From Paenibacillus humicola (GTDB lineage: Bacteria > Bacillota > Bacilli > Paenibacillales > Paenibacillaceae), in assembly GCF_028826105.1 (NCBI RefSeq), contig NZ_JAQGPL010000001.1:373501-437500 (forward strand): a stretch of 64,000 nt of DNA, given 5' to 3'. The notes under the pieces were generated by a model. It saw only the letters and a program-made list of their open reading frames with translations. It had not been told where the DNA came from and ran no database searches. Shown here one piece after another: positions 1-64,000 of the stretch (its first letter is position 1; every line of letters begins with the position of its first letter). Both the position numbers and the translations under genes were made by a program.

Positions 1-552
1 GCCGGCTACATCACGGCGGATAACCGGGACGGCATCTTCAAGGTGATGGAGCATCTGGCGGGGCTTGGCCACCGGCGGATCGCTTTCATATCCGGGAATC
101 TCGGCTACGTGGCGGGGCACAACCGGTTTGAAGGCTACAGGCAGGGGCTGGCGCATTTCGGACTTCCTTACTATACCCATTACGTGGAAGTGTGCGATTT
201 TACGATGGAATGCGCTTATACGGCCATGCAAAGGCTGCTTTTGCTGCCGGAACGGCCGACGGCCGTCGTCTGCACGTCCGATCTGATGGCGATCGGAGCG
301 ATGGAGGCGGCCCATGACGCGGGGATGAAGGTGCCCGGCGACGTATCCGTCGTCGGGTTCGACAATACCGCGTTCGCATCCGTAGTGAAGCCGGCGCTGA
401 CAACGGTAAACCAGAACATTTTCGCGATCGGCGAGAAAGCGGTCGGCCATTTGCTGGAAATGATCGACAACCCGGATTACTCCCCGCCCGTGCATATCGA
501 GCCGGTTGAGCTCGTCGTCCGCAAATCGACGGCACCGCCGCTGATCCTATGA
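1..552 (+). CDS. LacI-family transcriptional regulator, C-terminal part
   Basis: The frame is open from the first base, so the N-terminal helix-turn-helix lies outside the window. The 183 residues present form the sugar-binding (periplasmic-binding-protein-like) core: an early GHRRIAFISG segment, then CTSDLMAIGAMEAAHDAG and VPGDVSVVGFDN, which are characteristic of LacI/PurR effector domains. It should be a cytoplasmic DNA-binding repressor that responds to a sugar or related ligand; the ligand cannot be read from this fragment. A terminator follows at once, so it is the last gene of its transcript. Family is secure, specificity unknown. Confidence 0.9.
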   Translation, partial: AGYITADNRDGIFKVMEHLAGLGHRRIAFISGNLGYVAGHNRFEGYRQGLAHFGLPYYTHYVEVCDFTMECAYTAMQRLLLLPERPTAVVCTSDLMAIGAMEAAHDAGMKVPGDVSVVGFDNTAFASVVKPALTTVNQNIFAIGEKAVGHLLEMIDNPDYSPPVHIEPVELVVRKSTAPPLIL

Positions 553-577
553 GCCGAATGAACGTCGCTGCAGCCGA

Positions 578-605
578 AACCCGCCCGGAAACGGACGGGT
601 TTTTG
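578..605 (+). terminator. Rho-independent terminator after the LacI gene
   Basis: A ten-base stem (AACCCGCCCG against CGGACGGGTT, one mismatch) with a GAAA loop is followed by a T run. It lies 26 bases past the LacI stop and just before the convergent transcarbamylase gene. Confidence 0.8.
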
Positions 606-622
606 AGTTTTCGCAGAGCTTG

Positions 623-1537
623 TTACTTTTGAAGAAGGCTCAGCATCAGAGCTTTCTGCACGTGCAGCCGGTTATCCGCCTGCCGGAAGATGATCGACTG
701 CTCCGATTCGATCAATTGCTCCTCGATTTCGTAACCCGGATGAATTGGCATATCGTGCATCACATACGGCTTCCTGTTCGAAAAAAGCTCCGCCTTCAAC
801 TGGTAAGGGAGCATCGTCCGGATGCGGCGCCTTTTCTCTTCCTCGTATTCCGGACTGTTCACAAACTCCATATCGACCCATGTATCGGTGTAAACAAAAT
901 CGGTCCGGGACAGCGCCTCGTCCAGGTTGTCCACCCGCCGAATATGTCCGCTTGCTGCAGCCGCCCGCATGAGCTCCTCATCCCGGGCCGCTTCATGGAC
1001 GATGGGGGTTACCAGCTGTAACTGCATGCCGAGTGTCAAACATCCGGCGATGAGCGAGTTGGCGACATTGTTGTGGATGCCGACATAAGTCAGCGTAATG
1101 CCTTCGAATGTGCCGGCTGTTTCATAAATGGTCATCAGGTCGGCCAATGCCTGACAGGGATGATACTTGTCGCAGCAGCCGTTAATGACGGGAACGGAGG
1201 AATATTCCGCGAGCTGAAGCAGGTCCTCGTGCTTTTTCAGCCGAGCCATGATCAGGCTGCAGTTTCGGGATGCATACCTGGCCTCGTGCGAGATCGGCGA
1301 AATGCTGAAATTACTGGAATCCCAATCCATGACCGTCGCGTACCCGCCCATCTGATGGATGCCTGCATGAAACGACAGATGCGTCCGTGTCGACGTTTTC
1401 TGAAACAGCATAAGGATTCCGATGTTCCTGCAGGCCTCCTCGTATTTCTTGGGCTGCTGCTTGACGGCAAGTCCATTATGGATCAGGGTGTACAGGTCGT
1501 CTTCCCTCAGCTCTTTTAAAGACAACAGGTTGTTCAA
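623..1537 (-). CDS. Ornithine/aspartate carbamoyltransferase-family protein, substrate uncertain
   Basis: The 304-residue protein has the two-domain transcarbamylase layout. KTSTRT near residue 50 is the carbamoyl-phosphate-binding loop, and HPCQALADL is the family's second signature. Three substrate-side positions differ from ornithine transcarbamylase: STRTR-x-SFE reads STRTHLSFH, the D-x-W-x-SMG loop reads DTWVDME, and the HCLP motif reads HDMP, so the usual catalytic Cys is Asp. It probably carbamoylates an amine other than ornithine. The start is TTG, placed by a GAGGTGA ribosome site five bases upstream. An ARG-box-like site lies just upstream, suggesting arginine-linked control. It is a single gene, convergent with the LacI gene. 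Confidence 0.8.
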   Translation of the reverse strand: MNNLLSLKELREDDLYTLIHNGLAVKQQPKKYEEACRNIGILMLFQKTSTRTHLSFHAGIHQMGGYATVMDWDSSNFSISPISHEARYASRNCSLIMARLKKHEDLLQLAEYSSVPVINGCCDKYHPCQALADLMTIYETAGTFEGITLTYVGIHNNVANSLIAGCLTLGMQLQLVTPIVHEAARDEELMRAAAASGHIRRVDNLDEALSRTDFVYTDTWVDMEFVNSPEYEEEKRRRIRTMLPYQLKAELFSNRKPYVMHDMPIHPGYEIEEQLIESEQSIIFRQADNRLHVQKALMLSLLQK

Positions 1538-1550
1538 ACGATCACCTCAA

Positions 1551-1568
1551 TATGAATAAATATACACT
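1551..1568 (-). promoter_or_regulatory. ARG-box-like operator (AhrC/ArgR type)
   Basis: TGAATAAATATACA at 1553-1566 differs at one base from the symmetric TGAATAAATATTCA core of Bacillus AhrC boxes. It sits directly upstream of the transcarbamylase ribosome site. The match was made by eye. Confidence 0.5.
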
Positions 1569-1643
1569 ATTATGTATAGTAATTGATTTTATGCAGCCGG
1601 AACCGGAAAGTCAACGAGAAAATATTTCGAGGGCGGCTCCCCC

Positions 1644-1675
1644 AAAAAAACAAGACCCGGTCAGCCGGGGTCTTG
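1644..1675 (-). terminator. Terminator-type hairpin read on the minus strand
   Basis: A CAAGACCC...GGGTCTTG stem with a GGTCAGCCG loop region has seven A on its plus-strand left side, which is a T run for minus-strand transcripts. No minus-strand gene lies to its right before 4281, so it either ends stray transcription or acts in a long leader of the transcarbamylase gene. Confidence 0.55.
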
Positions 1676-1892
1676 TACAGGAGCGGGAATTGATGTCCGC
1701 TATTCATCTATGACCGCCGATTCGATTTTGATATAGGTAGAAACAAGTTTTCTGGTTGAAATTGGGCATCTAATCTTAAAGTTTATCTAAAGTGATAATG
1801 TCCACGGACCTAAACCCGTCGGGATCTGCGAATTTTTTAGTACCGTTTTAATGAGGACGGGCTGTAGTTTTCATGAAAGGAGGTGAAAAACA
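1676..1892 (+). other. Leader region of the lasso peptide precursor
   Basis: No gene is seen between the transcarbamylase start (1537) and the small gene at 1893. Apart from the ARG-box-like site and the hairpin noted separately, the stretch is AT-rich (TAATCTTAAAGTTTATC) and probably holds the precursor promoter, but no -35/-10 pair is convincing. I could not match it to a known riboswitch. Confidence 0.4.
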
Positions 1893-2027
1893 ATGGAGAA
1901 CGAGAAAAAGGTTTGGGAAGCTCCTATGCTCGGCGTTCTTGACGTGAGCGAAACGAAGTATGGCAAAGGTACCACGAACATCGACTTCGTAACGACGGAC
2001 GACCTCGACATTTACAATCCGAGCTGA
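1893..2027 (+). CDS. Paeninodin-type lasso peptide precursor (orphan)
   Basis: A 44-residue protein behind a near-perfect ribosome site (AAAGGAGGTG, eight bases before ATG). The leader carries K-x-W-E-x-P-x-L-x-VLDVSET, as in paeninodin-family precursors (leader ending LEVLDV-x-x-T). Aligning the conserved leader Thr (T21) at -2 puts the core start at Y23, giving Y-G-K-G-T-T-N-I-D; D31 then falls at core position 9, as Asp9 does in paeninodin (A-G-P-G-T-S-T-P-D). This predicts a nine-residue ring and a 13-residue acidic tail ending in Ser, the residue phosphorylated in paeninodin. No cyclase, protease, RRE, kinase or exporter is nearby, so maturation would have to be in trans. A terminator follows. 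Homology is judged from memory. Confidence 0.75.
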   Translation: MENEKKVWEAPMLGVLDVSETKYGKGTTNIDFVTTDDLDIYNPS

Positions 2028-2110
2028 TCGCTTTCATGACGCCTTTGAACGCAGCTGGAACAGCTTCATGTACATAGAGACAACCTGCAGATTTTAGATT
2101 TGAAGCTTGG

Positions 2111-2142
2111 ATCGCCTCTCGAAAGGCGATTTTTTGTTTTTT
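2111..2142 (+). terminator. Terminator of the lasso precursor transcript
   Basis: ATCGCCT and AGGCGAT form a stem around a CTCGAA loop, followed by TTTTTTGTTTTTT. It lies 84 bases past the precursor stop, so the precursor appears to be its own transcript. Confidence 0.85.
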
Positions 2143-2223
2143 ACCCGGCACTCATGCCGTCAATTGCAAGGGATGAGACCGGGTCAGACGCGCAACGGGT
2201 CACCAGAACATTAAACGGGTCAC

Positions 2224-2252
2224 GACGCCGATAGAGAAGGGCGTCTTTTTTA
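2224..2252 (+). terminator. Second rho-independent terminator
   Basis: GACGCC and GGCGTC pair around a ten-base loop, then a run of six T. It insulates the solute-binding gene from upstream transcription, or is a tandem terminator. Confidence 0.6.
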
Positions 2253-2412
2253 TATACCATGGATGTACAGCTGACATGACTGTGACAATCGGCATCACGA
2301 ATCGGCGGCGCTGCAAGAGGGGAGTCCCCGAGGCAACTCCAAGACCTGGCTTAAGCCGGCATGAACCGGTTTGGCATAATCCCATCCTTTTTTAAGGGAG
2401 GTCCAGTATTCG

Positions 2413-3975
2413 ATGATGAAATGGAAAAGCAAAGCTTCATCGGTGACCGCGCTTCTGCTCGGCACCGCCCTCATTGTTTCCGCTTGCGGAGGGGGCGAAG
2501 GCAATACACCCTCGGCGGGCGGCGGAAGCGCCGCTGCCGGCGGCAGCTCCGGCGAACCGGCGGCCGGAGGCGACGGAGCGGCGGGCGCCGCATCCCAGCT
2601 TAAACCGTACAAGCTGAAGCTGGTCTATGAAGGTCCCCCGCAGGCCGACGAAGCGATGGTCGAAGACGCCATCAACAAAATTTTGGTGAAAAAGATCAAT
2701 GCTACGCTCGATCTCGAGCCGATCGACTGGGGCGCATGGGACGATAAGGTCAACCTCATGATCGCCTCCCGCGAGCCGGTCGATGTTTTTTTCACGGCGC
2801 AGTGGAACGGATATTCGAAAAATGTCGCGAAGGGCGCTTTTCTGGACCTCGGGGATCTGCTGAAAAAGTATGGGCAAGGCATTACAAGCTCGCTCAATCC
2901 GATTTTTCTGGAAGGCTCGAAAATTAACGGCAAAAACTATGCGGTGCCGACAAACAAGGAGCTCGCCTTTGCGGGCGGGGTCGTCTATCGCAAAGATATT
3001 GCCGACGAGCTCGGGCTGGACATGAGCAAAGTGAAGACCGCGGAAGACCTGGACGCGATCTACAAGGTTGTGAAGGAGAAAAAGCCGGATATGATCCCGC
3101 TCTATATGCAGGGCGGGTCGTTCGGGCAACTGACGGAATTCGATTCGCTCGGCGACGGAACGATTCCCGGCGTTATCTCGAAGGAAAGCAGCGATACGAC
3201 GGTCAAGCTGGCGGAGGAAACGGACATTTATAAGCGCTACCTGAAGCTCGCCCGCGACTTTTTTCTGAAGGGGTACATTAACAAGGATGCCGCGACGACG
3301 CAGCTTTCGAGCGGCGATGCATACAAAGGCGGCAACGTCTTCTCGACGATCGAACCGCTGAAGCCGGGCAAAGCGGCGGAGATTGCCAATGCGGCCGGCC
3401 TTGGCGGCAAGCTGGAACAGATTTATTTAACCGGCAAAACGGTGTCCACCTCCGAAACGGCCGGTGCGATGCTGGCCATCTCGTCGACGTCCAAAGATCC
3501 CGAGCGTGCGATGATGCTGATCAATCTGCTGCATACGGACAAGGATCTCGTCAACCTGCTCGACTTCGGCATCGAAGGCGTTCATTATACGCTGAACGGC
3601 GACATCATGACGCCGACCGCCAAGACGAGCGGTTATTCCCCCGGCGTCGCCTGGGAGCTCGGCAACCAGTTCCTCAATCATGTGTGGAACACGGAAGCGC
3701 CGGACAAATGGGAGCAGTTCACAAAATTTAACGAGGGAGCCAAACCGTCGCCCGGTCTCGGTTTCGTCTTTGACAACGACCCAGTCAAAGCGGAGGTCGG
3801 CGCGCTGGCGAACGTCATCAAGCAGTACCAGAAAGCGGTCGAAACGGGCTCGGTTGACCCGGACAAGGTGATGCCCGAATATATCGCCGCGATGAAAGCG
3901 GCCGGCGTCGACAAGGTCATCGCCGAGAAGCAGAAGCAGTTCGACGCGTTCCTGGCGAGCAAAAAAAGCTCTTGA
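2413..3975 (+). CDS. Extracellular solute-binding lipoprotein, LplA type (ABC importer)
   Basis: A 520-residue exported lipoprotein. The signal peptide ends in the lipobox VSAC (Cys25), followed by a Gly/Ala/Ser-rich linker to about residue 60. The mature part is a type-1 solute-binding protein resembling LplA-like proteins with a DUF3502-type C-terminus. It should capture an oligosaccharide at the outer membrane face for an ABC permease. No permease or ATPase gene adjoins, so its partner is elsewhere. The start is the first of two adjacent ATGs behind GGGAGGT, and a strong terminator follows, making it a single-gene transcript. Substrate is not deducible. Confidence 0.88.
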   Translation: MMKWKSKASSVTALLLGTALIVSACGGGEGNTPSAGGGSAAAGGSSGEPAAGGDGAAGAASQLKPYKLKLVYEGPPQADEAMVEDAINKILVKKINATLDLEPIDWGAWDDKVNLMIASREPVDVFFTAQWNGYSKNVAKGAFLDLGDLLKKYGQGITSSLNPIFLEGSKINGKNYAVPTNKELAFAGGVVYRKDIADELGLDMSKVKTAEDLDAIYKVVKEKKPDMIPLYMQGGSFGQLTEFDSLGDGTIPGVISKESSDTTVKLAEETDIYKRYLKLARDFFLKGYINKDAATTQLSSGDAYKGGNVFSTIEPLKPGKAAEIANAAGLGGKLEQIYLTGKTVSTSETAGAMLAISSTSKDPERAMMLINLLHTDKDLVNLLDFGIEGVHYTLNGDIMTPTAKTSGYSPGVAWELGNQFLNHVWNTEAPDKWEQFTKFNEGAKPSPGLGFVFDNDPVKAEVGALANVIKQYQKAVETGSVDPDKVMPEYIAAMKAAGVDKVIAEKQKQFDAFLASKKSS

Positions 3976-4008
3976 CCGCCGCGGCGAGCGGGACGTAACG
4001 CCGAATAG

Positions 4009-4047
4009 GAAGGCTGCAGCGCGGAAACGGGCCTGCAGCCTTCTTTT
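4009..4047 (+). terminator. Terminator of the solute-binding protein gene
   Basis: An 11-bp perfect stem (GAAGGCTGCAG / CTGCAGCCTTC) is followed by a T-rich stretch. Confidence 0.85.
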
Positions 4048-4280
4048 CGTTCCGCTATAGGAAAGGTTCCCTTTTCGTTTGAACCGCCGCCAATAGACGG
4101 CATGTTTCTTTTATGGTGCCGGGTAGAGGGCGGTGAGGTGAAAGCGGTGCCGTGAAGACTTGTGGATGAAAAGGTTTATTCGATGCAAATAAAAGTCATT
4201 ACGAATCTGATTTAATGCCTGAAATTCGCGGCATTAATCGTTAACAGGCTTAAATGTGGATTGTGTGAATATATGCAATT

Positions 4281-4997
4281 TCAATTCGAAGAGGTACCGT
4301 CCCGGGGAAACCTGGCGATTCGTACCGGATGCCGGCGCTTCTTGCCCGCGAGAACGGCCGCATCAATCAAGATGGCCAGCGAGAGCCATGCGCCCCCGGC
4401 CAAATAGCCGCCAAGAACATCGCTCGGGTAATGGACGCCGAGATAAATCCGGCTGATGCCGATCGCAGCGGTCATAAGCAGGCAGAGCGTTACAAGTACG
4501 GCTCTGCCGGCCCTGCCGCGGGCGGCTCGCCACAGCAGAAACGCAAGCGCGCCGCAGCATGCGGCAGCGTCCATCGCGTGACCGCTCGGGAAGCTGTAGC
4601 CCGTAATGGGAATGAGCCGGTGCATATCCGGCCGGGTCCGGTGATAGAAGGCTTTCAGCAGGGGATCCAGCAGCTCGGCTCCGGCGAAAACGGCCAGAAA
4701 AAAGACCGGTCCGCGCAGGCGGCGCCGCAGCTTACATAGAAGCGCTGTAACGGCAAGCGCCAGCGTGCAGATCCCGATGCCGGAACCGATCCAGCTGAAA
4801 GCTTTCATCGCGAGCGTTTCCCCCGGCGACTCCAGGATGGCGACCCGCGCAATGACGGCGGCGTCAAACCGGTTGAATCCGTACGTTCGCACGGAAGCGG
4901 CCGTAATCAGAAATCCGGCGCCGAACGCCGCGAGCGTCAGGCAGGCGATGAACAGCCTTCTGCCATGCTTTGGCGATGCCTTGGACCGTATACTCAC
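4281..4997 (-). CDS. PAP2-family membrane phosphatase
   Basis: A 238-residue polytopic membrane protein with the three phosphatase motifs of the PAP2 superfamily: K115-x6-RP (KAFYHRTRP), PSGH at 137-140, and SRIYLGVHYPSD at 182-193 with the catalytic His. It probably dephosphorylates a lipid phosphate or undecaprenyl pyrophosphate at the outer membrane face. The start is GTG behind GGGAGGGG. DedA lies upstream on the same strand, separated by a tandem-repeat block; the pairing of PAP2 and DedA fits envelope lipid-carrier metabolism. Confidence 0.9.
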   Translation of the reverse strand: MSIRSKASPKHGRRLFIACLTLAAFGAGFLITAASVRTYGFNRFDAAVIARVAILESPGETLAMKAFSWIGSGIGICTLALAVTALLCKLRRRLRGPVFFLAVFAGAELLDPLLKAFYHRTRPDMHRLIPITGYSFPSGHAMDAAACCGALAFLLWRAARGRAGRAVLVTLCLLMTAAIGISRIYLGVHYPSDVLGGYLAGGAWLSLAILIDAAVLAGKKRRHPVRIARFPRDGTSSN

Positions 4998-5040
4998 GTT
5001 TTCCCCTCCCGCTTACAGATGCTGTACGAGCTCGTCAATC

Positions 5041-5160
5041 GGAAGACTCCGGCCGCTGTGCATGATGCTGGAATCGCGGAAGACTCCGGCAGCCATGCAT
5101 AATGCCGGCATCGCGGAAGACTCCGGCTGACGTACCATGATGCCGGCGTCGAGGAGGACT
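5041..5160. repeat. Tandem 37-bp repeat, about 3.2 copies
   Basis: GGAAGACTCCGGC recurs at 5041, 5078 and 5115, with a partial fourth copy (GGAGGACTC) at 5153. Units are 37, 37 and 38 bases and end in (A/G)TGC(T/C)GG(A/C)(A/G)TCG. The centre copies contain the palindrome ATGCCGGCAT and can pair GCCGG with CCGGC. The block fills the gap between the dedA stop and the PAP2 ribosome site. Confidence 0.8.
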
Positions 5161-5795
5161 CATTTGGGCCGAACGCGTTCGGCCGGTTCCGGCACGCCTG
5201 CGTTCCGGCGTCTGCCGCTGCGGCGAATTCCGTAAACGAGAAGCGCGGCGATGGCTGCGGCGATAAAAGCAGCCGCCAGTACGCGGTTTACGATGTGATG
5301 GTAATGCTCCCACTTAGGGCCGAGCAGCGAGCCGAGCGTAATGAAGACGCCGGTCCACACGAAAGCGCCGGTATAGGAAAACGCGGCATATCTGGCATAG
5401 GCCATGCGTGTGACGCCGGAGAAATATCCCGTAAAATGGCGGATCCCGGGGATATAGAAGGCGATGAGCAGCAGCAGGTTGCCGTACCGTTCGAACCAGC
5501 GCGACGTGCGGTCAAGCTTGTCCGGTCCGAGATGAAAACGCCGCCCGTGCCGCTCGAAGAACGGCCTGCCGAGCCGGAAGCCGATCCAATACGACAGCGT
5601 AATGCCGGCCGTAACGCCGCCTCCTGCCGACAGAATCGACAGCGGCAGGTTCATTTTGCCTTCGAACACGAGCAGACCGGCATAACTCATCAGCACTTCG
5701 CCGGGAAGCGGGAGCGCGAGCATCTCCAGCAGCAGGGCGGCAAACAGGACCCCGTACCCGTAATGAACAAGCCATGCGTTTAAGGTATGCAGCAA
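5160..5795 (-). CDS. DedA-family (SNARE-associated) membrane protein
   Basis: The 211-residue protein has several hydrophobic segments and the DedA signature around residues 110-130 (AFYIPGIRHFTGYFSG, the family's F-x-PG-x-R element), plus the early LPLPGEVLMSYAG loop. DedA proteins are proton-dependent flippases or transporters, several of which recycle undecaprenyl phosphate or move phospholipids. The C-terminal tail after about residue 190 is basic and lacks a membrane segment. It probably leads a transcript including the PAP2 gene. Exact substrate is not deducible. Confidence 0.88.
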   Translation of the reverse strand: MLHTLNAWLVHYGYGVLFAALLLEMLALPLPGEVLMSYAGLLVFEGKMNLPLSILSAGGGVTAGITLSYWIGFRLGRPFFERHGRRFHLGPDKLDRTSRWFERYGNLLLLIAFYIPGIRHFTGYFSGVTRMAYARYAAFSYTGAFVWTGVFITLGSLLGPKWEHYHHIVNRVLAAAFIAAAIAALLVYGIRRSGRRRNAGVPEPAERVRPK

Positions 5796-6230
5796 AAGGA
5801 ATCCCTCCTCTAAGTATTGTAAGCGTCAGAAGGGGAATTTAGCCAGCATACGGCATGCTCTGACGCGGAAAATCAGGATGAAATCAAAATTTAATGGAAT
5901 TATCATTTGGCATTCAGCTTCATTTAAGGTTCGGCCGGTATACTTCTAATCAACGACCCCCCTTTAATATAGAACGACTTGGGCCCGCGAATTTTGCGGG
6001 CCACTTTTTTTTGTCCAAATAGGCACCGTCGCCGCTGATGCATGTTCTCCCGGCCGAGCGGCTCGCGTTCTTTTATCGCCGGAATGGGCGCAAGTCCTTC
6101 ACCAGCAAGCGGCTAAGACCGGCTCGTTGCGCGTCCGTTTTTGCGCGTTCGACTGTCGCCAAGAAGCGTTAGAATGACCATGATTATTTCATCGATAAGG
6201 ATTTACCTACGTGGTGTAATATTATTCCTG
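5796..6230. other. Intergenic region between divergent dedA and the acid-sugar operon
   Basis: No gene is seen in this stretch, apart from one plus-strand terminator noted separately. The 5' end should contain the dedA promoter (minus strand). TTTAAGG near 5925 followed by GTATAC could be part of a promoter; no clear pair was fixed. Confidence 0.4.
5982..6012 (+). terminator. Plus-strand terminator with no upstream gene
   Basis: GGCCCGC and GCGGGCC pair perfectly around GAATTTT and are followed by ACTTTTTTTT. The nearest upstream genes are on the other strand, so it ends either antisense transcription from the dedA region or a short untranslated RNA starting between about 5820 and 5950. Confidence 0.75.
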
Positions 6231-6259
6231 TTGACAAGTGAAAGCGCTAAATATATGAT
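6231..6259 (+). promoter_or_regulatory. Sigma-A promoter of the acid-sugar operon
   Basis: TTGACA (6231-6236), 17-base spacer, TATGAT (6254-6259). It is the best promoter in the region and lies 79 bases before the start of the RuBisCO-like gene. Confidence 0.85.
6239..6252 (+). promoter_or_regulatory. cre-like catabolite repression site inside the promoter spacer
   Basis: TGAAAGCGCTAAAT fits the CcpA cre consensus (TGWAANCGNTNWCA) at all fixed positions except the last two. Its place between -35 and -10 would let CcpA block RNA polymerase. Confidence 0.6.
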
Positions 6260-6276
6260 AAAAATCGTCAAGATAC

Positions 6277-6300
6277 AACATAGATCTATGTTAGATCTAA
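6277..6300 (+). promoter_or_regulatory. Palindromic operator, probable GntR site
   Basis: AACATAGATCTATGTT (6277-6292) is a perfect 16-bp palindrome, overlapped by a second one, TTAGATCTAA (6291-6300). It lies about 18 bases after the -10 box, at a roadblock position. The FCD-type GntR regulator encoded in the operon (9035) is the obvious candidate ligand-responsive repressor. Confidence 0.65.
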
Positions 6301-6337
6301 TTTAAATTCTACTACCCTCATGAGATGAGTTGACAAG

Positions 6338-7597
6338 ATGGATCAAGAGGTTATTGCAACGTATCTCATCGAAACTCCGCATTCGCTGCAAAGGGCCGCT
6401 GAAGTGATGGCCGGCGAACAATCCACGGGGACGTTCGTATCCGTGCCGGGAGAGACGGCCGAACTGAAAGCGCTTCACCAAGCGAGGATCCTAAGTATAG
6501 AAGCGTTGGAGGAGCATGGCTCGCCGGCGCTGCCGGGGGCTTATCTTGCGCCGGATATGGAGAATCCGGTCTATCGAAGAGCTATAGTACGACTATCTTT
6601 TCCTCTCCACAACTTCGGGCCCTCGCTGCCGAATCTGCTCTCTACGGTTGCAGGCAATTTATACGAGCTGCGGGAATTCTCGGGATTGCGTCTGATCGAT
6701 TTGGAATTGCCGCCCGCTTTTGCAGCCAGATACCCGGGACCGCAGTTTGGTATTGAAGGAACGCGTAAAATAGCCGGCGTGCACGGACGTCCGCTGATCG
6801 GTACGATTGTCAAACCGAGCGTCGGCCTACCGGCGGAGGCTTACGGGCCGCTCGTTCGAGAGCTTGCCGATGCCGGGCTTGATTTCATCAAGGATGATGA
6901 GCTGTGCGCGAATCCGCCTTACGCCCCTTTCGAAGAAAGGGTTCGGGCCGTGATGGATGAATTGAAGAGAGCGGCTGACCGCAATGGCAAAATGGTCATG
7001 TACGCTTTTAACATCACGGACGACTTGGATGAAATGAAAAGGAACCATGACCTCGTTCTGCAGGAAGGCGGCTCTTGCGTGATGGTTAGCATCAACAGCG
7101 TCGGTCTGGCAGGTGTGGCCCATCTTCGCCGGTATGCCGAACTGCCCATTCACGGTCACCGGAATCAATGGGGGGCCATGACGCGAAGCCCGCTGCTGGG
7201 CATGAGTTTCACCGCTTACCAGAAGCTGTGCCGCTTGGCTGGGGTTGACCATCTGCATACGAACGGATTGGACAGCAAGTTCTCGGAATCCAATTCATCC
7301 GTAGTCCGGTCCATTAAGGACTGTTTGCAGCCTATGCTGGGCGGATATACGGTTATGCCGGTGCTCTCCTCGGCACAATGGGCGGGCAGCGCCGTCACGA
7401 CTTACCGCGCCGCTCGAACGGTGGACGTCATTCATTTGGCCGGCGGCGGAATTCTCGCTCACCCGGGCGGAGCTGCCGAAGGCGTGCGCAGCATGCAGCA
7501 GGGCTGGGAAGCTGCCGTCAAGGAAATCGAATTGTCCGTTTATGCCGAGTCACGCCCGGAACTGCGGGAAGCCATGCGGGTGTTCGGCAGGAAGTAA
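6338..7597 (+). CDS. RuBisCO-like protein (form IV), acid-sugar pathway
   Basis: The 419-residue protein has the RuBisCO large-subunit fold. Aligning by motif with plant RuBisCO, it keeps Lys175 (K159 in GTIVKPSVGL), the metal-binding set Lys201/Asp203/Glu204 (K185, D187, E188 in DFIKDDE), His327 (H307 in DHLHTNG), the loop-6 Lys334 (K314) and the phosphate-binding glycines (GGG 369-371). Lys177 is Ser161. It stands next to a DUF1537 kinase, as do the OiaX/OiaT-type RuBisCO-like enzymes of apionate catabolism, so a decarboxylase, isomerase or transcarboxylase acting on a phosphorylated 3-oxo acid sugar is likely; true CO2 fixation is not. The ribosome site is weak (GAGATGAG). It is the first gene of the operon. 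Confidence 0.9.
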   Translation: MDQEVIATYLIETPHSLQRAAEVMAGEQSTGTFVSVPGETAELKALHQARILSIEALEEHGSPALPGAYLAPDMENPVYRRAIVRLSFPLHNFGPSLPNLLSTVAGNLYELREFSGLRLIDLELPPAFAARYPGPQFGIEGTRKIAGVHGRPLIGTIVKPSVGLPAEAYGPLVRELADAGLDFIKDDELCANPPYAPFEERVRAVMDELKRAADRNGKMVMYAFNITDDLDEMKRNHDLVLQEGGSCVMVSINSVGLAGVAHLRRYAELPIHGHRNQWGAMTRSPLLGMSFTAYQKLCRLAGVDHLHTNGLDSKFSESNSSVVRSIKDCLQPMLGGYTVMPVLSSAQWAGSAVTTYRAARTVDVIHLAGGGILAHPGGAAEGVRSMQQGWEAAVKEIELSVYAESRPELREAMRVFGRK

Positions 7598-7631
7598 CCG
7601 TTTAGGGCAAACAGCCTGGAGGAGTAAAACG

Positions 7632-8999
7632 ATGAGTAAAAACAGACAGCTTCTGCTCGCTTTCTACGGGGATGACTTTACAGGATCTACGGATGCCATG
7701 GAAGCTCTGGCCCTAAGCGGTCACAGGACGGTTTTGTTTCTCGCAGCCCCGTCGCCGGACATGCTAAGCCGTTTTGAGGGCATCCGCTGCGTTGGCGTCG
7801 CCGGAACAAGCAGAGCGAAAAGTCGGCCTGAGCTGAAGAAGGAAGTAGAATCGGCGATGGAGCGATTATCGCTTCTGGATGCGCCGGTCGTTCATTATAA
7901 AACCTGCTCCACCTTCGACTCGTCCCCTGACATTGGCAGCATCGGCGAAGCGATCCGGGTATCGCGCGGCTTCTTTCCGGGTCAACGGACGGTCCCGCTG
8001 CTGGTCGGAGCGCCTGCACTGGGAAGGTATACGCTGTTTGGCCAGCACTTTGCCCGAATGGAAGGAGAAGTATACCGTTTGGACCGCCATCCGGTCATGT
8101 CCCGCCATCCCGTCACGCCGATGCACGAAGCGGATTTGCGGCTTCATCTGAAGGAGCAGCTGGACGAGGAGATCGGCCTCATGAATATTTTGGAGCTTGA
8201 AGGCGATCCGTCCCTCGTGAGCGAACGATACCGGCGGAAGCTGAGTACAGAGCCATCCGTCCTGCTGTTTGATGTTCTGGGCGAAGACACGCTTCTGACA
8301 AGCGGTCAGCTGATCTGGGATGCGGCTCAGGGTGGCCAGCGGTTCGTTGTAGGCTCGTCCGGCGTCGAATATGCGATGACGGCCGTCTGGGAGAAAGCGG
8401 GGATTGCCAAAACCGGGCGGACAGCCGATTCCGCCGGTTTGAAGCCGGCGAACCATATTCTGGCGGTTTCCGGAAGCGCCTCGCCGGTCAGCCGGAAGCA
8501 GATTGAAACGGCCATCGATCAGGGGTTTCACGGGATTCGCATTCCTGCCGCGGCGCTCGCCGATTCGGAGAGCATTCCTCGAGCGATGCTGGAAGAAGCG
8601 GTCCGCATGCTGAGCGGCGGGAAGAGCGTGGTTCTTTATACGGCGCTGGGTCCCGAGGACGCTTCCATTGCCGAGACTCGAGACCGGTTGTCGGCGCAAG
8701 GAATTGCAGGCTCGCTGACAGGCGAACACATCGGCCGGCAGCTCGGGAGATGGACGAAACGGATCATTCAGGAAGCGGGATTAAGAAGGGTCGTTATCGC
8801 AGGCGGCGATACCTCCGGATTCGTCACCGGCGAAATGGGGATCTATGGGATGGAGATGCTGGCCCCGATTTCGCCAGGCGCCCCCTTATGCAGGGTCTAT
8901 TCGGAGGATGCCGGCATGGATGGAATCGAGCTCGCTTTGAAAGGCGGACAATTCGGCGGCCCGGATTATTTCGCCCGTGTACGGGATGCCGGTCTATAA
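7632..8999 (+). CDS. DUF1537 four-carbon acid sugar kinase (OtnK/OiaK type)
   Basis: A 455-residue cytosolic kinase. The N-terminal substrate domain begins FYGDDFTGSTDAMEALA, and the C-terminal nucleotide domain has IAGGDTSGFVTGEMG, both diagnostic of DUF1537. Characterised relatives phosphorylate 3-oxo-tetronates or 3-oxo-isoapionate on the terminal hydroxyl. The start is the ATG behind GGAGG at 7632; the frame is open further upstream, but that part overlaps the RuBisCO-like gene and has no ribosome site. With the neighbouring RuBisCO-like protein and class II aldolase it should form the core of an acid-sugar pathway. Exact substrate is open. Confidence 0.9.
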   Translation: MSKNRQLLLAFYGDDFTGSTDAMEALALSGHRTVLFLAAPSPDMLSRFEGIRCVGVAGTSRAKSRPELKKEVESAMERLSLLDAPVVHYKTCSTFDSSPDIGSIGEAIRVSRGFFPGQRTVPLLVGAPALGRYTLFGQHFARMEGEVYRLDRHPVMSRHPVTPMHEADLRLHLKEQLDEEIGLMNILELEGDPSLVSERYRRKLSTEPSVLLFDVLGEDTLLTSGQLIWDAAQGGQRFVVGSSGVEYAMTAVWEKAGIAKTGRTADSAGLKPANHILAVSGSASPVSRKQIETAIDQGFHGIRIPAAALADSESIPRAMLEEAVRMLSGGKSVVLYTALGPEDASIAETRDRLSAQGIAGSLTGEHIGRQLGRWTKRIIQEAGLRRVVIAGGDTSGFVTGEMGIYGMEMLAPISPGAPLCRVYSEDAGMDGIELALKGGQFGGPDYFARVRDAGL

Positions 9000-9034
9000 T
9001 AAGGACAAGAAAAGGAGAGAGGGGAAAGCAGGCA

Positions 9035-9676
9035 ATGGAAGGGAAAGGTACAGGCATTCTGCTGAAAGATATTGCTTACGATCAGATCAAGGAGCGCATC
9101 CTTGACGAACGGTTCGAGCCCGGCCGCTTTTTATCGGAGCGGGAGTTAATTGAAATTCTTCAGATGAGCAAAACCCCGATCAAAAATGCGCTTACCCGTC
9201 TGGAATCGGAAGGATTCGTGACGGTATCGTCCAAGCAGGGGATTATTATCAACGACCTGGCAATTAATCGGATCATCGATATCTACGATCTCAGGACGGT
9301 CCTGGAAACCTACAACGTCCAAACGGTTTTGGGCCGGCTCAATGAAGAACAAAGCGATCTGCTGCTGAAGAACCTTCGGGAAACCGAAGCCATCGTCAAA
9401 ACGCTGGACATTAAAGCCTTTTGCAAAGCCGATCACGAATTTCACTTATTATTGTGCCGGTTCGCCGGCAATGGAGAGGTTTACCGCGTTCTGATGAATT
9501 ATCAGGATCATCTGATCCGGATCACGCTCCGCCATCTTCGGAAGGATCCGCACCGAATGGTGGGGTTTTGGCAGGACCATGTCGAAATTTACGAGCTTCT
9601 GAAGCAAGGCAAGCCCGAGAGCATCGGGAGGATGCAAGAGCATCTCCAGAGCTCCAAGAAGAAAATGTTTTTGTAA
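9035..9676 (+). CDS. GntR-family (FadR/FCD subgroup) transcriptional regulator
   Basis: The 213-residue protein has an N-terminal winged helix (about 8-72: LSERELIEILQMSKTPIKNALTRLE, shown here in part as the recognition region) and an all-helical FCD ligand domain (about 85-205) with the metal-binding histidines expected of that fold. It is probably the pathway-specific repressor of its own operon, released by a substrate or intermediate; the perfect palindrome at 6277-6292 is the likely operator. The start is the ATG following GGAGAGAGGGG; open frame upstream overlaps the kinase gene. Confidence 0.88.
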   Translation: MEGKGTGILLKDIAYDQIKERILDERFEPGRFLSERELIEILQMSKTPIKNALTRLESEGFVTVSSKQGIIINDLAINRIIDIYDLRTVLETYNVQTVLGRLNEEQSDLLLKNLRETEAIVKTLDIKAFCKADHEFHLLLCRFAGNGEVYRVLMNYQDHLIRITLRHLRKDPHRMVGFWQDHVEIYELLKQGKPESIGRMQEHLQSSKKKMFL

Positions 9677-9715
9677 ATCAAGAAGCAGCTGGCGAAGATG
9701 AAATGGAGGACAACC

Positions 9716-10741
9716 ATGAAAGCGGTTTATGTGCAGGACGCTTACAGCGTGATCGTCAAAGAAGTGGATATACCGCCGGTTGCCGCGGGCGATGTGCTGA
9801 TCAAGGTGAAGGCGGCCGGAATTTGCGGCTCGGATCTTCATACGTACAAAGGGCTTCACCCTTTTCGCAAGCCGCCGGTTATTATCGGACACGAGCTTTC
9901 CGGCGAGGTGGTGAAGGTCGGCGAAGCGGTCACCCGTTTCCGGGCGGGCGACCGCGTGACGGTCGAACCGCAAACCGGCTGCGGCGCCTGCGAATACTGT
10001 CTGACCGGCAAAATCAATTTCTGCGAAAATCGCGGAGCGCCGGGGATCGGGAACTGGTACGGAGCGATGGCGGAATATTTTGTTGCGCCGGAGCAAACGG
10101 TGTTCAAGCTTCCGGACACGATGGATTTTGAGCAAGGGGTGCTTGTCGAGCCATTTGCCGTCGGTGTTCATGCCGTGCGCAAAGCGGGGATCGGAGTAGG
10201 AGATAAGGTCGCCGTTCTGGGCGCGGGCCCGATCGGACTTCTGGCCATGGCGGCGGCGAAGGCTGCGGGAGCAACAGCGCTTCTCGTGACCGATATTGTG
10301 GATTATGCGCTGGAAGGCGCGCTGAAGATGGGCGCCACGCACACCCTGAACATCAGGAACAAAAAGGAATGGACGGAAGAAGCAAAGCGGCTTGTCGGCG
10401 GCAGCTTCGACAAGGTATTGGTTGCAGCAGGCGTTCCCGGAATTATCGATCAATCGCTCGCGCTTCTGCGTAAAGGCGGACGCGTCGTCACGATCGCCAT
10501 GTTCCACGGCGACCAAACGTTTAACATCCATAACCTGCAAAATCAAGAAAAAGAAATTGTCGGCTGCATGACGTATACCCGCGAGGATACAATAACTGCG
10601 ATCGATATGATTGCTTCGGGCGTCGTCGACAAGAGCGTTATTATTACGCACCGTTTGTCTCCGGAGCAGGCGGCGGACGGCTTCCGGATCGTCGACAAAA
10701 AGGAAGAATCCTCGCTTAAAGTGCTGGTCACCTTCGATTAG
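9716..10741 (+). CDS. Zinc-dependent medium-chain alcohol/polyol dehydrogenase
   Basis: The 341-residue protein has the MDR layout: catalytic-zinc region GICGSDLHTYKG and GHELSGEVV, four-cysteine structural zinc lobe (CGACEYCLTG then NFCENR), and an NAD(P)-binding AVLGAGPIGLLAM. Relatives include sorbitol and threonine dehydrogenases. In this operon it would oxidise a hydroxyl of the imported acid sugar to the 3-oxo form needed by the DUF1537 kinase. The start at 9716 has GGAGGACAACC in front; an in-frame ATG 18 bases upstream lacks a ribosome site. Confidence 0.88.
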   Translation: MKAVYVQDAYSVIVKEVDIPPVAAGDVLIKVKAAGICGSDLHTYKGLHPFRKPPVIIGHELSGEVVKVGEAVTRFRAGDRVTVEPQTGCGACEYCLTGKINFCENRGAPGIGNWYGAMAEYFVAPEQTVFKLPDTMDFEQGVLVEPFAVGVHAVRKAGIGVGDKVAVLGAGPIGLLAMAAAKAAGATALLVTDIVDYALEGALKMGATHTLNIRNKKEWTEEAKRLVGGSFDKVLVAAGVPGIIDQSLALLRKGGRVVTIAMFHGDQTFNIHNLQNQEKEIVGCMTYTREDTITAIDMIASGVVDKSVIITHRLSPEQAADGFRIVDKKEESSLKVLVTFD

Positions 10742-10838
10742 TCCGCGTATTGGAATGAGGCTGGCTTCAGCCTGTGAGGCGGGGGCCGGCTGTTACACCA
10801 AGATTTTTCATCACACTTCATATGGGGGGCAACAATCC

Positions 10839-11867
10839 GTGTTAAAGAAAACGATTGCAATCTCGGTCATGATCGTGCTGCTCTTTGTAAGCGCTGTAGC
10901 ATGCGGGAAAAGTGACGGAAACAAAGCGGCAGCGCCGGATGCTTCGGGAAATCAAGGTTCGGGCAAAGCCGTCAAGCTGAGACTTGGACATATCACGGGC
11001 GAATCGGATGCATGGCATAAAGGCGCGCTTAAGTTTGCCGAACTGGTAAAGGAAAAATCGAACGGCACGGTTGAAGTGGAAGTATACCCGAGCTCAACGC
11101 TCGGCAACGACCGTGACCTGATTGAAGGCATGCAGCTGGGCTCCGTCGATTTCGCGCTTGTAGCGGGCGTATTATCGAACTTCTATGAGCCGTTCTCCAT
11201 TTTGGAGCTTCCGTACCTGTTCCGCGATCAAGATCATATGGAAAAAGTGCTGTATGGCGATATCGGTACGAAGCTGAAAGCCGACCTGCTTACGAATGCG
11301 CAGGTTCGCGGCCTTGATTTCTGGGTAAGGGGTCCCCGCGAATTGACTGCGAATAAGAAAATTGAGAAAGTGGAAGACTTGAAAGGCCTTAAAATCCGCG
11401 TTCCTGAAATTCCCGCTTCGATTGCAGCCTGGAAAGCGATGGGCGCATCGCCGACCCCGATGGCTTTCGGAGAAGTGTATTCTTCCTTGCAGACGGGTGT
11501 CATCGACGCTCAGGAAAATCCGTTCGCTTTGATAGCCAGCAACAAGATTCAGGAGGTTCAATCCCACCTCATGCTGACCAACCATGTATACGGTTACGTC
11601 TTGCTGACGATGAGCGATATCACCTACCAGAAGCTGAGTCCGGATCAGCAAAAAGCGGTCGAAGAAGCGGCGAAAGAAGCGACGACCTTTGAGAACGATC
11701 TGGTTGCCAAACAAGAGGTTGAATTGCTGGATTCCCTCAAGAAAGACGGCATGGAAGTCGTAGAGCTCGATACGGCTCCTTTCATGGAGAAAGCAAAAAC
11801 CGTTCACGGCGAATTTGCCCAAAAGTACGGTCAGGAATTATATGACAGCATCATGAACGTGAAATAA
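10839..11867 (+). CDS. dctP: TRAP transporter solute-binding lipoprotein DctP
   Basis: A 342-residue DctP-family protein starting at GTG behind a GGGGGG ribosome site. The signal peptide ends at a lipobox-like AVAC, so it is probably membrane-anchored, as usual in Gram-positives. The mature protein has the TRAP pattern, including the conserved Arg region KIRVPEIPASIAAWKAMGA that binds the ligand carboxylate. It delivers a carboxylated substrate to DctQ/DctM, in keeping with an acid-sugar pathway. A strong hairpin follows and separates it from dctQ. Confidence 0.92.
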   Translation: MLKKTIAISVMIVLLFVSAVACGKSDGNKAAAPDASGNQGSGKAVKLRLGHITGESDAWHKGALKFAELVKEKSNGTVEVEVYPSSTLGNDRDLIEGMQLGSVDFALVAGVLSNFYEPFSILELPYLFRDQDHMEKVLYGDIGTKLKADLLTNAQVRGLDFWVRGPRELTANKKIEKVEDLKGLKIRVPEIPASIAAWKAMGASPTPMAFGEVYSSLQTGVIDAQENPFALIASNKIQEVQSHLMLTNHVYGYVLLTMSDITYQKLSPDQQKAVEEAAKEATTFENDLVAKQEVELLDSLKKDGMEVVELDTAPFMEKAKTVHGEFAQKYGQELYDSIMNVK

Positions 11868-11924
11868 GCAAATCCGGAGTAATGCGGGCATCCATGCGAT
11901 AACCGTTCGTATGGCTGCCGGTTT

Positions 11925-11946
11925 CCGTTTCCTCCGAAGGAAACGG
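11925..11946 (+). terminator. Intercistronic hairpin after dctP
   Basis: CCGTTTCCT and AGGAAACGG pair perfectly around a CCGA loop, without a proper T run. Such hairpins often protect the upstream message so that the binding protein is made in excess of the permeases. Confidence 0.5.
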
Positions 11947-11975
11947 GCCATTTCTTCATCAGGAGGATTACCTCA

Positions 11976-12500
11976 ATGAAAGCATTTATGAAGGGCGTCG
12001 ACATCATGAACAAAGTCGTGGGCATCGTGGTCGGTTCGATGCTCGCCGTGATGTCCGTCATCATTGTCGTTCAAGTTTTTTGCCGGTTTGTCATCGACTA
12101 TCCGCTCACATGGTCCGAGGAGGCCGCCCGGTATTTGATGGTTTATACGGTTTTTCTGGGCGCTTCTCTGGCGCTGCGCAACCATAAAATGATTGCGATT
12201 GAGATTGTGATTGAAAGCGTGAAGCCGAAAGTAAGAAAGGTTCTTCGCATTGTCGTGATGCTCGTCTCCCTCGTGTTTTTATTCATGCTGTTGTTCAAAG
12301 GGATGGATATGGTCGGTATTGTAGGCAAACAATCTTCGGCGGGGATCGGCGTTTCTATGGACATCCCTTATATGGCCATTCCGATCGGAGCCGCACTAAT
12401 GATCATCAACGCGATTGCCGTTATTATCGAATTCCTGACGACGGACGACCTTGATACGTCGGAAGTTTCGGAAGCCCTTAAGGCAGGTGAGCAGCTGTAA
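11976..12500 (+). CDS. dctQ: TRAP transporter small permease DctQ
   Basis: The 174-residue protein has four hydrophobic segments and the DctQ signature around residues 40-60 (TWSEEAARYLMVYTVFLGA), including the conserved W-x-EE. It is the small membrane subunit of the TRAP carrier. Ribosome site AGGAGG; its stop overlaps the dctM start (TAATG), so the two are translationally coupled. Confidence 0.93.
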   Translation: MKAFMKGVDIMNKVVGIVVGSMLAVMSVIIVVQVFCRFVIDYPLTWSEEAARYLMVYTVFLGASLALRNHKMIAIEIVIESVKPKVRKVLRIVVMLVSLVFLFMLLFKGMDMVGIVGKQSSAGIGVSMDIPYMAIPIGAALMIINAIAVIIEFLTTDDLDTSEVSEALKAGEQL

Positions 12501-13774
12501 TGGGAATCATTCTATTCGTCTGCCTTATCATCTTCTTTGCGCTTGGCGTTCCGATCGCAATCTCCATGGGTCTTGCGGCGGCAACGGCGATTTTATGGAA
12601 CGGTGGAACGCCGTTAGTCGTCTTGGTTCAACGCTCTTTCACATCGATCGATTCGTTTCCCATCATGTCGATCCCCTTCTTTGTTCTGGCAGGGGTATTA
12701 ATGGAGCATGGCGGGATATCCAGAAGGCTCGTTGCCTTCGCGAACGCGTTGACGGGTCATTTTTCCGGAGGCTTGGCCATTGTCACCGTCGTGACTTCGA
12801 TGTTCTTCGCGGCCATCTCGGGATCAAGCGCGGCGACGACGGCCGCACTTGGCAGCATTCTGATCCCGGCCATGATCTCCCGGGGGTACCATCGGAATTT
12901 CACGGGTGCCGTTCAATCCGCCTCCGGCGAACTCGGAGTTATCATTCCTCCTAGCATTCCTTTGATCCTGTACGGGATTTCGACGGAAACGTCGATCGGA
13001 GATTTATTCATGGCCGGCTTCCTGCCGGGAATCATGATCGGGTTGTCTTTGATCATCACCGTTTTTATTATTGCGAAGAAACGCCGCTATGCGAAAGAGA
13101 AAAGAAAATCGGGGAAAGAGCTGTGGATTGCGTTCAAGGAGTCATTCCTCGCTTTGCTTATGCCCGTCATCATCCTTGGCGGCATTTACGGCGGTTTCTT
13201 CACGCCTACCGAAGCCGCGGGTATTGCCGTAGCTTATGCTTTTATCGTCGGCACGCTTGTCTATCGTGAAATCAAAATCGGCAAAATCATGAATATCCTG
13301 ACTACATCCGTCGTCACGACGTCGGCCATTATGTTCATTTTGGCGAGCGCAGGCTTATTCGGATGGATACTGACGAGGGAAGGAATTCCTCAGGATGTCG
13401 CTCAGTTCTTCATCGGCATTTCCGACAATCCGCTCGTTTTCTTGCTGCTGGTCAACATTTTCCTGCTCGTAGTCGGCATGTTCATGGAAACGAACGCCTC
13501 CATTATCATCCTGGCGCCGCTGCTTGTGCCTGTTGCGGTCACGCTTGGCATCGATCCGGTTCATTTCGGCATTATTATGATCGTCAACCTGGCGCTTGGC
13601 ATGTGCACGCCGCCGCTGGGCATCAATCTGTTCATCTCAGCCTCGCTTGCGAAAATTAATTTGCTGCAGTTAACCAGAGGGATGGCGCCTTTCTATGTCG
13701 CGCTCTTACTGATGCTGCTTTTAATTACGTATTTCCCGCAAATTTCGATGTTCGTTCCGAATTTATTAAACTAA
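12500..13774 (+). CDS. dctM: TRAP transporter large permease DctM
   Basis: A 424-residue, highly hydrophobic protein of normal DctM length. It carries family landmarks such as FAAISGSSAATTAALGS near residue 95, and GELGVIIPPSIPLILYG and TPTEAAG further on. It is the ion-coupled transport subunit (Na+-driven in characterised TRAP systems). It follows dctQ with a one-base overlap. Substrate is inferred from operon context to be an acid sugar. Confidence 0.94.
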   Translation: MGIILFVCLIIFFALGVPIAISMGLAAATAILWNGGTPLVVLVQRSFTSIDSFPIMSIPFFVLAGVLMEHGGISRRLVAFANALTGHFSGGLAIVTVVTSMFFAAISGSSAATTAALGSILIPAMISRGYHRNFTGAVQSASGELGVIIPPSIPLILYGISTETSIGDLFMAGFLPGIMIGLSLIITVFIIAKKRRYAKEKRKSGKELWIAFKESFLALLMPVIILGGIYGGFFTPTEAAGIAVAYAFIVGTLVYREIKIGKIMNILTTSVVTTSAIMFILASAGLFGWILTREGIPQDVAQFFIGISDNPLVFLLLVNIFLLVVGMFMETNASIIILAPLLVPVAVTLGIDPVHFGIIMIVNLALGMCTPPLGINLFISASLAKINLLQLTRGMAPFYVALLLMLLLITYFPQISMFVPNLLN

Positions 13775-13808
13775 GTGTCTGTCGCTTAACATTGGAGGAC
13801 AAGATCGC

Positions 13809-14471
13809 ATGCCAAATGTAGAAACGGTAAGGAAACAGCTGCAGCATACAGGCAAGTATATGATGGAATATGAGCTGGCCTGGGGGAACTCCGGAAACAT
13901 CAGTGCAAGAACCGAAGTAGACCGCTACCTCATTACCGCCAGCGGAACATTTCTCGGCGAGCTGGATGACGCGGATCTGATTGAATGCGATCTTGCCGGC
14001 AATACGTATGCCGCCTCAGGACGGAGAGCTTCCAAAGAAACTCCGATGCACCGGGCTGTCTACGAAAGCCGTCCGGAAATCAATGCCGTGCTCCACGCAT
14101 CGCCGTTTTACAGCACGCTGGTCGCGGCTTCCAAGCTCGCAATCCCGACGAACTGGTTCATCGAATCCATGTATTACTTGGAGAAGGTGGAACGCGTGCC
14201 TTATTATCATCCGGGCAGCGAGGCGCTCGGCGAAGGTGTGCGCGAGAAGGCAAAATTGGCGAATATTTTATTGCTTGAAAATCATGGCGTCCTCGTTTAC
14301 GACACTTCTGTACAAGAAGCCCGCATGGCCTTGCAAACGCTCGAAATGGCATGCCGCATGCTGATCGTTTCGCAATCGGCAGACATACCGATGTCTGGAC
14401 TGCCTCCCGAAACGGAGCGGGCTTTTATCGAGAATGCCGCGTATAAGCCGAGAAGAAACTGGAATTTCTGA
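13809..14471 (+). CDS. Class II aldolase/adducin-family protein
   Basis: A 220-residue FucA-type protein. By spacing, E77, H96 and H159 match FucA Glu73, His92 and His155, but the position of zinc ligand His94 is Ser98 (LHASPFYS). GNSGNIS and TASGTFLG match the phosphate-binding loops. Relatives include OtnC, which decarboxylates 3-oxo-tetronate 4-phosphate after the DUF1537 kinase step, so a downstream cleavage or decarboxylation role is likely. The missing ligand leaves metal use uncertain. Ribosome site TTGGAGGAC. Confidence 0.85.
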   Translation: MPNVETVRKQLQHTGKYMMEYELAWGNSGNISARTEVDRYLITASGTFLGELDDADLIECDLAGNTYAASGRRASKETPMHRAVYESRPEINAVLHASPFYSTLVAASKLAIPTNWFIESMYYLEKVERVPYYHPGSEALGEGVREKAKLANILLLENHGVLVYDTSVQEARMALQTLEMACRMLIVSQSADIPMSGLPPETERAFIENAAYKPRRNWNF

Positions 14472-14504
14472 AACGGCTTTTCGGGCAGCAGGCAAGGGGG
14501 ATTC

Positions 14505-15788
14505 ATGGAACAACAGGCAATTCTAGCACTTTCCGTTTTTTTGGTCACCTATGGAATGATCATCGCCGAAAAAATTCATCGCACGATCGTCTCAATGCTC
14601 GGCGGACTGCTCGTCGTTATTCTCGGTATTGTAAACGTAGAGTCGGCAGTCGTCCATCATATCGATTTCAATACGCTGGGATTGCTGGTCGGGATGATGA
14701 TCATCGTCAGTATCACCGCCAAGACGGGTTTGTTCACTTACATCGCGGTTGCCGCAGCCAAGAAAGCAAAGGGAGAGCCGGTTCGTATTATGCTGGCGCT
14801 GGCCGTGATCACGGCGTTGGCATCCGCATTTCTGGACAATGTCACGACCGTGCTCCTTATGGTGCCCGTTACATTCAGCGTAGCCAGGCAGCTTCGGCTG
14901 CATCCGTTCCCTTTCCTATTCACGCAAATCCTGGCGTCGAATATCGGCGGCACGGCAACCTTGATCGGCGACCCTCCCAACATTATGATCGGCAGCGCGG
15001 TGAAAGAGCTTACTTTTATGGCCTTCATCCATAACCTGTCCCCGATCGTAATGCTGATTATGGCCGTTCATCTCCCGCTGTTTGTTCTCTTGTTTCGCAA
15101 GAAACTCGAGACGGACGAGTCGCACAAGCGCGGGATTATGGAGATGGACGAGAGCGGACTCATTACCGATAAACCGCTGCTCATTCGCTGTTTGGTCATC
15201 TTGGGCATCACCATATGCGGATTTTCCCTTCACCAGGTCCTGCATGTGGAATCCTCGGTGGTGGCTCTGTCCGGGGCTTTCCTGCTGCTGCTGCTCGCCG
15301 GCGAGCATGCGATGGAGAAAGCACTTTCCCGGGTGGAATGGACGACGATTTTCTTCTTTGTCGGTTTGTTCATACTGGTTGGAGCACTTGTAGATACAGG
15401 GGTAATCAGCGATCTGGCTGTAAAGGCGATTGAGCTCACGGGGGGCAATTTAACGGCAACGGCCATGCTTATTCTTTGGATGAGCGCCATCGCCTCCGCT
15501 TTTATGGACAATATTCCTTTTGTGGCTACGATGATCCCCTTGATTCAGGAAATGGGAAACATGGGGATCGAGAATCTCGAGCCGCTTTGGTGGAGTTTGG
15601 CGCTGGGAGCCTGCCTTGGCGGAAACGGGACGCTGATCGGGGCCAGCGCCAATCTGATTACGGCGGGCCTGGCAGCCAAAGAGGGATACCCGATAACGTT
15701 TCTGAAATTTTTGAAATATGCGTTTCCGCTTATGCTATTATCGATTGCAATCTCCAGCCTTTATATTTATTTGAGATATTTGCTTTAA
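14505..15788 (+). CDS. ArsB/NhaD-family (ion transporter superfamily) membrane carrier
   Basis: The 427-residue polytopic protein has the two inverted-repeat signatures of this superfamily, FLDNVTTVLLMVPVT near residue 110 and AFMDNIPFVATMIPL near 330, plus a cytoplasmic loop near residues 195-225. Homologues are Na+/H+ antiporters, arsenite carriers or carboxylate transporters. As the last gene of the acid-sugar operon it could export or import an organic acid, or adjust the Na+ gradient used by the TRAP carrier. Its role cannot be decided from sequence. Confidence 0.85.
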   Translation: MEQQAILALSVFLVTYGMIIAEKIHRTIVSMLGGLLVVILGIVNVESAVVHHIDFNTLGLLVGMMIIVSITAKTGLFTYIAVAAAKKAKGEPVRIMLALAVITALASAFLDNVTTVLLMVPVTFSVARQLRLHPFPFLFTQILASNIGGTATLIGDPPNIMIGSAVKELTFMAFIHNLSPIVMLIMAVHLPLFVLLFRKKLETDESHKRGIMEMDESGLITDKPLLIRCLVILGITICGFSLHQVLHVESSVVALSGAFLLLLLAGEHAMEKALSRVEWTTIFFFVGLFILVGALVDTGVISDLAVKAIELTGGNLTATAMLILWMSAIASAFMDNIPFVATMIPLIQEMGNMGIENLEPLWWSLALGACLGGNGTLIGASANLITAGLAAKEGYPITFLKFLKYAFPLMLLSIAISSLYIYLRYLL

Positions 15789-15794
15789 TAGGAT

Positions 15795-15830
15795 CGGCGG
15801 TGCAGGAGCTAATCTTGCTCCGCCGCTTTT
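15795..15830 (+). terminator. Terminator of the acid-sugar operon
   Basis: CGGCGG...CCGCCG with inner GGAGC/GCTCC pairing, then CTTTTCTT. It lies six bases past the last stop codon. Confidence 0.75.
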
Positions 15831-15995
15831 CTTGAACGATAGGAAACGCCGTGATCGAGCCGATGCAGCGGTTGGCCGCCGATGATTTGACAAAAATATC
15901 ACGGACGGCTGGAACCGGCTTCTCCGGCACAGCGTCGAACAAGGCGAGGGCCGGAAACGGGGGTCGAAATAGCCCCTAATCTGAGACGGCCCCTT

Positions 15996-16394
15996 TTACT
16001 TCTGATGGGAATGTAATTTTATTATTTCTGCTATTTGTTCTAGCCCGAACCTATGCTCGACCATATCAACGGTGAGATCCTCGGCTCCTTTGTTATCCAT
16101 TTTAAAACGAAAGCCATTATAATTTAGAAAAATTACAAATGAAGTAAAGGCTGTTCGTTTATTAGCATTATAAAAAGCTTGATTTTGCCCTAAGGATTCA
16201 AACAGAGCTGCGGCTTTTTTGAATACTGTTGGATAAGCGTCTTCACCAAGAACAGATGTTTGTGGACGAAATACTGCTGATTCTAACAGGCTTTGGCTCT
16301 TAACCCCAATTTGCTCTCCAGGGCTGTATTTTTGAATTACAGCTACATTAATTGCTATAACCTCTGGTACAGAGAGAAAACGGATCGAATTCAT
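15996..16394 (-). CDS. doc: Doc/Fic-family toxin (death-on-curing), altered motif
   Basis: A 132-residue Doc-type protein. The Fic motif H-x-F-x-x-x-NKR appears as Q72-AFYNA-NKR80, so the motif His is Gln and the acidic position (Asp in phage P1 Doc) is Asn76. Doc proteins phosphorylate EF-Tu, stopping translation; without the His this copy may be inactive or work differently. It overlaps the stop of the AbrB-type antitoxin gene by one base (TAATG), as usual for such pairs. Both genes are clearly more AT-rich than their surroundings, suggesting transfer. Confidence 0.85.
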   Translation of the reverse strand: MNSIRFLSVPEVIAINVAVIQKYSPGEQIGVKSQSLLESAVFRPQTSVLGEDAYPTVFKKAAALFESLGQNQAFYNANKRTAFTSFVIFLNYNGFRFKMDNKGAEDLTVDMVEHRFGLEQIAEIIKLHSHQK

Positions 16395-16657
16395 TATCTA
16401 TCCTTTAACCCCTTCAACGTTTCATCGTACTCACCCATAACTTCTGCAAGTGTATCCAAAAAGTCAGAACTGATTCCAGTAGGCAAAGATACTTTTTGAA
16501 TTTTCTTAATGACAATTTCACCTTCACTTTCACGCACATCAACACGAACGGTATCACCTAAGTCTAGGCCTACTTGTTTTAATGCCTCAGTCATCGTAAT
16601 ACCGAGGCTATTTCCGAATTTTGATACTTTACGTTCCATCGTTATCACCTTGTTCAT
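16394..16657 (-). CDS. AbrB/MazE-type antitoxin
   Basis: The 87-residue protein has an N-terminal SpoVT-AbrB DNA-binding barrel (ERKVSKFGNSLGITMTEALK at about 8-27) and an acidic tail that would wrap the toxin. It should neutralise the Doc-like protein encoded just downstream and repress the pair's own promoter. The start at 16657 has AAGGAGAG seven bases upstream; a second in-frame ATG (MERK) is also preceded by AAGGTGAT and may be used. Confidence 0.88.
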   Translation of the reverse strand: MNKVITMERKVSKFGNSLGITMTEALKQVGLDLGDTVRVDVRESEGEIVIKKIQKVSLPTGISSDFLDTLAEVMGEYDETLKGLKDR

Positions 16658-17046
16658 TATATTCTCTCCTTAGTAATAATGTTGAACTGTTATAACAATT
16701 ATACATAAATACAGAAAAAAATAAATGTTTTTTACAGCGCACTTCAGTGCAAAAAGCCGCTTAGGGTCGAACAAGACATCTGCATCTAACACGATATTTC
16801 GTGCATTCGTCCGGCCTCCCTAGAACACGAATCTCGCAATTAGGCGAACACGAAAAAACGGCCTCTTCGTGATCAATCGATGCGAACGGAGGCCGTTTTT
16901 CGAATATGAAAATCATCGTCCACGGTGCCGGAAATCAGACTTACTTTCCAGCGCTTTCGGAAGTGAGGGGTCGGGACGGACAGGAAAGCCGGCTGTCCGC
17001 CGGCATGTCCTTCCATCAGGCGCCCGTCCGCATGCCTCGAAATTCG
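16658..17046. other. Intergenic region between the antitoxin and the Cu-Zn SOD gene
   Basis: No gene is seen. The antitoxin promoter should lie in the AT-rich stretch around 16665-16725. A bidirectional terminator is at 16853-16901. The remainder shows CACGA/TCGTG inverted motifs but nothing recognisable. Confidence 0.5.
16853..16901. terminator. Bidirectional terminator
   Basis: AAAAACGGCCTC (16854-16865) pairs with GAGGCCGTTTTT (16889-16900), giving T runs on both strands. It would stop minus-strand transcription from the SOD gene before the antitoxin. Confidence 0.75.
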
Positions 17047-17595
17047 TTACCGAATTGCCCCGCAGGCGATCCGGCTACCGGAGTTGCCGGAAGGGTCCGT
17101 GACGTAGTCATCCGCCTTCTCGTGAATGACAAGCGCCGTTCCGCCCGGCTTCAGCAAAGAATTCGGCAAGCCCTTCTCGAGCGTGACGACCCGGGTTTCG
17201 ATGTCCGCAGTTACCGTTCCGTCCGGCTTAACCGTAATATTCGGCAAATCTCCGGCATGGAAGCCCTTCGGATTGTTGAAGCCGTGCTGCTTCATCTGCG
17301 GATTCAGGTGCGCGCCGGCGGATTCGAAGCTGGGTGCGGTGCAGACGCCCGTTTCGTGAAAATGAATCCCGTGTACGCCCGGAGGGAGATTTTTCGCTTC
17401 GACATGCAGCCGGACCGTATCGCCCAGCTGGGTGATGACGGCGGTTCCGACCGATGCCCCTTTCGTATCGATCAAGCTGGCCGAAACCGGTGCCGCTCCG
17501 GGCTCGGATGCGGCAGCCTGCGGCGCCGCGAGCGCGGATCCGGCCAGCAGCAGGCTGAGTGCGCCTGCGCAGGTAATTGCGGCGAACGTTCTCAT
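17047..17595 (-). CDS. sodC: Copper-zinc superoxide dismutase-family protein, exported
   Basis: A 182-residue protein with a hydrophobic signal peptide (cleavage likely after SALA-A). The metal-site motifs of SodC are present: GIHFHE, GAHLNP...HG, FHAGDLPN and GSRIACG. It would detoxify superoxide outside the membrane; some Bacillus relatives (YojM) lack full copper ligands, but here the HFH pair is intact. The second ATG is chosen because AGGAGGA lies eight bases before it, against two bases before the first ATG at 17601. Confidence 0.9.
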   Translation of the reverse strand: MRTFAAITCAGALSLLLAGSALAAPQAAASEPGAAPVSASLIDTKGASVGTAVITQLGDTVRLHVEAKNLPPGVHGIHFHETGVCTAPSFESAGAHLNPQMKQHGFNNPKGFHAGDLPNITVKPDGTVTADIETRVVTLEKGLPNSLLKPGGTALVIHEKADDYVTDPSGNSGSRIACGAIR

Positions 17596-17689
17596 GTCCA
17601 TGTTCCTCCTGATGCGGTTTTGAACTGCCTACTTAGCATTCCCCTTTTTCTGGAAAACAATGCGGCGAAGCATATCCCGCAGCGGGAAA

Positions 17690-17722
17690 AGGCCCGCAGG
17701 CTTATTGGCCTGCGAGCCTTCG
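17690..17722 (-). terminator. Terminator of the first PhyH oxygenase gene
   Basis: On the minus strand GGCTCGCAGGC pairs with GCCTGCGGGCC around a short AT loop, then TTTTCCC. It lies 28 bases past the stop. Confidence 0.65.
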
Positions 17723-17749
17723 CGAACGGAATATCCGGCGAGCCTCCCG

Positions 17750-18523
17750 TTATTTGATTTCAAAATCGGGCCTTACCTTGTCGAGGTTCGGATTTTCCCC
17801 GCATACCATAAGGCCCATGCCCCAATCGAAATGCGTGTTCACAGTCGGAAAATCGGTCGCGCTCCGGTACTGGAACAGTACATTGCGACGGGTCCGCTCG
17901 CTGCGGTTCGCCGGGGAGCCGTGAATCGTCAAATAATTGAAGAACAGCACATCCCCGGCTTCCGCCGGACAAGCGATACCGCTTGATACCGGATACTGCT
18001 TCGCATCGAGGTAATGGCGCCCGACATGCGGCAGCGGGCCGCTTTTATGCGAGCCGGGAATGACATGCAGGCAGCCGTTCTCCACGTCGGCGTCGTCCAG
18101 GTGAACGCTTGCCGCCAGCATCGTATGCTTCTCATGAGGAAAATAAGGATAGTCCTGGTGCATCGGGAAAACGGCGCCGTTCTCCGGCGGCTTGACAAGC
18201 ATTTTGGAATGGTGCAGCTGCACGTTCGGGCCGATCAGCCGGGACAAAATCGCCGTCATATTCGGATGTACAACAGCCTGCGTAAACGCCGCGTCATGGT
18301 AATGCACGTCGTGAAAGCCTTTCAACACCAGCTTCTTCATCTCTTCGGGCGGGACGAAATCGCCCTGCCAGGCATGGTTGCCGTCGCGCTTCTGCTCGAT
18401 CGCCCGCTTCAGTATGCCCTCCACGCCGGAGCGCATCGCTTCGACCTCCTGCCTGTTGAAAACACCTTTGACGAGCAGGTAGCCCTGTTCATTGTAAAAT
18501 TCCGCATCCTGTGCTTTAATCAC
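17750..18523 (-). CDS. Phytanoyl-CoA dioxygenase (PhyH)-family oxygenase
   Basis: A 257-residue non-haem iron, 2-oxoglutarate-dependent oxygenase. The iron triad is visible as H122-x-D124 (PMHQDYP) and distal H201 (TIHGSP), with R210/R212 to hold 2-oxoglutarate. It should hydroxylate a small molecule; the substrate is unknown. It is divergent from an AraC regulator 140 bases away, which probably controls it. Start placed at ATG 18523, preceded on the minus strand by GGGAGGC. Confidence 0.88.
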   Translation of the reverse strand: MIKAQDAEFYNEQGYLLVKGVFNRQEVEAMRSGVEGILKRAIEQKRDGNHAWQGDFVPPEEMKKLVLKGFHDVHYHDAAFTQAVVHPNMTAILSRLIGPNVQLHHSKMLVKPPENGAVFPMHQDYPYFPHEKHTMLAASVHLDDADVENGCLHVIPGSHKSGPLPHVGRHYLDAKQYPVSSGIACPAEAGDVLFFNYLTIHGSPANRSERTRRNVLFQYRSATDFPTVNTHFDWGMGLMVCGENPNLDKVRPDFEIK

Positions 18524-18663
18524 CGTAGAAGCCTCCCTATTGTTTGCCGCGCTTGCATGCGCTTCATTGCCTTTATTGTAATGCCTGCGGAGGCTGCGGG
18601 TCTTTAGCGCCGCAGGACAACGTTTTGTCTTTTGACGCCATGATGAAGGGGGAACGGTCGCAC

Positions 18664-19560
18664 ATGTATCTTTGGAAAGAAAGCGAAGCCAGGCTGAACC
18701 GCTTCGCTTTTCGGCCGCGGTCGGGACAGGCGGCGTTTAACGTGCATTATTGGGGAATCGATCCGAATCATTATTCCAATCCGGTGCATAAGCATTCCTT
18801 CTTCGAGGTCTGCTACGTGCTGGACGGCGAGGGCGAATACACCGATGACGGCAGCGAATACCGGCTCGGTAAAGGAACGCTGTTCTGCTCGCGGCCGGGC
18901 ATCGTCCACCAGATTCGTTCCGCGACCGGGCTGCTGCTCATCTTCGTCGCTTTCGAGATGGAGGAGCAGGCGTGCGGCGAGCATGCCCGCGAGTCGATGG
19001 CGGCGCTTGCGGAAACGGAGACGGTATGCATCCCCGGCGGGGACGAGCTGCCGGCGGCGATGCTGTGGAAATCGCTGCTGGTGCAGGCCGGCCGGCCGGG
19101 CGCGCTGCCTGAAAAGCTGCTGCCGGAGCTGACCGCTTCGCTGCTGCTTTCCTTCGCGGAGCTGTTCGGCGGCGGCAGCGAACCGGCGGCGGGGCAGCGG
19201 TACCGGCCGGCCGTCTCGCCGGTGCTTCGGCAGGCGAAGCTGTATATCGAGGACAATCTGGGGGACCGCGATATGTCGCTCGGCAAGGTGGCGGCGTATA
19301 TCAATATGTCCGAGCGCCACTTGTCCCGGCTGTTCTCGGACGGCATCCGCGAATCGTTTACGGACTTCGTCCGCAGCCGGCGCGTGCGCAAAGCGGCGGA
19401 GCTGCTGCTCGGCACGGAGCTGTCGATCCAAGCGGTCGCGGACCGGACGGGCTTCGGGTCGGTGCATTATTTTACGAGAACGTTCGGTGCGGTCATGAAG
19501 ACGACGCCGGCCCGTTTCAGGCGGGAAGGCACCGCGGAATCGTTCCGCATTTTCGATTAG
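18664..19560 (+). CDS. AraC-family transcriptional regulator with cupin sensor
   Basis: The protein is 298 residues from ATG 18664, behind AAGGGGGAACGG. The N-terminal cupin (NPVHKHSFFEVCYVLDGEGE) is the sugar/ligand sensor, and the C-terminal pair of helix-turn-helices (about 195-292) has KVAAYINMSERHLSRLFSDG and ADRTGFGSVHYFTRTFG. It probably activates the flanking GH2 gene (same strand, 119 bases on) and/or the divergent PhyH gene. An in-frame ATG pair at about 18640 is an alternative start. Confidence 0.88.
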   Translation: MYLWKESEARLNRFAFRPRSGQAAFNVHYWGIDPNHYSNPVHKHSFFEVCYVLDGEGEYTDDGSEYRLGKGTLFCSRPGIVHQIRSATGLLLIFVAFEMEEQACGEHARESMAALAETETVCIPGGDELPAAMLWKSLLVQAGRPGALPEKLLPELTASLLLSFAELFGGGSEPAAGQRYRPAVSPVLRQAKLYIEDNLGDRDMSLGKVAAYINMSERHLSRLFSDGIRESFTDFVRSRRVRKAAELLLGTELSIQAVADRTGFGSVHYFTRTFGAVMKTTPARFRREGTAESFRIFD

Positions 19561-19590
19561 TTAATTGTTAAGTTAATTTATTAGCTTGCA

Positions 19591-19619
19591 TTGACACGGT
19601 TTACGGTCCGATATACGAT
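19591..19619 (+). promoter_or_regulatory. Promoter of the GH2 gene
   Basis: TTGACA (19591-19596), 17-base spacer, TACGAT (19614-19619). It is flanked by the inverted pair TTAGTTAATT (19557-19566) and AATTAACTAA (19656-19665), which may be regulator sites. Confidence 0.75.
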
Positions 19620-19679
19620 AATAATGGGCAATTCAAGCTTAATAATTAATCTTATAATTAACTAATGGAGGAATGAAAC

Positions 19680-21473
19680 GTGAGCGAAAACCTAACGGAA
19701 ATTCCGCGTCCGGAGCATCCGAGACCGCAGCTGGTCCGCGAGAAATGGCTGAACTTGAATGGAACGTGGCAGTTCGAGACCGATCCCGGGCGCAGCGGGA
19801 AGGAACGCGGCCTGCCGGAGAGCGGGGCGCCGCTGGCACAGTCGATTCTCGTGCCGTTTTGCCCGGAGAGCAGGCTGTCGGGCATCGGGAATGCCGATTT
19901 TATGAACGCGGTCTGGTACAAACGCGAGTTCGACGCGCCGGCCGCCTGGTCGGACGGCCGGGTGCTGCTTCATTTCGGCGCGGTCGATTATGAAGCCGAG
20001 GTGTGGGTGAACGGCCGACGGGTCGGCGGGCACCGGGGCGGGTATACCGCATTTTCCTTCGACATTACGGAAGCGCTTCAATTCGGCGGCTCAAACACGG
20101 TCGTTGTGTATGCCGAGGACGACGTGCGCTCCGGCCTGCAGCCGCGCGGCAAGCAGTGCGGCGCGTATCACTCGCAGGGCTGCGACTACACGCGGACGAC
20201 CGGCATTTGGCAGACCGTCTGGCTGGAGGCCGTGCCGCAGACGTATCTTTCTTCCGTCCGCATTGTGCCGGACCCCGAGAACGGCTGCGTGCATCTCGAA
20301 GCGTCGGTCAAGGGGCGGACCGCCGGCCTCCGGCTCGGCGCGGAAGCGCGCTTCGGCGGCCGGACAACGGGCGCCGCTTCGGTTAAGCTCGGTGCGATGT
20401 CGGCGCGGCTGTCGCTCGCGCTCAGCGAAATCCATCTGTGGCAGCCGGGCGCGCCGGAGCTGTACGATCTGACGCTGACCCTCGAAGACGGCAGCGGGAA
20501 AACGATCGATACGGCGGAAGCGTATTTCGGCCTGCGCTCGGTCGGTCTGGACGGCATGGCGTTCCGCATCAACGGCAGAGCGGTATTTCAGCGCCTTGTG
20601 CTCGATCAGGGCTTTTACCCGGACGGGATCTATACCGCGCCCTCCGACGAAGCGCTGAAGGCGGACATCGAAATTTCGATGGGCCTCGGCTTTAACGGCG
20701 CGCGCCTGCACCAGAAAATGTTCGAGCCGCGCTTTCTTTACTGGGCCGACAAGCTCGGTTACCTCGTCTGGGGCGAGCACGCGAACTGGGGCCTCGACAT
20801 TACGACGGCCAAGGGGCTGGAACGGTTTTTGCCGGAGTGGACCGAAGGGGTCGAGCGAGATTTCAACCACCCGAGCATTATCGGCTGGTGCCCGTTCAAC
20901 GAGACATGGGATGCCGCGAACGGAGCGCGGCAGGATAACGACGTGCTGCGCATCGTCTATGAGACGACCAAAGCGCTCGATCCGACTCGCCCGGTTATCG
21001 ATACGAGCGGGAATTACCACGTCGTGACGGATATTTTTGACGTGCACGACTACGACCAGGATCCGCAAACGTTCAAAGCCCGCTACGAATCGCTCGCCTC
21101 CGGGGAGGGGGACGTGTTCGTGACATTCGAGAAACGCCAGCAATACGGCGGGCAGCCCTATTTTGTCAGCGAATACGGCGGTATTTGGTGGAATCCGGGG
21201 CAAAAGGACGACAAAGCGTGGGGCTACGGCAACCGCCCTACAAGCGAAGAGGAGTTCCTCGCCCGCTACGAGGGTTTGACAACCGCGCTGCTGGACAACC
21301 CGAACATGTTCGGCTTCTGCTATACGCAGCTGTACGATATCGAGCAGGAGGTTAATGGCTTGTACACGTACGACCGCAAGCCGAAGTTCGACCCGGCCAT
21401 CATCCGGGCGGTCAATGCGAAGCGGGCGGCAATCGAAGCAAAGGACGAAGCGACTGAAGCCGCCGGCGTGTGA
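19680..21473 (+). CDS. Glycoside hydrolase family 2 protein
   Basis: A 597-residue intracellular enzyme (no signal peptide). It has the GH2 order: jelly-roll sugar-binding domain (about 15-190), immunoglobulin-like sandwich (about 190-290) and TIM barrel. Catalytic acid/base E408 is in CPFNETWD and the nucleophile E498 in FVSEYGG. Such enzymes remove beta-galactosyl, beta-glucuronyl or beta-mannosyl units; the short C-terminus suggests a beta-glucuronidase- or galactosidase-like member rather than LacZ. Start is GTG behind GGAGG. The AraC regulator upstream is the likely controller. Confidence 0.9.
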   Translation: MSENLTEIPRPEHPRPQLVREKWLNLNGTWQFETDPGRSGKERGLPESGAPLAQSILVPFCPESRLSGIGNADFMNAVWYKREFDAPAAWSDGRVLLHFGAVDYEAEVWVNGRRVGGHRGGYTAFSFDITEALQFGGSNTVVVYAEDDVRSGLQPRGKQCGAYHSQGCDYTRTTGIWQTVWLEAVPQTYLSSVRIVPDPENGCVHLEASVKGRTAGLRLGAEARFGGRTTGAASVKLGAMSARLSLALSEIHLWQPGAPELYDLTLTLEDGSGKTIDTAEAYFGLRSVGLDGMAFRINGRAVFQRLVLDQGFYPDGIYTAPSDEALKADIEISMGLGFNGARLHQKMFEPRFLYWADKLGYLVWGEHANWGLDITTAKGLERFLPEWTEGVERDFNHPSIIGWCPFNETWDAANGARQDNDVLRIVYETTKALDPTRPVIDTSGNYHVVTDIFDVHDYDQDPQTFKARYESLASGEGDVFVTFEKRQQYGGQPYFVSEYGGIWWNPGQKDDKAWGYGNRPTSEEEFLARYEGLTTALLDNPNMFGFCYTQLYDIEQEVNGLYTYDRKPKFDPAIIRAVNAKRAAIEAKDEATEAAGV

Positions 21474-21702
21474 CGGCAGGGCGGCGTGCGAGAAGAAGCG
21501 TGCGCGGCAGGGCAGCGTGCGGAGCAGACGAAGCGTACGAGACAGGATAATGCATCAAGCCGCCTCAGCGGTGACGCGGAAAGTCGTCGAGAAGCAGGTG
21601 GGTTGTGCACCGCTGACAGCGGATGGAACAGCATGCGGGCTCAATAGGATTTGCCGAAGGTCAGGGCATCAAGCCGGAGACAACGTCTCCGGCTCTTCGT
21701 AT

Positions 21703-21993
21703 TCATCCGAACAGCTTTCCGGCCGCTGCGGTAAATGCGGATGCGAGAAGCAATGCAGCAGATAAAACGAGCGCGGCGATCCCTCTTACAGCAGACAGCC
21801 ACCCTCTCATACTTGATAAACCAAATGCCGCGAGGAGGAAGCTTGCGATTGAGAATACGAACAGAAGATCAAATGAAGGAACGCCCGTTACGCTTTCGAT
21901 GAACCGGGCATTTCCGCCCCAAGCGAACAGCATAAACGCTCCCCAGCCTGACAGTGAACACCAAAACGCCCACAGATTTATTTTTCTCAGCAA
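21703..21993 (-). CDS. Small hypothetical membrane protein
   Basis: A 96-residue frame with three hydrophobic segments (about 7-25, 42-60 and 68-90). The first codon is TTG and the only ribosome-site-like sequence (AAGGGAG) is more than 20 bases upstream, so start and reality are uncertain. A GC hairpin (21672-21694: AGCCGGAGAC / GTCTCCGGCT) sits right after its stop and could end its transcript. No family was recognised. Confidence 0.5.
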   Translation of the reverse strand: MLRKINLWAFWCSLSGWGAFMLFAWGGNARFIESVTGVPSFDLLFVFSIASFLLAAFGLSSMRGWLSAVRGIAALVLSAALLLASAFTAAAGKLFG

Positions 21994-22192
21994 ACTAAGG
22001 ATGTTCCATCGCTCCCTTAAATTACCGTTTTATATTACCACAAAAGAATAGGGAACAGGGCTGTATGCCGAAGATTCCCCATCAAAGCACAGATCCCGGT
22101 CGCGAAAACAGAAATCCGTTCATGATGAGTTCAAAATTGTCCCGTATCCTTTTCTTAGGAAATGCATTCGCATGAAAGAGGAGTTGGATGAG

Positions 22193-23845
22193 ATGGATCA
22201 GAAGGCGAATCAAGAGCAAGTACCGGTGCTCATTGCGGGAGGGGGGCTTGTCGGCCTGTCGGCCGCGCTTTTTCTAAGCCGTTACCGGGTTCCGTATCTG
22301 CTTGTGGAACGGCATCCCGGAACATCGATTCATCCCCGCGCACGCGGCTTCAATATCCGAACGATGGAGCTGTACCGCTGGCTGGGGCTGGAGGAGGCGA
22401 TCCGCGAGGCAGGCCGGGACTTAAACAAAAGCATGGGAATTTATACGGCGGAGACGTTCGCATCCGCCGAACTCGATTTGCTGAAGAACGGGCTTCCCGA
22501 ACAGCTGAAGCAGGCGGCCGCCGGCATGTTTAAGCAGGCGGGAGCGCTCAGCCCCGTGGCCGGGAACCGGTGTACGCAGGACGTCGTGGAGCCCGTGCTG
22601 CTGGGCGAAGCGCGGCGGCAGGGCGGAGATTTGCGCTTCAACACCGAGCTCGAGTCGTTCGAGCAGGATGAAGCGGGCGTGACAGCCGTCATTCTGGACC
22701 GGGCGTCCGGCGAGCGTTCGACCGTTCGCAGCCGGTATATGATCGCTGCCGACGGGGCGAAGAGCGGAATCCGGGAGTCGCTCGGCATTTCAATGGAAGG
22801 AAGAGGCGCTCACGGCAATCACATCAATATTTATTTTCAGGCCGACCTGCGCCAATGGGTGGAGGGACGCGAATTCAGCATCATGAATATTACGCATCCC
22901 GATGCGCCGGGCATGCTGGTTTCGATCAACAACGCGGACCGCTGGTGCTACCACGTTTCGTACTTTCCGGAGGCCGGCCAGATACCCGGGGAGTATACGC
23001 CGGAACGGTGCCGAAGGATCGTGGAGACGGCGCTTGGCATTCCGGGGCTGGACGTCGTCGTGCTGAGCGCACTGCCGTGGGAATCGGCGGAGCGCACGGC
23101 GAAGTCGCTGCAGGCCGGGCGGATCTTTCTCGCCGGCGACGCCGCGCACGTGATGCCGCCGTCGGGCGGATACGGCGCCAATACCGGCGTGCAGGACGCG
23201 CACAATTTGACGTGGAAGCTGGCGACCGTCCTTAACGGTACGGCCGGTCCCGCGCTGCTTGCGACGTATCACGAGGAGCGGCATCGGGTAGCCGCAGCGA
23301 CGGTGCTGCAGGCCGGGCGGATGGCCGATTCGGGGATGCTCCGAATCATGAACGTCATTCCCGATAAAAGCGCGCCGGCTCCGGCCGATATGCTTGCCGT
23401 CATGCTGGGCTACCGCTACACGTCGGCCGCCGTGATCGGCGGCAGCGCCGGCGAACCGACGATTCCGGCCGAGCTCGAGCCGAAGGCGGAGCCGGGTACG
23501 CGCGCCCCTCATGTATGGCTCCTGCAGGACGAGAGCCGGCTTTCCACGCTGGACCTGTTCGGCGGCCGCTTCGTGCTGCTGGCCGGGCCGGACGGGACCG
23601 CCTGGCGCGAGGCAGCGCGGGAAGCGGGCCGCCTGCTTGGCGTTGATGTCGCCGCCTTCCTGATCGGGGACGGCGGCGAACTGGCCGAGGAGACGGACGG
23701 GGACTTCGCCCGGAGCTATCGCCTAGGGGCGGGAGAAGCGGCGCTGATCCGGCCGGACGGGTTTATCGGCTGGCGAGGCGCAGCGGCCGACGGGACGGCG
23801 CGCGGCCTTGCGGACGCGCTGGCTCGGCTTCTCTGCCGGGCCTAA
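22193..23845 (+). CDS. FAD-dependent aromatic monooxygenase (PheA/TfdB class)
   Basis: The 550-residue flavoprotein hydroxylase has an N-terminal Rossmann motif IAGGGLVGLSAALFLSR, the family's PRARGFNIRTMELYRWLG segment, and the second FAD motif GDAAHVMPPSGGYGANTGVQD. The C-terminal 150 residues form the thioredoxin-like domain of this class. Relatives hydroxylate phenols or polyketide aromatics, or inactivate rifamycins. The start ATG 22193 has AGAGGAG nine bases upstream; an earlier ATG at 22172 has none. It is a lone gene, so the substrate is not indicated. Confidence 0.9.
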   Translation: MDQKANQEQVPVLIAGGGLVGLSAALFLSRYRVPYLLVERHPGTSIHPRARGFNIRTMELYRWLGLEEAIREAGRDLNKSMGIYTAETFASAELDLLKNGLPEQLKQAAAGMFKQAGALSPVAGNRCTQDVVEPVLLGEARRQGGDLRFNTELESFEQDEAGVTAVILDRASGERSTVRSRYMIAADGAKSGIRESLGISMEGRGAHGNHINIYFQADLRQWVEGREFSIMNITHPDAPGMLVSINNADRWCYHVSYFPEAGQIPGEYTPERCRRIVETALGIPGLDVVVLSALPWESAERTAKSLQAGRIFLAGDAAHVMPPSGGYGANTGVQDAHNLTWKLATVLNGTAGPALLATYHEERHRVAAATVLQAGRMADSGMLRIMNVIPDKSAPAPADMLAVMLGYRYTSAAVIGGSAGEPTIPAELEPKAEPGTRAPHVWLLQDESRLSTLDLFGGRFVLLAGPDGTAWREAAREAGRLLGVDVAAFLIGDGGELAEETDGDFARSYRLGAGEAALIRPDGFIGWRGAAADGTARGLADALARLLCRA

Positions 23846-23969
23846 CCGGGCGGATGCCGCGACGCCCGGAAACGGATCGTACGGGGCCGATCCAGCGCGT
23901 AGGGCCGCCGAGCTTCATCCGCGGCGTTCGGCGCCTACCGGCCCGGCCATGCCCGCTGATGACAATCGG

Positions 23970-24575
23970 TCAAGGCGTTTCGCCTCTGCCGCCCGCGAGC
24001 GGGAAAAAAGCGTCCGCTTCGTACATCGGCTGCGGCGGTCTGCGCCCGAGGCGGCTAATATACAGCGCGATTTCGGACACGGTCCAGCGCAGGCCGCCCC
24101 CGCCGGGGATGCCGAAGCCGGCAAGCTTCGTCTTCTCCAGCGGCTCTTTCCCGGAATAGGTTCGGGCCAGCGTCAGATGCGGCCGGTATGCGCGCTCGTC
24201 GGGCTGATAGCCGAGAGGAGCCAAGGCTTCAGACACCAGCTCCTGCAGGCGGCCGAGCGCGTCGGCGGCTCCGCCGACGCCGGCCCACAGCACGGACGGA
24301 TTTCCCGGGCGGCCGAACAGGCCAGGCGGTCCGACGGTCAGCTCGAAGAGCGGGACCCGATCTGCCGCCGACTGCAGCGCTCGGCGGATGCCCGGAATCC
24401 GGCCGGGCGGCGTGCTGCCGAGAAACTGCAGCGTAATATGGAGGTCGGCGGGAACCGTCCACTTGCGGAACGGCAGTTCCTTGGCGATCGGGCCGCACCA
24501 GTCGGCGACGGCACGCTTCAGCTCGTCCGGCAGCGGGACGGCGGCAAAGAGACGCAGGTCATCAGAATCGGACAT
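23970..24575 (-). CDS. thpR: RNA 2',3'-cyclic phosphodiesterase ThpR (LigT)
   Basis: A 201-residue 2H phosphoesterase with both catalytic H-x-T motifs: H46-I-T48 (DLHITLQFLG) and H133-L-T135 (YRPHLTLARTY). ThpR opens 2',3'-cyclic phosphates on RNA ends. The start is supported by AAAGGAG seven bases upstream. It is a single gene, converging on the FAD monooxygenase. Confidence 0.92.
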   Translation of the reverse strand: MSDSDDLRLFAAVPLPDELKRAVADWCGPIAKELPFRKWTVPADLHITLQFLGSTPPGRIPGIRRALQSAADRVPLFELTVGPPGLFGRPGNPSVLWAGVGGAADALGRLQELVSEALAPLGYQPDERAYRPHLTLARTYSGKEPLEKTKLAGFGIPGGGGLRWTVSEIALYISRLGRRPPQPMYEADAFFPLAGGRGETP

Positions 24576-24702
24576 GAAGTGAACTCCTTTGCATGGGATC
24601 GTTTTACGGCTTCAGCTAGTATAACCCGAGCTTTTCTCCGCCATTTAATAAGGGCATGCACACGGCGTCAGTCCACCACCCGCCATTATTCGCCAAAAAT
24701 GT

Positions 24703-24732
24703 GAATAAATCCTCTCCGTTCGGGACATCCTA
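24703..24732 (+). promoter_or_regulatory. Sigma-G-type (forespore) promoter
   Basis: GAATA (24703-24707), 18-base spacer, CATCCTA (24726-24732). This fits the sigma-G pattern (GMATR, about 17-18 bases, CATNHTA) and lies upstream of the SASP-like gene. Confidence 0.6.
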
Positions 24733-24804
24733 CCTAAAGTGGCACAAGAAGCCCGGCGGGCTGCGCCTCAAGCGCAGACTGCACAGCGCAAAGGAGGTGA
24801 CATT

Positions 24805-24969
24805 TTGGCACACGAGCAAAACGAGCATGCGACGAAAGCGGAAGTGCAATCGACAGAGCTGAACAAAATGCCGGTCGCAGGCGACAACGATGCGGAATTC
24901 GCCGCCGAAGAGGCTAACGAGAATGAGGCAAACGCCAATCAGGCGAACCGCCAGCAAACGCAGGAATAA
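24805..24969 (+). CDS. Gamma-type small acid-soluble spore protein-like
   Basis: A 54-residue hydrophilic protein starting at TTG behind AAAGGAGGTG. It is rich in Glu, Asn, Gln and Ala. The stretch DAEFAAEEANENEANANQAN resembles the GTEFASE-x-NAQQVRKQN repeat of gamma-type SASPs, amino-acid stores degraded at germination. The sigma-G-like promoter upstream supports forespore expression. The resemblance is loose and the GPR cleavage site is not canonical, so the family assignment is moderate. Confidence 0.6.
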   Translation: MAHEQNEHATKAEVQSTELNKMPVAGDNDAEFAAEEANENEANANQANRQQTQE

Positions 24970-24985
24970 TCGGCTTGAATAAGCA

Positions 24986-25018
24986 GGCCCCCGTCCTTAT
25001 CCAGGATGGGGGCCTTTT
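24986..25018 (+). terminator. Terminator of the SASP-like gene
   Basis: GGCCCCCGTCC pairs with GGATGGGGGCC around a short loop and is followed by TTTT. Confidence 0.8.
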
Positions 25019-25101
25019 GCGCGGCTGCAGCAGGGATAAACCTGTTCCGGCTGTCGCGGAGTTCACAGGGGTATGTGATTATCAAAAGGGAATTCAGGGG
25101 G

Positions 25102-26388
25102 TTAACGTTTGACCACGTTAAAATTATCGTCGATCAGCAGCCAGTTCTGCGGGAAACTGAGCCCGAGCTTCCAATAGCTGATGCCCCTGATGCCGAGCTC
25201 CTTCAACAGGTCGAATTTCGCCTGAATGGACCGGGCGTCCTCGAACCAGACCTCATGCTGCCTGCCCTCGCGGTCCCAGTAGTTAAAATGCGGCGCCTGC
25301 GCTTCCGTGTCGTACAAAATTTCCGCCTGCTCGCGCCGCGCCAGACGGATCGCCTCCTGCGGGCTGATCGCCCTGGCGTATTGACCGCCGGGCACGAAGG
25401 GGAGCGTCCAGTCGTAGCCGTACAGATTTTGCCCCATCATGATTTTCGAGGCGGGCATCTCGGTGATGGCGTATTCGAGCACGCGCCGCACCGGGCCGAT
25501 CGGAGACACCGGCTGCGCCGGGCCGCCGCTGTAGCCCCATTCGTACGTCATAATGACGACGAAATCGGCGATTTCCCCGACTGACGCGTAATCGTGCGCG
25601 CTGTACCATTCCCCCGCCTGGGCCGCGCTCGTTTTCGGCGCCAGCGCGACCGACATCAGGTAGCCCTGCGCGTGAATCCGTTCCGCCGCCCTGCGCAGAA
25701 AACGGTTGTAGGCGTCCTTGTCCTCCGGCCGCAAATGCTCCATATCGAAATGAATGTCGCGAAAGCCGAGTTCCCGCGCCGTTGCGATAATCGTATCGAG
25801 CAGGCGGGTTTGCACGGCCTCGTCGTTCAGCACGATCCGCCCGAGCTCCGCGCTGAACTGGTCGCCCTCCAAATTCGTGACGACCATCATCAGCGTCACG
25901 CCGTGATTGCGGGCGATGTCCGGAAAATCGTCCAGCGGCGGCCGCTGCAGCGTGCCGTCCCGGTTGATCCGGAAGCTGAAGGGCGCCAAATAGGTCAAAT
26001 GGGGCGCGGCCTCGCGAGCCGACCGCGTCAAATTCGGCGCCACCTGCTGGCCGCGCGGTTCGACGTAGGCGTTGATTTCCGCATCCCGCTTCGGCGCCGG
26101 GGGAATGTACAGCCGCAGGCCGACGGGCAGCGGGGCGTTTACGTCCAGCGCATTCACCTCGGCGAGCCTTGCCGGGGTCGTCCCGAACCGGCCGGCGATG
26201 GAAGCCAGCGTATCGCCCGGCTGTACCCAGTAATACCGGCCGGCGATCGGAATGACGAGTGCCTGTCCGACGACCAGCGTCTGCGCGGGATCGATTTCGT
26301 TGGCTTCGGCAAGCTCGGCGACCGTGGTCCCGTAAGCGCCCGCAATCCCGTACAGCGATTGCCCGGAACGAACTACGTGAATTTGCAT
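25102..26388 (-). CDS. LysM-GH18 spore peptidoglycan hydrolase (YaaH/SleL type)
   Basis: The 428-residue protein has two LysM repeats (about 2-45 and 50-95, each with the Y-x-V/I-x-x-GD/Q-S/T-L pattern) and a GH18 TIM barrel whose catalytic DxxDxE-type motif appears as DIHFDMEH. YaaH/SleL-type enzymes are spore-coat-located N-acetylglucosaminidases acting on cortex fragments in germination. There is no signal peptide, as in that group. The start ATG 26388 lies behind AGGAGGAG; open frame continues upstream but without a start context. Confidence 0.9.
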   Translation of the reverse strand: MQIHVVRSGQSLYGIAGAYGTTVAELAEANEIDPAQTLVVGQALVIPIAGRYYWVQPGDTLASIAGRFGTTPARLAEVNALDVNAPLPVGLRLYIPPAPKRDAEINAYVEPRGQQVAPNLTRSAREAAPHLTYLAPFSFRINRDGTLQRPPLDDFPDIARNHGVTLMMVVTNLEGDQFSAELGRIVLNDEAVQTRLLDTIIATARELGFRDIHFDMEHLRPEDKDAYNRFLRRAAERIHAQGYLMSVALAPKTSAAQAGEWYSAHDYASVGEIADFVVIMTYEWGYSGGPAQPVSPIGPVRRVLEYAITEMPASKIMMGQNLYGYDWTLPFVPGGQYARAISPQEAIRLARREQAEILYDTEAQAPHFNYWDREGRQHEVWFEDARSIQAKFDLLKELGIRGISYWKLGLSFPQNWLLIDDNFNVVKR

Positions 26389-26640
26389 CGTTCTCCTCCT
26401 TGAACGTGAACCTTCCGATTGCTCATCGTTCATATATATTCGAAGAACGCCCGGTCCATGCCGGAAGGCGATCAGACCGACAGCCGACAAACCGCTGGCT
26501 CCTGGCTGACGCTGTTTATTGGCGGCGAAGCAAGTAACTACCATCGGTTCGAGAGCGAAGAAAGTTACCGATGAAAAAAGCCTTCCGGCCGCCAAACGCG
26601 ATCGTTAAATCGCGTCCGGCCGCCGGAAGGCCGATGAAGG

Positions 26641-27357
26641 TTATTCCGATGCCGACAGCCGCTTGCGCAGCCGCTCGAGCTGTTCGTTAATTTGGGCTTC
26701 GCGCGCCGGATGCTCGGCCGGCGCCGCCGGGCCTCCGTAAACGGCGCCGCCGACCGATACGGGAACGGTATAACCGTAACGGTTCCCGCTAAGCTCGGCC
26801 TGCGTTTCCCAATGCACGATTTTCTCTTCCATCCGTTGAAATCCGCGCGCCGCGGAGCCGTAATCGGCTGCTCCCGTGCCGCCGCTGAAGCTCGGCATCG
26901 ACGTTTGCGCTTTCGCCTGCGTCTGCCGTACGCGCGTAATCAGCTCGTCGCGTTTCTTCTGCATGGCCGCGAGCTCGGCTTTCGCCGTCTCCAGCCGCTG
27001 CTTCAGCTCCTCGGCGCGAGCCGCTGCCGCCGCGCTGAGCTGCTCGAGCTCGCGGGCTTTCTCCGCATAGCCCAGCTTCAGCGACAGCGCTTCGCGGGCG
27101 CCGGCTTCGCTGCCGCCTGACATGGCGTCCATCGCCTTGGTCTCGCACAGCTCCGCGAGCTTTGCAAACTCGGCCGCCTGCTGGCGGGAGCTTTTAGCCT
27201 GCGCTTCCTGACGGGCGAGCTCAACCTCGGCGCTCTCGATTTCGCTCTGCGCCTTCCGGACGTAATGGTTCAGCATCAGCGCCGGATCCTCCATTTTATC
27301 GAGCATCTCGTGAGCGGCCGCTTTCGTCATATCGATCAATCGGTTCAATACTCCCAT
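26641..27357 (-). CDS. pspA: PspA/IM30 family membrane-stress protein
   Basis: The 238-residue, almost fully alpha-helical coiled-coil protein has the PspA N-terminus (MGVLNRLIDMTKAAAHEMLD) and the DPALMLNHYVR element. PspA/Vipp1 proteins are bacterial ESCRT-III relatives that assemble on damaged membranes. The gene is followed upstream on the same strand by a PspC-domain gene 54 bases away, making a psp-like unit. Ribosome site AAGGAG. Confidence 0.93.
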   Translation of the reverse strand: MGVLNRLIDMTKAAAHEMLDKMEDPALMLNHYVRKAQSEIESAEVELARQEAQAKSSRQQAAEFAKLAELCETKAMDAMSGGSEAGAREALSLKLGYAEKARELEQLSAAAAARAEELKQRLETAKAELAAMQKKRDELITRVRQTQAKAQTSMPSFSGGTGAADYGSAARGFQRMEEKIVHWETQAELSGNRYGYTVPVSVGGAVYGGPAAPAEHPAREAQINEQLERLRKRLSASE

Positions 27358-27411
27358 TGTTCATGCACTCCTTTAATTGAATGAATAGGCGGCCGGAGCC
27401 GCAAAGCCCGT

Positions 27412-27612
27412 TTATTGCAGTCCGTAAGGCGATTTCGGCACGACCAGGCTGGCGAGCAGGTAGATGACCAGCACGGTTCCGCAGCTGAACAGGGCGGCGG
27501 CAGCCGTCAGCACCCGGACAAGTCCGGCGCCGGTGCCAAGCCATTCGGCGACGCCGCCGCACAGTCCCGTAATCATTCGGTCCGACCGGGACAAGTACAA
27601 TTTTTTATGCAT
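27412..27612 (-). CDS. PspC-domain membrane protein
   Basis: The 66-residue protein starts with KKLYLSRSDRMITGLCGGVAEWLG, the PspC signature (listed here as a 24-residue region at positions 3-26), then one hydrophobic segment. It is probably a membrane partner or regulator of the adjacent PspA. The first in-frame start is TTG at 27621, but ATG 27612 has AAAGGAG at better spacing. Confidence 0.88.
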   Translation of the reverse strand: MHKKLYLSRSDRMITGLCGGVAEWLGTGAGLVRVLTAAAALFSCGTVLVIYLLASLVVPKSPYGLQ

Positions 27613-27889
27613 CGCATGCAATCTCCTTTCGCACGAGCGGAGTGTTGAGCCGCTTTCGGCTGATAGCTTTATTGTAGGACGTCCGGGAAGCCGGCAAAAC
27701 CGACCCGCGCCGGTTTTTGAAGCCGGCCTTAAGGCGGGGAAGGCATCCGACCTCAGGACCGTCGCGGGGCGGGCGCATCGGCGCGGGATTGCTTACCGCC
27801 AAGCAAACTCGTCATGCCGCCGCAAAACGGTGCGGAAATCCGCGAATAGGCCGATATTTACCGCTAAATCTCGCAAATTTGACAAGAAA

Positions 27890-27918
27890 TTGATGAATTT
27901 GAATGGTCTTGGTATACT
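27890..27918 (+). promoter_or_regulatory. Promoter of the guanylate-kinase-like gene
   Basis: TTGATG (27890-27895), 17-base spacer, TATACT (27913-27918), 70 bases before the start codon. It lies in the divergent gap to the pspC gene. Confidence 0.7.
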
Positions 27919-27988
27919 AATCCATACAGGAAGGATGAATGCCGCAGACAGCGTACCCAAAGTTGAACGATCAGGGAGGTTTTCGCCG

Positions 27989-28576
27989 ATGGAAGAACTG
28001 AAGGATCGGGAACTTATTTTCGTTTTTACGGGGCCGGACGGCTCCGGGCGCAAAACGGTTGCGGACAGCGTCGGCCAGACGTTCGGCATGGCCAAGGTAT
28101 TGTCGTATGCGACGCGCAAGCCGAGACCGGGGGAAGTAAACGGGCAGGATTATCATTTTATTACGCCGGAGCTGTACGACCAGCTGGAAGCCGGCGGCGA
28201 GCTGATCGAAAGCGTGATGCTGGGCAGCAACCGGTACGGACTGAGGGGAAAAGACATCAAGCTGAGCTTCGAGAAGAACGGCTGCATCTATTTGATCTTA
28301 AACCCCGAGGGAGCGGAAAAACTGAAGCAATATTACGGCGACCGCGTCATTCGGCTGTTTATTTACGCCGACCGCCCGACGGTGGAAGAGCGGCAGCGGA
28401 AGGCGGGTCTTGCCGAAGACGTCATTGCCGACCGTCTCAGCCGGTACGAAGCGGACATGGCGTATCAGTCCGCATGCGAGCACGCCTTTGAAAATTACGA
28501 TCTGGCCCATACGGTATTCGACATTACGAATACGCTGGAAAACTACCTGCAGCGCAACCTGGAGGAAAGAGACTGA
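27989..28576 (+). CDS. Guanylate kinase-like protein with altered P-loop
   Basis: The 195-residue protein keeps the guanylate kinase plan: P-loop region at 15-23, SYATRKPRPGEVNGQDYHFI (the GMP-binding element) and a lid with ADRLSRYEADM. The P-loop reads GPDGSGRKT where Gmk has GPSG-x-GKGT: Arg21 replaces the phosphate-binding Lys, and a Lys follows at 22. It may be a paralogue with modified or no kinase activity. Start by GGGAGG; the longer upstream frame has no ribosome site. It has its own promoter and terminator. Confidence 0.82.
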   Translation: MEELKDRELIFVFTGPDGSGRKTVADSVGQTFGMAKVLSYATRKPRPGEVNGQDYHFITPELYDQLEAGGELIESVMLGSNRYGLRGKDIKLSFEKNGCIYLILNPEGAEKLKQYYGDRVIRLFIYADRPTVEERQRKAGLAEDVIADRLSRYEADMAYQSACEHAFENYDLAHTVFDITNTLENYLQRNLEERD

Positions 28577-28596
28577 CCCGGGCCGCAATCCATATT

Positions 28597-28634
28597 CAGC
28601 CCCGCCGCTTCTGCGGCGGGGCTGAACGATTTTT
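28597..28634 (+). terminator. Terminator of the guanylate-kinase-like gene
   Basis: CAGCCCCGCCGC pairs perfectly with GCGGCGGGGCTG around TTCT, then AACGATTTTT. Confidence 0.85.
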
Positions 28635-28752
28635 AAGTGACGGTCCGGCACTGCGTAAAAAGCTCGACTTGCTGCAGGGGCTGTTCCGTTAAAATACCGG
28701 ATGTTTCGCCGCGGACGAATCGAAAAAAAAAGCATAGGACCATGGACTTTCC

Positions 28753-28785
28753 AGAAGCTGCCTGCGAGGCGGCTTCTTCTTTTTG
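28753..28785 (+). terminator. Second plus-strand terminator
   Basis: GAAGCTGCC pairs with GGCGGCTTC (one G-T pair) around TGCGA, followed by TTCTTTTT. Confidence 0.7.
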
Positions 28786-29149
28786 CGAGTCCGTTCGGGT
28801 TCCGGCGGGATGATCAGCATGCCCGGCCGGCCTCAAGCAAAGCTCCTTCGGGCGACGCCGTGCCGGTAAGGAGGCAAGCTGAAGCGGATCATCTCTGCAG
28901 GCGTTTTGTTGTTGGAAGTCATTTGAACGTCAGAAGTACGGTGTTTATCGGCAGGGAAGAGGCGAAAAAAATCCAATTTGTTGGGAAATGGAGCTTAAAT
29001 GGAAGCGCTTCATCACAATTTAGACGAACATTAAGATGTGCAGATTGTTCGATTGTTCGAATAAGCGAAATTTTTGTGGCCTATAAATAAACTTTAATTG
29101 TAAAAACCATTGAAATATGCGAACGATTGCGGTAAAGTTGGATATACAA

Positions 29150-29166
29150 TGTCAGATAACATCACA
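29150..29166 (+). promoter_or_regulatory. GlnR/TnrA-type nitrogen-control site
   Basis: TGTCAGATAACATCACA matches the TnrA/GlnR consensus TGTNANAWWWTMTNACA at every fixed position but one. It overlaps TATACAAT (29144-29150) and lies 83 bases before the nasD start, consistent with nitrogen regulation of nitrate assimilation. Confidence 0.7.
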
Positions 29167-29248
29167 TCGGTTAATTTAATAGCGGATCTGCCTTGAAATG
29201 TGTGAGGTAACATGCCGCACAAAACTCGAGTTCAGGGGCGTGAAAGCA

Positions 29249-31684
29249 ATGAAGAAAAAACTGGTATTGGTCGGCAACGGGATGGCGGGCGTCAACTGCA
29301 TCGAACAGCTGCTCAAACTGGCTCCGGACCGCTACGAGATCACGATTTTCGGAAGCGAGCCGCACCCTAACTATAACCGGATTATGCTGTCCTCGGTCCT
29401 CGCGGGCGACGCGGACATGAACGATATCGTCATTAACGACTGGTCCTGGTACGAGGACAATCACATTACGCTGCATACTTCGCAGACGGTCACGTTGGTC
29501 GATTCCCAGCGCAGGCTGGTTCATACGGACGGCGGCATCGTGGTGCCTTACGACGAGCTGATCGTGGCGACGGGCTCGCTGCCATTCATGCTGCCGCTGC
29601 CGGGCGCGAACAAGGAAGGCGTCATCGCGTTCCGCGATATCAAGGACTGCGAGGCGATGATCGAGACGTCCAAAACGTACCGCAAGGCAGTCGTCATCGG
29701 CGGCGGCCTGCTCGGTCTCGAAGCGGCCCGCGGTCTGCTCAATTTGAGCATGGACGTCACGGTGGTGCACAAGCACGAATATTTGATGGAGCGCCAGCTC
29801 GATCCGACGGCGTCGATCATGCTGCAGCGCGAGCTGCAGAGCCAGGGCATGAAGTTTCTGCTTTCGAAGAACACCGAGCAAATTCTCGGGAAGAAACGGG
29901 TTGCCGGTGTCAGGTTTGATGACGGCTCGGCCGTTGAGGCCGATCTGGTCGTCATGGCGGTCGGCATCCGCCCGAATATCGCGCTCGCCAAAAACAGCGG
30001 CATTGAAATCAACCGCGGCATCGTCGTGAACGATTATATGGAGACGAATCTGCCGAACGTGTACGCCGTCGGCGAATGCGCGGAGCATCGCGGCATTGCA
30101 TATGGACTCGTCGCCCCGCTTTACGAGCAGGGGGCGGTGATCGCCAAGCGGCTTGCCGGCCTCGAATCGGACGGCTACCACGGCTCGATCGTGTCCACGA
30201 AGCTGAAGGTGTCCGGCGTCGACGTGTTCTCCGCCGGCACGTATAAGGACAGCGTCGATACCCGTTCGGTGCGGCTGCAGGACGAATTTAAGGGCATTTA
30301 CAAAAAAATCGTGATCAAGGACGGCAAAATCGCCGGCGCCGTTCTGTTCGGCGATATCGCGGACGGCGCAAGGCTGTTCAAAATGATCCGCACCGGCGAG
30401 GACTTAACGGGCAAGGAGCAGGAGACTCTGCTCGGCGGCTCGATCGGCGGCGCGGCGGCCGCGGCGGCCGATTTGGTCGCCTCGATGCCGGACGACGAAA
30501 TCGTCTGCGGCTGCAACGGCGTCTCCAAAGCGGCGATCGTCGGCGCGATCAAGGAAAAGGGCTGCACAAGCGTGAACGACATTAAAGCATGTACGAAGGC
30601 GTCCGGCTCCTGCGGCGGCTGCAAGCCGCTCGTGGCCGACGTGCTTGCGTACGTGCTCGGCGAGGACGCCGTGAAGTCGGTGAAGGAAGGCATCTGCGGC
30701 TGCACCGAGCTCGGGCGCGACGAAGTGGTCGAAGCGATTCGCTCGATGCGCCTCACCTCGTCGAGGGAAGTCATGCACGTGCTCGGCTGGTCGAACCCCG
30801 AGGGCTGCTCGAAATGCCGCCCGGCGCTCAACTATTACCTCGGCATGGTATGGCCGGAGGAGCACGGGGAGGAGCGGGAGTCGCGCTTTGTCAACGAGCG
30901 CAACCACGCCAATATCCAGAAGGACGGCACCTACTCCGTCGTTCCCCGGATGTACGGCGGCGTGACGACGCCGAAGGACCTGCAGCGCATCGCCGAAGTG
31001 GCGGTCAAATACGACGTGCCGCTCGTCAAGCTGACGGGCGGTCAGCGGATTGACCTGCTCGGCGTGAAGAAGGAGGACCTGCCGGGTATGTGGGCCGACC
31101 TCGATATGCCTTCGGGCTACGCCTACGGCAAGGCGCTCCGCACAGTGAAGACGTGCGTGGGCTCCACGTTCTGCCGCTTCGGCACGCAGGACTCGATCGG
31201 CATGGGCATCCAGCTGGAAAAGCGCTTCGAGCGGCTGAATACGCCGGCGAAGGTGAAAATGGCCGTATCCGGCTGCCCGCGCAACTGCGCCGAATCGACG
31301 ATCAAGGATTTCGGCGTCGTCGCGATCGACGGCGGCTGGGAGCTGCACGTCGGAGGCAACGGCGGCACGAAGCTGCGCGCCACCGATGTGCTGTGCCGGG
31401 TAAAGACGGAAGAGGAAGTGCTGGCATGGGCGGGCGCTTATCTGCAGCATTACCGTGAAACGGGAAAATACGGCGAGCGGACGTCCGAATGGGTTGAGCG
31501 GGTCGGCCTGGACGCCGTCAAGACGGCGCTCGCGAAAGCGGAAGACCGCGCGGCGCTGAACGAACGGATCAACAAGACGCTCGGGCTCATGAAAGACCCT
31601 TGGAAAGAAATTATCGACCAGAAGGAATTAAGCGGCACGTTCATGCCGCTGGCGCCCCAGACGGAGGAAGCGAAGCTGATTTAA
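29249..31684 (+). CDS. nasD: Assimilatory nitrite reductase large subunit (NasD/NirB)
   Basis: An 811-residue NAD(P)H-nitrite reductase subunit. The order is FAD/NAD-binding domains (about 1-300, opening LVLVGNGMAGVNC), BFD-like [2Fe-2S] cysteine clusters (CGCNGVSK...GSCGGCK, then CGCTELG...CSKCRP), ferredoxin-like half-domain, and the siroheme/[4Fe-4S] domain with C636, C642, C676 and C680 (CVGSTFC, GCPRNC). It reduces nitrite to ammonium in the cytosol. ATG 29249 follows AGGGGCGTG; the upstream extension is unsupported. No small subunit (nasE/nirD) adjoins. It opens the nas operon. Confidence 0.94.
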   Translation: MKKKLVLVGNGMAGVNCIEQLLKLAPDRYEITIFGSEPHPNYNRIMLSSVLAGDADMNDIVINDWSWYEDNHITLHTSQTVTLVDSQRRLVHTDGGIVVPYDELIVATGSLPFMLPLPGANKEGVIAFRDIKDCEAMIETSKTYRKAVVIGGGLLGLEAARGLLNLSMDVTVVHKHEYLMERQLDPTASIMLQRELQSQGMKFLLSKNTEQILGKKRVAGVRFDDGSAVEADLVVMAVGIRPNIALAKNSGIEINRGIVVNDYMETNLPNVYAVGECAEHRGIAYGLVAPLYEQGAVIAKRLAGLESDGYHGSIVSTKLKVSGVDVFSAGTYKDSVDTRSVRLQDEFKGIYKKIVIKDGKIAGAVLFGDIADGARLFKMIRTGEDLTGKEQETLLGGSIGGAAAAAADLVASMPDDEIVCGCNGVSKAAIVGAIKEKGCTSVNDIKACTKASGSCGGCKPLVADVLAYVLGEDAVKSVKEGICGCTELGRDEVVEAIRSMRLTSSREVMHVLGWSNPEGCSKCRPALNYYLGMVWPEEHGEERESRFVNERNHANIQKDGTYSVVPRMYGGVTTPKDLQRIAEVAVKYDVPLVKLTGGQRIDLLGVKKEDLPGMWADLDMPSGYAYGKALRTVKTCVGSTFCRFGTQDSIGMGIQLEKRFERLNTPAKVKMAVSGCPRNCAESTIKDFGVVAIDGGWELHVGGNGGTKLRATDVLCRVKTEEEVLAWAGAYLQHYRETGKYGERTSEWVERVGLDAVKTALAKAEDRAALNERINKTLGLMKDPWKEIIDQKELSGTFMPLAPQTEEAKLI

Positions 31685-31744
31685 GGCGAAGGCGGATCGG
31701 CGGCGGCCGGGCATCCGGCCGGGGAGACGGAGGAATCGAAGCCT

Positions 31745-34126
31745 ATGACGAAACAGAAGCTGGTTGTCGTCGGGAACGGAATGGCGGGCGTCAGATGTGT
31801 GGAAGAAATTATGAAGCTTGCTCCGGACCGGTTCGAGACGACGATTTTCGGCGGCGAACCGCATCCCAATTACAACCGGATCCTGCTGTCCAAGGTGCTG
31901 CAGGGCGATACGGACGTGCGCGAGATTACGATCAACGACTGGGACTGGTATAAAACGAACGGAATCGAGCTGTATGCGGGCGATCCCGTCGTCCGGATCG
32001 ATACGAACCGCCGCCGCGTCATCGGCGAAAGCGGCCGTATCGTGAATTACGACAAGCTGATCGTCGCAACCGGATCGCTTCCCTTCATGCTGCCGCTGCC
32101 CGGGGCCGACAAGCCCGGCGTGAGAGCTTTCCGCGACATTGCGGACTGCACCGCGATGATGGAAGCGTCCAAAACGTACCGGAAAGCGGCCGTCATCGGC
32201 GGCGGCCTGCTCGGATTGGAGGCGGCGCGCGGCCTGCTCAATCTCGGCATGGACGTGCATGTCGTGCATAATGTCCGCTACCTGATGAACCGGCAGCTGG
32301 ACGAAACGGCGGCGGGTCTTCTGAAGCGGGAGCTGGAGCGGCAGGGCATGAAGTTTCTGCTGGCGAAGCAGACCGAGCGCATTCTCGGCCGGAAGCGGGC
32401 CGAAGGGCTGCTGTTCACGGACGGCTCGAGCATCGAAGCCGATCTGGTCGTCGTCGCCGTCGGCATCCGGCCGAACGTGAGGCTGGCCGCCGAAAGCGGA
32501 ATGGACGTTCACCGTGCGATCGTCGTGAACGATTATATGGAGACGAGCGTGCCGGACGTGTACGCGGTCGGCGAATGCGCGGAGCACCGCGGCATGGTGT
32601 ACGGCATGGTGGCGCCGCTGTACGAGCAGGGCAAGGTGCTGGCGGCGCGCCTTTGCGGGACGGCGACGAAGCCGTACGAAGGCTCGATTTTGGCCTCGCA
32701 GCTGAAGGTGTCCGGCGTCGATCTGTTCTCGGCGGGCGAAATCCGCGACGCGGAAGTGACGACTTCGATCCAGACGTTCGACGGCGTGAAGGGCGTGTAC
32801 AAGAAAATTACGGTCCGGGACGACCGAATCGTCGGCGCCGTGCTCTACGGCGACACCTCGGACAGCGGGCGGCTGCTCGGCTATATCAAGCGGCAGGCCG
32901 ACGTGTCCGTGCTCGAGGAGTCCGGCGCGGCGGCAAAAGCGGGCGGCACGGACGTAGCCGCCGCCATGCCGGACGCGGAGACGGTCTGCGCATGCAACGG
33001 CGTGAGCAAGGGCGTCATCGCGGCGGCGATCCGCGAGCGCGGCCTGAAAACCGCCGAGGAGGTGCGCGCCTGCACGAAGGCGTCCAGCTCCTGCGGGGGC
33101 TGCAAGCCGCTTGTGACGGCGATTTTGAACTACACGCTGTCTCATGCGGACGCGGGCGCTGCGCCCAAGGAAACGGTTTGCGGCTGCACCGGGCTCAGCC
33201 ATGCCGAGCTGAAGCGGGACATCCGCCTCGGCGGCTTCGCGTCCCCCGGCGAAGCGATGGCCGCGCTTGGCTGGGAGCGGCCAGAGGGCTGCGCCGTGTG
33301 CCGGCCTGCGCTGAGCTATTATATCGGCGCGGCCGGGCATGCCGCCGGGAGCGGCGCAGGCGCATCGCCGTCTGCCTACAGCGGCGCAGCAGTTACGCTT
33401 ACGCCGCGCATGTACGGCGGGCTCACGAACGCGGAGCAGCTGCGCCGCATCGCCGATGCCATCGACACGCACGGCATTCCGCGCGTCAAGCTGAGCCCCG
33501 GCGGCCGGCTGGAGCTGTCCGGCCTCGATGCGGCCGCTGCGGCGGCGGTATGCGCCGCGTTCGGGCTTCCGGCGGATGAGATCGCCGGAGCGTCCTGGGG
33601 GTATCCCGCGCCGGCCGTCGCCACTTGCGCCGGGGCGGGGTACGAGCGGAGCGCCCTGCGCGATTCGGTTCGGCTCGGCGGGCTGTTGGAGCGCCGCCTA
33701 GCCGGGCTGCGGCTGCCGGCAGCCGTCAGCGCCGGCGTCTCGGGCAGCCCGCTCCACCGCGCCGGCACGCTGGCGATGGACCTCGGCCTGGCCGGTTCGC
33801 CGGCCGGCTGGGAGATTTATGTCGGCGGCAGCGGCGGAAGCCGGCTGAAGCCGGGCGTGCTGCTCGGCACGGAGCCGGACGACGAGGCTGCGCTGGAGCT
33901 GGCGGCCGCGTTTCTCCAGCTGTACGCGAACGAGGCGGATTACGGCGAAACGACGGCACATTGGGTGGAACGGACCGGGCTCATGCAGCTGCGCGAGATG
34001 CTGTTCGACCGGCATGTCCGGTCCGCGCTGCTGCGGCGCTTGGAAGAACGCCGCCCGGCGCCGGAGGCCCGCGGCGAAGCCGGCCGAACGGCTGCGAAAC
34101 CGCTCGCGGCGGCGCCGGCCGGATGA
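31745..34126 (+). CDS. nasB: Assimilatory nitrate reductase electron-transfer subunit (NasB-like)
   Basis: A 793-residue paralogue of the preceding NasD, alike along its whole length. The FAD/NAD domains (LVVVGNGMAGVRC) and both [2Fe-2S] clusters (CACNGVSK...SSCGGCK; CGCTGLS...CAVCRP) are intact. In the C-terminal siroheme domain only C628 remains; the other ligands are E634, S668 and R672 (GSPLHR instead of GCPRNC). It should pass electrons from NAD(P)H to the nitrate reductase encoded next, as B. subtilis NasB does. Its end is Ala/Arg-rich. It overlaps nasC by ATGA. Confidence 0.88.
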   Translation: MTKQKLVVVGNGMAGVRCVEEIMKLAPDRFETTIFGGEPHPNYNRILLSKVLQGDTDVREITINDWDWYKTNGIELYAGDPVVRIDTNRRRVIGESGRIVNYDKLIVATGSLPFMLPLPGADKPGVRAFRDIADCTAMMEASKTYRKAAVIGGGLLGLEAARGLLNLGMDVHVVHNVRYLMNRQLDETAAGLLKRELERQGMKFLLAKQTERILGRKRAEGLLFTDGSSIEADLVVVAVGIRPNVRLAAESGMDVHRAIVVNDYMETSVPDVYAVGECAEHRGMVYGMVAPLYEQGKVLAARLCGTATKPYEGSILASQLKVSGVDLFSAGEIRDAEVTTSIQTFDGVKGVYKKITVRDDRIVGAVLYGDTSDSGRLLGYIKRQADVSVLEESGAAAKAGGTDVAAAMPDAETVCACNGVSKGVIAAAIRERGLKTAEEVRACTKASSSCGGCKPLVTAILNYTLSHADAGAAPKETVCGCTGLSHAELKRDIRLGGFASPGEAMAALGWERPEGCAVCRPALSYYIGAAGHAAGSGAGASPSAYSGAAVTLTPRMYGGLTNAEQLRRIADAIDTHGIPRVKLSPGGRLELSGLDAAAAAAVCAAFGLPADEIAGASWGYPAPAVATCAGAGYERSALRDSVRLGGLLERRLAGLRLPAAVSAGVSGSPLHRAGTLAMDLGLAGSPAGWEIYVGGSGGSRLKPGVLLGTEPDDEAALELAAAFLQLYANEADYGETTAHWVERTGLMQLREMLFDRHVRSALLRRLEERRPAPEARGEAGRTAAKPLAAAPAG

Positions 34127-36261
34127 GAGGAATGAATACGCATATGGAAGCATCGGGAAATTCGGCGCTGCCGGTCGTGATGGATACGCAGTGCCCGTTC
34201 TGCAGCGTGCAGTGCAAAGCGCGGATTACGGAGCAGTGGGACGAGCGGGCGGGACGCCATACGTACACGGTCGAACCGAAGCCGAATGCGGCGTCCGAAG
34301 GCCGGCTGTGCGTAAAGGGCATGAACGCCTACCAGCATGCGCTGAACGCGGAACGGCTCGTGCGGCCGCTGGCGCGTCGCGGCGGCGATTTTGTGCCGAT
34401 ATCGTGGGACGAAGCGTTCGCGTTGATCGCGGACCGGTTCGGAGCGCTGCGCAGCGCGCACGGCAGCGACAGTATCGGCGTCTACGGCGGCGGTTCGCTG
34501 ACGAACGAATCGGCGTATTTGCTCGGCAAATTCGCCCGCGTCGCCCTGCAGACCAAATATATCGACTATAACGGCCGTTTCTGCATGTCGGCCGCCGCTT
34601 CTGGCGGCAGCAAGGCGTTTGGCATCGACAGGGGGCTGACGAACCCGCTGTCCGACATCCCGCTGGCCAAATGCATCATCTTGGCCGGGACGAATATTGC
34701 CGAGTGCCAGCCGACGCTGATGCCGTATTTTACGCGCGCGAAGGAAAACGGCGCGTTTATCATCGCGATCGACCCGAGGTCGACCGGCACGACGGCGATG
34801 GCCGATCTGCACCTGCAGGTCCGGCCGGGCATGGATGCGGCGCTGGCAAACGGGCTGCAGAAGGTTATTCTCGAGGAGGGCCTGACCGACGAGGCGTTTA
34901 TCGCCGCGCGAACGAAGGGCTTCGACGGGCTGAAGGCCCACCTGCACCGGCTCGATCTGGACGAAATCGCCGCGATGGCGGGCGTCCCGGCGGAGCAAAT
35001 CCGCAAGGCGGCAATCGCCTTCGGCAAAGCGCCGACGGGCATGGTGTTCACGGCGCGCGGCGTCGAGCAGCAGACGGACGGCTACATGGCGGTCCGCAGC
35101 ATGATCAACCTTGCGCTCATGACGGGCAAAATCGGCAAGCCGGGCTCCGGCTACGGTGCGATAACCGGCCAGGGCAACGGCCAGGGCGGCCGCGAGCACG
35201 GGCAGAAGGCCGATCAGCTCCCGGGCTACCGGCTGATCGAGAACCCGGCTGACCGGGCCTTCGTGGCGGGCGTCTGGGGCGTCGACCCGGACGAGCTTCC
35301 GGGCAAGGGCGTATCGGCGTACGAGATGATGCAGAAGGTGCATGCGGGCGAGATTCGCGGCATGCTGGTCATGAGCTCGAACCCGATCGTCTCGAATCCG
35401 AACGCGAACTTCGTGCGCGACGGGCTGGAGAAGCTCGACTTTCTCGTCGTCGCCGACATGCTGATGTCGGAGACGGCGCAGATGGCCGATCTTGTGCTCC
35501 CCGCCTCGGCCTATTTGGAAAATACCGGGACAATGACCAACCTGGAAGGGCGCGTGCTGCTGCGCGAGGCAAGTCGGCCGGCGCCGGGCGTAGCGCTCGA
35601 CGATTGGCGCATCCTGGCCGGGATCGCGGAGCGGCTCGGGCGCGGGCGGTATTTTGCCTATACGTCGGCGGAGGACGTCTTCGAAGAGCTCCGACTCGCC
35701 AGCCGCGGGGGAATCGCCGATTATTACGGCATCACCTACGATCGCCTGCGCCGGGAGGAAGGCGTCTACTGGCCGTGCCCGGATGAGCGCGGCGCCGGAA
35801 CCGGACGTTTGTTCGAAACGTCGTTCGCTCATCCGGACGGCAGAGCAGAGTTCGTCCCGGTGGAGAACCATTTTCCCGATGAGCGGACGGACGGGCGGTT
35901 CCCGCTGTATTTGACGACCGGGCGCGTGCTGAATCATTATTTGACGGGCGTTCAGACGAGGCGGAGCCCGTCGCTCGCGGCGCGCGACATCGAATCCTTC
36001 GTCGAAATTCATCCGCGGGCGGCGCGCAGCTTCGGCATCGAGGACGGCGCGCTTGCGCGGGTAACGTCCCGCCGGGGCGAAATCGTCGTCCGCGCCCGCG
36101 TCCGGGACGACATCCGCGAGGATACGGTATTCGTGCCGATGCACTGGGGCGGCATCCAAAACGTCAACGCGCTGACGAACCCGGCGCTCGATCCGACCTG
36201 CCGCATGCCCGGCTTCAAGGTGTGCGCCGTGCGAATCGCCCCGCTTTATGCAAACTCTTGA
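34123..36261 (+). CDS. nasC: Assimilatory nitrate reductase catalytic subunit (NasC)
   Basis: A 712-residue molybdopterin oxidoreductase. The N-terminus binds one [4Fe-4S] cluster through C24, C27, C31 and C63 (CPFCSVQC, then CVKG), followed by the Mo-bis-MGD domains and a C-terminal dinucleotide-binding barrel (NHYLTGVQTRRS). It reduces nitrate to nitrite in the cytosol with electrons from NasB. Length agrees with B. subtilis NasC. The start at 34123 overlaps the nasB stop (ATGA); ATGs at 34132 and 34144 are alternatives, the latter with GAGAGG upstream. Confidence 0.93.
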   Translation: MRGMNTHMEASGNSALPVVMDTQCPFCSVQCKARITEQWDERAGRHTYTVEPKPNAASEGRLCVKGMNAYQHALNAERLVRPLARRGGDFVPISWDEAFALIADRFGALRSAHGSDSIGVYGGGSLTNESAYLLGKFARVALQTKYIDYNGRFCMSAAASGGSKAFGIDRGLTNPLSDIPLAKCIILAGTNIAECQPTLMPYFTRAKENGAFIIAIDPRSTGTTAMADLHLQVRPGMDAALANGLQKVILEEGLTDEAFIAARTKGFDGLKAHLHRLDLDEIAAMAGVPAEQIRKAAIAFGKAPTGMVFTARGVEQQTDGYMAVRSMINLALMTGKIGKPGSGYGAITGQGNGQGGREHGQKADQLPGYRLIENPADRAFVAGVWGVDPDELPGKGVSAYEMMQKVHAGEIRGMLVMSSNPIVSNPNANFVRDGLEKLDFLVVADMLMSETAQMADLVLPASAYLENTGTMTNLEGRVLLREASRPAPGVALDDWRILAGIAERLGRGRYFAYTSAEDVFEELRLASRGGIADYYGITYDRLRREEGVYWPCPDERGAGTGRLFETSFAHPDGRAEFVPVENHFPDERTDGRFPLYLTTGRVLNHYLTGVQTRRSPSLAARDIESFVEIHPRAARSFGIEDGALARVTSRRGEIVVRARVRDDIREDTVFVPMHWGGIQNVNALTNPALDPTCRMPGFKVCAVRIAPLYANS

Positions 36262-36336
36262 ACAAAAAAACGGAACAAAGTCGAACCTGCTGCGTCTTAA
36301 TAGGATATAGAACCTGTAAAGGCGGGTGCTCGGGAG

Positions 36337-37674
36337 ATGGCGGATTTCAAACGGTTGAAGAACAAAATCGCCGCGGCGGCCTTGGCTGTCGCGGCTTTCG
36401 CGGCTCTGCCGCCCGGCGGGGAAGGGACGACGGCTTTCGCCGACATCGACCTGCATACCTCGTACATCGGAATGAACCGGGAGCCCTCTGTCATCGTGCC
36501 GCCGGTAAAGACGCACTGGTCGGCGGCGATGGACAAGCATGACGAGCTGATGGAGCAGGGCGTCGCCGCCGCCGGGTCCGGCAAGCTGTTCGTCATTCGG
36601 GGCGGCAGGCTGCTCGCGCTGGAGCCGCAGACCGGACAGAGGCTGTGGACCTTCGGCGCGAAGCTGAAGGCTCCGATCCTGTACGAGGACGGCGTCGTTT
36701 ATACAAGCTCGGAATCCGGCGTGCTGTTCGCTGCGGATGCGGACAGCGGCAAAAAGCTGTGGGCGACCGGCACGCCGAGCAAGGGGGCGACCCGGCTCTA
36801 TGTCGAGGACGGCCGGCTGCTGGCGTTAAACGGCGACATCCAGGCGTACCGGCTGTCGGACGGCGGTCTTCTTTGGCGGGACGGCTACGACGGCCAGCTG
36901 CCGGGACCTCTGCTGACCGCGGGCGGAAGGGTATTTGCGTCGAGCGAGGAATCGGGCGCGTATACGTACGAGGTGCTGCATGCGTTCGATGCGGTTACCG
37001 GCAAGGAAATATGGGAGGCGGCGGACGAAGGCTTCCCGATCGCGGCGTCGGATGACACCGTTATCGTGCAGCGGCAGCAGGATATACTCGATAAAGGGAT
37101 GCTGACGACGCTCGACACGATCGAGATCGCAACGGGCAAGACGATCAAGACGACGGTATATAATCCGGAGCATGTCGATTTGAGCCAGGTGGAATATTAT
37201 TCGCCGGGCAAAGCGTGGATCAGCGGCGGCCGGGTCTATATCGCAGCCGGTTCAAAGGTTTACGGCTATCCGGCCGACGGCAAGCCGGACGACGAGGCGC
37301 GCGACGCCTACCTGTCGCCGGCGCCCGATGCGGTCTACGCGGCCGGCCCGCAGGAGGGTCGGCTCCTCTTCGCAAGCGTTCAGGGCATCTACGGCGTCAA
37401 GCTGATCAATAAAGGGCCGGTCTGGTATACGGATGGCATCTCGAACCCGATCGCCCGCTTCGATCTGATCGGCCGCGGCATGTACGTCGCGCAGACGGAC
37501 GGCAGGCTGATCGCCGTCGATCTGATCGCAGGCAAAGCCGTCGCGCAAATCCAGACGTATGGCCGCGTTTTCGGCCCGACCCTTTCGGCGGACGGGATGG
37601 TCGCCGTCCAGACGAAGGGCAAGCTGGTTGTATTCCCGGAGCCGGCAAGCCTGAAGCATGACGAGGAGGAATAA
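36337..37674 (+). CDS. Exported PQQ-type beta-propeller repeat protein
   Basis: The 445-residue protein has a signal peptide (cleavage probably after TAFA) and repeated blades with the G-x-LYALD/ALEP-x-TG-x-x-LW pattern (LLALEPQTGQRLWTFG, LFAADADSGKKLWATG, HAFDAVTGKEIWEA). Such eight-bladed propellers serve as quinoprotein folds or protein scaffolds; nothing shows bound PQQ. It follows nasC by 75 bases on the same strand and is three bases from the glutathione peroxidase gene, so it is probably part of the operon, although its link to nitrate is unknown. Confidence 0.82.
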   Translation: MADFKRLKNKIAAAALAVAAFAALPPGGEGTTAFADIDLHTSYIGMNREPSVIVPPVKTHWSAAMDKHDELMEQGVAAAGSGKLFVIRGGRLLALEPQTGQRLWTFGAKLKAPILYEDGVVYTSSESGVLFAADADSGKKLWATGTPSKGATRLYVEDGRLLALNGDIQAYRLSDGGLLWRDGYDGQLPGPLLTAGGRVFASSEESGAYTYEVLHAFDAVTGKEIWEAADEGFPIAASDDTVIVQRQQDILDKGMLTTLDTIEIATGKTIKTTVYNPEHVDLSQVEYYSPGKAWISGGRVYIAAGSKVYGYPADGKPDDEARDAYLSPAPDAVYAAGPQEGRLLFASVQGIYGVKLINKGPVWYTDGISNPIARFDLIGRGMYVAQTDGRLIAVDLIAGKAVAQIQTYGRVFGPTLSADGMVAVQTKGKLVVFPEPASLKHDEEE

Positions 37675-37676
37675 CG

Positions 37677-38162
37677 ATGAACGTATACGATTTCAGCGCG
37701 CGGACGGTCCGCGGCGGAGAGCAGCCGCTTGCCGACTATCGCGGACAGGTGCTGCTTATTGTCAACACGGCAACGAAATGCGGCTTTGCGCCGCAATTCC
37801 ATCAGCTGCAGGAGCTGTACGAGCGCTACCGGGAGCAGGGCTTTGCGGTGCTCGGCTTTCCGTGCAATCAATTTGCAAATCAGGAGCCGGGCGGCAGTGA
37901 GCAGGTGGAACAGGCATGCCGGCTCGATTTCGGCGTGACATTCCCGCTGTTCGCGAAAATCGACGTCAACGGCCCGAATACGGACCCGCTGTTCGCTTAT
38001 TTGAGGAAACGGACGTCGGGTTTCCTCGGCTCGTCGATTAAATGGAATTTTACAAAGTTTCTCGTCAGCCGGGACGGCGAGGCCGTTAAACGGTTCTCGC
38101 CCGCGACCGCGCCGCTGAAATTCGAACGCCGGATCGCCGCCTTGCTGGAGCCGAAAGCCTGA
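37677..38162 (+). CDS. Glutathione peroxidase-family thiol peroxidase
   Basis: The 161-residue protein has peroxidatic C35 (NTATKCGFAPQ), FPCNQFANQEPG with the conserved Gln, and KWNFTKFLV with the catalytic Trp/Asn. It is the cysteine (non-seleno) type like B. subtilis BsaA/GpxA, usually thioredoxin-dependent, and reduces organic peroxides. Three bases separate it from the propeller gene, and a terminator follows, so it ends the transcript. Confidence 0.93.
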   Translation: MNVYDFSARTVRGGEQPLADYRGQVLLIVNTATKCGFAPQFHQLQELYERYREQGFAVLGFPCNQFANQEPGGSEQVEQACRLDFGVTFPLFAKIDVNGPNTDPLFAYLRKRTSGFLGSSIKWNFTKFLVSRDGEAVKRFSPATAPLKFERRIAALLEPKA

Positions 38163-38490
38163 ATTCGAATCGATGATCGAAGGGGCTGTCCAAAAGCTGG
38201 TTTTTCAGGCTTCGATCCCGGGCATCATGAAGATATTTGCATGCAAAAAGACACTTCCGGCTCCGCTTGCAGGGCGGTGCAGGAAGCGTCTTTTTGTGTT
38301 GTTCTTCGGCCTGCCTTATTCCCTTTTGGGACAGCCCGACAGCTCTCTACGATTCGAGTCTCGGGATGGACGTTCAGACACCGGTTTCAAGACGGTCCGC
38401 CGACAAAAGCCGTCTTCGGCCGTTTTAAAGGCCTGTCCTGCTTACTCCTGACCGCCAAGGCACCTCGCGGACAAATCCGGCCGGGAAGCT
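38163..38490. other. Intergenic region between the peroxidase and the DUF4183 gene
   Basis: The genes on either side converge. Apart from the terminator at 38245-38297 nothing was recognised. Confidence 0.5.
38245..38297. terminator. Terminator after the nas-peroxidase genes
   Basis: AAAAAGACACTTCC pairs with GGAAGCGTCTTTTT (one mismatch) around a GC-rich loop, which makes it usable on both strands between convergent genes. Confidence 0.75.
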
Positions 38491-38775
38491 TTACGAGACG
38501 ACAAACTGGACGACAATCGGAGTTCCGCCATCCAGGGCGTCGCCGCCTGGGATCGTGACGGCTGTGGTCGTAACGGAGGAGGTATCGGCCGTCTGCATCA
38601 GTCCGTTAATATACAGATTATAATAATTGAATACAGCCGGAAATGCCGTTGCAGCCGCGCCGGTGTCATCCGTAAACGCTGTCGCGGCAATCGCAAAGGT
38701 CGCGCCTGTCCCCGTACCTGCCCCGAATGTGGAAGTAAATCTCCTGCTGTTTTGATATGGCGTTACGATCGGCAT
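38491..38775 (-). CDS. DUF4183-domain protein
   Basis: A 94-residue protein matching the DUF4183 pattern, with YYNLYINGLMQ near residue 55 and an otherwise Thr/Ala/Gly-rich sequence. DUF4183 proteins are common in spore-formers, often next to or fused with collagen-like repeats, and are thought to be spore-surface proteins. Ribosome site AAGGAGGTGAG. It is 71 bases downstream of the larger collagen-like DUF4183 gene on the same strand, so the two are probably co-expressed. Confidence 0.82.
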   Translation of the reverse strand: MPIVTPYQNSRRFTSTFGAGTGTGATFAIAATAFTDDTGAAATAFPAVFNYYNLYINGLMQTADTSSVTTTAVTIPGGDALDGGTPIVVQFVVS

Positions 38776-38846
38776 AATCTCTCACCTCCTTCTATTCTAT
38801 TACATGCTGCTGAAAGAATGGAGGTGAGGGCTGTTCCGCCAAATGG

Positions 38847-39548
38847 TCAGGAAGATAATACGGCGGTCAGCTGCACCGTTTCGACGATCAGCGGCGTCCC
38901 GGCATAAATAACTCCGCTTTGCTGCGGAAAGGAAAGGCCTGCCGGAAAAATATCGTACGAGCCGCCCGGCTGCACGATGCCGTTAATATAGAGCGTGCCG
39001 AAGCTGCCCGGACCCGTGCCGGCAAATTCGGTAATCGGCTGGCCTTCATCGCCGGTAAACTGGTTGGCGGGAATCGTAACCGGCACCGTCAGATCAAGGT
39101 CGGTTTCCGGGGTGTTGAAGTAGCGGTTCACGGTCGGAATGACGGTAACGTCCGGGATTACGACGCTCCCCGGCGTGCCTTGAGGCCCCTGCTCGCCCTG
39201 CGCCCCTTGCGGGCCGCGTTCGCCGGGTACGCCCTGCGGCCCCTGAAGGCCCGGAACGGCTTGAGGTCCCTGAGCGCCCGGCCGTCCAGGCTCACCCTGC
39301 GAGCCTGCAAAGCCCCGCGTTACGGCCGGCCCCCGTTTCTTCACCCTTTTCGCCCTCGTAACCGATGCCGGAAAGACGCGAACGCGCCGGCATACAACCC
39401 GGAGCCTCGTACAAGCGGGTATGCGCCTCTTTTTGCGGATACGGCTTGATTTTTTCCGTTTCGCCCGGCATTTGCTTCCGGGTTCGCGCTCCGGACGTTT
39501 ACGGCTTCGATTGCGGCGCGCGGCGTGCTTCCTGACGGAACACCTCAT
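38847..39548 (-). CDS. Collagen-like protein with C-terminal DUF4183-type domain (possible frameshift)
   Basis: The 233-residue frame has about 15 Gly-X-Y triplets (around residues 79-128, rich in GPQ and GEQ) and a C-terminal DUF4183-like domain (FGTLYINGIVQPGG). It resembles BclA-type spore surface fibres. The first 78 residues are extremely Arg/Lys-rich. In the next frame, before a run of five G (plus-strand 39330-39334), the translation includes GYEGEKGEETG, which looks more collagen-like; a one-base indel there would join it to the triplet region. AAGGAG supports the 39548 start. N-terminus is therefore uncertain. Confidence 0.7.
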   Translation of the reverse strand: MRCSVRKHAARRNRSRKRPEREPGSKCRAKRKKSSRIRKKRRIPACTRLRVVCRRVRVFPASVTRAKRVKKRGPAVTRGFAGSQGEPGRPGAQGPQAVPGLQGPQGVPGERGPQGAQGEQGPQGTPGSVVIPDVTVIPTVNRYFNTPETDLDLTVPVTIPANQFTGDEGQPITEFAGTGPGSFGTLYINGIVQPGGSYDIFPAGLSFPQQSGVIYAGTPLIVETVQLTAVLSS

Positions 39549-39790
39549 GATCGGACACTCCTTGGGATGAATTCTCCATTAGCTATACATATGCCAAATG
39601 CATACGCGGAGAGTGGACGCATGACCGGCGGAGCGAACCGGAGCGTCTCATTCTCTCGCACCGAGGACTGGTGAGCAATCGCGGATAAAACGCATGACAC
39701 GGTCGGCGGGCAGTGGTACACTGGAACCAGGAACATCAAGAGATGGTGCATAATGGGATTGGATTAAACCCTTAGTAAGGAGTGAGGCGC

Positions 39791-40984
39791 ATGGAAGCGA
39801 CAATATTTCCGGATGAGAAGGAGTATTTGACCCCCTATTCCTTTTACCGTCGAATGAGGGATGAAAACCCGATTGCTTACGATCCGAAAGCGAAGCTTTG
39901 GGCAGTATTCCGTTATGACGATGTCCGCACCGTATTGAGCGATCACGACCGTTTCTCGTCGGATTTCACCAAATTCGATTCTTCGGAAACCGTCGGACGG
40001 CGCAAATCGTTAATCAGCATGGATCCGCCGGAGCACAAGCACTCGCGGGATTTGCTGACGAAGGCCTTTACGCCCCGCGCCGTCGCCAATATGGAACCAA
40101 GAATCGCCCAAATTGCGAACGATTTGTTGGATCAGGTGATCGACAAGGGCGAGATGGATTTTATCCGCGACTTTGCATCGCCGCTTCCGATCATCGTCAT
40201 TGCCGAAATGCTGGGCGTGCCGACGCAGGACCGCGATCAATTCAGAAGCTGGGCGGATGAATTGCTCCGGTTCACGGACAATCCGTTCGTCGACGCCGAG
40301 GCGAACAAAGAGCGGCGCGAGCGGGTACAGGCGGAAATGGACGATTATTTCCGGGGCATCATCGCGCAGCGAAAACGGGATCCGAAGGACGATCTGATTT
40401 CCAGCCTGATTCAGGCGGAAATCGGCGGCGAGAAGCTGACGGAGGAGCAAATTCTGTCGTTCTGCACGCTGCTGCTGCTGGCCGGGCACGTCACCACGAT
40501 CAATCTCCTCGGCAATTCGATGCTCTGCCTGACCGATTTTCCGGATGAGCTGAATAAGCTCTATGCGAAGCCGGATTTGATTCCATCGGCAATCGAGGAG
40601 GTTCTGCGTTACTCGTCTCCGGTTCAGCTCTTCTTCCGGATCGCGAACCGGGATATTGACATGGATGGGCGCCGGATCGAGAAGGGGCAGCGGATTATCG
40701 CCTGGATCGGCTCAGCGAACCGGGATGAAACCAAATTCGAAGCGCCCGACCGGTTCGATGTCACTCGCAGCCCGAACCCGCATATCGCATTCGGGTACGG
40801 CATTCATTTTTGCTTAGGGGCGCCGCTGGCCCGGTTGGAAGGGAAAGCGGCCTGGGAGACGCTGCTGTCCCGTATCGGCAGTTTCACGCGGATTCCCGGC
40901 ACACTGGAGCCCAGCGGCGGCTTCATCCTTCACGGGGTGAGAAGCCTGCCCATCGCATTCGAGCCTGTAAAAGTGCACCAGTAA
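39791..40984 (+). CDS. Cytochrome P450 (CYP107-like)
   Basis: A 397-residue soluble bacterial P450. Haem-ligand Cys341 is in FGYGIHFCLGAPLARLE, the I-helix oxygen-binding motif is AGHVTT, and the K-helix E-x-x-R is in EEVLRYSS. It hydroxylates a small organic substrate, with electrons from separate ferredoxin and reductase proteins not found here. The ATG at 39791 has AAGGAG nine bases upstream. A terminator follows, so it appears single. Substrate unknown. Confidence 0.93.
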   Translation: MEATIFPDEKEYLTPYSFYRRMRDENPIAYDPKAKLWAVFRYDDVRTVLSDHDRFSSDFTKFDSSETVGRRKSLISMDPPEHKHSRDLLTKAFTPRAVANMEPRIAQIANDLLDQVIDKGEMDFIRDFASPLPIIVIAEMLGVPTQDRDQFRSWADELLRFTDNPFVDAEANKERRERVQAEMDDYFRGIIAQRKRDPKDDLISSLIQAEIGGEKLTEEQILSFCTLLLLAGHVTTINLLGNSMLCLTDFPDELNKLYAKPDLIPSAIEEVLRYSSPVQLFFRIANRDIDMDGRRIEKGQRIIAWIGSANRDETKFEAPDRFDVTRSPNPHIAFGYGIHFCLGAPLARLEGKAAWETLLSRIGSFTRIPGTLEPSGGFILHGVRSLPIAFEPVKVHQ

Positions 40985-41002
40985 TCGTCGCATGATTCAT
41001 TT

Positions 41003-41045
41003 CCCCGTAAAGAAAGCGCGTCCCGCCGCTTTACGGGGATTTTCC
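41003..41045 (+). terminator. Terminator of the P450 gene
   Basis: CCCCGTAAAG pairs perfectly with CTTTACGGGG around a 16-base loop, then ATTTTCC. Confidence 0.8.
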
Positions 41046-41244
41046 TCGTCTTCCGGGAAGACGGGGAGACCGGCGGCCGGTCGGCCCGCATCAAAAAAAT
41101 GATATAGGCATTCCCCGGAAATGCTGGTATTGTATAACTAGAATGACCAGCTCGTTCCCGCAGCAGCAATCATGTAAGCGCATTATATGGAGTGCGACGC
41201 ATCGCACTCGGGGTGATATCGATCATTTTTCAGGAGGGATTGAA

Positions 41245-42144
41245 ATGGCATACAAGGTATTGACGGATGCGCAGGTGGAGCATTTCATCGAACGCGGGTG
41301 GGTGAAGCTCGAGCAGGCTTTTGCCGAGGAAGACGCCCTGGCGGCGCAGGATTTCGTTTGGAGACAGCTGAGTTTGCGGAATATCCGGAAAGACGACCCG
41401 TCGACCTGGACGCAGCCGCTTGTTCATATTAAGGAAAACTATGCTTCGGAGGAATTCAACCGGTGCAATACGCAGCGCTTTCAGGATGCGATCGAAGATT
41501 TGATCGGCCTTGACCGCTGGGCACTGAAAGGGTTTATGGTCATGTGGGGCTGGTGGCCGGTCAACTTTGCCGAAGGCTCGGATATCCCGTGGGACGTGCC
41601 GACGACGGGCTGGCACTATGACGGCTCTCATTTCCATCACCGCGTCAACAGCCGGGAGCAGGGGCTCCTGTGCATCCCGCTCTTCTCCAACATCAAGCCG
41701 CAGGGCGGCGGTACCCTGGTTGCGGAAGGGACGCACCATATAGTCGCCAATGTTCTGAATGAATATCCGGACGGGCTGCCGCATAAGGATGCGATCCGCA
41801 AATCGGTGGAAGCGCATCCGTGGCTGGCCGAATTGACCGGCGCCGCTCCCGCATCGGGCGAGAACCGCGTCGAGAAGTTCATGAATAACGCGTACCGCGA
41901 TCCGGCCGGCTTCGAGCTGCGCGTCGTCGAAACGATGGGCAGGCCGGGCGATGTGATGCTGTGCCACCCGTTCCTGTTCCATGCGCGTTCGCAGAACCAT
42001 CTGCGCATTCCCCGTTTTATGTGCAACCGGACGACGCCGCTGAAGGAGCCGATGAATCTGAACCGGGCCAATCCGGCGGACTATTCGCCGCTTGAGCGCA
42101 GCATTCGGTACAGCATCGATCATTACAGCAAAGCAGGCGTGTGA
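41245..42144 (+). CDS. Phytanoyl-CoA dioxygenase (PhyH)-family oxygenase
   Basis: A 299-residue 2-oxoglutarate/Fe(II) oxygenase. The metal site is visible as H124-x-D126 (TGWHYDGSH) with a distal His at 241 or 246 (CHPFLFHARSQN). It is larger than, and only distantly like, the PhyH protein at 17750-18523. Start ATG 41245 has AGGAGGG in front; the upstream frame is unsupported. A stem-loop after the stop separates it from the convergent histidine kinase. Confidence 0.88.
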   Translation: MAYKVLTDAQVEHFIERGWVKLEQAFAEEDALAAQDFVWRQLSLRNIRKDDPSTWTQPLVHIKENYASEEFNRCNTQRFQDAIEDLIGLDRWALKGFMVMWGWWPVNFAEGSDIPWDVPTTGWHYDGSHFHHRVNSREQGLLCIPLFSNIKPQGGGTLVAEGTHHIVANVLNEYPDGLPHKDAIRKSVEAHPWLAELTGAAPASGENRVEKFMNNAYRDPAGFELRVVETMGRPGDVMLCHPFLFHARSQNHLRIPRFMCNRTTPLKEPMNLNRANPADYSPLERSIRYSIDHYSKAGV

Positions 42145-42183
42145 TGTGAAAACCGCGGGCGTCGCCCGGCGGCGCCGAAATGC

Positions 42184-42237
42184 AAAATCGCCCTTTGCCC
42201 CTGCTCTGAACGGAGCGGGGCGGAGGGCGATTTTTTT
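42184..42237. terminator. Convergent terminator
   Basis: AAATCGCCCT...AGGGCGATTT with inner GCCCCTGCTC/GGAGCGGGGC pairing and T runs on both strands. It serves the PhyH gene and the opposing kinase gene. Confidence 0.85.
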
Positions 42238-42304
42238 CTAGCCGTCCTCCCGCGCCGGAGCGTTCCGCTGCAAAACGCCGGACAGGATGGCCGCCGTCAT
42301 GGCC

Positions 42305-44122
42305 TCATTCGGCCGAAATAACCCCGTCCGGCTGCGGGTGAAAGGCGATGGTGAACGTGGTGCCGTCCGGCCCCGTCTTGACGCGGATGGAGCCCCCGTG
42401 GCTCTCCGCGATGCTGCGGCATACAGGGAGGCCGAGACCGGTGCCCGTTTCCTTCGTCGTGAAGAACGGGGTGAAAATATCGTCCAGCAGCGCGCTGTCG
42501 ATGCCGCTGCCCTGATCGGAAACCTCCAGTACGACCTCCGCGTCCTCCATATAAGTACGGATCGTCAGCATGCCGCCGCTTGTCATCGCTTCAATGGCGT
42601 TGCGGCACAAGTTGAGCAGCAGCTGACGGATCTCCTTCTCGTTCAGCAGCAGCGGCCGGATTTTTCCGTATTCGATCGCGAGCTCTGTCCTGTGCTTCAG
42701 CGTATCCGCTTCAAGCAGCGGACGCATATAGGAGATGATGTCGTTCAGGTCATGCAGCTCTTTGCTTTCCATTTTGCTGCCCGCGATCGCCAAATATTCC
42801 GTGATAATCGAATTCGCACGCTCCAGCTCGTTCAGCATCAGTTCGAACCGGCTGCGGTGCTTGTTCATCTCGCTGCCCTTCATGAACAGCTGCAGGAAGC
42901 CCTTCACCGTCGTCATCGGGTTGCGGACCTCGTGGGCGATACTGGCGGCCATGGAGCCGAGCATATGATATTTATCCATCAGCAGGAGCCGCTTCTCGTT
43001 CTCCTTCATCTCCGTAATGTCCTTCATGATGAACAAAATGCAGTCCTCGTCGTCGATGGTGACCTTCTCGCCCGACAGCAGCCCGTAGCAAAGCCCGCCG
43101 GTTTTTTTGCGGTACGGCATCTCCCGGTTATGAACCGCGCCGTGCCGGGCGATCTCCTCAAAAAGCGTTTTCATCCTGTCCGGTGTCAGCCACATGCCGA
43201 AATGATGGACAGGGCCCGCGACCGAGAAGGAGCTGCCGTCCATGGCGAGATTCAGAAAATGGCGGTTCGCCTCGATAATGCGCCCGTCGCGGGCCGCCGC
43301 GATAAAATTGATCGTCGGCGCATTATGGAAGGCGATCGAAAATTTGCGGTTGGAAGCGGCGAGGCGCTCTTCGGTTTCTTTCTCATGGGTCGTATTGCGC
43401 CAAGAGACGGCAAAGCCGCCGCCAAAGCCGTGCAGGACCACCTCGAAAAAGCCATTGTGACGCCGGTCCGTATAATTGAGCTTGTCGATCTTCAGCGTTC
43501 GCCCTTCGGCGGCCGCCTGCAGAAGGGTGTCCCACATTTCGCTCGTGACGCCCGGGAAAAGGGTCAGGAAGCTGCTTGCGGCAAAGGCGTCCCTGCCGAT
43601 GCCGAGGTCGGCGCAGGCGGCTTCGTTCAGAAATTCGACGCGAAAATCGGAAGGGACGCCGTCCTCTCCGGGAATCGGCGCAAATATCCCGAAGCAATCG
43701 GGAATCCAGCTGAGACTGAATGGCGCATTATTACCGGGATCGGCGGTATGAACCGGCGGAGCCGGCAGACCGTGGACGGCTTTGCCGATGGCGTAAACGA
43801 TCCGCTTGCCGGGATCCGGGGCAAAACGCCACTCGACCGGGACGAAGGCCCCGGAGGCCGCGGCACAGCCGGCCGTCACGGCCGCCGGAGCTCCGCCGGC
43901 GAGGGCCCGGTCCCAGGCGAGGCGGAAAGCTTGCTGCTCTTCCTGCCGGATATAATCGGCCAGCCGGCCTCCGCGGGCAGGTCCGTCCGTTCCCAGCGTC
44001 CGGGAGAAGGCGCCGTTTGCCTGCAGCACGAGGCCGTTCCAGTCCGCAATGGCCATCAGCTCCGAGGAAAGCTCGAAAAATGATTCGAGGCGGCCTATAT
44101 CGCGTCCATCCTTTAGGATCAT
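42305..44122 (-). CDS. Soluble PAS sensor histidine kinase
   Basis: A 605-residue kinase without membrane segments. PAS-like regions lie at about 15-115, 135-260 and 265-385. The H-box is SIAHEVRNPMTTVKGFLQL, then the N-box (LLLNLCRNAIEAM), and G-boxes DQGSGID and GTGLGLPV. Architecture and H-box resemble Bacillus sporulation kinases (KinA/KinE type) that feed the Spo0 phosphorelay. There is no partner response regulator, as is usual for those. ATG 44122 follows GGTGAGAGAT; the upstream extension is less likely. Confidence 0.9.
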   Translation of the reverse strand: MILKDGRDIGRLESFFELSSELMAIADWNGLVLQANGAFSRTLGTDGPARGGRLADYIRQEEQQAFRLAWDRALAGGAPAAVTAGCAAASGAFVPVEWRFAPDPGKRIVYAIGKAVHGLPAPPVHTADPGNNAPFSLSWIPDCFGIFAPIPGEDGVPSDFRVEFLNEAACADLGIGRDAFAASSFLTLFPGVTSEMWDTLLQAAAEGRTLKIDKLNYTDRRHNGFFEVVLHGFGGGFAVSWRNTTHEKETEERLAASNRKFSIAFHNAPTINFIAAARDGRIIEANRHFLNLAMDGSSFSVAGPVHHFGMWLTPDRMKTLFEEIARHGAVHNREMPYRKKTGGLCYGLLSGEKVTIDDEDCILFIMKDITEMKENEKRLLLMDKYHMLGSMAASIAHEVRNPMTTVKGFLQLFMKGSEMNKHRSRFELMLNELERANSIITEYLAIAGSKMESKELHDLNDIISYMRPLLEADTLKHRTELAIEYGKIRPLLLNEKEIRQLLLNLCRNAIEAMTSGGMLTIRTYMEDAEVVLEVSDQGSGIDSALLDDIFTPFFTTKETGTGLGLPVCRSIAESHGGSIRVKTGPDGTTFTIAFHPQPDGVISAE

Positions 44123-44779
44123 ATCTCTCACCCGTTTGTTCGTCTTTAGGTGGATTATAGCACAAGAAATGGAGAAAACAGTGACAGCCATTTCCAACTG
44201 AGCCCGGTTGCCGAAAAAAATTTCATTTTGTCGAAAGGGGTCTAAAAAACAGGGACGGACTAAAGATGCAAGCCGCCGAAATTGGATCGGGGCCGGCCCG
44301 CCGCAGAGTCATTCTGCGCCGGATCGGCCCCATTTTGTATCGGCGGCCGCACGGATGCGGCCTGCCGTATAGAAGCGTAACGCACGGTTTCAGTGCGATT
44401 CTCACATGCACGAAAACAACGAAAGCCCTAACCTCTCAATCGTCCTTGCGGTTCCTCGACCGCGCCAGTGTGAATCCGTGTTCCTTCCATTCGGGTCGTC
44501 GTTCAAAAGGAATGTGGTTAACGGACGGAGCAAATCCATAGGTACATCGCGGAAAAACCAGGGGTTACACTACATATAAAGCATTATTATACACGTTTGT
44601 CCGACAGAAAGCAAGCCGTATGACATTTGTCACCCCGCGGCCTTTTATTTGTCATGCGAAAGAGATGTTAATCGTGAATACAAGGGGCTTTTGAAATCCG
44701 GTACGATGGATTCATCGAACACAACCGGCGACGGCGCCGCGAATACACGATGAACGAATCGAAAAGGAGCTGCATGCAA
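44123..44779. other. Intergenic region between divergent kinase and ABC operon
   Basis: No gene is recognised. At 44289-44335 GGGGCCG...CGGCCCC with an inner GCAGA/TCTGC pair is followed by ATTTT, and may be a plus-strand terminator. Promoters of both flanking units should lie here, but no good -35/-10 pair was fixed. Confidence 0.5.
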
Positions 44780-45673
44780 ATGAAAGCCGCAATTGAACTG
44801 AGGCATGTCACGAAGGTGTACAAAGGCAAGAAGGCCGTGGACGATTTGTCGCTGACGGTGGAGGAAGGCTCCGTCGTCGCGCTGCTCGGGCCGAACGGAG
44901 CAGGCAAAACGACGACGGTCTCGATGATTCTCGGCCTGCAGCAGCCGACATCCGGCGAGGTGAAGCTGCTTGGAGGAGCCCCGGGCGACCGCGGTATCCG
45001 GAGCCGGATCGGGGCTATGCTGCAGGAGGTAAGCGTCATCGACAATCTGAAGGTGTCGGAGACGATCCGGTTGTTTCGCAGCTTCTACGACAACCCGATG
45101 CCGCTCGAACAGCTGCTGCGCATCTCGGGACTCGAGGACGAGAAGGATAAAATCGCTTCGTCTCTGTCCGGAGGCCAGCAGCGCCGGCTCGGCTTTGCGC
45201 TGGCGGCGGCCGGCGATCCGGAGGTGCTGTTCCTCGACGAGCCGACGGTCGGCATGGACGTGACGAGCCGCCAGCTGTTCTGGGACACGGTGCGGGCAAT
45301 GGCGACGCGGGGCCGGACGATTATTTTGACGACGCATTATTTGGAGGAAGCGGACAGCATCGCGGATCGGGTCGTCGTCATCAACAACGGCCGGCTGGTG
45401 GCCGACGGCACGCCGAGCCAGATCAAGGCGGAAACGACGGGCCGGATCATCTCGTTCACGGCCGGAGCCACGTTGACGACGGAGAAGCTTCACTCCGTAC
45501 CGGGCGTTCGGGACGTCGAATGGAACGGGCGGCGGGTGAAGCTGTACAGCGGTGATACGGACCGTCTGATCGCGGAGCTGATCGGGCGGCGGGTCGAGAT
45601 GAAGGACATCGAAATCCAGAGCGGCGGACTGGAAGAAGCGTTTCAGTCGCTCGTCGGCAGCGCGAAAGAATAA
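44780..45673 (+). CDS. ABC transporter ATP-binding protein (YvfR-like)
   Basis: A 297-residue ABC ATPase with Walker A GPNGAGKTT, signature LSGGQQRR, and Walker B VLFLDEPTVGMD. The extra C-terminal domain (about 220-297) is typical of drug/antibiotic-export ATPases of the DrrA type. It is first in an operon with an ABC-2 permease, DesK-type kinase and NarL-type regulator, the same order as B. subtilis yvfRSTU. AAGGAG fits ATG 44780; 44774 and 44750 are in-frame alternatives. Confidence 0.9.
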   Translation: MKAAIELRHVTKVYKGKKAVDDLSLTVEEGSVVALLGPNGAGKTTTVSMILGLQQPTSGEVKLLGGAPGDRGIRSRIGAMLQEVSVIDNLKVSETIRLFRSFYDNPMPLEQLLRISGLEDEKDKIASSLSGGQQRRLGFALAAAGDPEVLFLDEPTVGMDVTSRQLFWDTVRAMATRGRTIILTTHYLEEADSIADRVVVINNGRLVADGTPSQIKAETTGRIISFTAGATLTTEKLHSVPGVRDVEWNGRRVKLYSGDTDRLIAELIGRRVEMKDIEIQSGGLEEAFQSLVGSAKE

Positions 45674-45699
45674 ACATTCGATAAGGAGATGGAATTCAA

Positions 45700-46455
45700 A
45701 TGAACGGTTCGATTTGGAAATCGGTTGTCGGTCAATGCAAAGCGGAGCTGCTCCGCACGATACGCAACAGGCGGTTCGTCCTTTTCTCGGTGCTGATGCC
45801 GATCATCTTCTACTTTATTTTCACCAGCACGGTTCCGGCCAGTACCAAAATCGGCGGAGTCGACTGGAGCGCGTATTATCTGATGTCGATGACCGCGTAC
45901 GGCGTGATCGGCTCCGGCATTACGTCGCTTTCCATGAAGCTTTCCAGGGAACGCTCGCAGGGCTGGACGCGTCTGCTGCGGATTACGCCGCTGCCGTCCT
46001 GGGCATTCGTCGTCTCCAAGCTGGTCGCGCAGGGCATCCTGAACTTCTGCTCCATTACGCTGATGTTTATCATGGGGGCGGCCGCCAAGGGCATCAGCCT
46101 GCCGGCCGGCGTTTGGATCGAATGCGGCCTTTGGATCTGGATCGGAGGCTTCGCATTTATGGCACTCGGCTCGTTGATCGGCACGATCCGCAACACCGAC
46201 GTGGTGCAGGTTGTTTCGACGATCGTGTATATCGGGCTCTCCCTGCTCGGCGGGCTGTGGATGCCGACTACGACGATGTCCCATACGCTGCAGGATATCG
46301 CCAAAGCGCTGCCGACCTACCGGCTGGGCCAAGGCGCCTGGAGCCTCATAGCCGGCGGTTCGATTCCGTGGCAGGGTATTCTGATTCTATGTGCGTATGT
46401 GGCCGTTTGTATGATATTATCTTCCTATATTATTCGAAAACAGGAAGCGGTTTGA
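45700..46455 (+). CDS. ABC-2 type permease (YvfS-like)
   Basis: The 251-residue membrane protein has six hydrophobic segments and a cytoplasmic N-terminus, the layout of ABC-2 export permeases. It would form the channel for the ATPase encoded 26 bases upstream. It ends three bases before the kinase gene. The exported compound is not indicated; related systems respond to membrane-active antibiotics or lipids. Confidence 0.88.
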   Translation: MNGSIWKSVVGQCKAELLRTIRNRRFVLFSVLMPIIFYFIFTSTVPASTKIGGVDWSAYYLMSMTAYGVIGSGITSLSMKLSRERSQGWTRLLRITPLPSWAFVVSKLVAQGILNFCSITLMFIMGAAAKGISLPAGVWIECGLWIWIGGFAFMALGSLIGTIRNTDVVQVVSTIVYIGLSLLGGLWMPTTTMSHTLQDIAKALPTYRLGQGAWSLIAGGSIPWQGILILCAYVAVCMILSSYIIRKQEAV

Positions 46456-46458
46456 TTC

Positions 46459-47589
46459 ATGAGCACATCGGTTGCGCGGCCGGCTCGCCGGCCGCCTATG
46501 GTTTTTTCGATCGTATGGCTGATTTATATGGCCTATCCGGTCCAGACGCTGCTTCAGCGGCCGACAGGCGAAATGATCGCCGGTCTGGCCCTGTCGGCCG
46601 TCTTTATCTTCATGTATGTGTACAGCTTTCGAAACATCCGCGGGCGGTTTGAGCTCACATTGGCTCAGATGGCCATTATTACGTATTTCGTCTTCAGGTA
46701 CGACATCAATTTCTTCTATATGTGTTTTTACCCCGCGCCCATTATCGGCATGATGCCGTCCATACGAAAAACGGCTGTCTCCTATGCGTTTTTGGCCGCG
46801 CTGCTGGTGTTCACGCTTACGTATTATTGGAGCGGCCTCCAGGAAAGCGATGTGATCCAGGTGCTGGTCGCCGTCTTCCTCGTTCTCGTGATGCCGGTCG
46901 CGTTCCGGCTGGGAAGGCGGGCGGTGGAGCTGCGGGAGAAGCTCGATCTGGCCAACGAGGAAATCGCGCGGCTGTCGAAGAACGAGGAACGGCAGCGCAT
47001 CTCGCGGGACCTGCACGATACCCTCGGCCATACGCTGTCGCTCATAACGCTGAAGAGCGAGCTGGCCGAGAAGCTGATTGCGAAAAACCCGGAGCGCGCC
47101 GCGCAGGAGGTGCGGGACATTCAGGCGACTTCGCGCGCCGCGCTGCGGCAGGTGCGCGAGCTCGTGTCCGGCATGAACACGGCGACGGTCGAAGACGAAA
47201 TAACGCATGCGAAGCAAATTCTTGCCGCTGCGAACATCAAGCTGGAGGTGCGGGGCCGCTTCGGCGAGCCGGCCGTCCAGCCGATTGTCGATAACATCCT
47301 CGGCATGTGCCTGCGTGAGTCGGTCACCAACGTGGTCAAGCACAGCAGGGCGAGCGCCTGCGTCGTGGAGCGCGGCGAGGAGGGCTCGACACTGATGCTC
47401 GCCGTCTCCGACAACGGGCGCGGGATGAACGCAAAGCAGATCGAAGCCCTCACGGGAGGCAGCGGGCTGAAGGGCATGCGCGAGCGGTTGAAGCTGGTGG
47501 AAGGCGAGGTGAGGTTCGAATCCGGAGCAGACGAAGGAACGCGCGTCGTATTTGCGGTGCCGCGGGTGTCGAGATCGGCTTCGTCATGA
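46459..47589 (+). CDS. Sensor histidine kinase, DesK type
   Basis: The 376-residue protein has an N-terminal block of about five hydrophobic segments (to about residue 150), HisKA_3 phosphoacceptor region ERQRISRDLHDTLGHTLS, and a short HATPase domain (NGRGMN, GSGLKGMRERL). It resembles DesK and YvfT, which sense membrane state. It should phosphorylate the NarL-type regulator encoded 86 bases on and so control the ABC pair. Confidence 0.92.
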   Translation: MSTSVARPARRPPMVFSIVWLIYMAYPVQTLLQRPTGEMIAGLALSAVFIFMYVYSFRNIRGRFELTLAQMAIITYFVFRYDINFFYMCFYPAPIIGMMPSIRKTAVSYAFLAALLVFTLTYYWSGLQESDVIQVLVAVFLVLVMPVAFRLGRRAVELREKLDLANEEIARLSKNEERQRISRDLHDTLGHTLSLITLKSELAEKLIAKNPERAAQEVRDIQATSRAALRQVRELVSGMNTATVEDEITHAKQILAAANIKLEVRGRFGEPAVQPIVDNILGMCLRESVTNVVKHSRASACVVERGEEGSTLMLAVSDNGRGMNAKQIEALTGGSGLKGMRERLKLVEGEVRFESGADEGTRVVFAVPRVSRSASS

Positions 47590-47675
47590 ACCGATTTTGA
47601 AATCTGCCGCCATTCGAGCATCTGTCGAAAGCGGGTGTTCCCGATTGATGCGGGTCAATACGAAGGAGGGTCGGC

Positions 47676-48278
47676 GTGAAGGTCATTGTAGCGGAGGATC
47701 AGGGGATGCTGCGCGGCGCGCTCAGCGCGCTGCTCGATCTCGAAGACGATATTGAAGTGATCGGTCAGGCCGAGAACGGCGAGCAGGCGCTGCAGATGAT
47801 TTGCACGAACGGGCCGGACATTTGCGTAATGGACATCGAAATGCCGCTCATGTCCGGTCTGGACGTAGCCGAGAAGCTGAAGGAGCTGGGGCATCCGTGC
47901 AAGGTCGTCATTCTGACGACGTTCTCGCGGGCCGGTTATTTTCAGCGGGCGATTCGCGCGGGGGTGAAAGGCTTTCTGCTCAAGGATTCGCCGATCGACG
48001 AGCTCGGCGAAGCGCTGCGCAGCGTCGCCCGCGGCGGCCGGGCGGTCAGCCCCGAGCTGGCGATGACGTTCTGGGAAGCGGAGAATCCGCTCAGCGAGCG
48101 GGAGCGCGAGGTGCTGAAGCTGGCGCGGGAAGGGCTGTCCGCCGGCGATATCGCGAAGAAGCTGTATTTGTCCGCCGGGACGGTGCGCAATTATTTGTCC
48201 GAAGCGATTCAGAAGCTGGAAGCGAAAAACCGCATCGACGCGATCGTCATCGCGGAAAAGAACGGCTGGCTGGACTGA
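47676..48278 (+). CDS. Response regulator, NarL/DesR type
   Basis: A 200-residue regulator: receiver domain (about 1-118, phosphoacceptor Asp in CVMDIEMP, conserved Lys in LLKDSP) and LuxR-type helix-turn-helix (about 135-195: SEREREVLKLAREGLSAGDI). GTG start behind GGAGG. Partner of the upstream DesK-type kinase. It probably activates the operon's ABC genes. Confidence 0.93.
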   Translation: MKVIVAEDQGMLRGALSALLDLEDDIEVIGQAENGEQALQMICTNGPDICVMDIEMPLMSGLDVAEKLKELGHPCKVVILTTFSRAGYFQRAIRAGVKGFLLKDSPIDELGEALRSVARGGRAVSPELAMTFWEAENPLSEREREVLKLAREGLSAGDIAKKLYLSAGTVRNYLSEAIQKLEAKNRIDAIVIAEKNGWLD

Positions 48279-48326
48279 GGGCCGCCTTCATCATTGCCAC
48301 GGATTTCCGTACCGATAAACCTAAAC

Positions 48327-48366
48327 GGCGCCCTTCGTTTTGCCTGTCGGCAGAGTGAAGGGCGCC
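48327..48366. terminator. Convergent hairpin between two ABC operons
   Basis: GGCGCCCTTC pairs perfectly with GAAGGGCGCC. There is no strong T run on either side, but its place between converging operons suggests termination. Confidence 0.55.
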
Positions 48367-48377
48367 GGCGGTTTAAT

Positions 48378-49523
48378 TCAGTTTGCGGCCGAGCGCAGGA
48401 AGCCCGGCAGCCGGAAGAAGGCGACCGTGATGCCTGCCAGGCCGAACAGAACCAGTACGGCGAATGGAAGGAGCACGTCTCCGATATGGGCGCCGTGCGA
48501 GATGATGTCGGTGAGCGAGCGCTGCGCCCAGAACTGCGGCGTAAAGTGGCCGATATTTTGGACGATCTGCGGCATCATATAAGAAGGCGTCCACAGCCCG
48601 CCGACGAAAGCGCCGCCCGTCGAGATGATCTGTGTAATGACCATGGCCGCGCTCTCGCCCGGTACGATAAACGACAGGCCGAGTCCCATGCCCGATCCGG
48701 CAATGGCGAGGCCGAGCACGATAAAGGCGAGCGCAGACAGATCGCCCAGCTTCAGGTGGTACAGGAAATGGCCGAAGGCGAACAATACGGCGCACTGCGC
48801 GATGATCGTCAGCAGGAAGGGAATCCACATGCCGATCAAATAGTCCATGGGCTTAATATTCGTACTGCGGATTCTCGACAGCAGGCCGGTCTTCTTCTCG
48901 TCGAAGAAGCGGCGGGTCATCGTGATCATAATGAAGAAGACGAACATGACCGTCATCCCGGGCACGACCAGGTCCAGGTAGTTAAAATGGTCCGACGTGG
49001 TCGCCACCGGCTTGACGGCGATCGGCGAAGCGAGCGCCGCGGCGGCTTGCTCCTTCGTCTGGCCCATCGCCATGAGCGTGCTCTGCAGCTTCTGGTCCCG
49101 GTACTGCCCCGAAATAGCGTTCAATATCGCGTTGATCGGAGCGAGCTGCATCTGCGCCGAAGGATCCTGATAAAGCTGGATTTCAGTCTGCTTGCCCTGC
49201 TTCATTCCGGCCTCGAAGCCTTGCGGAATGACGAGCACGGCGGAAAGCTGGCCTTTTTTGATTTTGCCGATTTGGTCGTTCAAACTATCCGGCGCATCGG
49301 CCTTGACGTCCATAATCCCGCCCATCTGCTTCACGAACGCCTTCGAAGCCGCGGACTGCTCCTGGTCGATGACGTGAAGCGAGATCGAAGAGGAATCGCC
49401 CGAGCCGCTGTTTGCGATCGTGCCGAACATGACGATAAAGATCGCCGGCATCAGCAGCAGGAAGATGAAGCTTCGTTTATCCTTGCGGATCAGCTTCAGT
49501 TCTTTCATAATGATTGCTCGCAA
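48378..49523 (-). CDS. ABC-2 type permease (YhaP/LnrM-like)
   Basis: The 381-residue protein has one N-terminal membrane segment, a large extracytoplasmic domain (about 40-190) and five or more C-terminal segments, the plan of ABC-2 exporters such as the LnrM/LnrN type. It is last in the GntR-led operon and follows its own ATPase by 13 bases. Substrate not indicated; such exporters often give resistance to membrane-active antibiotics. Confidence 0.88.
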   Translation of the reverse strand: MRAIIMKELKLIRKDKRSFIFLLLMPAIFIVMFGTIANSGSGDSSSISLHVIDQEQSAASKAFVKQMGGIMDVKADAPDSLNDQIGKIKKGQLSAVLVIPQGFEAGMKQGKQTEIQLYQDPSAQMQLAPINAILNAISGQYRDQKLQSTLMAMGQTKEQAAAALASPIAVKPVATTSDHFNYLDLVVPGMTVMFVFFIMITMTRRFFDEKKTGLLSRIRSTNIKPMDYLIGMWIPFLLTIIAQCAVLFAFGHFLYHLKLGDLSALAFIVLGLAIAGSGMGLGLSFIVPGESAAMVITQIISTGGAFVGGLWTPSYMMPQIVQNIGHFTPQFWAQRSLTDIISHGAHIGDVLLPFAVLVLFGLAGITVAFFRLPGFLRSAAN

Positions 49524-49536
49524 GTTATTCGCCTCC

Positions 49537-50514
49537 TTAATCTCTCAGCGCGGTTCCGGTCACGGTGAGGAAAACGCTCTCCAGCGACGGCCGTACGATC
49601 TCGAGCTGCTTGACTTCCCACCGCCGGTTGACGGCCAACTGCAGCAAGCGCTGCATGACGTCGCCGACGTGCTCCGTTTCGAGCAGCCAGCCGGCTCCTT
49701 CCTTCACCGCTTTGCTTACGTCCGGGTCCCGGGGAGCCTCCGTCATGCCCGCCGCTTCCATGTAAATCGCCTTGCGGCCGTAGGTCTCCAGCAGTTCGCC
49801 GAGCGGTCCCCTGGCTTTCACCGTGCCGCCGTCCATAATCGCGACCTCGTCGCAGAGCGTCTCGACCTCTTCCATATAGTGCGTCGAATAAATAATCGTG
49901 ACACCGCTCCGGTTCAGCTCGCGAATCAGCTCGAAAATATGGTTCCTTGACTGCGGATCGATACCGACCGTCGGCTCGTCGAGAATAAGCAGCTTCGGCC
50001 GGTGCAGCAGCGCCGCCGCGATGTTAATGCGCCGCTTCATGCCGCCGGAGAACGTCTGCACCTCGTCCCGCGCGCGGTCCTTCAGGCCTGTTTTCTCCAG
50101 CACCTCGTCGATCCGCAGCCGCAGCTCGGTGCCGCGGACACCGTACGATTCCCCGAAAAACAGCAGATTGTCGTAGGCGCTCAGCTTCTCGTACAGCGTA
50201 ATTTCCTGCGGCACATAGCCGATATATTTGGCGACGGTGTCCATATCGCCCGTTACGTCCTTGCCCATCAGCCGCACGCTGCCGCTGTCCGCATTTACGA
50301 TGCCGGTCAAAATTTTCATCGTTGTCGATTTGCCGGCCCCGTTCGGGCCGAGAAAACCGAGCGATGTTCCGGCCTTCAGCGAAAAGGTGACGTCATGCAG
50401 CGCCTGCTTCTTTCCGTACGTTTTGCGCAGCCGCGACACTTCGAGCAGCATTTCGCCGGAAGCGGATGCGGCAGAGCGTCCGGAGACCGGCAATTTTGGC
50501 ATTATGGTTGCCAT
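49537..50514 (-). CDS. ABC transporter ATP-binding protein
   Basis: A 325-residue ATPase with Walker A GPNGAGKST, signature FSGGMKRR, Walker B LLILDEPTVGID, and a C-terminal accessory domain. The first 20 residues before the ABC domain are extra. It pairs with the permease at 48378-49523. Third ABC component of the operon after the smaller ATPase and permease. Confidence 0.9.
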   Translation of the reverse strand: MATIMPKLPVSGRSAASASGEMLLEVSRLRKTYGKKQALHDVTFSLKAGTSLGFLGPNGAGKSTTMKILTGIVNADSGSVRLMGKDVTGDMDTVAKYIGYVPQEITLYEKLSAYDNLLFFGESYGVRGTELRLRIDEVLEKTGLKDRARDEVQTFSGGMKRRINIAAALLHRPKLLILDEPTVGIDPQSRNHIFELIRELNRSGVTIIYSTHYMEEVETLCDEVAIMDGGTVKARGPLGELLETYGRKAIYMEAAGMTEAPRDPDVSKAVKEGAGWLLETEHVGDVMQRLLQLAVNRRWEVKQLEIVRPSLESVFLTVTGTALRD

Positions 50515-50545
50515 AACACGTTTACCTCCTTAAGGGTTGATCCCA

Positions 50546-51328
50546 TTAAAGATCCAGTTTCGTATCCAGCAGCAGAGCGGTTAAACGAACGATCAGATAG
50601 CCCGCGACCCAGCTGGCCGCCATACAGACGGGCACCGTCCAGGGAAACGGGAAGAAGACGACCCGTTCCGCCGTAAACTGCGTGAAAATATTTTGGGCCG
50701 GAAAAAAGGCGTTGAACCCCCAATAATAGGTGCTGCATGCCAGGAATAATACGGTCCAGACGATCGGCGCCAGCGGCCGCCACATGGTGATTTGCAGGCT
50801 GGAGGAAAGCAGGCCGAGCGCAATGGCGAACGGACTGAAGCCGGCGATCAGACCGAGCCAGTTGAAGCCTACGGTCATGAAATTCGCCACATCCGCAAAG
50901 GTATAGGACGGCAGGGCGATCGCAATCGCGCTCGTATACAGAAACCCCGCGGCAAACAGGGCGGCGAAAACGGCAAGCGCCTGCAGGATGGCCGCCGCCC
51001 ATTTGGCGCCGATCAGCGTCAGCCGCGGGTACGGCAGCGTAAGCCACCAGCCGTGCGTGTTATTCTCGATCTCCCGACGGACGATACCGACTCCGAAAAA
51101 GGCGGTTACATACGGAATGCCCATCGTCGCGAACCAGATTACGTTCATGTTGAGCTGGGAACGGAAGGCGAAATAGGTCGCGGCGCAGAGGCCCGCAAGG
51201 AGGAGGAGCGCGGCGTAGATGAAGCGCCACTTTTCCGTGACCACGACGTTCTCCCGCTTCCTCCAGGTGCTTTTCCATGCCGCCTCGTGCCTGACCAGCG
51301 ATTTGAACCCAGCCGGTTGCCCGTTCAT
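50546..51328 (-). CDS. ABC-2-like permease (YtrC/YtrD-like)
   Basis: A 260-residue polytopic membrane protein with six hydrophobic segments. It overlaps the upstream ATPase gene by ATGA, so the two are coupled and form a YtrBC-like exporter. The start ATG 51328 has GGAG nine bases upstream; GTG 51337 is too close to it. The family is inferred from hydropathy and position as much as from sequence. Confidence 0.8.
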   Translation of the reverse strand: MNGQPAGFKSLVRHEAAWKSTWRKRENVVVTEKWRFIYAALLLLAGLCAATYFAFRSQLNMNVIWFATMGIPYVTAFFGVGIVRREIENNTHGWWLTLPYPRLTLIGAKWAAAILQALAVFAALFAAGFLYTSAIAIALPSYTFADVANFMTVGFNWLGLIAGFSPFAIALGLLSSSLQITMWRPLAPIVWTVLFLACSTYYWGFNAFFPAQNIFTQFTAERVVFFPFPWTVPVCMAASWVAGYLIVRLTALLLDTKLDL

Positions 51329-52038
51329 GGCGCCCACTCCTTTTTGTACATCGTCCGGAACACGTTATGCAGGGAGCCGTACTCGGCCCGCAGCTCTTCG
51401 GTATCGCCCGCCCAGGCGGCTCGGCCCTTGTCAAGCATGACGGTGTAGTCGAACATGCCCTCGACCTCGTGAATATCGTGTGTGCTGATCAGCATCGATT
51501 GGTTCCGCGCTTCGATCAGGTCGATCATCCCGGCGACGATCGATTCCCGGGACATGATGTCGATGCCGGCAAACGGCTCATCCAGCAGGATGAGCGGCAC
51601 CTCGCGCGCCATGCACAGAATAAGCAGCACCCGCGCTTCCTCGCCGCGGCTCATGCCGCCGAATTTCATGTCCGGCTCGACTTCCATCAATTCGGCGAAC
51701 CGCAGCGCCGTCTTGAGGTCGAAGCCGGGCAGGAACGCCTGCCCCCATTCGAACGCCTTCATCGCCGTCTGGTTCGGATACCAGCGCGCGCGGTCGGGCA
51801 GGTAGGCGATACCGCCGTTTGCCTGCCAGCCGGGAGAGCGTCCCAAAACCTCGACCCGGCCGGAGTCCGGTTTCGTCAGCCCCGCAACGGTGCGGAACAG
51901 GCTCGATTTGCCGCAGCCGTTCGGACCGAGCACTCCGACGATCCGTCCGGCGGGAATCGCGACCGTGAGCGAATCGAGCGCGGTTTTTCGCCCGTAGCGT
52001 TTCGTCACCCGGTCGCACACGATGATCGGTTCGGTCAT
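51325..52038 (-). CDS. ABC transporter ATP-binding protein (YtrB-like)
   Basis: A 237-residue ATPase with Walker A GPNGCGKSS and Walker B LILLDEPFAGID. The signature reads MSRGEEAR in place of LSGGQ, as in YtrB-type ATPases. It is coupled by ATGA overlaps to both the regulator before it and the permease after it. Confidence 0.9.
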   Translation of the reverse strand: MTEPIIVCDRVTKRYGRKTALDSLTVAIPAGRIVGVLGPNGCGKSSLFRTVAGLTKPDSGRVEVLGRSPGWQANGGIAYLPDRARWYPNQTAMKAFEWGQAFLPGFDLKTALRFAELMEVEPDMKFGGMSRGEEARVLLILCMAREVPLILLDEPFAGIDIMSRESIVAGMIDLIEARNQSMLISTHDIHEVEGMFDYTVMLDKGRAAWAGDTEELRAEYGSLHNVFRTMYKKEWAP

Positions 52039-52442
52039 TTCGGCTCGCCTCCTTTCCGTCCTTCGCGCTTGCGGCGAACATAGCTTTCCACGTCGTCCCA
52101 GTTCAGGCCGAGACCGGCCATTTGCGATTCAAAGGCATCGATATATTTGGCGGCGAGCTCCGTCCGAAACGTGTGCACGCGCTCCGGAGAGGAAGTCACG
52201 TACGTGCCCTGTCCCCGGCGTTTCTCCGTCAGTCCGTCCCGTTCGAGCTCTTGATAAGCGCGCATGACCGTATTCGGGTTCATCCGCAGCTCTTGCGCAA
52301 GCTCGCGCACCGAAGGCATTTTGTCTCCCAATGCGATCTCTCCTTTCGCGATGGAACTTCGCACTTGATCGAGAATTTGCTCATACAGCGGCTGACTGAA
52401 ATCGATCCGGAAGCGCAGGCCGCTGACCCGCTGCTCATCCAT
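52035..52442 (-). CDS. YtrA-type GntR transcriptional repressor
   Basis: The 135-residue protein has a winged helix (SVRELAQELRMNPNTVMRAY) and only a short C-terminal helical part (about 75-135), as in the YtrA subgroup. It should repress its own operon until a cell-envelope antibiotic is sensed. A YtrA-like inverted repeat (GTGTATTA / TAATACAC) covers the operon promoter at 52747-52769. Ribosome site AGGAGGAACG. Between promoter and start lies a 277-base array of hairpin repeats. Confidence 0.92.
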   Translation of the reverse strand: MDEQRVSGLRFRIDFSQPLYEQILDQVRSSIAKGEIALGDKMPSVRELAQELRMNPNTVMRAYQELERDGLTEKRRGQGTYVTSSPERVHTFRTELAAKYIDAFESQMAGLGLNWDDVESYVRRKREGRKGGEPK

Positions 52443-52453
52443 AGGCGTTCCTC

Positions 52454-52730
52454 CTAAGCATTTTCCCTTAGAAATGCAGCATCGGCATTTCTATAGGAAA
52501 ATGCAGCATCGAAAGCATAAGCTAAGCATTTTCCCGTAGAAATGCAGCATCGGCATTTCTATAGGAAAATGCAGCATCGAAAGCATAAGCTAAGCATTTT
52601 CCCTGAGGAAATGCAGCATCGAAAGCATAAGCTAAGCATTTTCCCTGAGGAAATGCAGCATCGGCATTTCTATAGGAAAATGCAGCATCGAAAGCATAAG
52701 CTAAGCATTTTCGCTGAGATAATGCAGCCT
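52454..52730. repeat. Tandem hairpin-repeat array A, in the leader of the YtrA-type operon
   Basis: Five units begin CTAAGCATTTT at 52454, 52522, 52590, 52632 and 52701 (lengths 68, 68, 42, 69, last partial). The 42-base unit has a GCATTT...AAATGC hairpin followed by AGCATCGAAAGCATAAG. The longer units add an inverted copy (GCATTTCTATAGGAAAATGC), so the two arms of about 20 bases can pair at about 18 positions around a GCATCG loop. The array lies within the transcribed leader, ending four bases from the ribosome site. Same repeat family as 57676-57799. Confidence 0.9.
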
Positions 52731-52746
52731 GCTGTTGTTGACTTAA

Positions 52747-52778
52747 GTGTATTATATCACTTAATACACGTATTGCAA
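52747..52778 (-). promoter_or_regulatory. Promoter and YtrA-type operator of the GntR-ABC operon
   Basis: On the minus strand TTGCAA (52773-52778), 16-base spacer, TATAAT (52751-52756). GTGTATTA (52747-52754) and TAATACAC (52762-52769) form a perfect inverted repeat with a seven-base gap over the -10 and spacer, like known YtrA operators. Confidence 0.75.
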
Positions 52779-52879
52779 GCCCGATTTCAATTACGATTGA
52801 AAAATATGTAAACCGGATGCTATGATGATATTGGCCAAAATCGCTAGCTTGACAGAGCTGCTGTACCGGGAGTGTTCGT
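52779..52879. other. Divergent gap before the small membrane protein gene
   Basis: No gene. It should contain the promoter of the 52880 gene; TATGATGATATTGG near 52819 may hold its -10. Confidence 0.3.
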
Positions 52880-53203
52880 ATGGAGAAGAAGCTGGTTAAA
52901 ACGGCGGTGTACAGCTTTATTTTCGGACTTATGCTGGGGCTGCTTTACTACAAAAATATCAATAGCTTTTCAGCCGGGCTGGATACGGTTTCACAGGATG
53001 CGCCCCTGCAGCAGTATATCCTCCAGGTGCTGCGCTTTGCCGTCAAAATGACGTTCGCGACGGTAGCGTCGGTATGGATAATGGAAGCGGCACGCATTAC
53101 CGCGGTTGATTCGTACGAATATTTGCTCGGATTCTTGAAATCGTTTGCCGTCCTCTTTATGCTCGTATTGATCGGATTCGCTGTACTAACGGTTATTTTC
53201 TAG
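52880..53203 (+). CDS. Small conserved membrane protein, function unknown
   Basis: A 107-residue protein with three hydrophobic stretches (about 8-25, 50-68 and 82-107). It starts at ATG behind GGGAG. It lies 13 bases before the SLH-transglutaminase gene and probably shares its transcript. No family recognised. Confidence 0.72.
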   Translation: MEKKLVKTAVYSFIFGLMLGLLYYKNINSFSAGLDTVSQDAPLQQYILQVLRFAVKMTFATVASVWIMEAARITAVDSYEYLLGFLKSFAVLFMLVLIGFAVLTVIF

Positions 53204-53216
53204 GGGGATGCCGCAA

Positions 53217-54623
53217 TTGAAAACCAAAAAGATAAGCGCACTCGCCGCCGCGGCCGTGCTGCTTGGCAATCTGCTCTGCGCCTCCGCGTCCGCCGCGGCG
53301 GAGAAGGTCAGCGGCTGGGCGCAGCAGGACGTGCTGGAGGCGCAGAGCAGCGGACTTATTCCGCCCGGTCTCAGCGGGCGGCTCGGCGGCAGGCTGACGC
53401 GGGAGCGTTTTGCCGGGGCGGCCGTGAAGCTTTATATGGCGTTGACGGGGGTGGAGCCGCCTTCGGTTGCCGGGCCCAGTCCGTTCCGGGATACCGCCGA
53501 TTCGTTCGTGCGGCAGGCGTACAAGCTCGGGATCGTGAAAGGAACGGGGCCGTCGTCGTTTTCGCCGAACGCCGTCATGACGCGGGAACAGCTCGCGCAG
53601 ATGCTGTACAACACGCTGGTCCGCGCCGGCTTGGCGGGCGAGCTGCAGGCTGGGGGAGCGGCGTTTGCGTTTGCCGATGCGCCGCATATCGCCGCCTGGA
53701 GCCGGGATGCCGTAAACGCGCTGACGGCTGCCGGATTTATGCAGGGAAGCCCGGCACCGGAAGGCGGAGCGCGCTTCGAACCGGATCGCCCGGCGACGGG
53801 CGAACAGGCAATCGTCCTGGTCAACCGGATTTTTCGCCGGTTCGGCACGTTTTTCGTCCATAACGAATACGAGCTGATGGACGCTCCGCTGCAGCCGCAG
53901 CCGGTCGTCGTGAAGGACAGCCGGACGGCGGCCGTCTACGAGAAGGCGAAAGCGGTACTGGCGGAGATCATCCGGCCAGGCATGTCGGACTATGAGAAAG
54001 AACTCGCGATTCACGATTACCTGCTGCTGCATGTCGCTTACGATTATGACAATTACGTCCGGAATACCGTCCCCGAAGATTCATATACGATTTATGGAGC
54101 GATGATCAAGGGAATCGCCGTATGCCAGGGCTATGCTTATGCGGCCCAGCTGCTGCTGGAGATGGCGGGCATCGAAACGCACCTCGTAACCGGAACGGCG
54201 GGCGGCGTCGCCCACGCCTGGAACAAGGTGAAGATCGATGGCGATTACTACAATCTCGACGTAACCTGGGACGATCCCGTACCGGACGTGGCGGGGCGCG
54301 TGGCGTACGGCTATTTCAACGTGACGGACGAGGAGCTGCGGCGCGATCACAGCTGGCACGACCAGCTTCCGGCGGCAGCCGCGACGAAATATAACTACTA
54401 TGCCATCAACAACCTGATTGCTTCCAGCCCGAGCGATTTCGATGTGCGGGTCGGCGCCGCGATCGACGCGGGCGAGAATGCGATTACGCTCAAGCGCCTG
54501 TACGCGGATCCGCAAATCGACGGCGGCATCGGGAAAATTGTAGCCCGCTACCCCGACGTGAGCGGCTATACGTATACGACCGACAGCAGCAATGTCATTA
54601 CATACACCTTCACATACCGGTAA
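53217..54623 (+). CDS. Secreted SLH-domain protein with transglutaminase-like core
   Basis: The 468-residue protein has a signal peptide (KTKKISALAAAAVLLGN, cleavage after ASASA), two to three S-layer homology repeats (about 35-215) and a transglutaminase-like domain. The catalytic triad is C303 (VCQGYA), H333 (AHAWN) and D348 (NLDVTW). SLH repeats would hold it on the cell wall; the core may be a protease, amidase or cross-linker. TTG 53217 is chosen because AGGGGG is nine bases upstream, whereas ATG 53208 touches it. A terminator follows. Confidence 0.88.
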   Translation: MKTKKISALAAAAVLLGNLLCASASAAAEKVSGWAQQDVLEAQSSGLIPPGLSGRLGGRLTRERFAGAAVKLYMALTGVEPPSVAGPSPFRDTADSFVRQAYKLGIVKGTGPSSFSPNAVMTREQLAQMLYNTLVRAGLAGELQAGGAAFAFADAPHIAAWSRDAVNALTAAGFMQGSPAPEGGARFEPDRPATGEQAIVLVNRIFRRFGTFFVHNEYELMDAPLQPQPVVVKDSRTAAVYEKAKAVLAEIIRPGMSDYEKELAIHDYLLLHVAYDYDNYVRNTVPEDSYTIYGAMIKGIAVCQGYAYAAQLLLEMAGIETHLVTGTAGGVAHAWNKVKIDGDYYNLDVTWDDPVPDVAGRVAYGYFNVTDEELRRDHSWHDQLPAAAATKYNYYAINNLIASSPSDFDVRVGAAIDAGENAITLKRLYADPQIDGGIGKIVARYPDVSGYTYTTDSSNVITYTFTYR

Positions 54624-54652
54624 CCGGAAAATGGCTGCCAGATCCGGGCAAG

Positions 54653-54676
54653 GGCCGCCGCAAGGCGGCCTTTTTT
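54653..54676 (+). terminator. Terminator of the SLH-transglutaminase gene
   Basis: GGCCGCC pairs perfectly with GGCGGCC around GCAA, then six T. Confidence 0.85.
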
Positions 54677-54864
54677 GGCATGAAAATTCGTTGTATCGCT
54701 CGGCCGGTCGCTGGTTGTATACTAGTCATACGATATATCGGCAAAAAGAATAGGCACTGCAAGCCCGGCTGCGTCTTGCGGCGTCTTTCCATGGGACGCG
54801 TGCGGTCTGCATGGCCTGGCGTCATGAATAGGCCGAAATAGGAATTGTACTGGAGGAAATGGAT

Positions 54865-55296
54865 ATGCAGCACACATTCGGCCATATGGCCATCCGCGTA
54901 CGGGATGTCGAAGCGGCGGCAGCGTTTTATGCGGATATGTTCGGCTTCAAGGAGCTGTTTCGGATGTCCGACGATAACGGAAAGGCGAGCCTCATCGCCG
55001 TGCAGATCGCGAATCGGCAGTTTCTCGAGCTGGTCGAGGGCGGGGATGAACCGTCTTCGGCAGGCGGACCGGCGGCCGGCTTTCTGCACATCTGTTTTGA
55101 AACCGGCGACGTGGATGCAATGTACCGCAGCTTGCAGGAGAAGGAAACGTTCACGGACGGAGAGCCGAGGCTCGGGAAATCGGGCAGCCGGTTTTTCTTC
55201 ACCCGCGATTTGGACGGCAACAGCATCGAATTCGTGCAGATTCTCCCCGGATCGCTGCAGGACCGGGCATTTCGAGGCTTGACGGCCGGAGCTTGA
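54865..55296 (+). CDS. VOC-family (glyoxalase/dioxygenase-like) protein
   Basis: The 143-residue protein has two beta-alpha-beta-beta-beta modules. HMAIRVRDVEAAAAFYADMFG opens the first and supplies a metal-type His; FFFTRDLDGNSIEFVQ with Glu is in the second. This matches lactoylglutathione lyase-like proteins, which isomerise or detoxify small electrophiles. The start at ATG 54865 is eight bases after GGAGG; ATG 54859 is only two bases after it. Single gene; substrate unknown. Confidence 0.85.
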   Translation: MQHTFGHMAIRVRDVEAAAAFYADMFGFKELFRMSDDNGKASLIAVQIANRQFLELVEGGDEPSSAGGPAAGFLHICFETGDVDAMYRSLQEKETFTDGEPRLGKSGSRFFFTRDLDGNSIEFVQILPGSLQDRAFRGLTAGA

Positions 55297-55558
55297 AACG
55301 GGGACGCAGAAAAAGCAGGACGGCGTCCCTGGCGCCTTGCTTGCGGACGGGCATACCGTGCCCGTCTGCAGTGAGTCGCCGGAAAATCACCATGTCCAGC
55401 CGTGCCGGATGAACCGGAATTCCGGGCTGCGGCGTGGGTCCGCCCGCCTCCATAATTGTCCGCGGCATAAGGCGAAATTCGTACGGCTTGTCTTTTTCGC
55501 CGCCCGAGGGGCGATACGGATCACGCATAATGGCAGCTGGCAGGCAGCAGGCGTTAAT

Positions 55559-57007
55559 TTACGCCTTGCTGCCTGTTTTTGCTGCCGTTTTTGCGGCCGA
55601 GGGGCGAAGAAAGGAAGCGGCGATTGCGAGCACGGTGAGCAGCAGCAGCACGAGGAAGGCGAGCCGGTAGCCGCCCGCGATGAGCGGAATATCGGCCGTC
55701 GAGACGGCGGCGCCGGCGCCCTCGTAAATCGCATCCTTCAGCCGGGCGGGCAGCGCGCTTGTGACGATCATCAGCGAAAGCGCCGCGCTGATTACGGCGC
55801 CCATGTTTTGCAGCATGGAGCGCAGCCCGTTGGCCATGCCGCGCTTTTCAAGCGGAACGGTGAGCATGATCGATTTCGTGTTCGGCGTCATGAACAAGCC
55901 CGTGCCAATCCCGACGAGCAGCTGACCGAGCTCGATGCGGAGCACCGAGGCGTTCAGCCCGAGATTTTCCATCAGCAGCAGCATGCCGACGCACGTTACG
56001 CCGAGCCCGCCCGTCGACAGCAGGCGCGCACTGAACCGGGCGCTTAGCGCTCCGGCGACCGGGGATGCGATAATCATGCCGACGGTGACGGGCAGCACTT
56101 TCAAGCCGGCGTCGAAGGTGTTTTCGCGACTCACCACCTGAAAAAACAGCGCCACCAGCAGTACAACGGACGAACGGGCAAGCGAATTGAGGAACGTGGC
56201 CAGATTGGCCATCGCATAAGACCGGTCGCGGAACAGGGTCAGATCGACGGTCGGATAAGGCGCATGCCGTTCCCACCAGACGAAGCAGGCGGCGAAGAGG
56301 ACGAACAAGGCCATGCCGCCCAGCACGAGCCCGCTGCTCCAGCCGATGACGCCGCCTTCCGAGAAGGCGAAGATCAGCCCGCCGAGACCGAGCAAAATAA
56401 AGGCGTTGCCGGGAAAATCGATCTTTTCGCCCTTCGCCTGGCCGGGCACCGGACGAAGCGTGTAGATCGCCCACAGGATACCGATGATGCCGATCGGCAC
56501 GTTGAACCAGAACACCCAGCGCCAGCCGAACGCGTAGACGAGGTACCCGCCGACGACGGGGCCGGCGAGCTGCGCGACCGAGGCGTTCAGCACGTTAATG
56601 CCGAGCGCCGTCCCCAGATCGCGCTGGGGGAATGCGTCGGTGATGAGCGGCGTCGTGTTCGTGATGACGAGCGCCCCGCCGGCCGCCTGCAAAATCCGCA
56701 GCCCGATCAGCACCCAGACGTTCTCCGAAAACCCGCACAGCAGGCTGACGACCGTAAATTCAGTCAGGCCGATCAAATAAAGCGTACGCCTGCCGTAGAT
56801 GTCGGCCAGCTTGCCGAACACCAGAATGAGAATCGTATTGAACAGCATATACGAGAGCAGAATCCAGCTGGTTGCCACCGCTCCCGCGTGAAAATAAGCG
56901 GCAACCTCGGGCAGCGCGACGTTCAGCGTGCTCAGGTTGAGCGTCGTCAGCAGCACGCCGAGGCTCGTCACCGAAAGGAGCAGCCACGGGTATCGATCTT
57001 TTTTCAT
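55559..57007 (-). CDS. MFS drug/proton antiporter, DHA2 (14-helix) type
   Basis: The 482-residue membrane protein has about 14 hydrophobic segments, with the MFS loop motif FGKLADIYGRRTLYLIG and the antiporter motif C-like QLAGPVVGGYLVY. It resembles EmrB/QacA-type multidrug pumps. It lies 69 bases after the isochorismatase-family gene on the same strand, with a weak hairpin in between, so it may be co-expressed. A hairpin (55543-55573) overlaps its 3' end. Confidence 0.9.
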   Translation of the reverse strand: MKKDRYPWLLLSVTSLGVLLTTLNLSTLNVALPEVAAYFHAGAVATSWILLSYMLFNTILILVFGKLADIYGRRTLYLIGLTEFTVVSLLCGFSENVWVLIGLRILQAAGGALVITNTTPLITDAFPQRDLGTALGINVLNASVAQLAGPVVGGYLVYAFGWRWVFWFNVPIGIIGILWAIYTLRPVPGQAKGEKIDFPGNAFILLGLGGLIFAFSEGGVIGWSSGLVLGGMALFVLFAACFVWWERHAPYPTVDLTLFRDRSYAMANLATFLNSLARSSVVLLVALFFQVVSRENTFDAGLKVLPVTVGMIIASPVAGALSARFSARLLSTGGLGVTCVGMLLLMENLGLNASVLRIELGQLLVGIGTGLFMTPNTKSIMLTVPLEKRGMANGLRSMLQNMGAVISAALSLMIVTSALPARLKDAIYEGAGAAVSTADIPLIAGGYRLAFLVLLLLTVLAIAASFLRPSAAKTAAKTGSKA

Positions 57008-57045
57008 GTCAGTCGTTCATCTCCGGGATAAGGCAAAATAAAGGA

Positions 57046-57067
57046 GGCGCTCTTCAGCGAAGGCGCC
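57046..57067 (-). terminator. Weak hairpin after the isochorismatase-family gene
   Basis: GGCGC...GCGCC with an imperfect inner stem, then TCCTTTATTTTG on the minus strand. It may lower read-through into the MFS gene. Confidence 0.4.
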
Positions 57068-57076
57068 CCGCTAAAA

Positions 57077-57649
57077 CTAGCTTTGCAATGCGTGTAAAAG
57101 GTCTTCCGTGCTGCGCACCCGGCCGATTCTCGGGAAAATCGTCGACACCGTATAGCGGTGTTCGTCCTCGGTTTGCGCGCCCATGGCGTCTTCGGCGAAA
57201 ATCTGCCGGTACCCGTGCTGGAACGCTTCGCGGGCCGTCGTATCGACGCCGATGCTGGTCGAAATGCCGCACATCACGATCGTGTCAATGTCGCGCCGGC
57301 GCAGCTGGAGATCCAGCTCGGTGCCGTGGAAAGCGCCCCATTGGCGCTTGGTGATCCCGACGCTTTTCACGGCGTCGATTTCCGGCACGAGCCGCGCCCA
57401 GTCGGCGGGTCGGGCCCCCGTTTGCGGCGGGTTGTCCGTCAGCGGCTGCAGGACGTCGCGGCCGTCGACGAAATCGACGTTGACCGCGGCGACGAAGCCG
57501 CCTCTGGCGCGCAGCGCTTCGGCAAGCTGCACGGAGCGGCGGACAATATCCGCCGCCGGGTAAGGCACGGTCGGGTAATGATCGACGATACCTTTTTGCA
57601 GATCGATGATGATAAGAGCGGTAGCGGCAGGATTAATAATTAACGGCAT
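57077..57649 (-). CDS. Isochorismatase-family cysteine hydrolase
   Basis: The 190-residue protein has the catalytic triad D16 (IIIDLQKG), K101 (TKRQWGAFHGTEL) and C127 (IVMCGISTSIGVD, with the family's cis-peptide region). Relatives hydrolyse isochorismate, nicotinamide, N-carbamoyl compounds or unknown amides. The chosen ATG has GGAGG at proper spacing. The frame stays open upstream through the repeat array, adding 14-residue repeats; this is judged to be an untranslated leader because the internal start has a strong ribosome site. Confidence 0.9.
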   Translation of the reverse strand: MPLIINPAATALIIIDLQKGIVDHYPTVPYPAADIVRRSVQLAEALRARGGFVAAVNVDFVDGRDVLQPLTDNPPQTGARPADWARLVPEIDAVKSVGITKRQWGAFHGTELDLQLRRRDIDTIVMCGISTSIGVDTTAREAFQHGYRQIFAEDAMGAQTEDEHRYTVSTIFPRIGRVRSTEDLLHALQS

Positions 57650-57675
57650 CATAGGACCTCCAGAGTGTTTAATGG

Positions 57676-57799
57676 TTAAGCGTTTTACGGAGTAAAACGC
57701 AGCATCGAAAGCATAAGTTAAGCGTTTTACGGAGTAAAACGCAGCATCGAAAGCATAAGCTAAGCGTTTTACGGAGTAAAACGCAGCATCGAAAGCATC
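57676..57799. repeat. Tandem hairpin-repeat array B, in the leader of the isochorismatase-family gene
   Basis: Three 42-base units begin (T/C)TAAGCG at 57676, 57718 and 57760. Each has GCGTTTTA-CGGAG-TAAAACGC, a perfect eight-base-pair hairpin, followed by AGCATCGAAAGCATAAG, the same spacer as in array A. Relative to array A, GCATTT/AAATGC has become GCGTTTT/AAAACGC, a paired change that keeps the stem. The array fills most of the leader between promoter and ribosome site. Confidence 0.9.
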
Positions 57800-57823
57800 C
57801 GGCAGGCGTTTCGTTCTCTCGTT

Positions 57824-57852
57824 ATTATAGAGCATGCGATAAAAAGCCGCAA
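57824..57852 (-). promoter_or_regulatory. Promoter of the isochorismatase-family gene
   Basis: On the minus strand TTGCGG (57847-57852), 17-base spacer, TATAAT (57824-57829). Transcription would start near 57817, so array B is in the 5' leader. Confidence 0.75.
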
Positions 57853-58060
57853 AATATCATGCTTGCAGATTCGCACTAAACCGCCGCCGTGCAGCGGAGC
57901 GAAGCAAACAACAAAGCCTTGGAGCTCCGCTCCAAGGCTTCTTAAAACGTATGACCAAAAATAAAAAGAACTCATTCAACATCATAGCAGAGCGGAAACA
58001 AACAGTCTATATTTTTCCTCGATTTTTGCTACGATTTGGATACGAAGGGAGGAGGATTTT
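57853..58060. other. Divergent gap with a perfect hairpin
   Basis: No gene. AAGCCTTGGAGC (57914-57925) pairs with GCTCCAAGGCTT (57929-57940) around TCC; without a clean T run it could be a terminator, or the stem of a small RNA. The ribosome site of the APH-like gene (GGGAGGAGG) is at the right end. Confidence 0.5.
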
Positions 58061-59047
58061 ATGAACCGAAATGAAAATGAGTGCCATCTGGCTGCGGCGG
58101 AGCTGAACGAATTCATAAGCAGACATGCGGGGCGAGGGTACAAAGTGGAGCGGGTGAACCGGCTCCGGGGAGGCGCCCAGAAGGCGGTTTACAAAATCGA
58201 GTGTTTCGGCGGCGCGGCCTTCATTCTGTACGTATGGGATCTTGCGGTGAATTACTTCCGCGAGGAGACGCTGGAAGCGGATCCTCTTACCCGGTCGTAT
58301 GCCAGCGGACGCTTTAAGGCGAATGCCGAGTTTCTGCAGCGTCACGGGATTGGAACGCCCGCCGTGTTTCATGTCGAGTATGCAGGAGAGCGTTACCCCT
58401 TCGATTTTGCGTTGGCGGAATATGCGGGTGAATAGGATATCGCCGCGTACTTTGAACGCGATCCGCATACCCGGAGCATCGTGCTTGGAAGACTCGGCGA
58501 CATGCTTGAACGAATGCACCGCATCACACGGGAGACGTTCGGCAAATTGGGCGAAGAATCGCTGCAGCCGCCGTCGTCTTCCTGTCACAGCCTCGTCTTG
58601 GAGAACGCCAGGAAACAGCTGGAATATGCCGCCCGGCATTTGGCTCCCTTGGCCCGCCGGGAAGAACGTCTTGCGGCGGCACTCGAAGAAACATACGCGG
58701 CGATCGGCCCGCGTGACCGGTTCGGGTTCATCCACGGCGAGCTTGGGCCGGATCACGTACTGGTCAACGGGCGTCTGGAGCCGATGATGATTGATATCGA
58801 AGGCGCGGAGTTTTGCGACATCGAACACGAGCACAGCTTTCTCCAGTTCCGTTTCGGCGAATTTTACCGTTACTTGGAGCGGCCGGGACTGGACCCGGAA
58901 AGGATGCGCTTCTACAAGCTGGCCCATCATTTGTCCTGCGCTTCAGGCGGCATCAAGCTGCTCCAAAGAGGCTTCCCGAACCGGAAACTGGCCTCGCACA
59001 TCGCGCATCATAACGCCAGAAGCGCATTACGTTTTCTGGAGAAATAA
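58061..59047 (+). pseudogene. Aminoglycoside phosphotransferase-family (APH) gene with an in-frame stop
   Basis: Two open stretches in the same frame, 58061-58435 and 58436-59047, are split by one TAG codon (GGT GAA TAG GAT ATC). Read through, it is a 328-codon APH-type protein: N-lobe to about 124, then the catalytic loop FIHGELGPDHVLVNG and metal site MMIDIEGAEF. Everything else looks intact, with a good GGAGGAGG ribosome site. It is a recent nonsense mutation, a sequencing error or a read-through gene. Small-molecule kinases of this family act on sugars, aminoglycosides or choline-like compounds. Confidence 0.85.
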
Positions 59048-59053
59048 AAGCGC

Positions 59054-59116
59054 TTGCCGCCGGTCCGGCCCGGCTGGTACAATGGTTTAGCTAATACCTA
59101 ATATTTTTAGGTGTTA
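59054..59116 (+). promoter_or_regulatory. Promoter and operator of the XRE-deformylase operon
   Basis: TTGCCG (59054-59059), 18-base spacer, TACAAT (59078-59083). Just downstream TAATACCTAA (59092-59101) and TTAGGTGTTA (59107-59116) form an inverted repeat with one mismatch, well placed for autorepression by the XRE protein. Confidence 0.65.
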
Positions 59117-59141
59117 CATAATAAACTGTGGAGTGAAGCTC

Positions 59142-59393
59142 ATGCTCGAATGGATGCTGAGACAAGTGATGGCCCAGCGGGGCGTATGGTCCGGGGCCGC
59201 GCTGGCGCGGCTGCTGCAGGAGAAATCGGACTACCGCCTGTCCGCGCCGTCGATCAGCGCGCTGCTGACGGGCAGCCCGAAGCAGATGAAGGCCGAGACG
59301 ATGGATGCGCTCTGCACGGCGCTGGATTGCACGCCCGGTGATTTGTGGGCGTATACGCCGCCGGCCGGCAGAAGGGGGCTGAAACAAGCATGA
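59142..59393 (+). CDS. Small XRE-family helix-turn-helix regulator
   Basis: An 83-residue DNA-binding protein made almost only of a Cro/CI-type helix-turn-helix (ALARLLQEKSDYRLSAPSIS then LTGSPKQMKAETMDALCTAL, and CTPGDLWAY at the end, typical of YozG-like regulators). It overlaps the deformylase gene by ATGA. ATG 59142 follows GGAGTGAAG. It probably represses its own promoter through the nearby inverted repeat. Confidence 0.88.
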   Translation: MLEWMLRQVMAQRGVWSGAALARLLQEKSDYRLSAPSISALLTGSPKQMKAETMDALCTALDCTPGDLWAYTPPAGRRGLKQA

Positions 59394-59914
59394 CGGTCAA
59401 AACGATTTTGCCGTTCGGCGATCCGATCCTGCGCAAGAAAGCGAAGCCGGTTGAAGACATTACGCCGAGAATGATCAAGCTGCTGGACGACATGGCCGAG
59501 ACGCTGCATGCCGCGGAAGGCCGGGCCGGCCTCGCCGCGCCGCAGGTCGGCTTCCTCCGGCGGATCGTCGTCATGGACTGCGGCGACGGGCTGATCGAGC
59601 TGATCAACCCGGAGATTATCGCCGCCGACGGCGAGCAGGAAGGCGCTGAAGCGTGCCTGTCGTATCCCGGCTTTGCCGGCATCGTAAAGCGTGCCCAGCG
59701 GGTGACCGTCCGCAGCTTGAACCGGCGCGGCGAGACGTTCGAGTTGACGGGCGATGGCTTCCTCGCCCGCTGCATCCAGCACGAGACCGATCATCTGAAC
59801 GGCGTGCTGTTTATTGACCGCGTTCAGGGCGACAGCCTGTACCATGAGGAGACGAAGCGGCGAATCCCGCTGCTGGAGGTGAAGCGGCTCGCGGGCCAGC
59901 CGCCGTCCGGTTGA
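59390..59914 (+). CDS. def: Peptide deformylase
   Basis: A 174-residue metalloenzyme that removes the N-formyl group from new proteins. The three motifs are GRAGLAAPQ (44-52), EACLS (87-91, metal ligand C89; usual form EGCLS) and HETDH (131-135). Start ATG 59390 overlaps the XRE gene stop; AAGGGGG lies upstream. Bacilli often carry two deformylases; this one, tied to a small regulator, may be the conditional copy. Confidence 0.93.
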   Translation: MTVKTILPFGDPILRKKAKPVEDITPRMIKLLDDMAETLHAAEGRAGLAAPQVGFLRRIVVMDCGDGLIELINPEIIAADGEQEGAEACLSYPGFAGIVKRAQRVTVRSLNRRGETFELTGDGFLARCIQHETDHLNGVLFIDRVQGDSLYHEETKRRIPLLEVKRLAGQPPSG

Positions 59915-59957
59915 ACGCGAGGGACGCCGGGGGCGGACGCTGAGGGGAAGCTGTCTA

Positions 59958-60328
59958 ATGGCTGAGTCCGTGCTGCTGTTTAAGAACCAGTTCCGCAAGG
60001 ACGAATGGGGCGGAGTGAACGAGGCCCACAGGCTGAGCGGAGGGAGAATCGGACTGCTCGCCCATCTCGCTTGCATGGAATAAGGGGAAATCCGCCATTA
60101 TTACGCCGCGGCTTTCACCTACGACCCGGAAACCGGGGAACGGTCGGAGATAAAATCATCGCCGAGCGCATGCAGTTTCCGAGCGGGCCGGCGAAAAGGC
60201 CCGATTTGACCGATGTTATTTTCAGCGGCGGACTGATCCGGCTTCCGGACGGGCAGGCGGTGCTGTACTGCGGCATCAGCGATACCGAAGCGCACCGGAT
60301 GATCATTCCCGATCCTTTTGTATCGTAA
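59958..60328 (+). pseudogene. Remnant of a DUF1861 (glycosidase-related) gene
   Basis: Pieces in two frames look like the C-terminal part of one protein. First GGVNEAHRLSGGRIGLLAHL (from about 60010), interrupted by TAA at about 60081, then HYYAAAFTYDPETGERSEI in the same frame, and after a frameshift near 60150 KIIAERMQFPSGPAKRPDLT and VIFSGGLIRLPDGQAVLYCG to a stop at 60328. These resemble DUF1861 proteins, relatives of GH130-type phosphorylases. The N-terminal half is missing. It is judged non-functional. Confidence 0.75.
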
Positions 60329-60372
60329 AAAACCGGCTTCCGAGCCGTCAAGCGGAAAAAGAGCGCCCCGCT

Positions 60373-60720
60373 TCAAGAACCTTCCGGGTGCTCTTCCGCC
60401 GCGGCGCCGGTAGTACCCAAAATGTTCATGGACCGGATATGCGCCTTCGTCTCCTCCGTACCCAGTTCATACAGCAGTTCGTACGTCAGCTTCAGATGTT
60501 CGTCGTAAGCGTCGTTTTCCGAATCGTGATGATAAGCGAGCCCGGGAACCTGCGCCCTGAAGTACGTCTGGGTTTCAAACGTTTCCACCGATTCGAACAA
60601 ATCGTTCAGCCGCCGGATGTCCTCCGGCGTCGCTTCGATTTCCAGCTCGTAGGCGGCGTCGCCCTGATTCATCAACACCGTCCGCGCCTGCACCGAGACA
60701 TAATACTTCCGCTTGTCCAT
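60373..60720 (-). CDS. Hypothetical protein, hydrophilic
   Basis: The 115-residue soluble protein is acidic (EATPEDIRRLNDLFESVETF) with no membrane segment or known motif. It starts three bases after the stop of the small membrane protein gene upstream, so the two are an operon. No family recognised, though its codon use and composition look like a real gene. Confidence 0.75.
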   Translation of the reverse strand: MDKRKYYVSVQARTVLMNQGDAAYELEIEATPEDIRRLNDLFESVETFETQTYFRAQVPGLAYHHDSENDAYDEHLKLTYELLYELGTEETKAHIRSMNILGTTGAAAEEHPEGS

Positions 60721-60723
60721 TCC

Positions 60724-60948
60724 TCAGCCCTCCCTGAACAGCAGCCATATCATTGCGCCGACAATGATGATAATCGGAAACAGAACGTAAGCAATTACTA
60801 TCGGGTTCGCCAGGTACGGGTGCCGGACCGTGGCGTTCGATTGTCGATTCATTTCTTTGTTCTCCTGCCTGCGCATGATGGAAATGGAATACACGAGCGC
60901 AAAAACAGATACGATACAACCGAGAACAATTAAGATATTAATCATCAT
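60724..60948 (-). CDS. Small hypothetical membrane protein
   Basis: A 74-residue protein with two hydrophobic segments (about 4-24 and 50-70) joined by a basic loop (RRQENKEMNRQ). Ribosome site AAGGGAGATC before the doubled ATG. First gene of a two-gene unit divergent from corA. No family recognised. Confidence 0.7.
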   Translation of the reverse strand: MMINILIVLGCIVSVFALVYSISIMRRQENKEMNRQSNATVRHPYLANPIVIAYVLFPIIIIVGAMIWLLFREG

Positions 60949-61122
60949 CTTTTTCCGATCTCCCTTGTTCGATGGTGGTCGCTTTCGATGTTAGGTTTCG
61001 ATTCCGCATGCAAATTTATTCGTACCCGATTCCCATGAACCGTCCAACGTTTATAGGTGAATTGCTTTTCGTATAAGTGCTACAATGGGGCATAAGCCTA
61101 AACACGATTGGAGCGCGACGAC

Positions 61123-62073
61123 GTGATTCGGACGATGGTTGTGACCAAGCATCATCAAGTGATCGAGCATACGCCGCCCGAGCGGATCGACCGGTCCGCG
61201 GCCAGCTGGTATTGGGTCGACCTGAGCGAGCCGACGGACGAGGAAGCCCGGCTCCTGGAAGAGCATTTTCATTTTCACCCTTTGGCGGTGGAGGACTGCA
61301 TGGCGTACGAGCAGCGGCCGAAAATGGATCATTACGACGACGTTCATTTTTTCGTGCTGCATGCAATGGGTGAGCAAATCGACGAGTCCGAGGAGGTCGA
61401 CATGTTTATCGCCCCGGGCTTCCTTGTCACCTTCCACTGGAAACCGCGTCCGGAGATCGAGGAGGCGTGGGAGCGGATATTGGCGCGCCCCCGGTTCGAA
61501 CCGCACGGTTATTTGCACGCCGCTTATCAGGTGATGGACAAGCTGGTCGACAATTATTTCCCAGCCGTCGAAGCGATCGAGGACGAGCTTCTCGAGCTCG
61601 AAACGGACAACGGGGATGCGCCGGTGCAGAAGAAGCTGAACCGGATGTTCGACATCCGCAACAGGCTGCTGAAACAGCGCCGCACGATCGTCCCGATGCG
61701 CGAGCTGCTGTACCGGGTCACCAATACGCAGCGGATCGAGGGACTTGGCCATTACAACGCGTTTTTCACCGATATTTACGACCATCTGCTGAAGCTGTCC
61801 GAAATGATCGAGGGGAATCGCGAAATGACGACCGATATGCGCGATCACTATATGTCGCTCAGCTCGAACCGGATGAATGCCATCATGAAGCAGCTGACGG
61901 TCATTACGACCATTTTCATGCCGCTTACCTTTATCGTCGGCGTGTATGGCATGAATTTCGCCAATATGCCCGAGCTGCGGTGGCACGACGGCTACTATCT
62001 CGTGCTTGTGTTCATGTGCGCGCTCGGCATCGGCATGTACCTGTGGTTCAAGACAAAGGGCTGGTTCGATTGA
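61123..62073 (+). CDS. corA: CorA-family magnesium/divalent cation transporter
   Basis: A 316-residue CorA-type channel: cytoplasmic funnel (about 1-245), then two C-terminal membrane segments with the pore signature YGMNFANMPEL. The conserved GMN is present. It imports Mg2+ (or Co2+/Ni2+). GTG 61123 is taken as start because GGAG lies ten bases upstream; TTG 61108 is an alternative. Confidence 0.94.
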   Translation: MIRTMVVTKHHQVIEHTPPERIDRSAASWYWVDLSEPTDEEARLLEEHFHFHPLAVEDCMAYEQRPKMDHYDDVHFFVLHAMGEQIDESEEVDMFIAPGFLVTFHWKPRPEIEEAWERILARPRFEPHGYLHAAYQVMDKLVDNYFPAVEAIEDELLELETDNGDAPVQKKLNRMFDIRNRLLKQRRTIVPMRELLYRVTNTQRIEGLGHYNAFFTDIYDHLLKLSEMIEGNREMTTDMRDHYMSLSSNRMNAIMKQLTVITTIFMPLTFIVGVYGMNFANMPELRWHDGYYLVLVFMCALGIGMYLWFKTKGWFD

Positions 62074-62171
62074 TTATGTCGCAGTAGGGCTAGGCGCCGG
62101 CGGCCGAATAGCTCTTCTTTTGACTGGACAGGTTAAGCTTAATCGGTCTGGAGAAAAAGGAGGGTTTGCGA

Positions 62172-62465
62172 GTGGCAAGAAGAGGCAGAAGGCGTTTGCT
62201 CGTGCCGGAGGCGCAGGCGCGGATGGACGCGTTTAAGGCCGACGTGATGCGGCGGGAAGGGTATTCGGCCGATCCGAACCGGCCGGACGAAGTCAAATAC
62301 GAGGTGGCGCGGTCGCTTGGGGTTCCTTTGCAGCCGGGCGGCGGCAACGGGCAGCTGACGACCGAATCGGTCGGCCATGTCGGCGGCAAAATCGGCGGCT
62401 CGATGGTGCGCGAGCTGGTGCGTATGGCGCAGCAGAAGCTTGCGGATGAACGCAAACGGCCATAG
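62172..62465 (+). CDS. Divergent alpha/beta-type small acid-soluble spore protein
   Basis: The 97-residue protein starts at GTG behind AAAGGAGGG. It has the SASP elements LLVPEA (9-14), KYEVARSLGVPL (42-53), NG and HVGGKIGGSMVRELVRMAQQ (69-88). A normal alpha/beta SASP is about 65-75 residues; here about 18 extra residues (about 23-40) separate VPEA-x-x-x-MD from KYE. These proteins coat and protect spore DNA. A terminator follows. Confidence 0.85.
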   Translation: MARRGRRRLLVPEAQARMDAFKADVMRREGYSADPNRPDEVKYEVARSLGVPLQPGGGNGQLTTESVGHVGGKIGGSMVRELVRMAQQKLADERKRP

Positions 62466-62514
62466 CTTGGCATCCCACCAACTGCGTTAACTGTTAATGG
62501 CATAAATGTGAGGC

Positions 62515-62547
62515 GCGTTTCTCAACGAAGAAACGCTTTTTCTTTTT
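62515..62547 (+). terminator. Terminator of the SASP gene
   Basis: GCGTTTCT and AGAAACGC pair around CAACGA, then TTTTTCTTTTT. Confidence 0.85.
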
Positions 62548-62630
62548 CGCACGGTGCTAAGCAGCCATTCATCCTATTTTCATATAGAAGCGGTATAATG
62601 AAAGCATCACTTACGGAAGGATGCCTGGTT

Positions 62631-63317
62631 ATGCCGGCTAATATTCTCGTCGTGGAGGACGACCAATATATTCAGGAGCTGATCGCCGAGTTTTTGCGCT
62701 CGCAGCAGTACGAGGTCGAGGTGGCGGGGGACGGGGCCGAGGCGCTGGAGACGTTCCGGCACAAAACGTACGATTTGGTCATCCTCGACCTGATGCTGCC
62801 GGGAATCGACGGCTACGCGGTGTGCCGGACCATCCGCGAGAAGTCCGACACGCCGGTCATCGTGCTGACCGCGCTTGGAGAGGAGAAAGACCAGCTGCGG
62901 GCGTTTGAGGAGCAGGCGGACGATTATGTGACGAAGCCGTTCTCGTTCCAGGTGCTGATGAAGCGCGTGGAGGCTGTGCTGCGGCGCACGAAAGGCGGCC
63001 GTTCGGGCGAAGTGCTGTTCGACGGCCGGCTGCGGCTCGACGCCGAGGCGTACAAGGTGTACGTCGACGGCCGGCTGGTCGAGACGACAACGAAGGAATT
63101 CGAAATTTTGCAGACGCTGATCCGGAGCGCCGGCCGCATCATGACGCGCGACATGCTGCTCGACAAGGTATGGGGCTACGATTATTACGGCGATTCGCGA
63201 ATTGTCGACGCCCATATCAAAAACATTCGCAAGAAGCTCGGTATTTCCGTTATCCGGACGGTGAAAGGGGTAGGCTACGCGCTGGAGACCGATCCGCTGG
63301 CAGGTGGAGAAGGATGA
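62631..63317 (+). CDS. OmpR/PhoB-family response regulator
   Basis: A 228-residue regulator: receiver (about 1-118; acidic pair EDD, phospho-Asp in VILDLMLPG, Lys in VTKPFS) and a winged helix (about 130-225; RDMLLDKVWGYDYYGDSRIVD). The start ATG has GGAAGG in front and TATAAT at 62594-62599. It overlaps the following kinase gene by ATGA. What it senses is unknown. Confidence 0.94.
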   Translation: MPANILVVEDDQYIQELIAEFLRSQQYEVEVAGDGAEALETFRHKTYDLVILDLMLPGIDGYAVCRTIREKSDTPVIVLTALGEEKDQLRAFEEQADDYVTKPFSFQVLMKRVEAVLRRTKGGRSGEVLFDGRLRLDAEAYKVYVDGRLVETTTKEFEILQTLIRSAGRIMTRDMLLDKVWGYDYYGDSRIVDAHIKNIRKKLGISVIRTVKGVGYALETDPLAGGEG

Positions 63318-64000
63318 TCAGGCGCCGCGGCGTTACGTACAAAATCTTTATGGTGACGACGCTGCTGCTCGTCGTTTCCGCGCTGCTCATTTATTTGACG
63401 CTTTATTTCGTCCTGCCCGGCTATTATAAATCGATCAAGCAGTCCCGGCTGGACAGCGGCGTCAGCCGGCTTGTAAGCAGCATCGAAGACAAACCGTTCT
63501 CCGATGCGGTTGCTAAAATGCTGGAGTTCGGCCAGGCGAACAACGCCGTTCTGTTCTTAAGGGATGCGGACGGCGGCGTGTTCCCGGTCAACTTCGCCCG
63601 GTATGCGGGACGGATCGTCGGCGACGGCGGCTATCCCGGCTTCCGAAAATTTCTGAAGCAGCCCGGACAGATTCCCGTCGACCGCGACGGGCTGGGCCGG
63701 CGGATCTATACGGTCAGCCGGACGATTCATTTCAACGAGAGCACCGAGCCGTTTACGCTTTACGTCGATGCGCCGCTGCAGCCGATCGACGAGGCGAGGG
63801 AAGTGATCCTGCGCTTCCTGCCGTACATGCTGATCGCGATTTTGCTGATCGCAACCGCCGGCGCCGCGATTTATTCGCGGCTCATCGCCCGCCCGCTGCT
63901 CGGTTTGAACGTCGTCGCCCGAAGGCTGGCCAAGCTCGATTTCACGGACGCAGTGAAGCCGCTCCGTTCGAACGATGAAATCGGCGAGCTCTCGCAAAGC
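63314..64000 (+). CDS. Membrane sensor histidine kinase, N-terminal part
   Basis: The 229 codons in the window show a first membrane segment (about 12-33), an extracytoplasmic sensor domain (about 34-165), a second membrane segment (about 170-192), and the start of a HAMP linker (RPLLGLNVVARRLAKLDFTD). The catalytic part lies past the window end. It starts within the stop of the response regulator (ATGA), and they form one two-component system. Confidence 0.93.
   Translation, partial: MIRRRGVTYKIFMVTTLLLVVSALLIYLTLYFVLPGYYKSIKQSRLDSGVSRLVSSIEDKPFSDAVAKMLEFGQANNAVLFLRDADGGVFPVNFARYAGRIVGDGGYPGFRKFLKQPGQIPVDRDGLGRRIYTVSRTIHFNESTEPFTLYVDAPLQPIDEAREVILRFLPYMLIAILLIATAGAAIYSRLIARPLLGLNVVARRLAKLDFTDAVKPLRSNDEIGELSQS

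Follow-up and report, generated by a model that had tools for sequence, protein, structure and literature searches.

The locus raises the question of why a run of hairpin repeats fills the leader of one regulatory gene of Paenibacillus humicola, and whether this run belongs to that gene or to something spread more widely in the genome. The array at 52454-52730 of the window (the whole analysed stretch of 64,000 nucleotides) lies on the minus strand, in the leader of a GntR-family (YtrA-type) regulator gene of 135 aa (52035-52442, minus strand; ORF and Pfam PF00392), and has eight unit-like matches on the gene strand according to repeat search, TRF and covariance-model scan. The original prediction, made from sequence alone, had described units of 42 or about 68 bases with 20-base elements, A(+) and A(-), linked by AGCATCG, and this proved accurate: the spacings in the repeat search were 68, 42 and 69, and it detected two inverted pairs with 20-nt arms, 90% complementary and separated by the 7-nt AGCATCG (52458-52504, an A(-)/A(+) pair nearest the Shine-Dalgarno (SD) sequence, and 52526-52572, both minus strand), and TRF returned periods of 68 and 42. 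Read on the gene strand, the array alternates TTAGCTTATGCTTTCGATGCT with hairpins of about 20 nt, the final one stopping 2 nt before the SD AGGAGG (52450-52455, minus strand, sequence reading). The array is confirmed as real and non-random. It contains seven exact copies of AAATGCAGCATCG, which, with up to two mismatches, has 13 matches in the window (seven in this array, three in a second array and three elsewhere) against 2.7 expected and at most seven in any of 100 shuffles; the fold of the leader is 4.6 sd below dinucleotide shuffles, none of 100 being as stable. The predicted coordinates hold for this array; they take in neither the other array of the window (57675-57798) nor the connection with the SD.

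The minus strand carries a promoter-like TTGCAA-16-TATAAT (52751-52778, promoter scan) whose end, at 52751, lies immediately upstream of the array. The array thus takes up the probable 5' leader, from promoter to ribosome site, as had been proposed. The promoter match alone is weak, because two such sites were found in the 501-base stretch around the leader compared to 1.2 in shuffles. It is overlapped by an inverted repeat, AGTGTA-13-TACAC (52746-52769, sequence reading), which we take to be a YtrA operator motif. The position between promoter-like site and SD, together with the very stable fold, would suit a regulatory leader specific for the YtrA operon, either a riboswitch or an attenuator, responding to cell-wall antibiotics. 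Against this, the scan of 52400-52900 yielded no terminator-like site (a stem followed by a U-run), which speaks against an intrinsic terminator or attenuator in this interval, and the last hairpin is followed by UUAGGAGG, not by a U-run. Rfam gave no match to the array at the gathering threshold, and nothing better than sub-threshold matches at the five arrays of the same genome that were tested (L079, L083, L087, L091 and L100). Elsewhere in the window, the only match above the gathering score was to the BsrC sRNA (44406-44493, plus strand, 73.5 bits). The YtrA locus is not comparable across relatives, since no YtrA orthologues were detected in 21 same-genus relatives at E<=1e-30. A YtrA-specific leader is made extremely improbable by the 26 further arrays of this genome, which precede other genes, many of them inside operons, leaving no tie to YtrA or to the antibiotic response.

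These arrays emerged from a covariance model of 36 positions built from 18 units of the P. humicola genome, which produced at least 98 matches at E<=1 in the 5.9-Mb genome, where 150 of the 6719 first-look candidates were scored, and bore out the suggestion of a dispersed family of multicopy, extragenic and palindromic hairpin units. Three hits in 16S-23S spacers (L080, L081, L098) and two weak hits (L102, L103) were set aside, and 27 mRNA-side arrays were kept, containing about 106 array-strand units (our selection from 190 listed matches at E<=10 in a filters-off scan of 25 loci). Besides the GntR/YtrA-gene array, the window holds one more of the 27, three units of 42 bp (L101; 57675-57798, minus strand, TRF and covariance-model scan) in the leader of an isochorismatase-family gene (57080-57652, minus strand, Pfam PF00857; extent as scanned, stop codon excluded). 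On the gene strand, a family unit combines a spacer, typically TTAGCTTATGCTTWCGAWGCT, with a hairpin of 8-9 bp; the usual arrangement is one hairpin per about 36-42 nt, and the alternating A(+)/A(-) pattern is peculiar to the GntR/YtrA-gene array. The mean hairpin energy changed from -12.0 kcal/mol in the SD-proximal unit to -10.5 kcal/mol in the fourth, a drift too weak to be used as an age polarity along the arrays. A separate tandem repeat with a 37-bp unit at 5040-5161 of the window appeared by eye unrelated to the hairpin family.

Palindromic, extragenic and multicopy repeats, with inverted pairs in the GntR/YtrA-gene array, are reminiscent of REP/BIME-type elements moved by a RAYT (Y1) transposase, the family to which the array had tentatively been assigned. 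However, the units are direct on one strand in all 27 arrays and inverted doublets are not predominant (inverted pairs were measured in the GntR/YtrA-gene array, the others being judged by eye). Furthermore, a search for the Y1 transposase domain (PF01797, the sole mover sought) found no match in the P. humicola genome and a match in one of 22 genus genomes, yet five of 14 control genomes were positive in the same search. The REP/BIME assignment is, therefore, very unlikely.

Each of the 27 arrays runs up to the start of a reading frame with the same direction, and the orientation relative to this frame is identical throughout. The genes behind them are functionally unrelated: Pfam scans identified pheT, ffh, rimP, resB, ThiF/MoeB, TerC, YlaH, UDP-GlcNAc 2-epimerase, ABC permeases, cytochrome c, YflT, a subtilase and others, with no Pfam match for the genes downstream of L077 and L088. 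By our own reading, the gene behind L086 is presumably a nucleotide-sugar dehydrogenase (ugd), and we take the gene behind L087 to be spoVM. At least 12 of the 27 arrays are preceded by the stop codon of a gene that runs in the same direction and matches a Pfam family (L075 after rho, L083 after pheS, L086 after manC, L093 after a resA-like gene, L095a after typA, L096 after moaE and L099 after upp, together with L076, L079, L085b, L089 and L097), and the leader is, consequently, not the feature that the arrays share. The predicted non-random placement thus stands, while its description as a leader trait gives way to a position directly upstream of the SD.

The SD begins within 7 nt of the last hairpin in 25 of the 27 arrays by script, and in 26 counting L092, where the model match ended early and the printed sequence has the hairpin abutting CTTTCAGGAGG; the lone exception in this genome is the isochorismatase array L101, with its SD about 20 nt from the last hairpin. 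The junction between array and SD reads ...TTA/GGAGG. Random window positions pass the same SD-spacing test at 4.7%, giving a P of about 2e-31 for 25 of 27, which excludes the random placement that the original prediction had named as its refutation. As a control, 185 SD-bearing gene starts in the fetched DNA were considered, 132 of them not labelled as family by the filter: a hairpin of at least 7 bp ending 0-6 nt before the SD was present in three of the 132, and all three turned out to be family members missed by the filter. The SD hairpin is thus a property of the element and not of SDs generally, and the generic explanation that genes in this DNA have an SD hairpin was ruled out.

Model matches at E<=0.01 were obtained in 18 of 21 same-genus relatives, in one of two further genomes of the same bacterial family (13 matches) and, as single matches, in four of 15 more distant genomes. 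A strict unit pattern run over contigs of 84,980 species matched only P. nasutitermitis and P. artemisiicola, the source record being possibly excluded from that search. Among the relatives, 22 of 28 loci passed the SD test by script, one of them (L053) spuriously, with a motif lacking a start codon behind it; L055, L056, L060 and L111 lay outside the fit, L059 runs into masked bases and L113 fits the SD spacing only with the next unit counted. The hits L053, L055, L056 and L060 are not SD-adjacent and resemble other repeats. Five further fetched hits outside the 28 were divided between those that look SD-adjacent (L066, L068) and those that do not (L063, L065, L067). In the relative G014, 26 of 33 clusters passed, one of them (L246) spuriously on a GGGG without a start codon; of the seven failing by script, three (L230, L235, L248) can be reconciled by eye if trailing bases or units are included, and L234, L240, L241 and L111 remain misfits. 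A dispersed element of another kind is present in genome G020 (43 model matches at E<=0.01): its loci L053 (around 1350-1900) and L119 have stretches of about 200-255 bp in common, including a unit-like hairpin that is not SD-adjacent. Genome G035 belongs to another bacterial family of the same order; in its locus L066 (from 1501), unit-like hairpins that stop ahead of an AGGAGG and a start codon were recognized by eye, and the repeat family may, therefore, extend outside Paenibacillus.

Comparison of the same junctions between related species indicates that array sites turn over, even in essential operons such as pheST. In P. humicola, 336 nt of units separate the pheS stop from the pheT SD, and none of the 21 same-genus relatives has units there, the junction being short in all 21. 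At ffh, units were seen by eye in five of 22 genomes, with differing hairpins, and at manC-ugd the unit number varies from 0 to 4 across species. The leader of a glycosyltransferase gene (GT4) has three units in P. humicola, four in G010 and two in G011, with no resemblance by eye between the latter two upstream of the array. In G014, which shares 97% identity over 200 aa of ffh and 88% in pheT with P. humicola, four of 26 P. humicola downstream proteins had a match among the 28 proteins behind its 33 clusters (P 1e-5 if 5000 genes are assumed; the comparison contained no protein for L087 of P. humicola or for five of the G014 clusters). This is above chance, so some sites are either retained or hot. 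In the ugd leaders, the hairpin loops are GTA in G010 and TAC in G011 (L126, L128), i.e., inverted versions of each other, possibly a trace of template switching at the palindrome.

Variable copy number and the closer resemblance, by eye, of units within one array than between arrays would also be expected if nothing had moved, the SD-linked hairpins having arisen locally and expanded only by slippage. Such an origin fails to explain why the spacer TATGCTTACGAAG or a close variant is common to arrays at unrelated genes and to the 23S spacer, and we consider it quite unlikely. The common spacer at unrelated sites, combined with the existence of filled and short versions of a junction, argues for mobility, while the fixed SD junction argues for either target recognition or strong selection on position.

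In the three readable 16S-23S spacers of P. humicola (L080, 1468-1503; L081, 1459-1494; L098, 1515-1550), a unit consisting of GCTTACGAAGC plus hairpin abuts GGTTAAG, the 5' end of 23S; it was absent from nine readable or partly readable spacers of seven relatives. It is conceivable, albeit rather doubtful, that the insertion machinery of a mobile palindrome recognizes functional RNA start signals, namely the SD of mRNAs and the mature 23S 5' end (often joined as ...TA/GG), in which case RNA, or the machinery of translation or rRNA maturation, might guide placement in place of an ordinary DNA target. If true, individual cistrons throughout the genome would carry hairpin caps, together forming a set that can evolve.

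The units diverge in sequence yet keep their pairing. In unit alignment A2 (150 rows, 123 of them distinct, from 172 matches, one row being the opposite strand of a counted unit), 97.7% of cells pair and 56 cells are double-changed, in five of the eight pairs, figures that lean towards structure because the alignment was fitted to the model; none of 500 shuffles reached its covariation score, and slid controls were far lower. Maintained pairing can also come from template-switch correction of palindromes. Predicted SD accessibility was higher with the real arrays than with shuffled ones (0.38 and 0.25, respectively; p 0.005, n=25, L101 and L092 dropped), while the gain over removal of the arrays (0.38 vs 0.31) was not significant (p 0.14).

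These properties could alternatively mean that the arrays are a selected RNA element: a 5'-proximal or intercistronic stem-loop beside a strong SD would protect the downstream cistron against 5'-3' degradation by RNase J1, or would define an end produced by endonuclease processing, and the length of the array would tune expression. Consistent with this are the placement of a hairpin immediately ahead of the SD in 26 of 27 arrays, the double compensatory changes, the ugd arrays in several species, the GT4 arrays present in three genomes despite the differing G010 and G011 flanks, and the four array genes common to P. humicola and G014; moreover, a review counts steric occlusion of the 5' end and a strong SD among the stabilizing determinants that leaders of long-lived mRNAs have in bacteria lacking RNase E (PMC3997798). 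On the other hand, the downstream genes have no common function, 22 of the 26 tested are not in common with G014, pheS-pheT is array-free in 21 of 21 relatives and the accessibility gain over array removal is insignificant. We regard selection for such an RNA function as possible, but not probable, as the main reason for the arrays.

The explanation that we favor, with somewhat more confidence than doubt, is that the family is a lineage-specific, mobile miniature palindromic element of Paenibacillus with SD-directed placement and tandem expansion, which leaves the SD usable and is possibly a 5' mRNA stabilizer. A unit would arrive directly 5' of an SD in one fixed orientation, often landing in the gap of a few bases that separates a cistron's stop codon from the following SD, and would then expand, by slippage or repeated insertion, into a tandem array whose transcript would be a row of hairpins running up to the SD. 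The site would be tolerated because each hairpin is self-contained and the SD and coding sequence are left intact. No target duplication was identified at the array sites. A modest influence on downstream mRNA stability, or on the uncoupling of two cistrons, is likely but would be secondary; that a stem-loop next to a strong SD resembles the Bacillus mRNA stabilizers makes a mild effect on the downstream cistron plausible by analogy.

Small dispersed repeats tend to be dismissed as clutter in the genome; the hairpin family has a sharply defined address. Since one junction exists in natural versions with and without an array, it becomes possible to test directly by what route such tiny palindromes spread when no transposase is evident, and whether hairpins between cistrons adjust the single genes of an operon. 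A survey of open-licence papers turned up no earlier description of the family, which is not a proof of absence.

Among the known systems, the aprE/ermC-type stabilizers are leaders of single genes and, to our knowledge, are not dispersed tandem repeats, unlike the Paenibacillus hairpin family. The likeness to these Bacillus 5' mRNA stabilizers consists in a stem-loop and a strong SD in the leader, as far as described in the available part of the review (PMC3997798). With REP/REPIN/BIME the family shares small extragenic palindromes in many copies and clusters; it differs from the features given in the accessible text of PMC3116915 by the lack of a RAYT/Y1 match, the single orientation and the SD-adjacent placement. 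Nearest in behavior, as compared by description, are the MIRUs, which the available sections of PMC12548453 present as short, apparently mobile repeats that settle at gene starts and hardly disturb expression, inserting at start codons and carrying an ORF coupled to the gene, and whose copy number is variable (PMC3635867). Oriented tandem repeats at intercistronic or start-proximal sites are MIRU-like, whereas the SD junction, the hairpin unit and the lack of a conserved coupled ORF are not: in three of the 27 arrays (L076, L088, L096), an ATG-started unit ORF has its end no more than 5 nt from the start codon, and a conserved coupled ORF was rejected, since frames and stops vary among the 27. 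The second analogue is represented by the TAACTGA heptamers of Maribeggiatoa, described in the accessible part of PMC4679880 as directional repeats just upstream of the start codons of functionally mixed genes. The Paenibacillus units are likewise directional and precede the starts of genes of mixed function, but TAACTGA is a 7-nt direct repeat mostly without an SD, in contrast to hairpin units of 36-42 nt standing directly before one.
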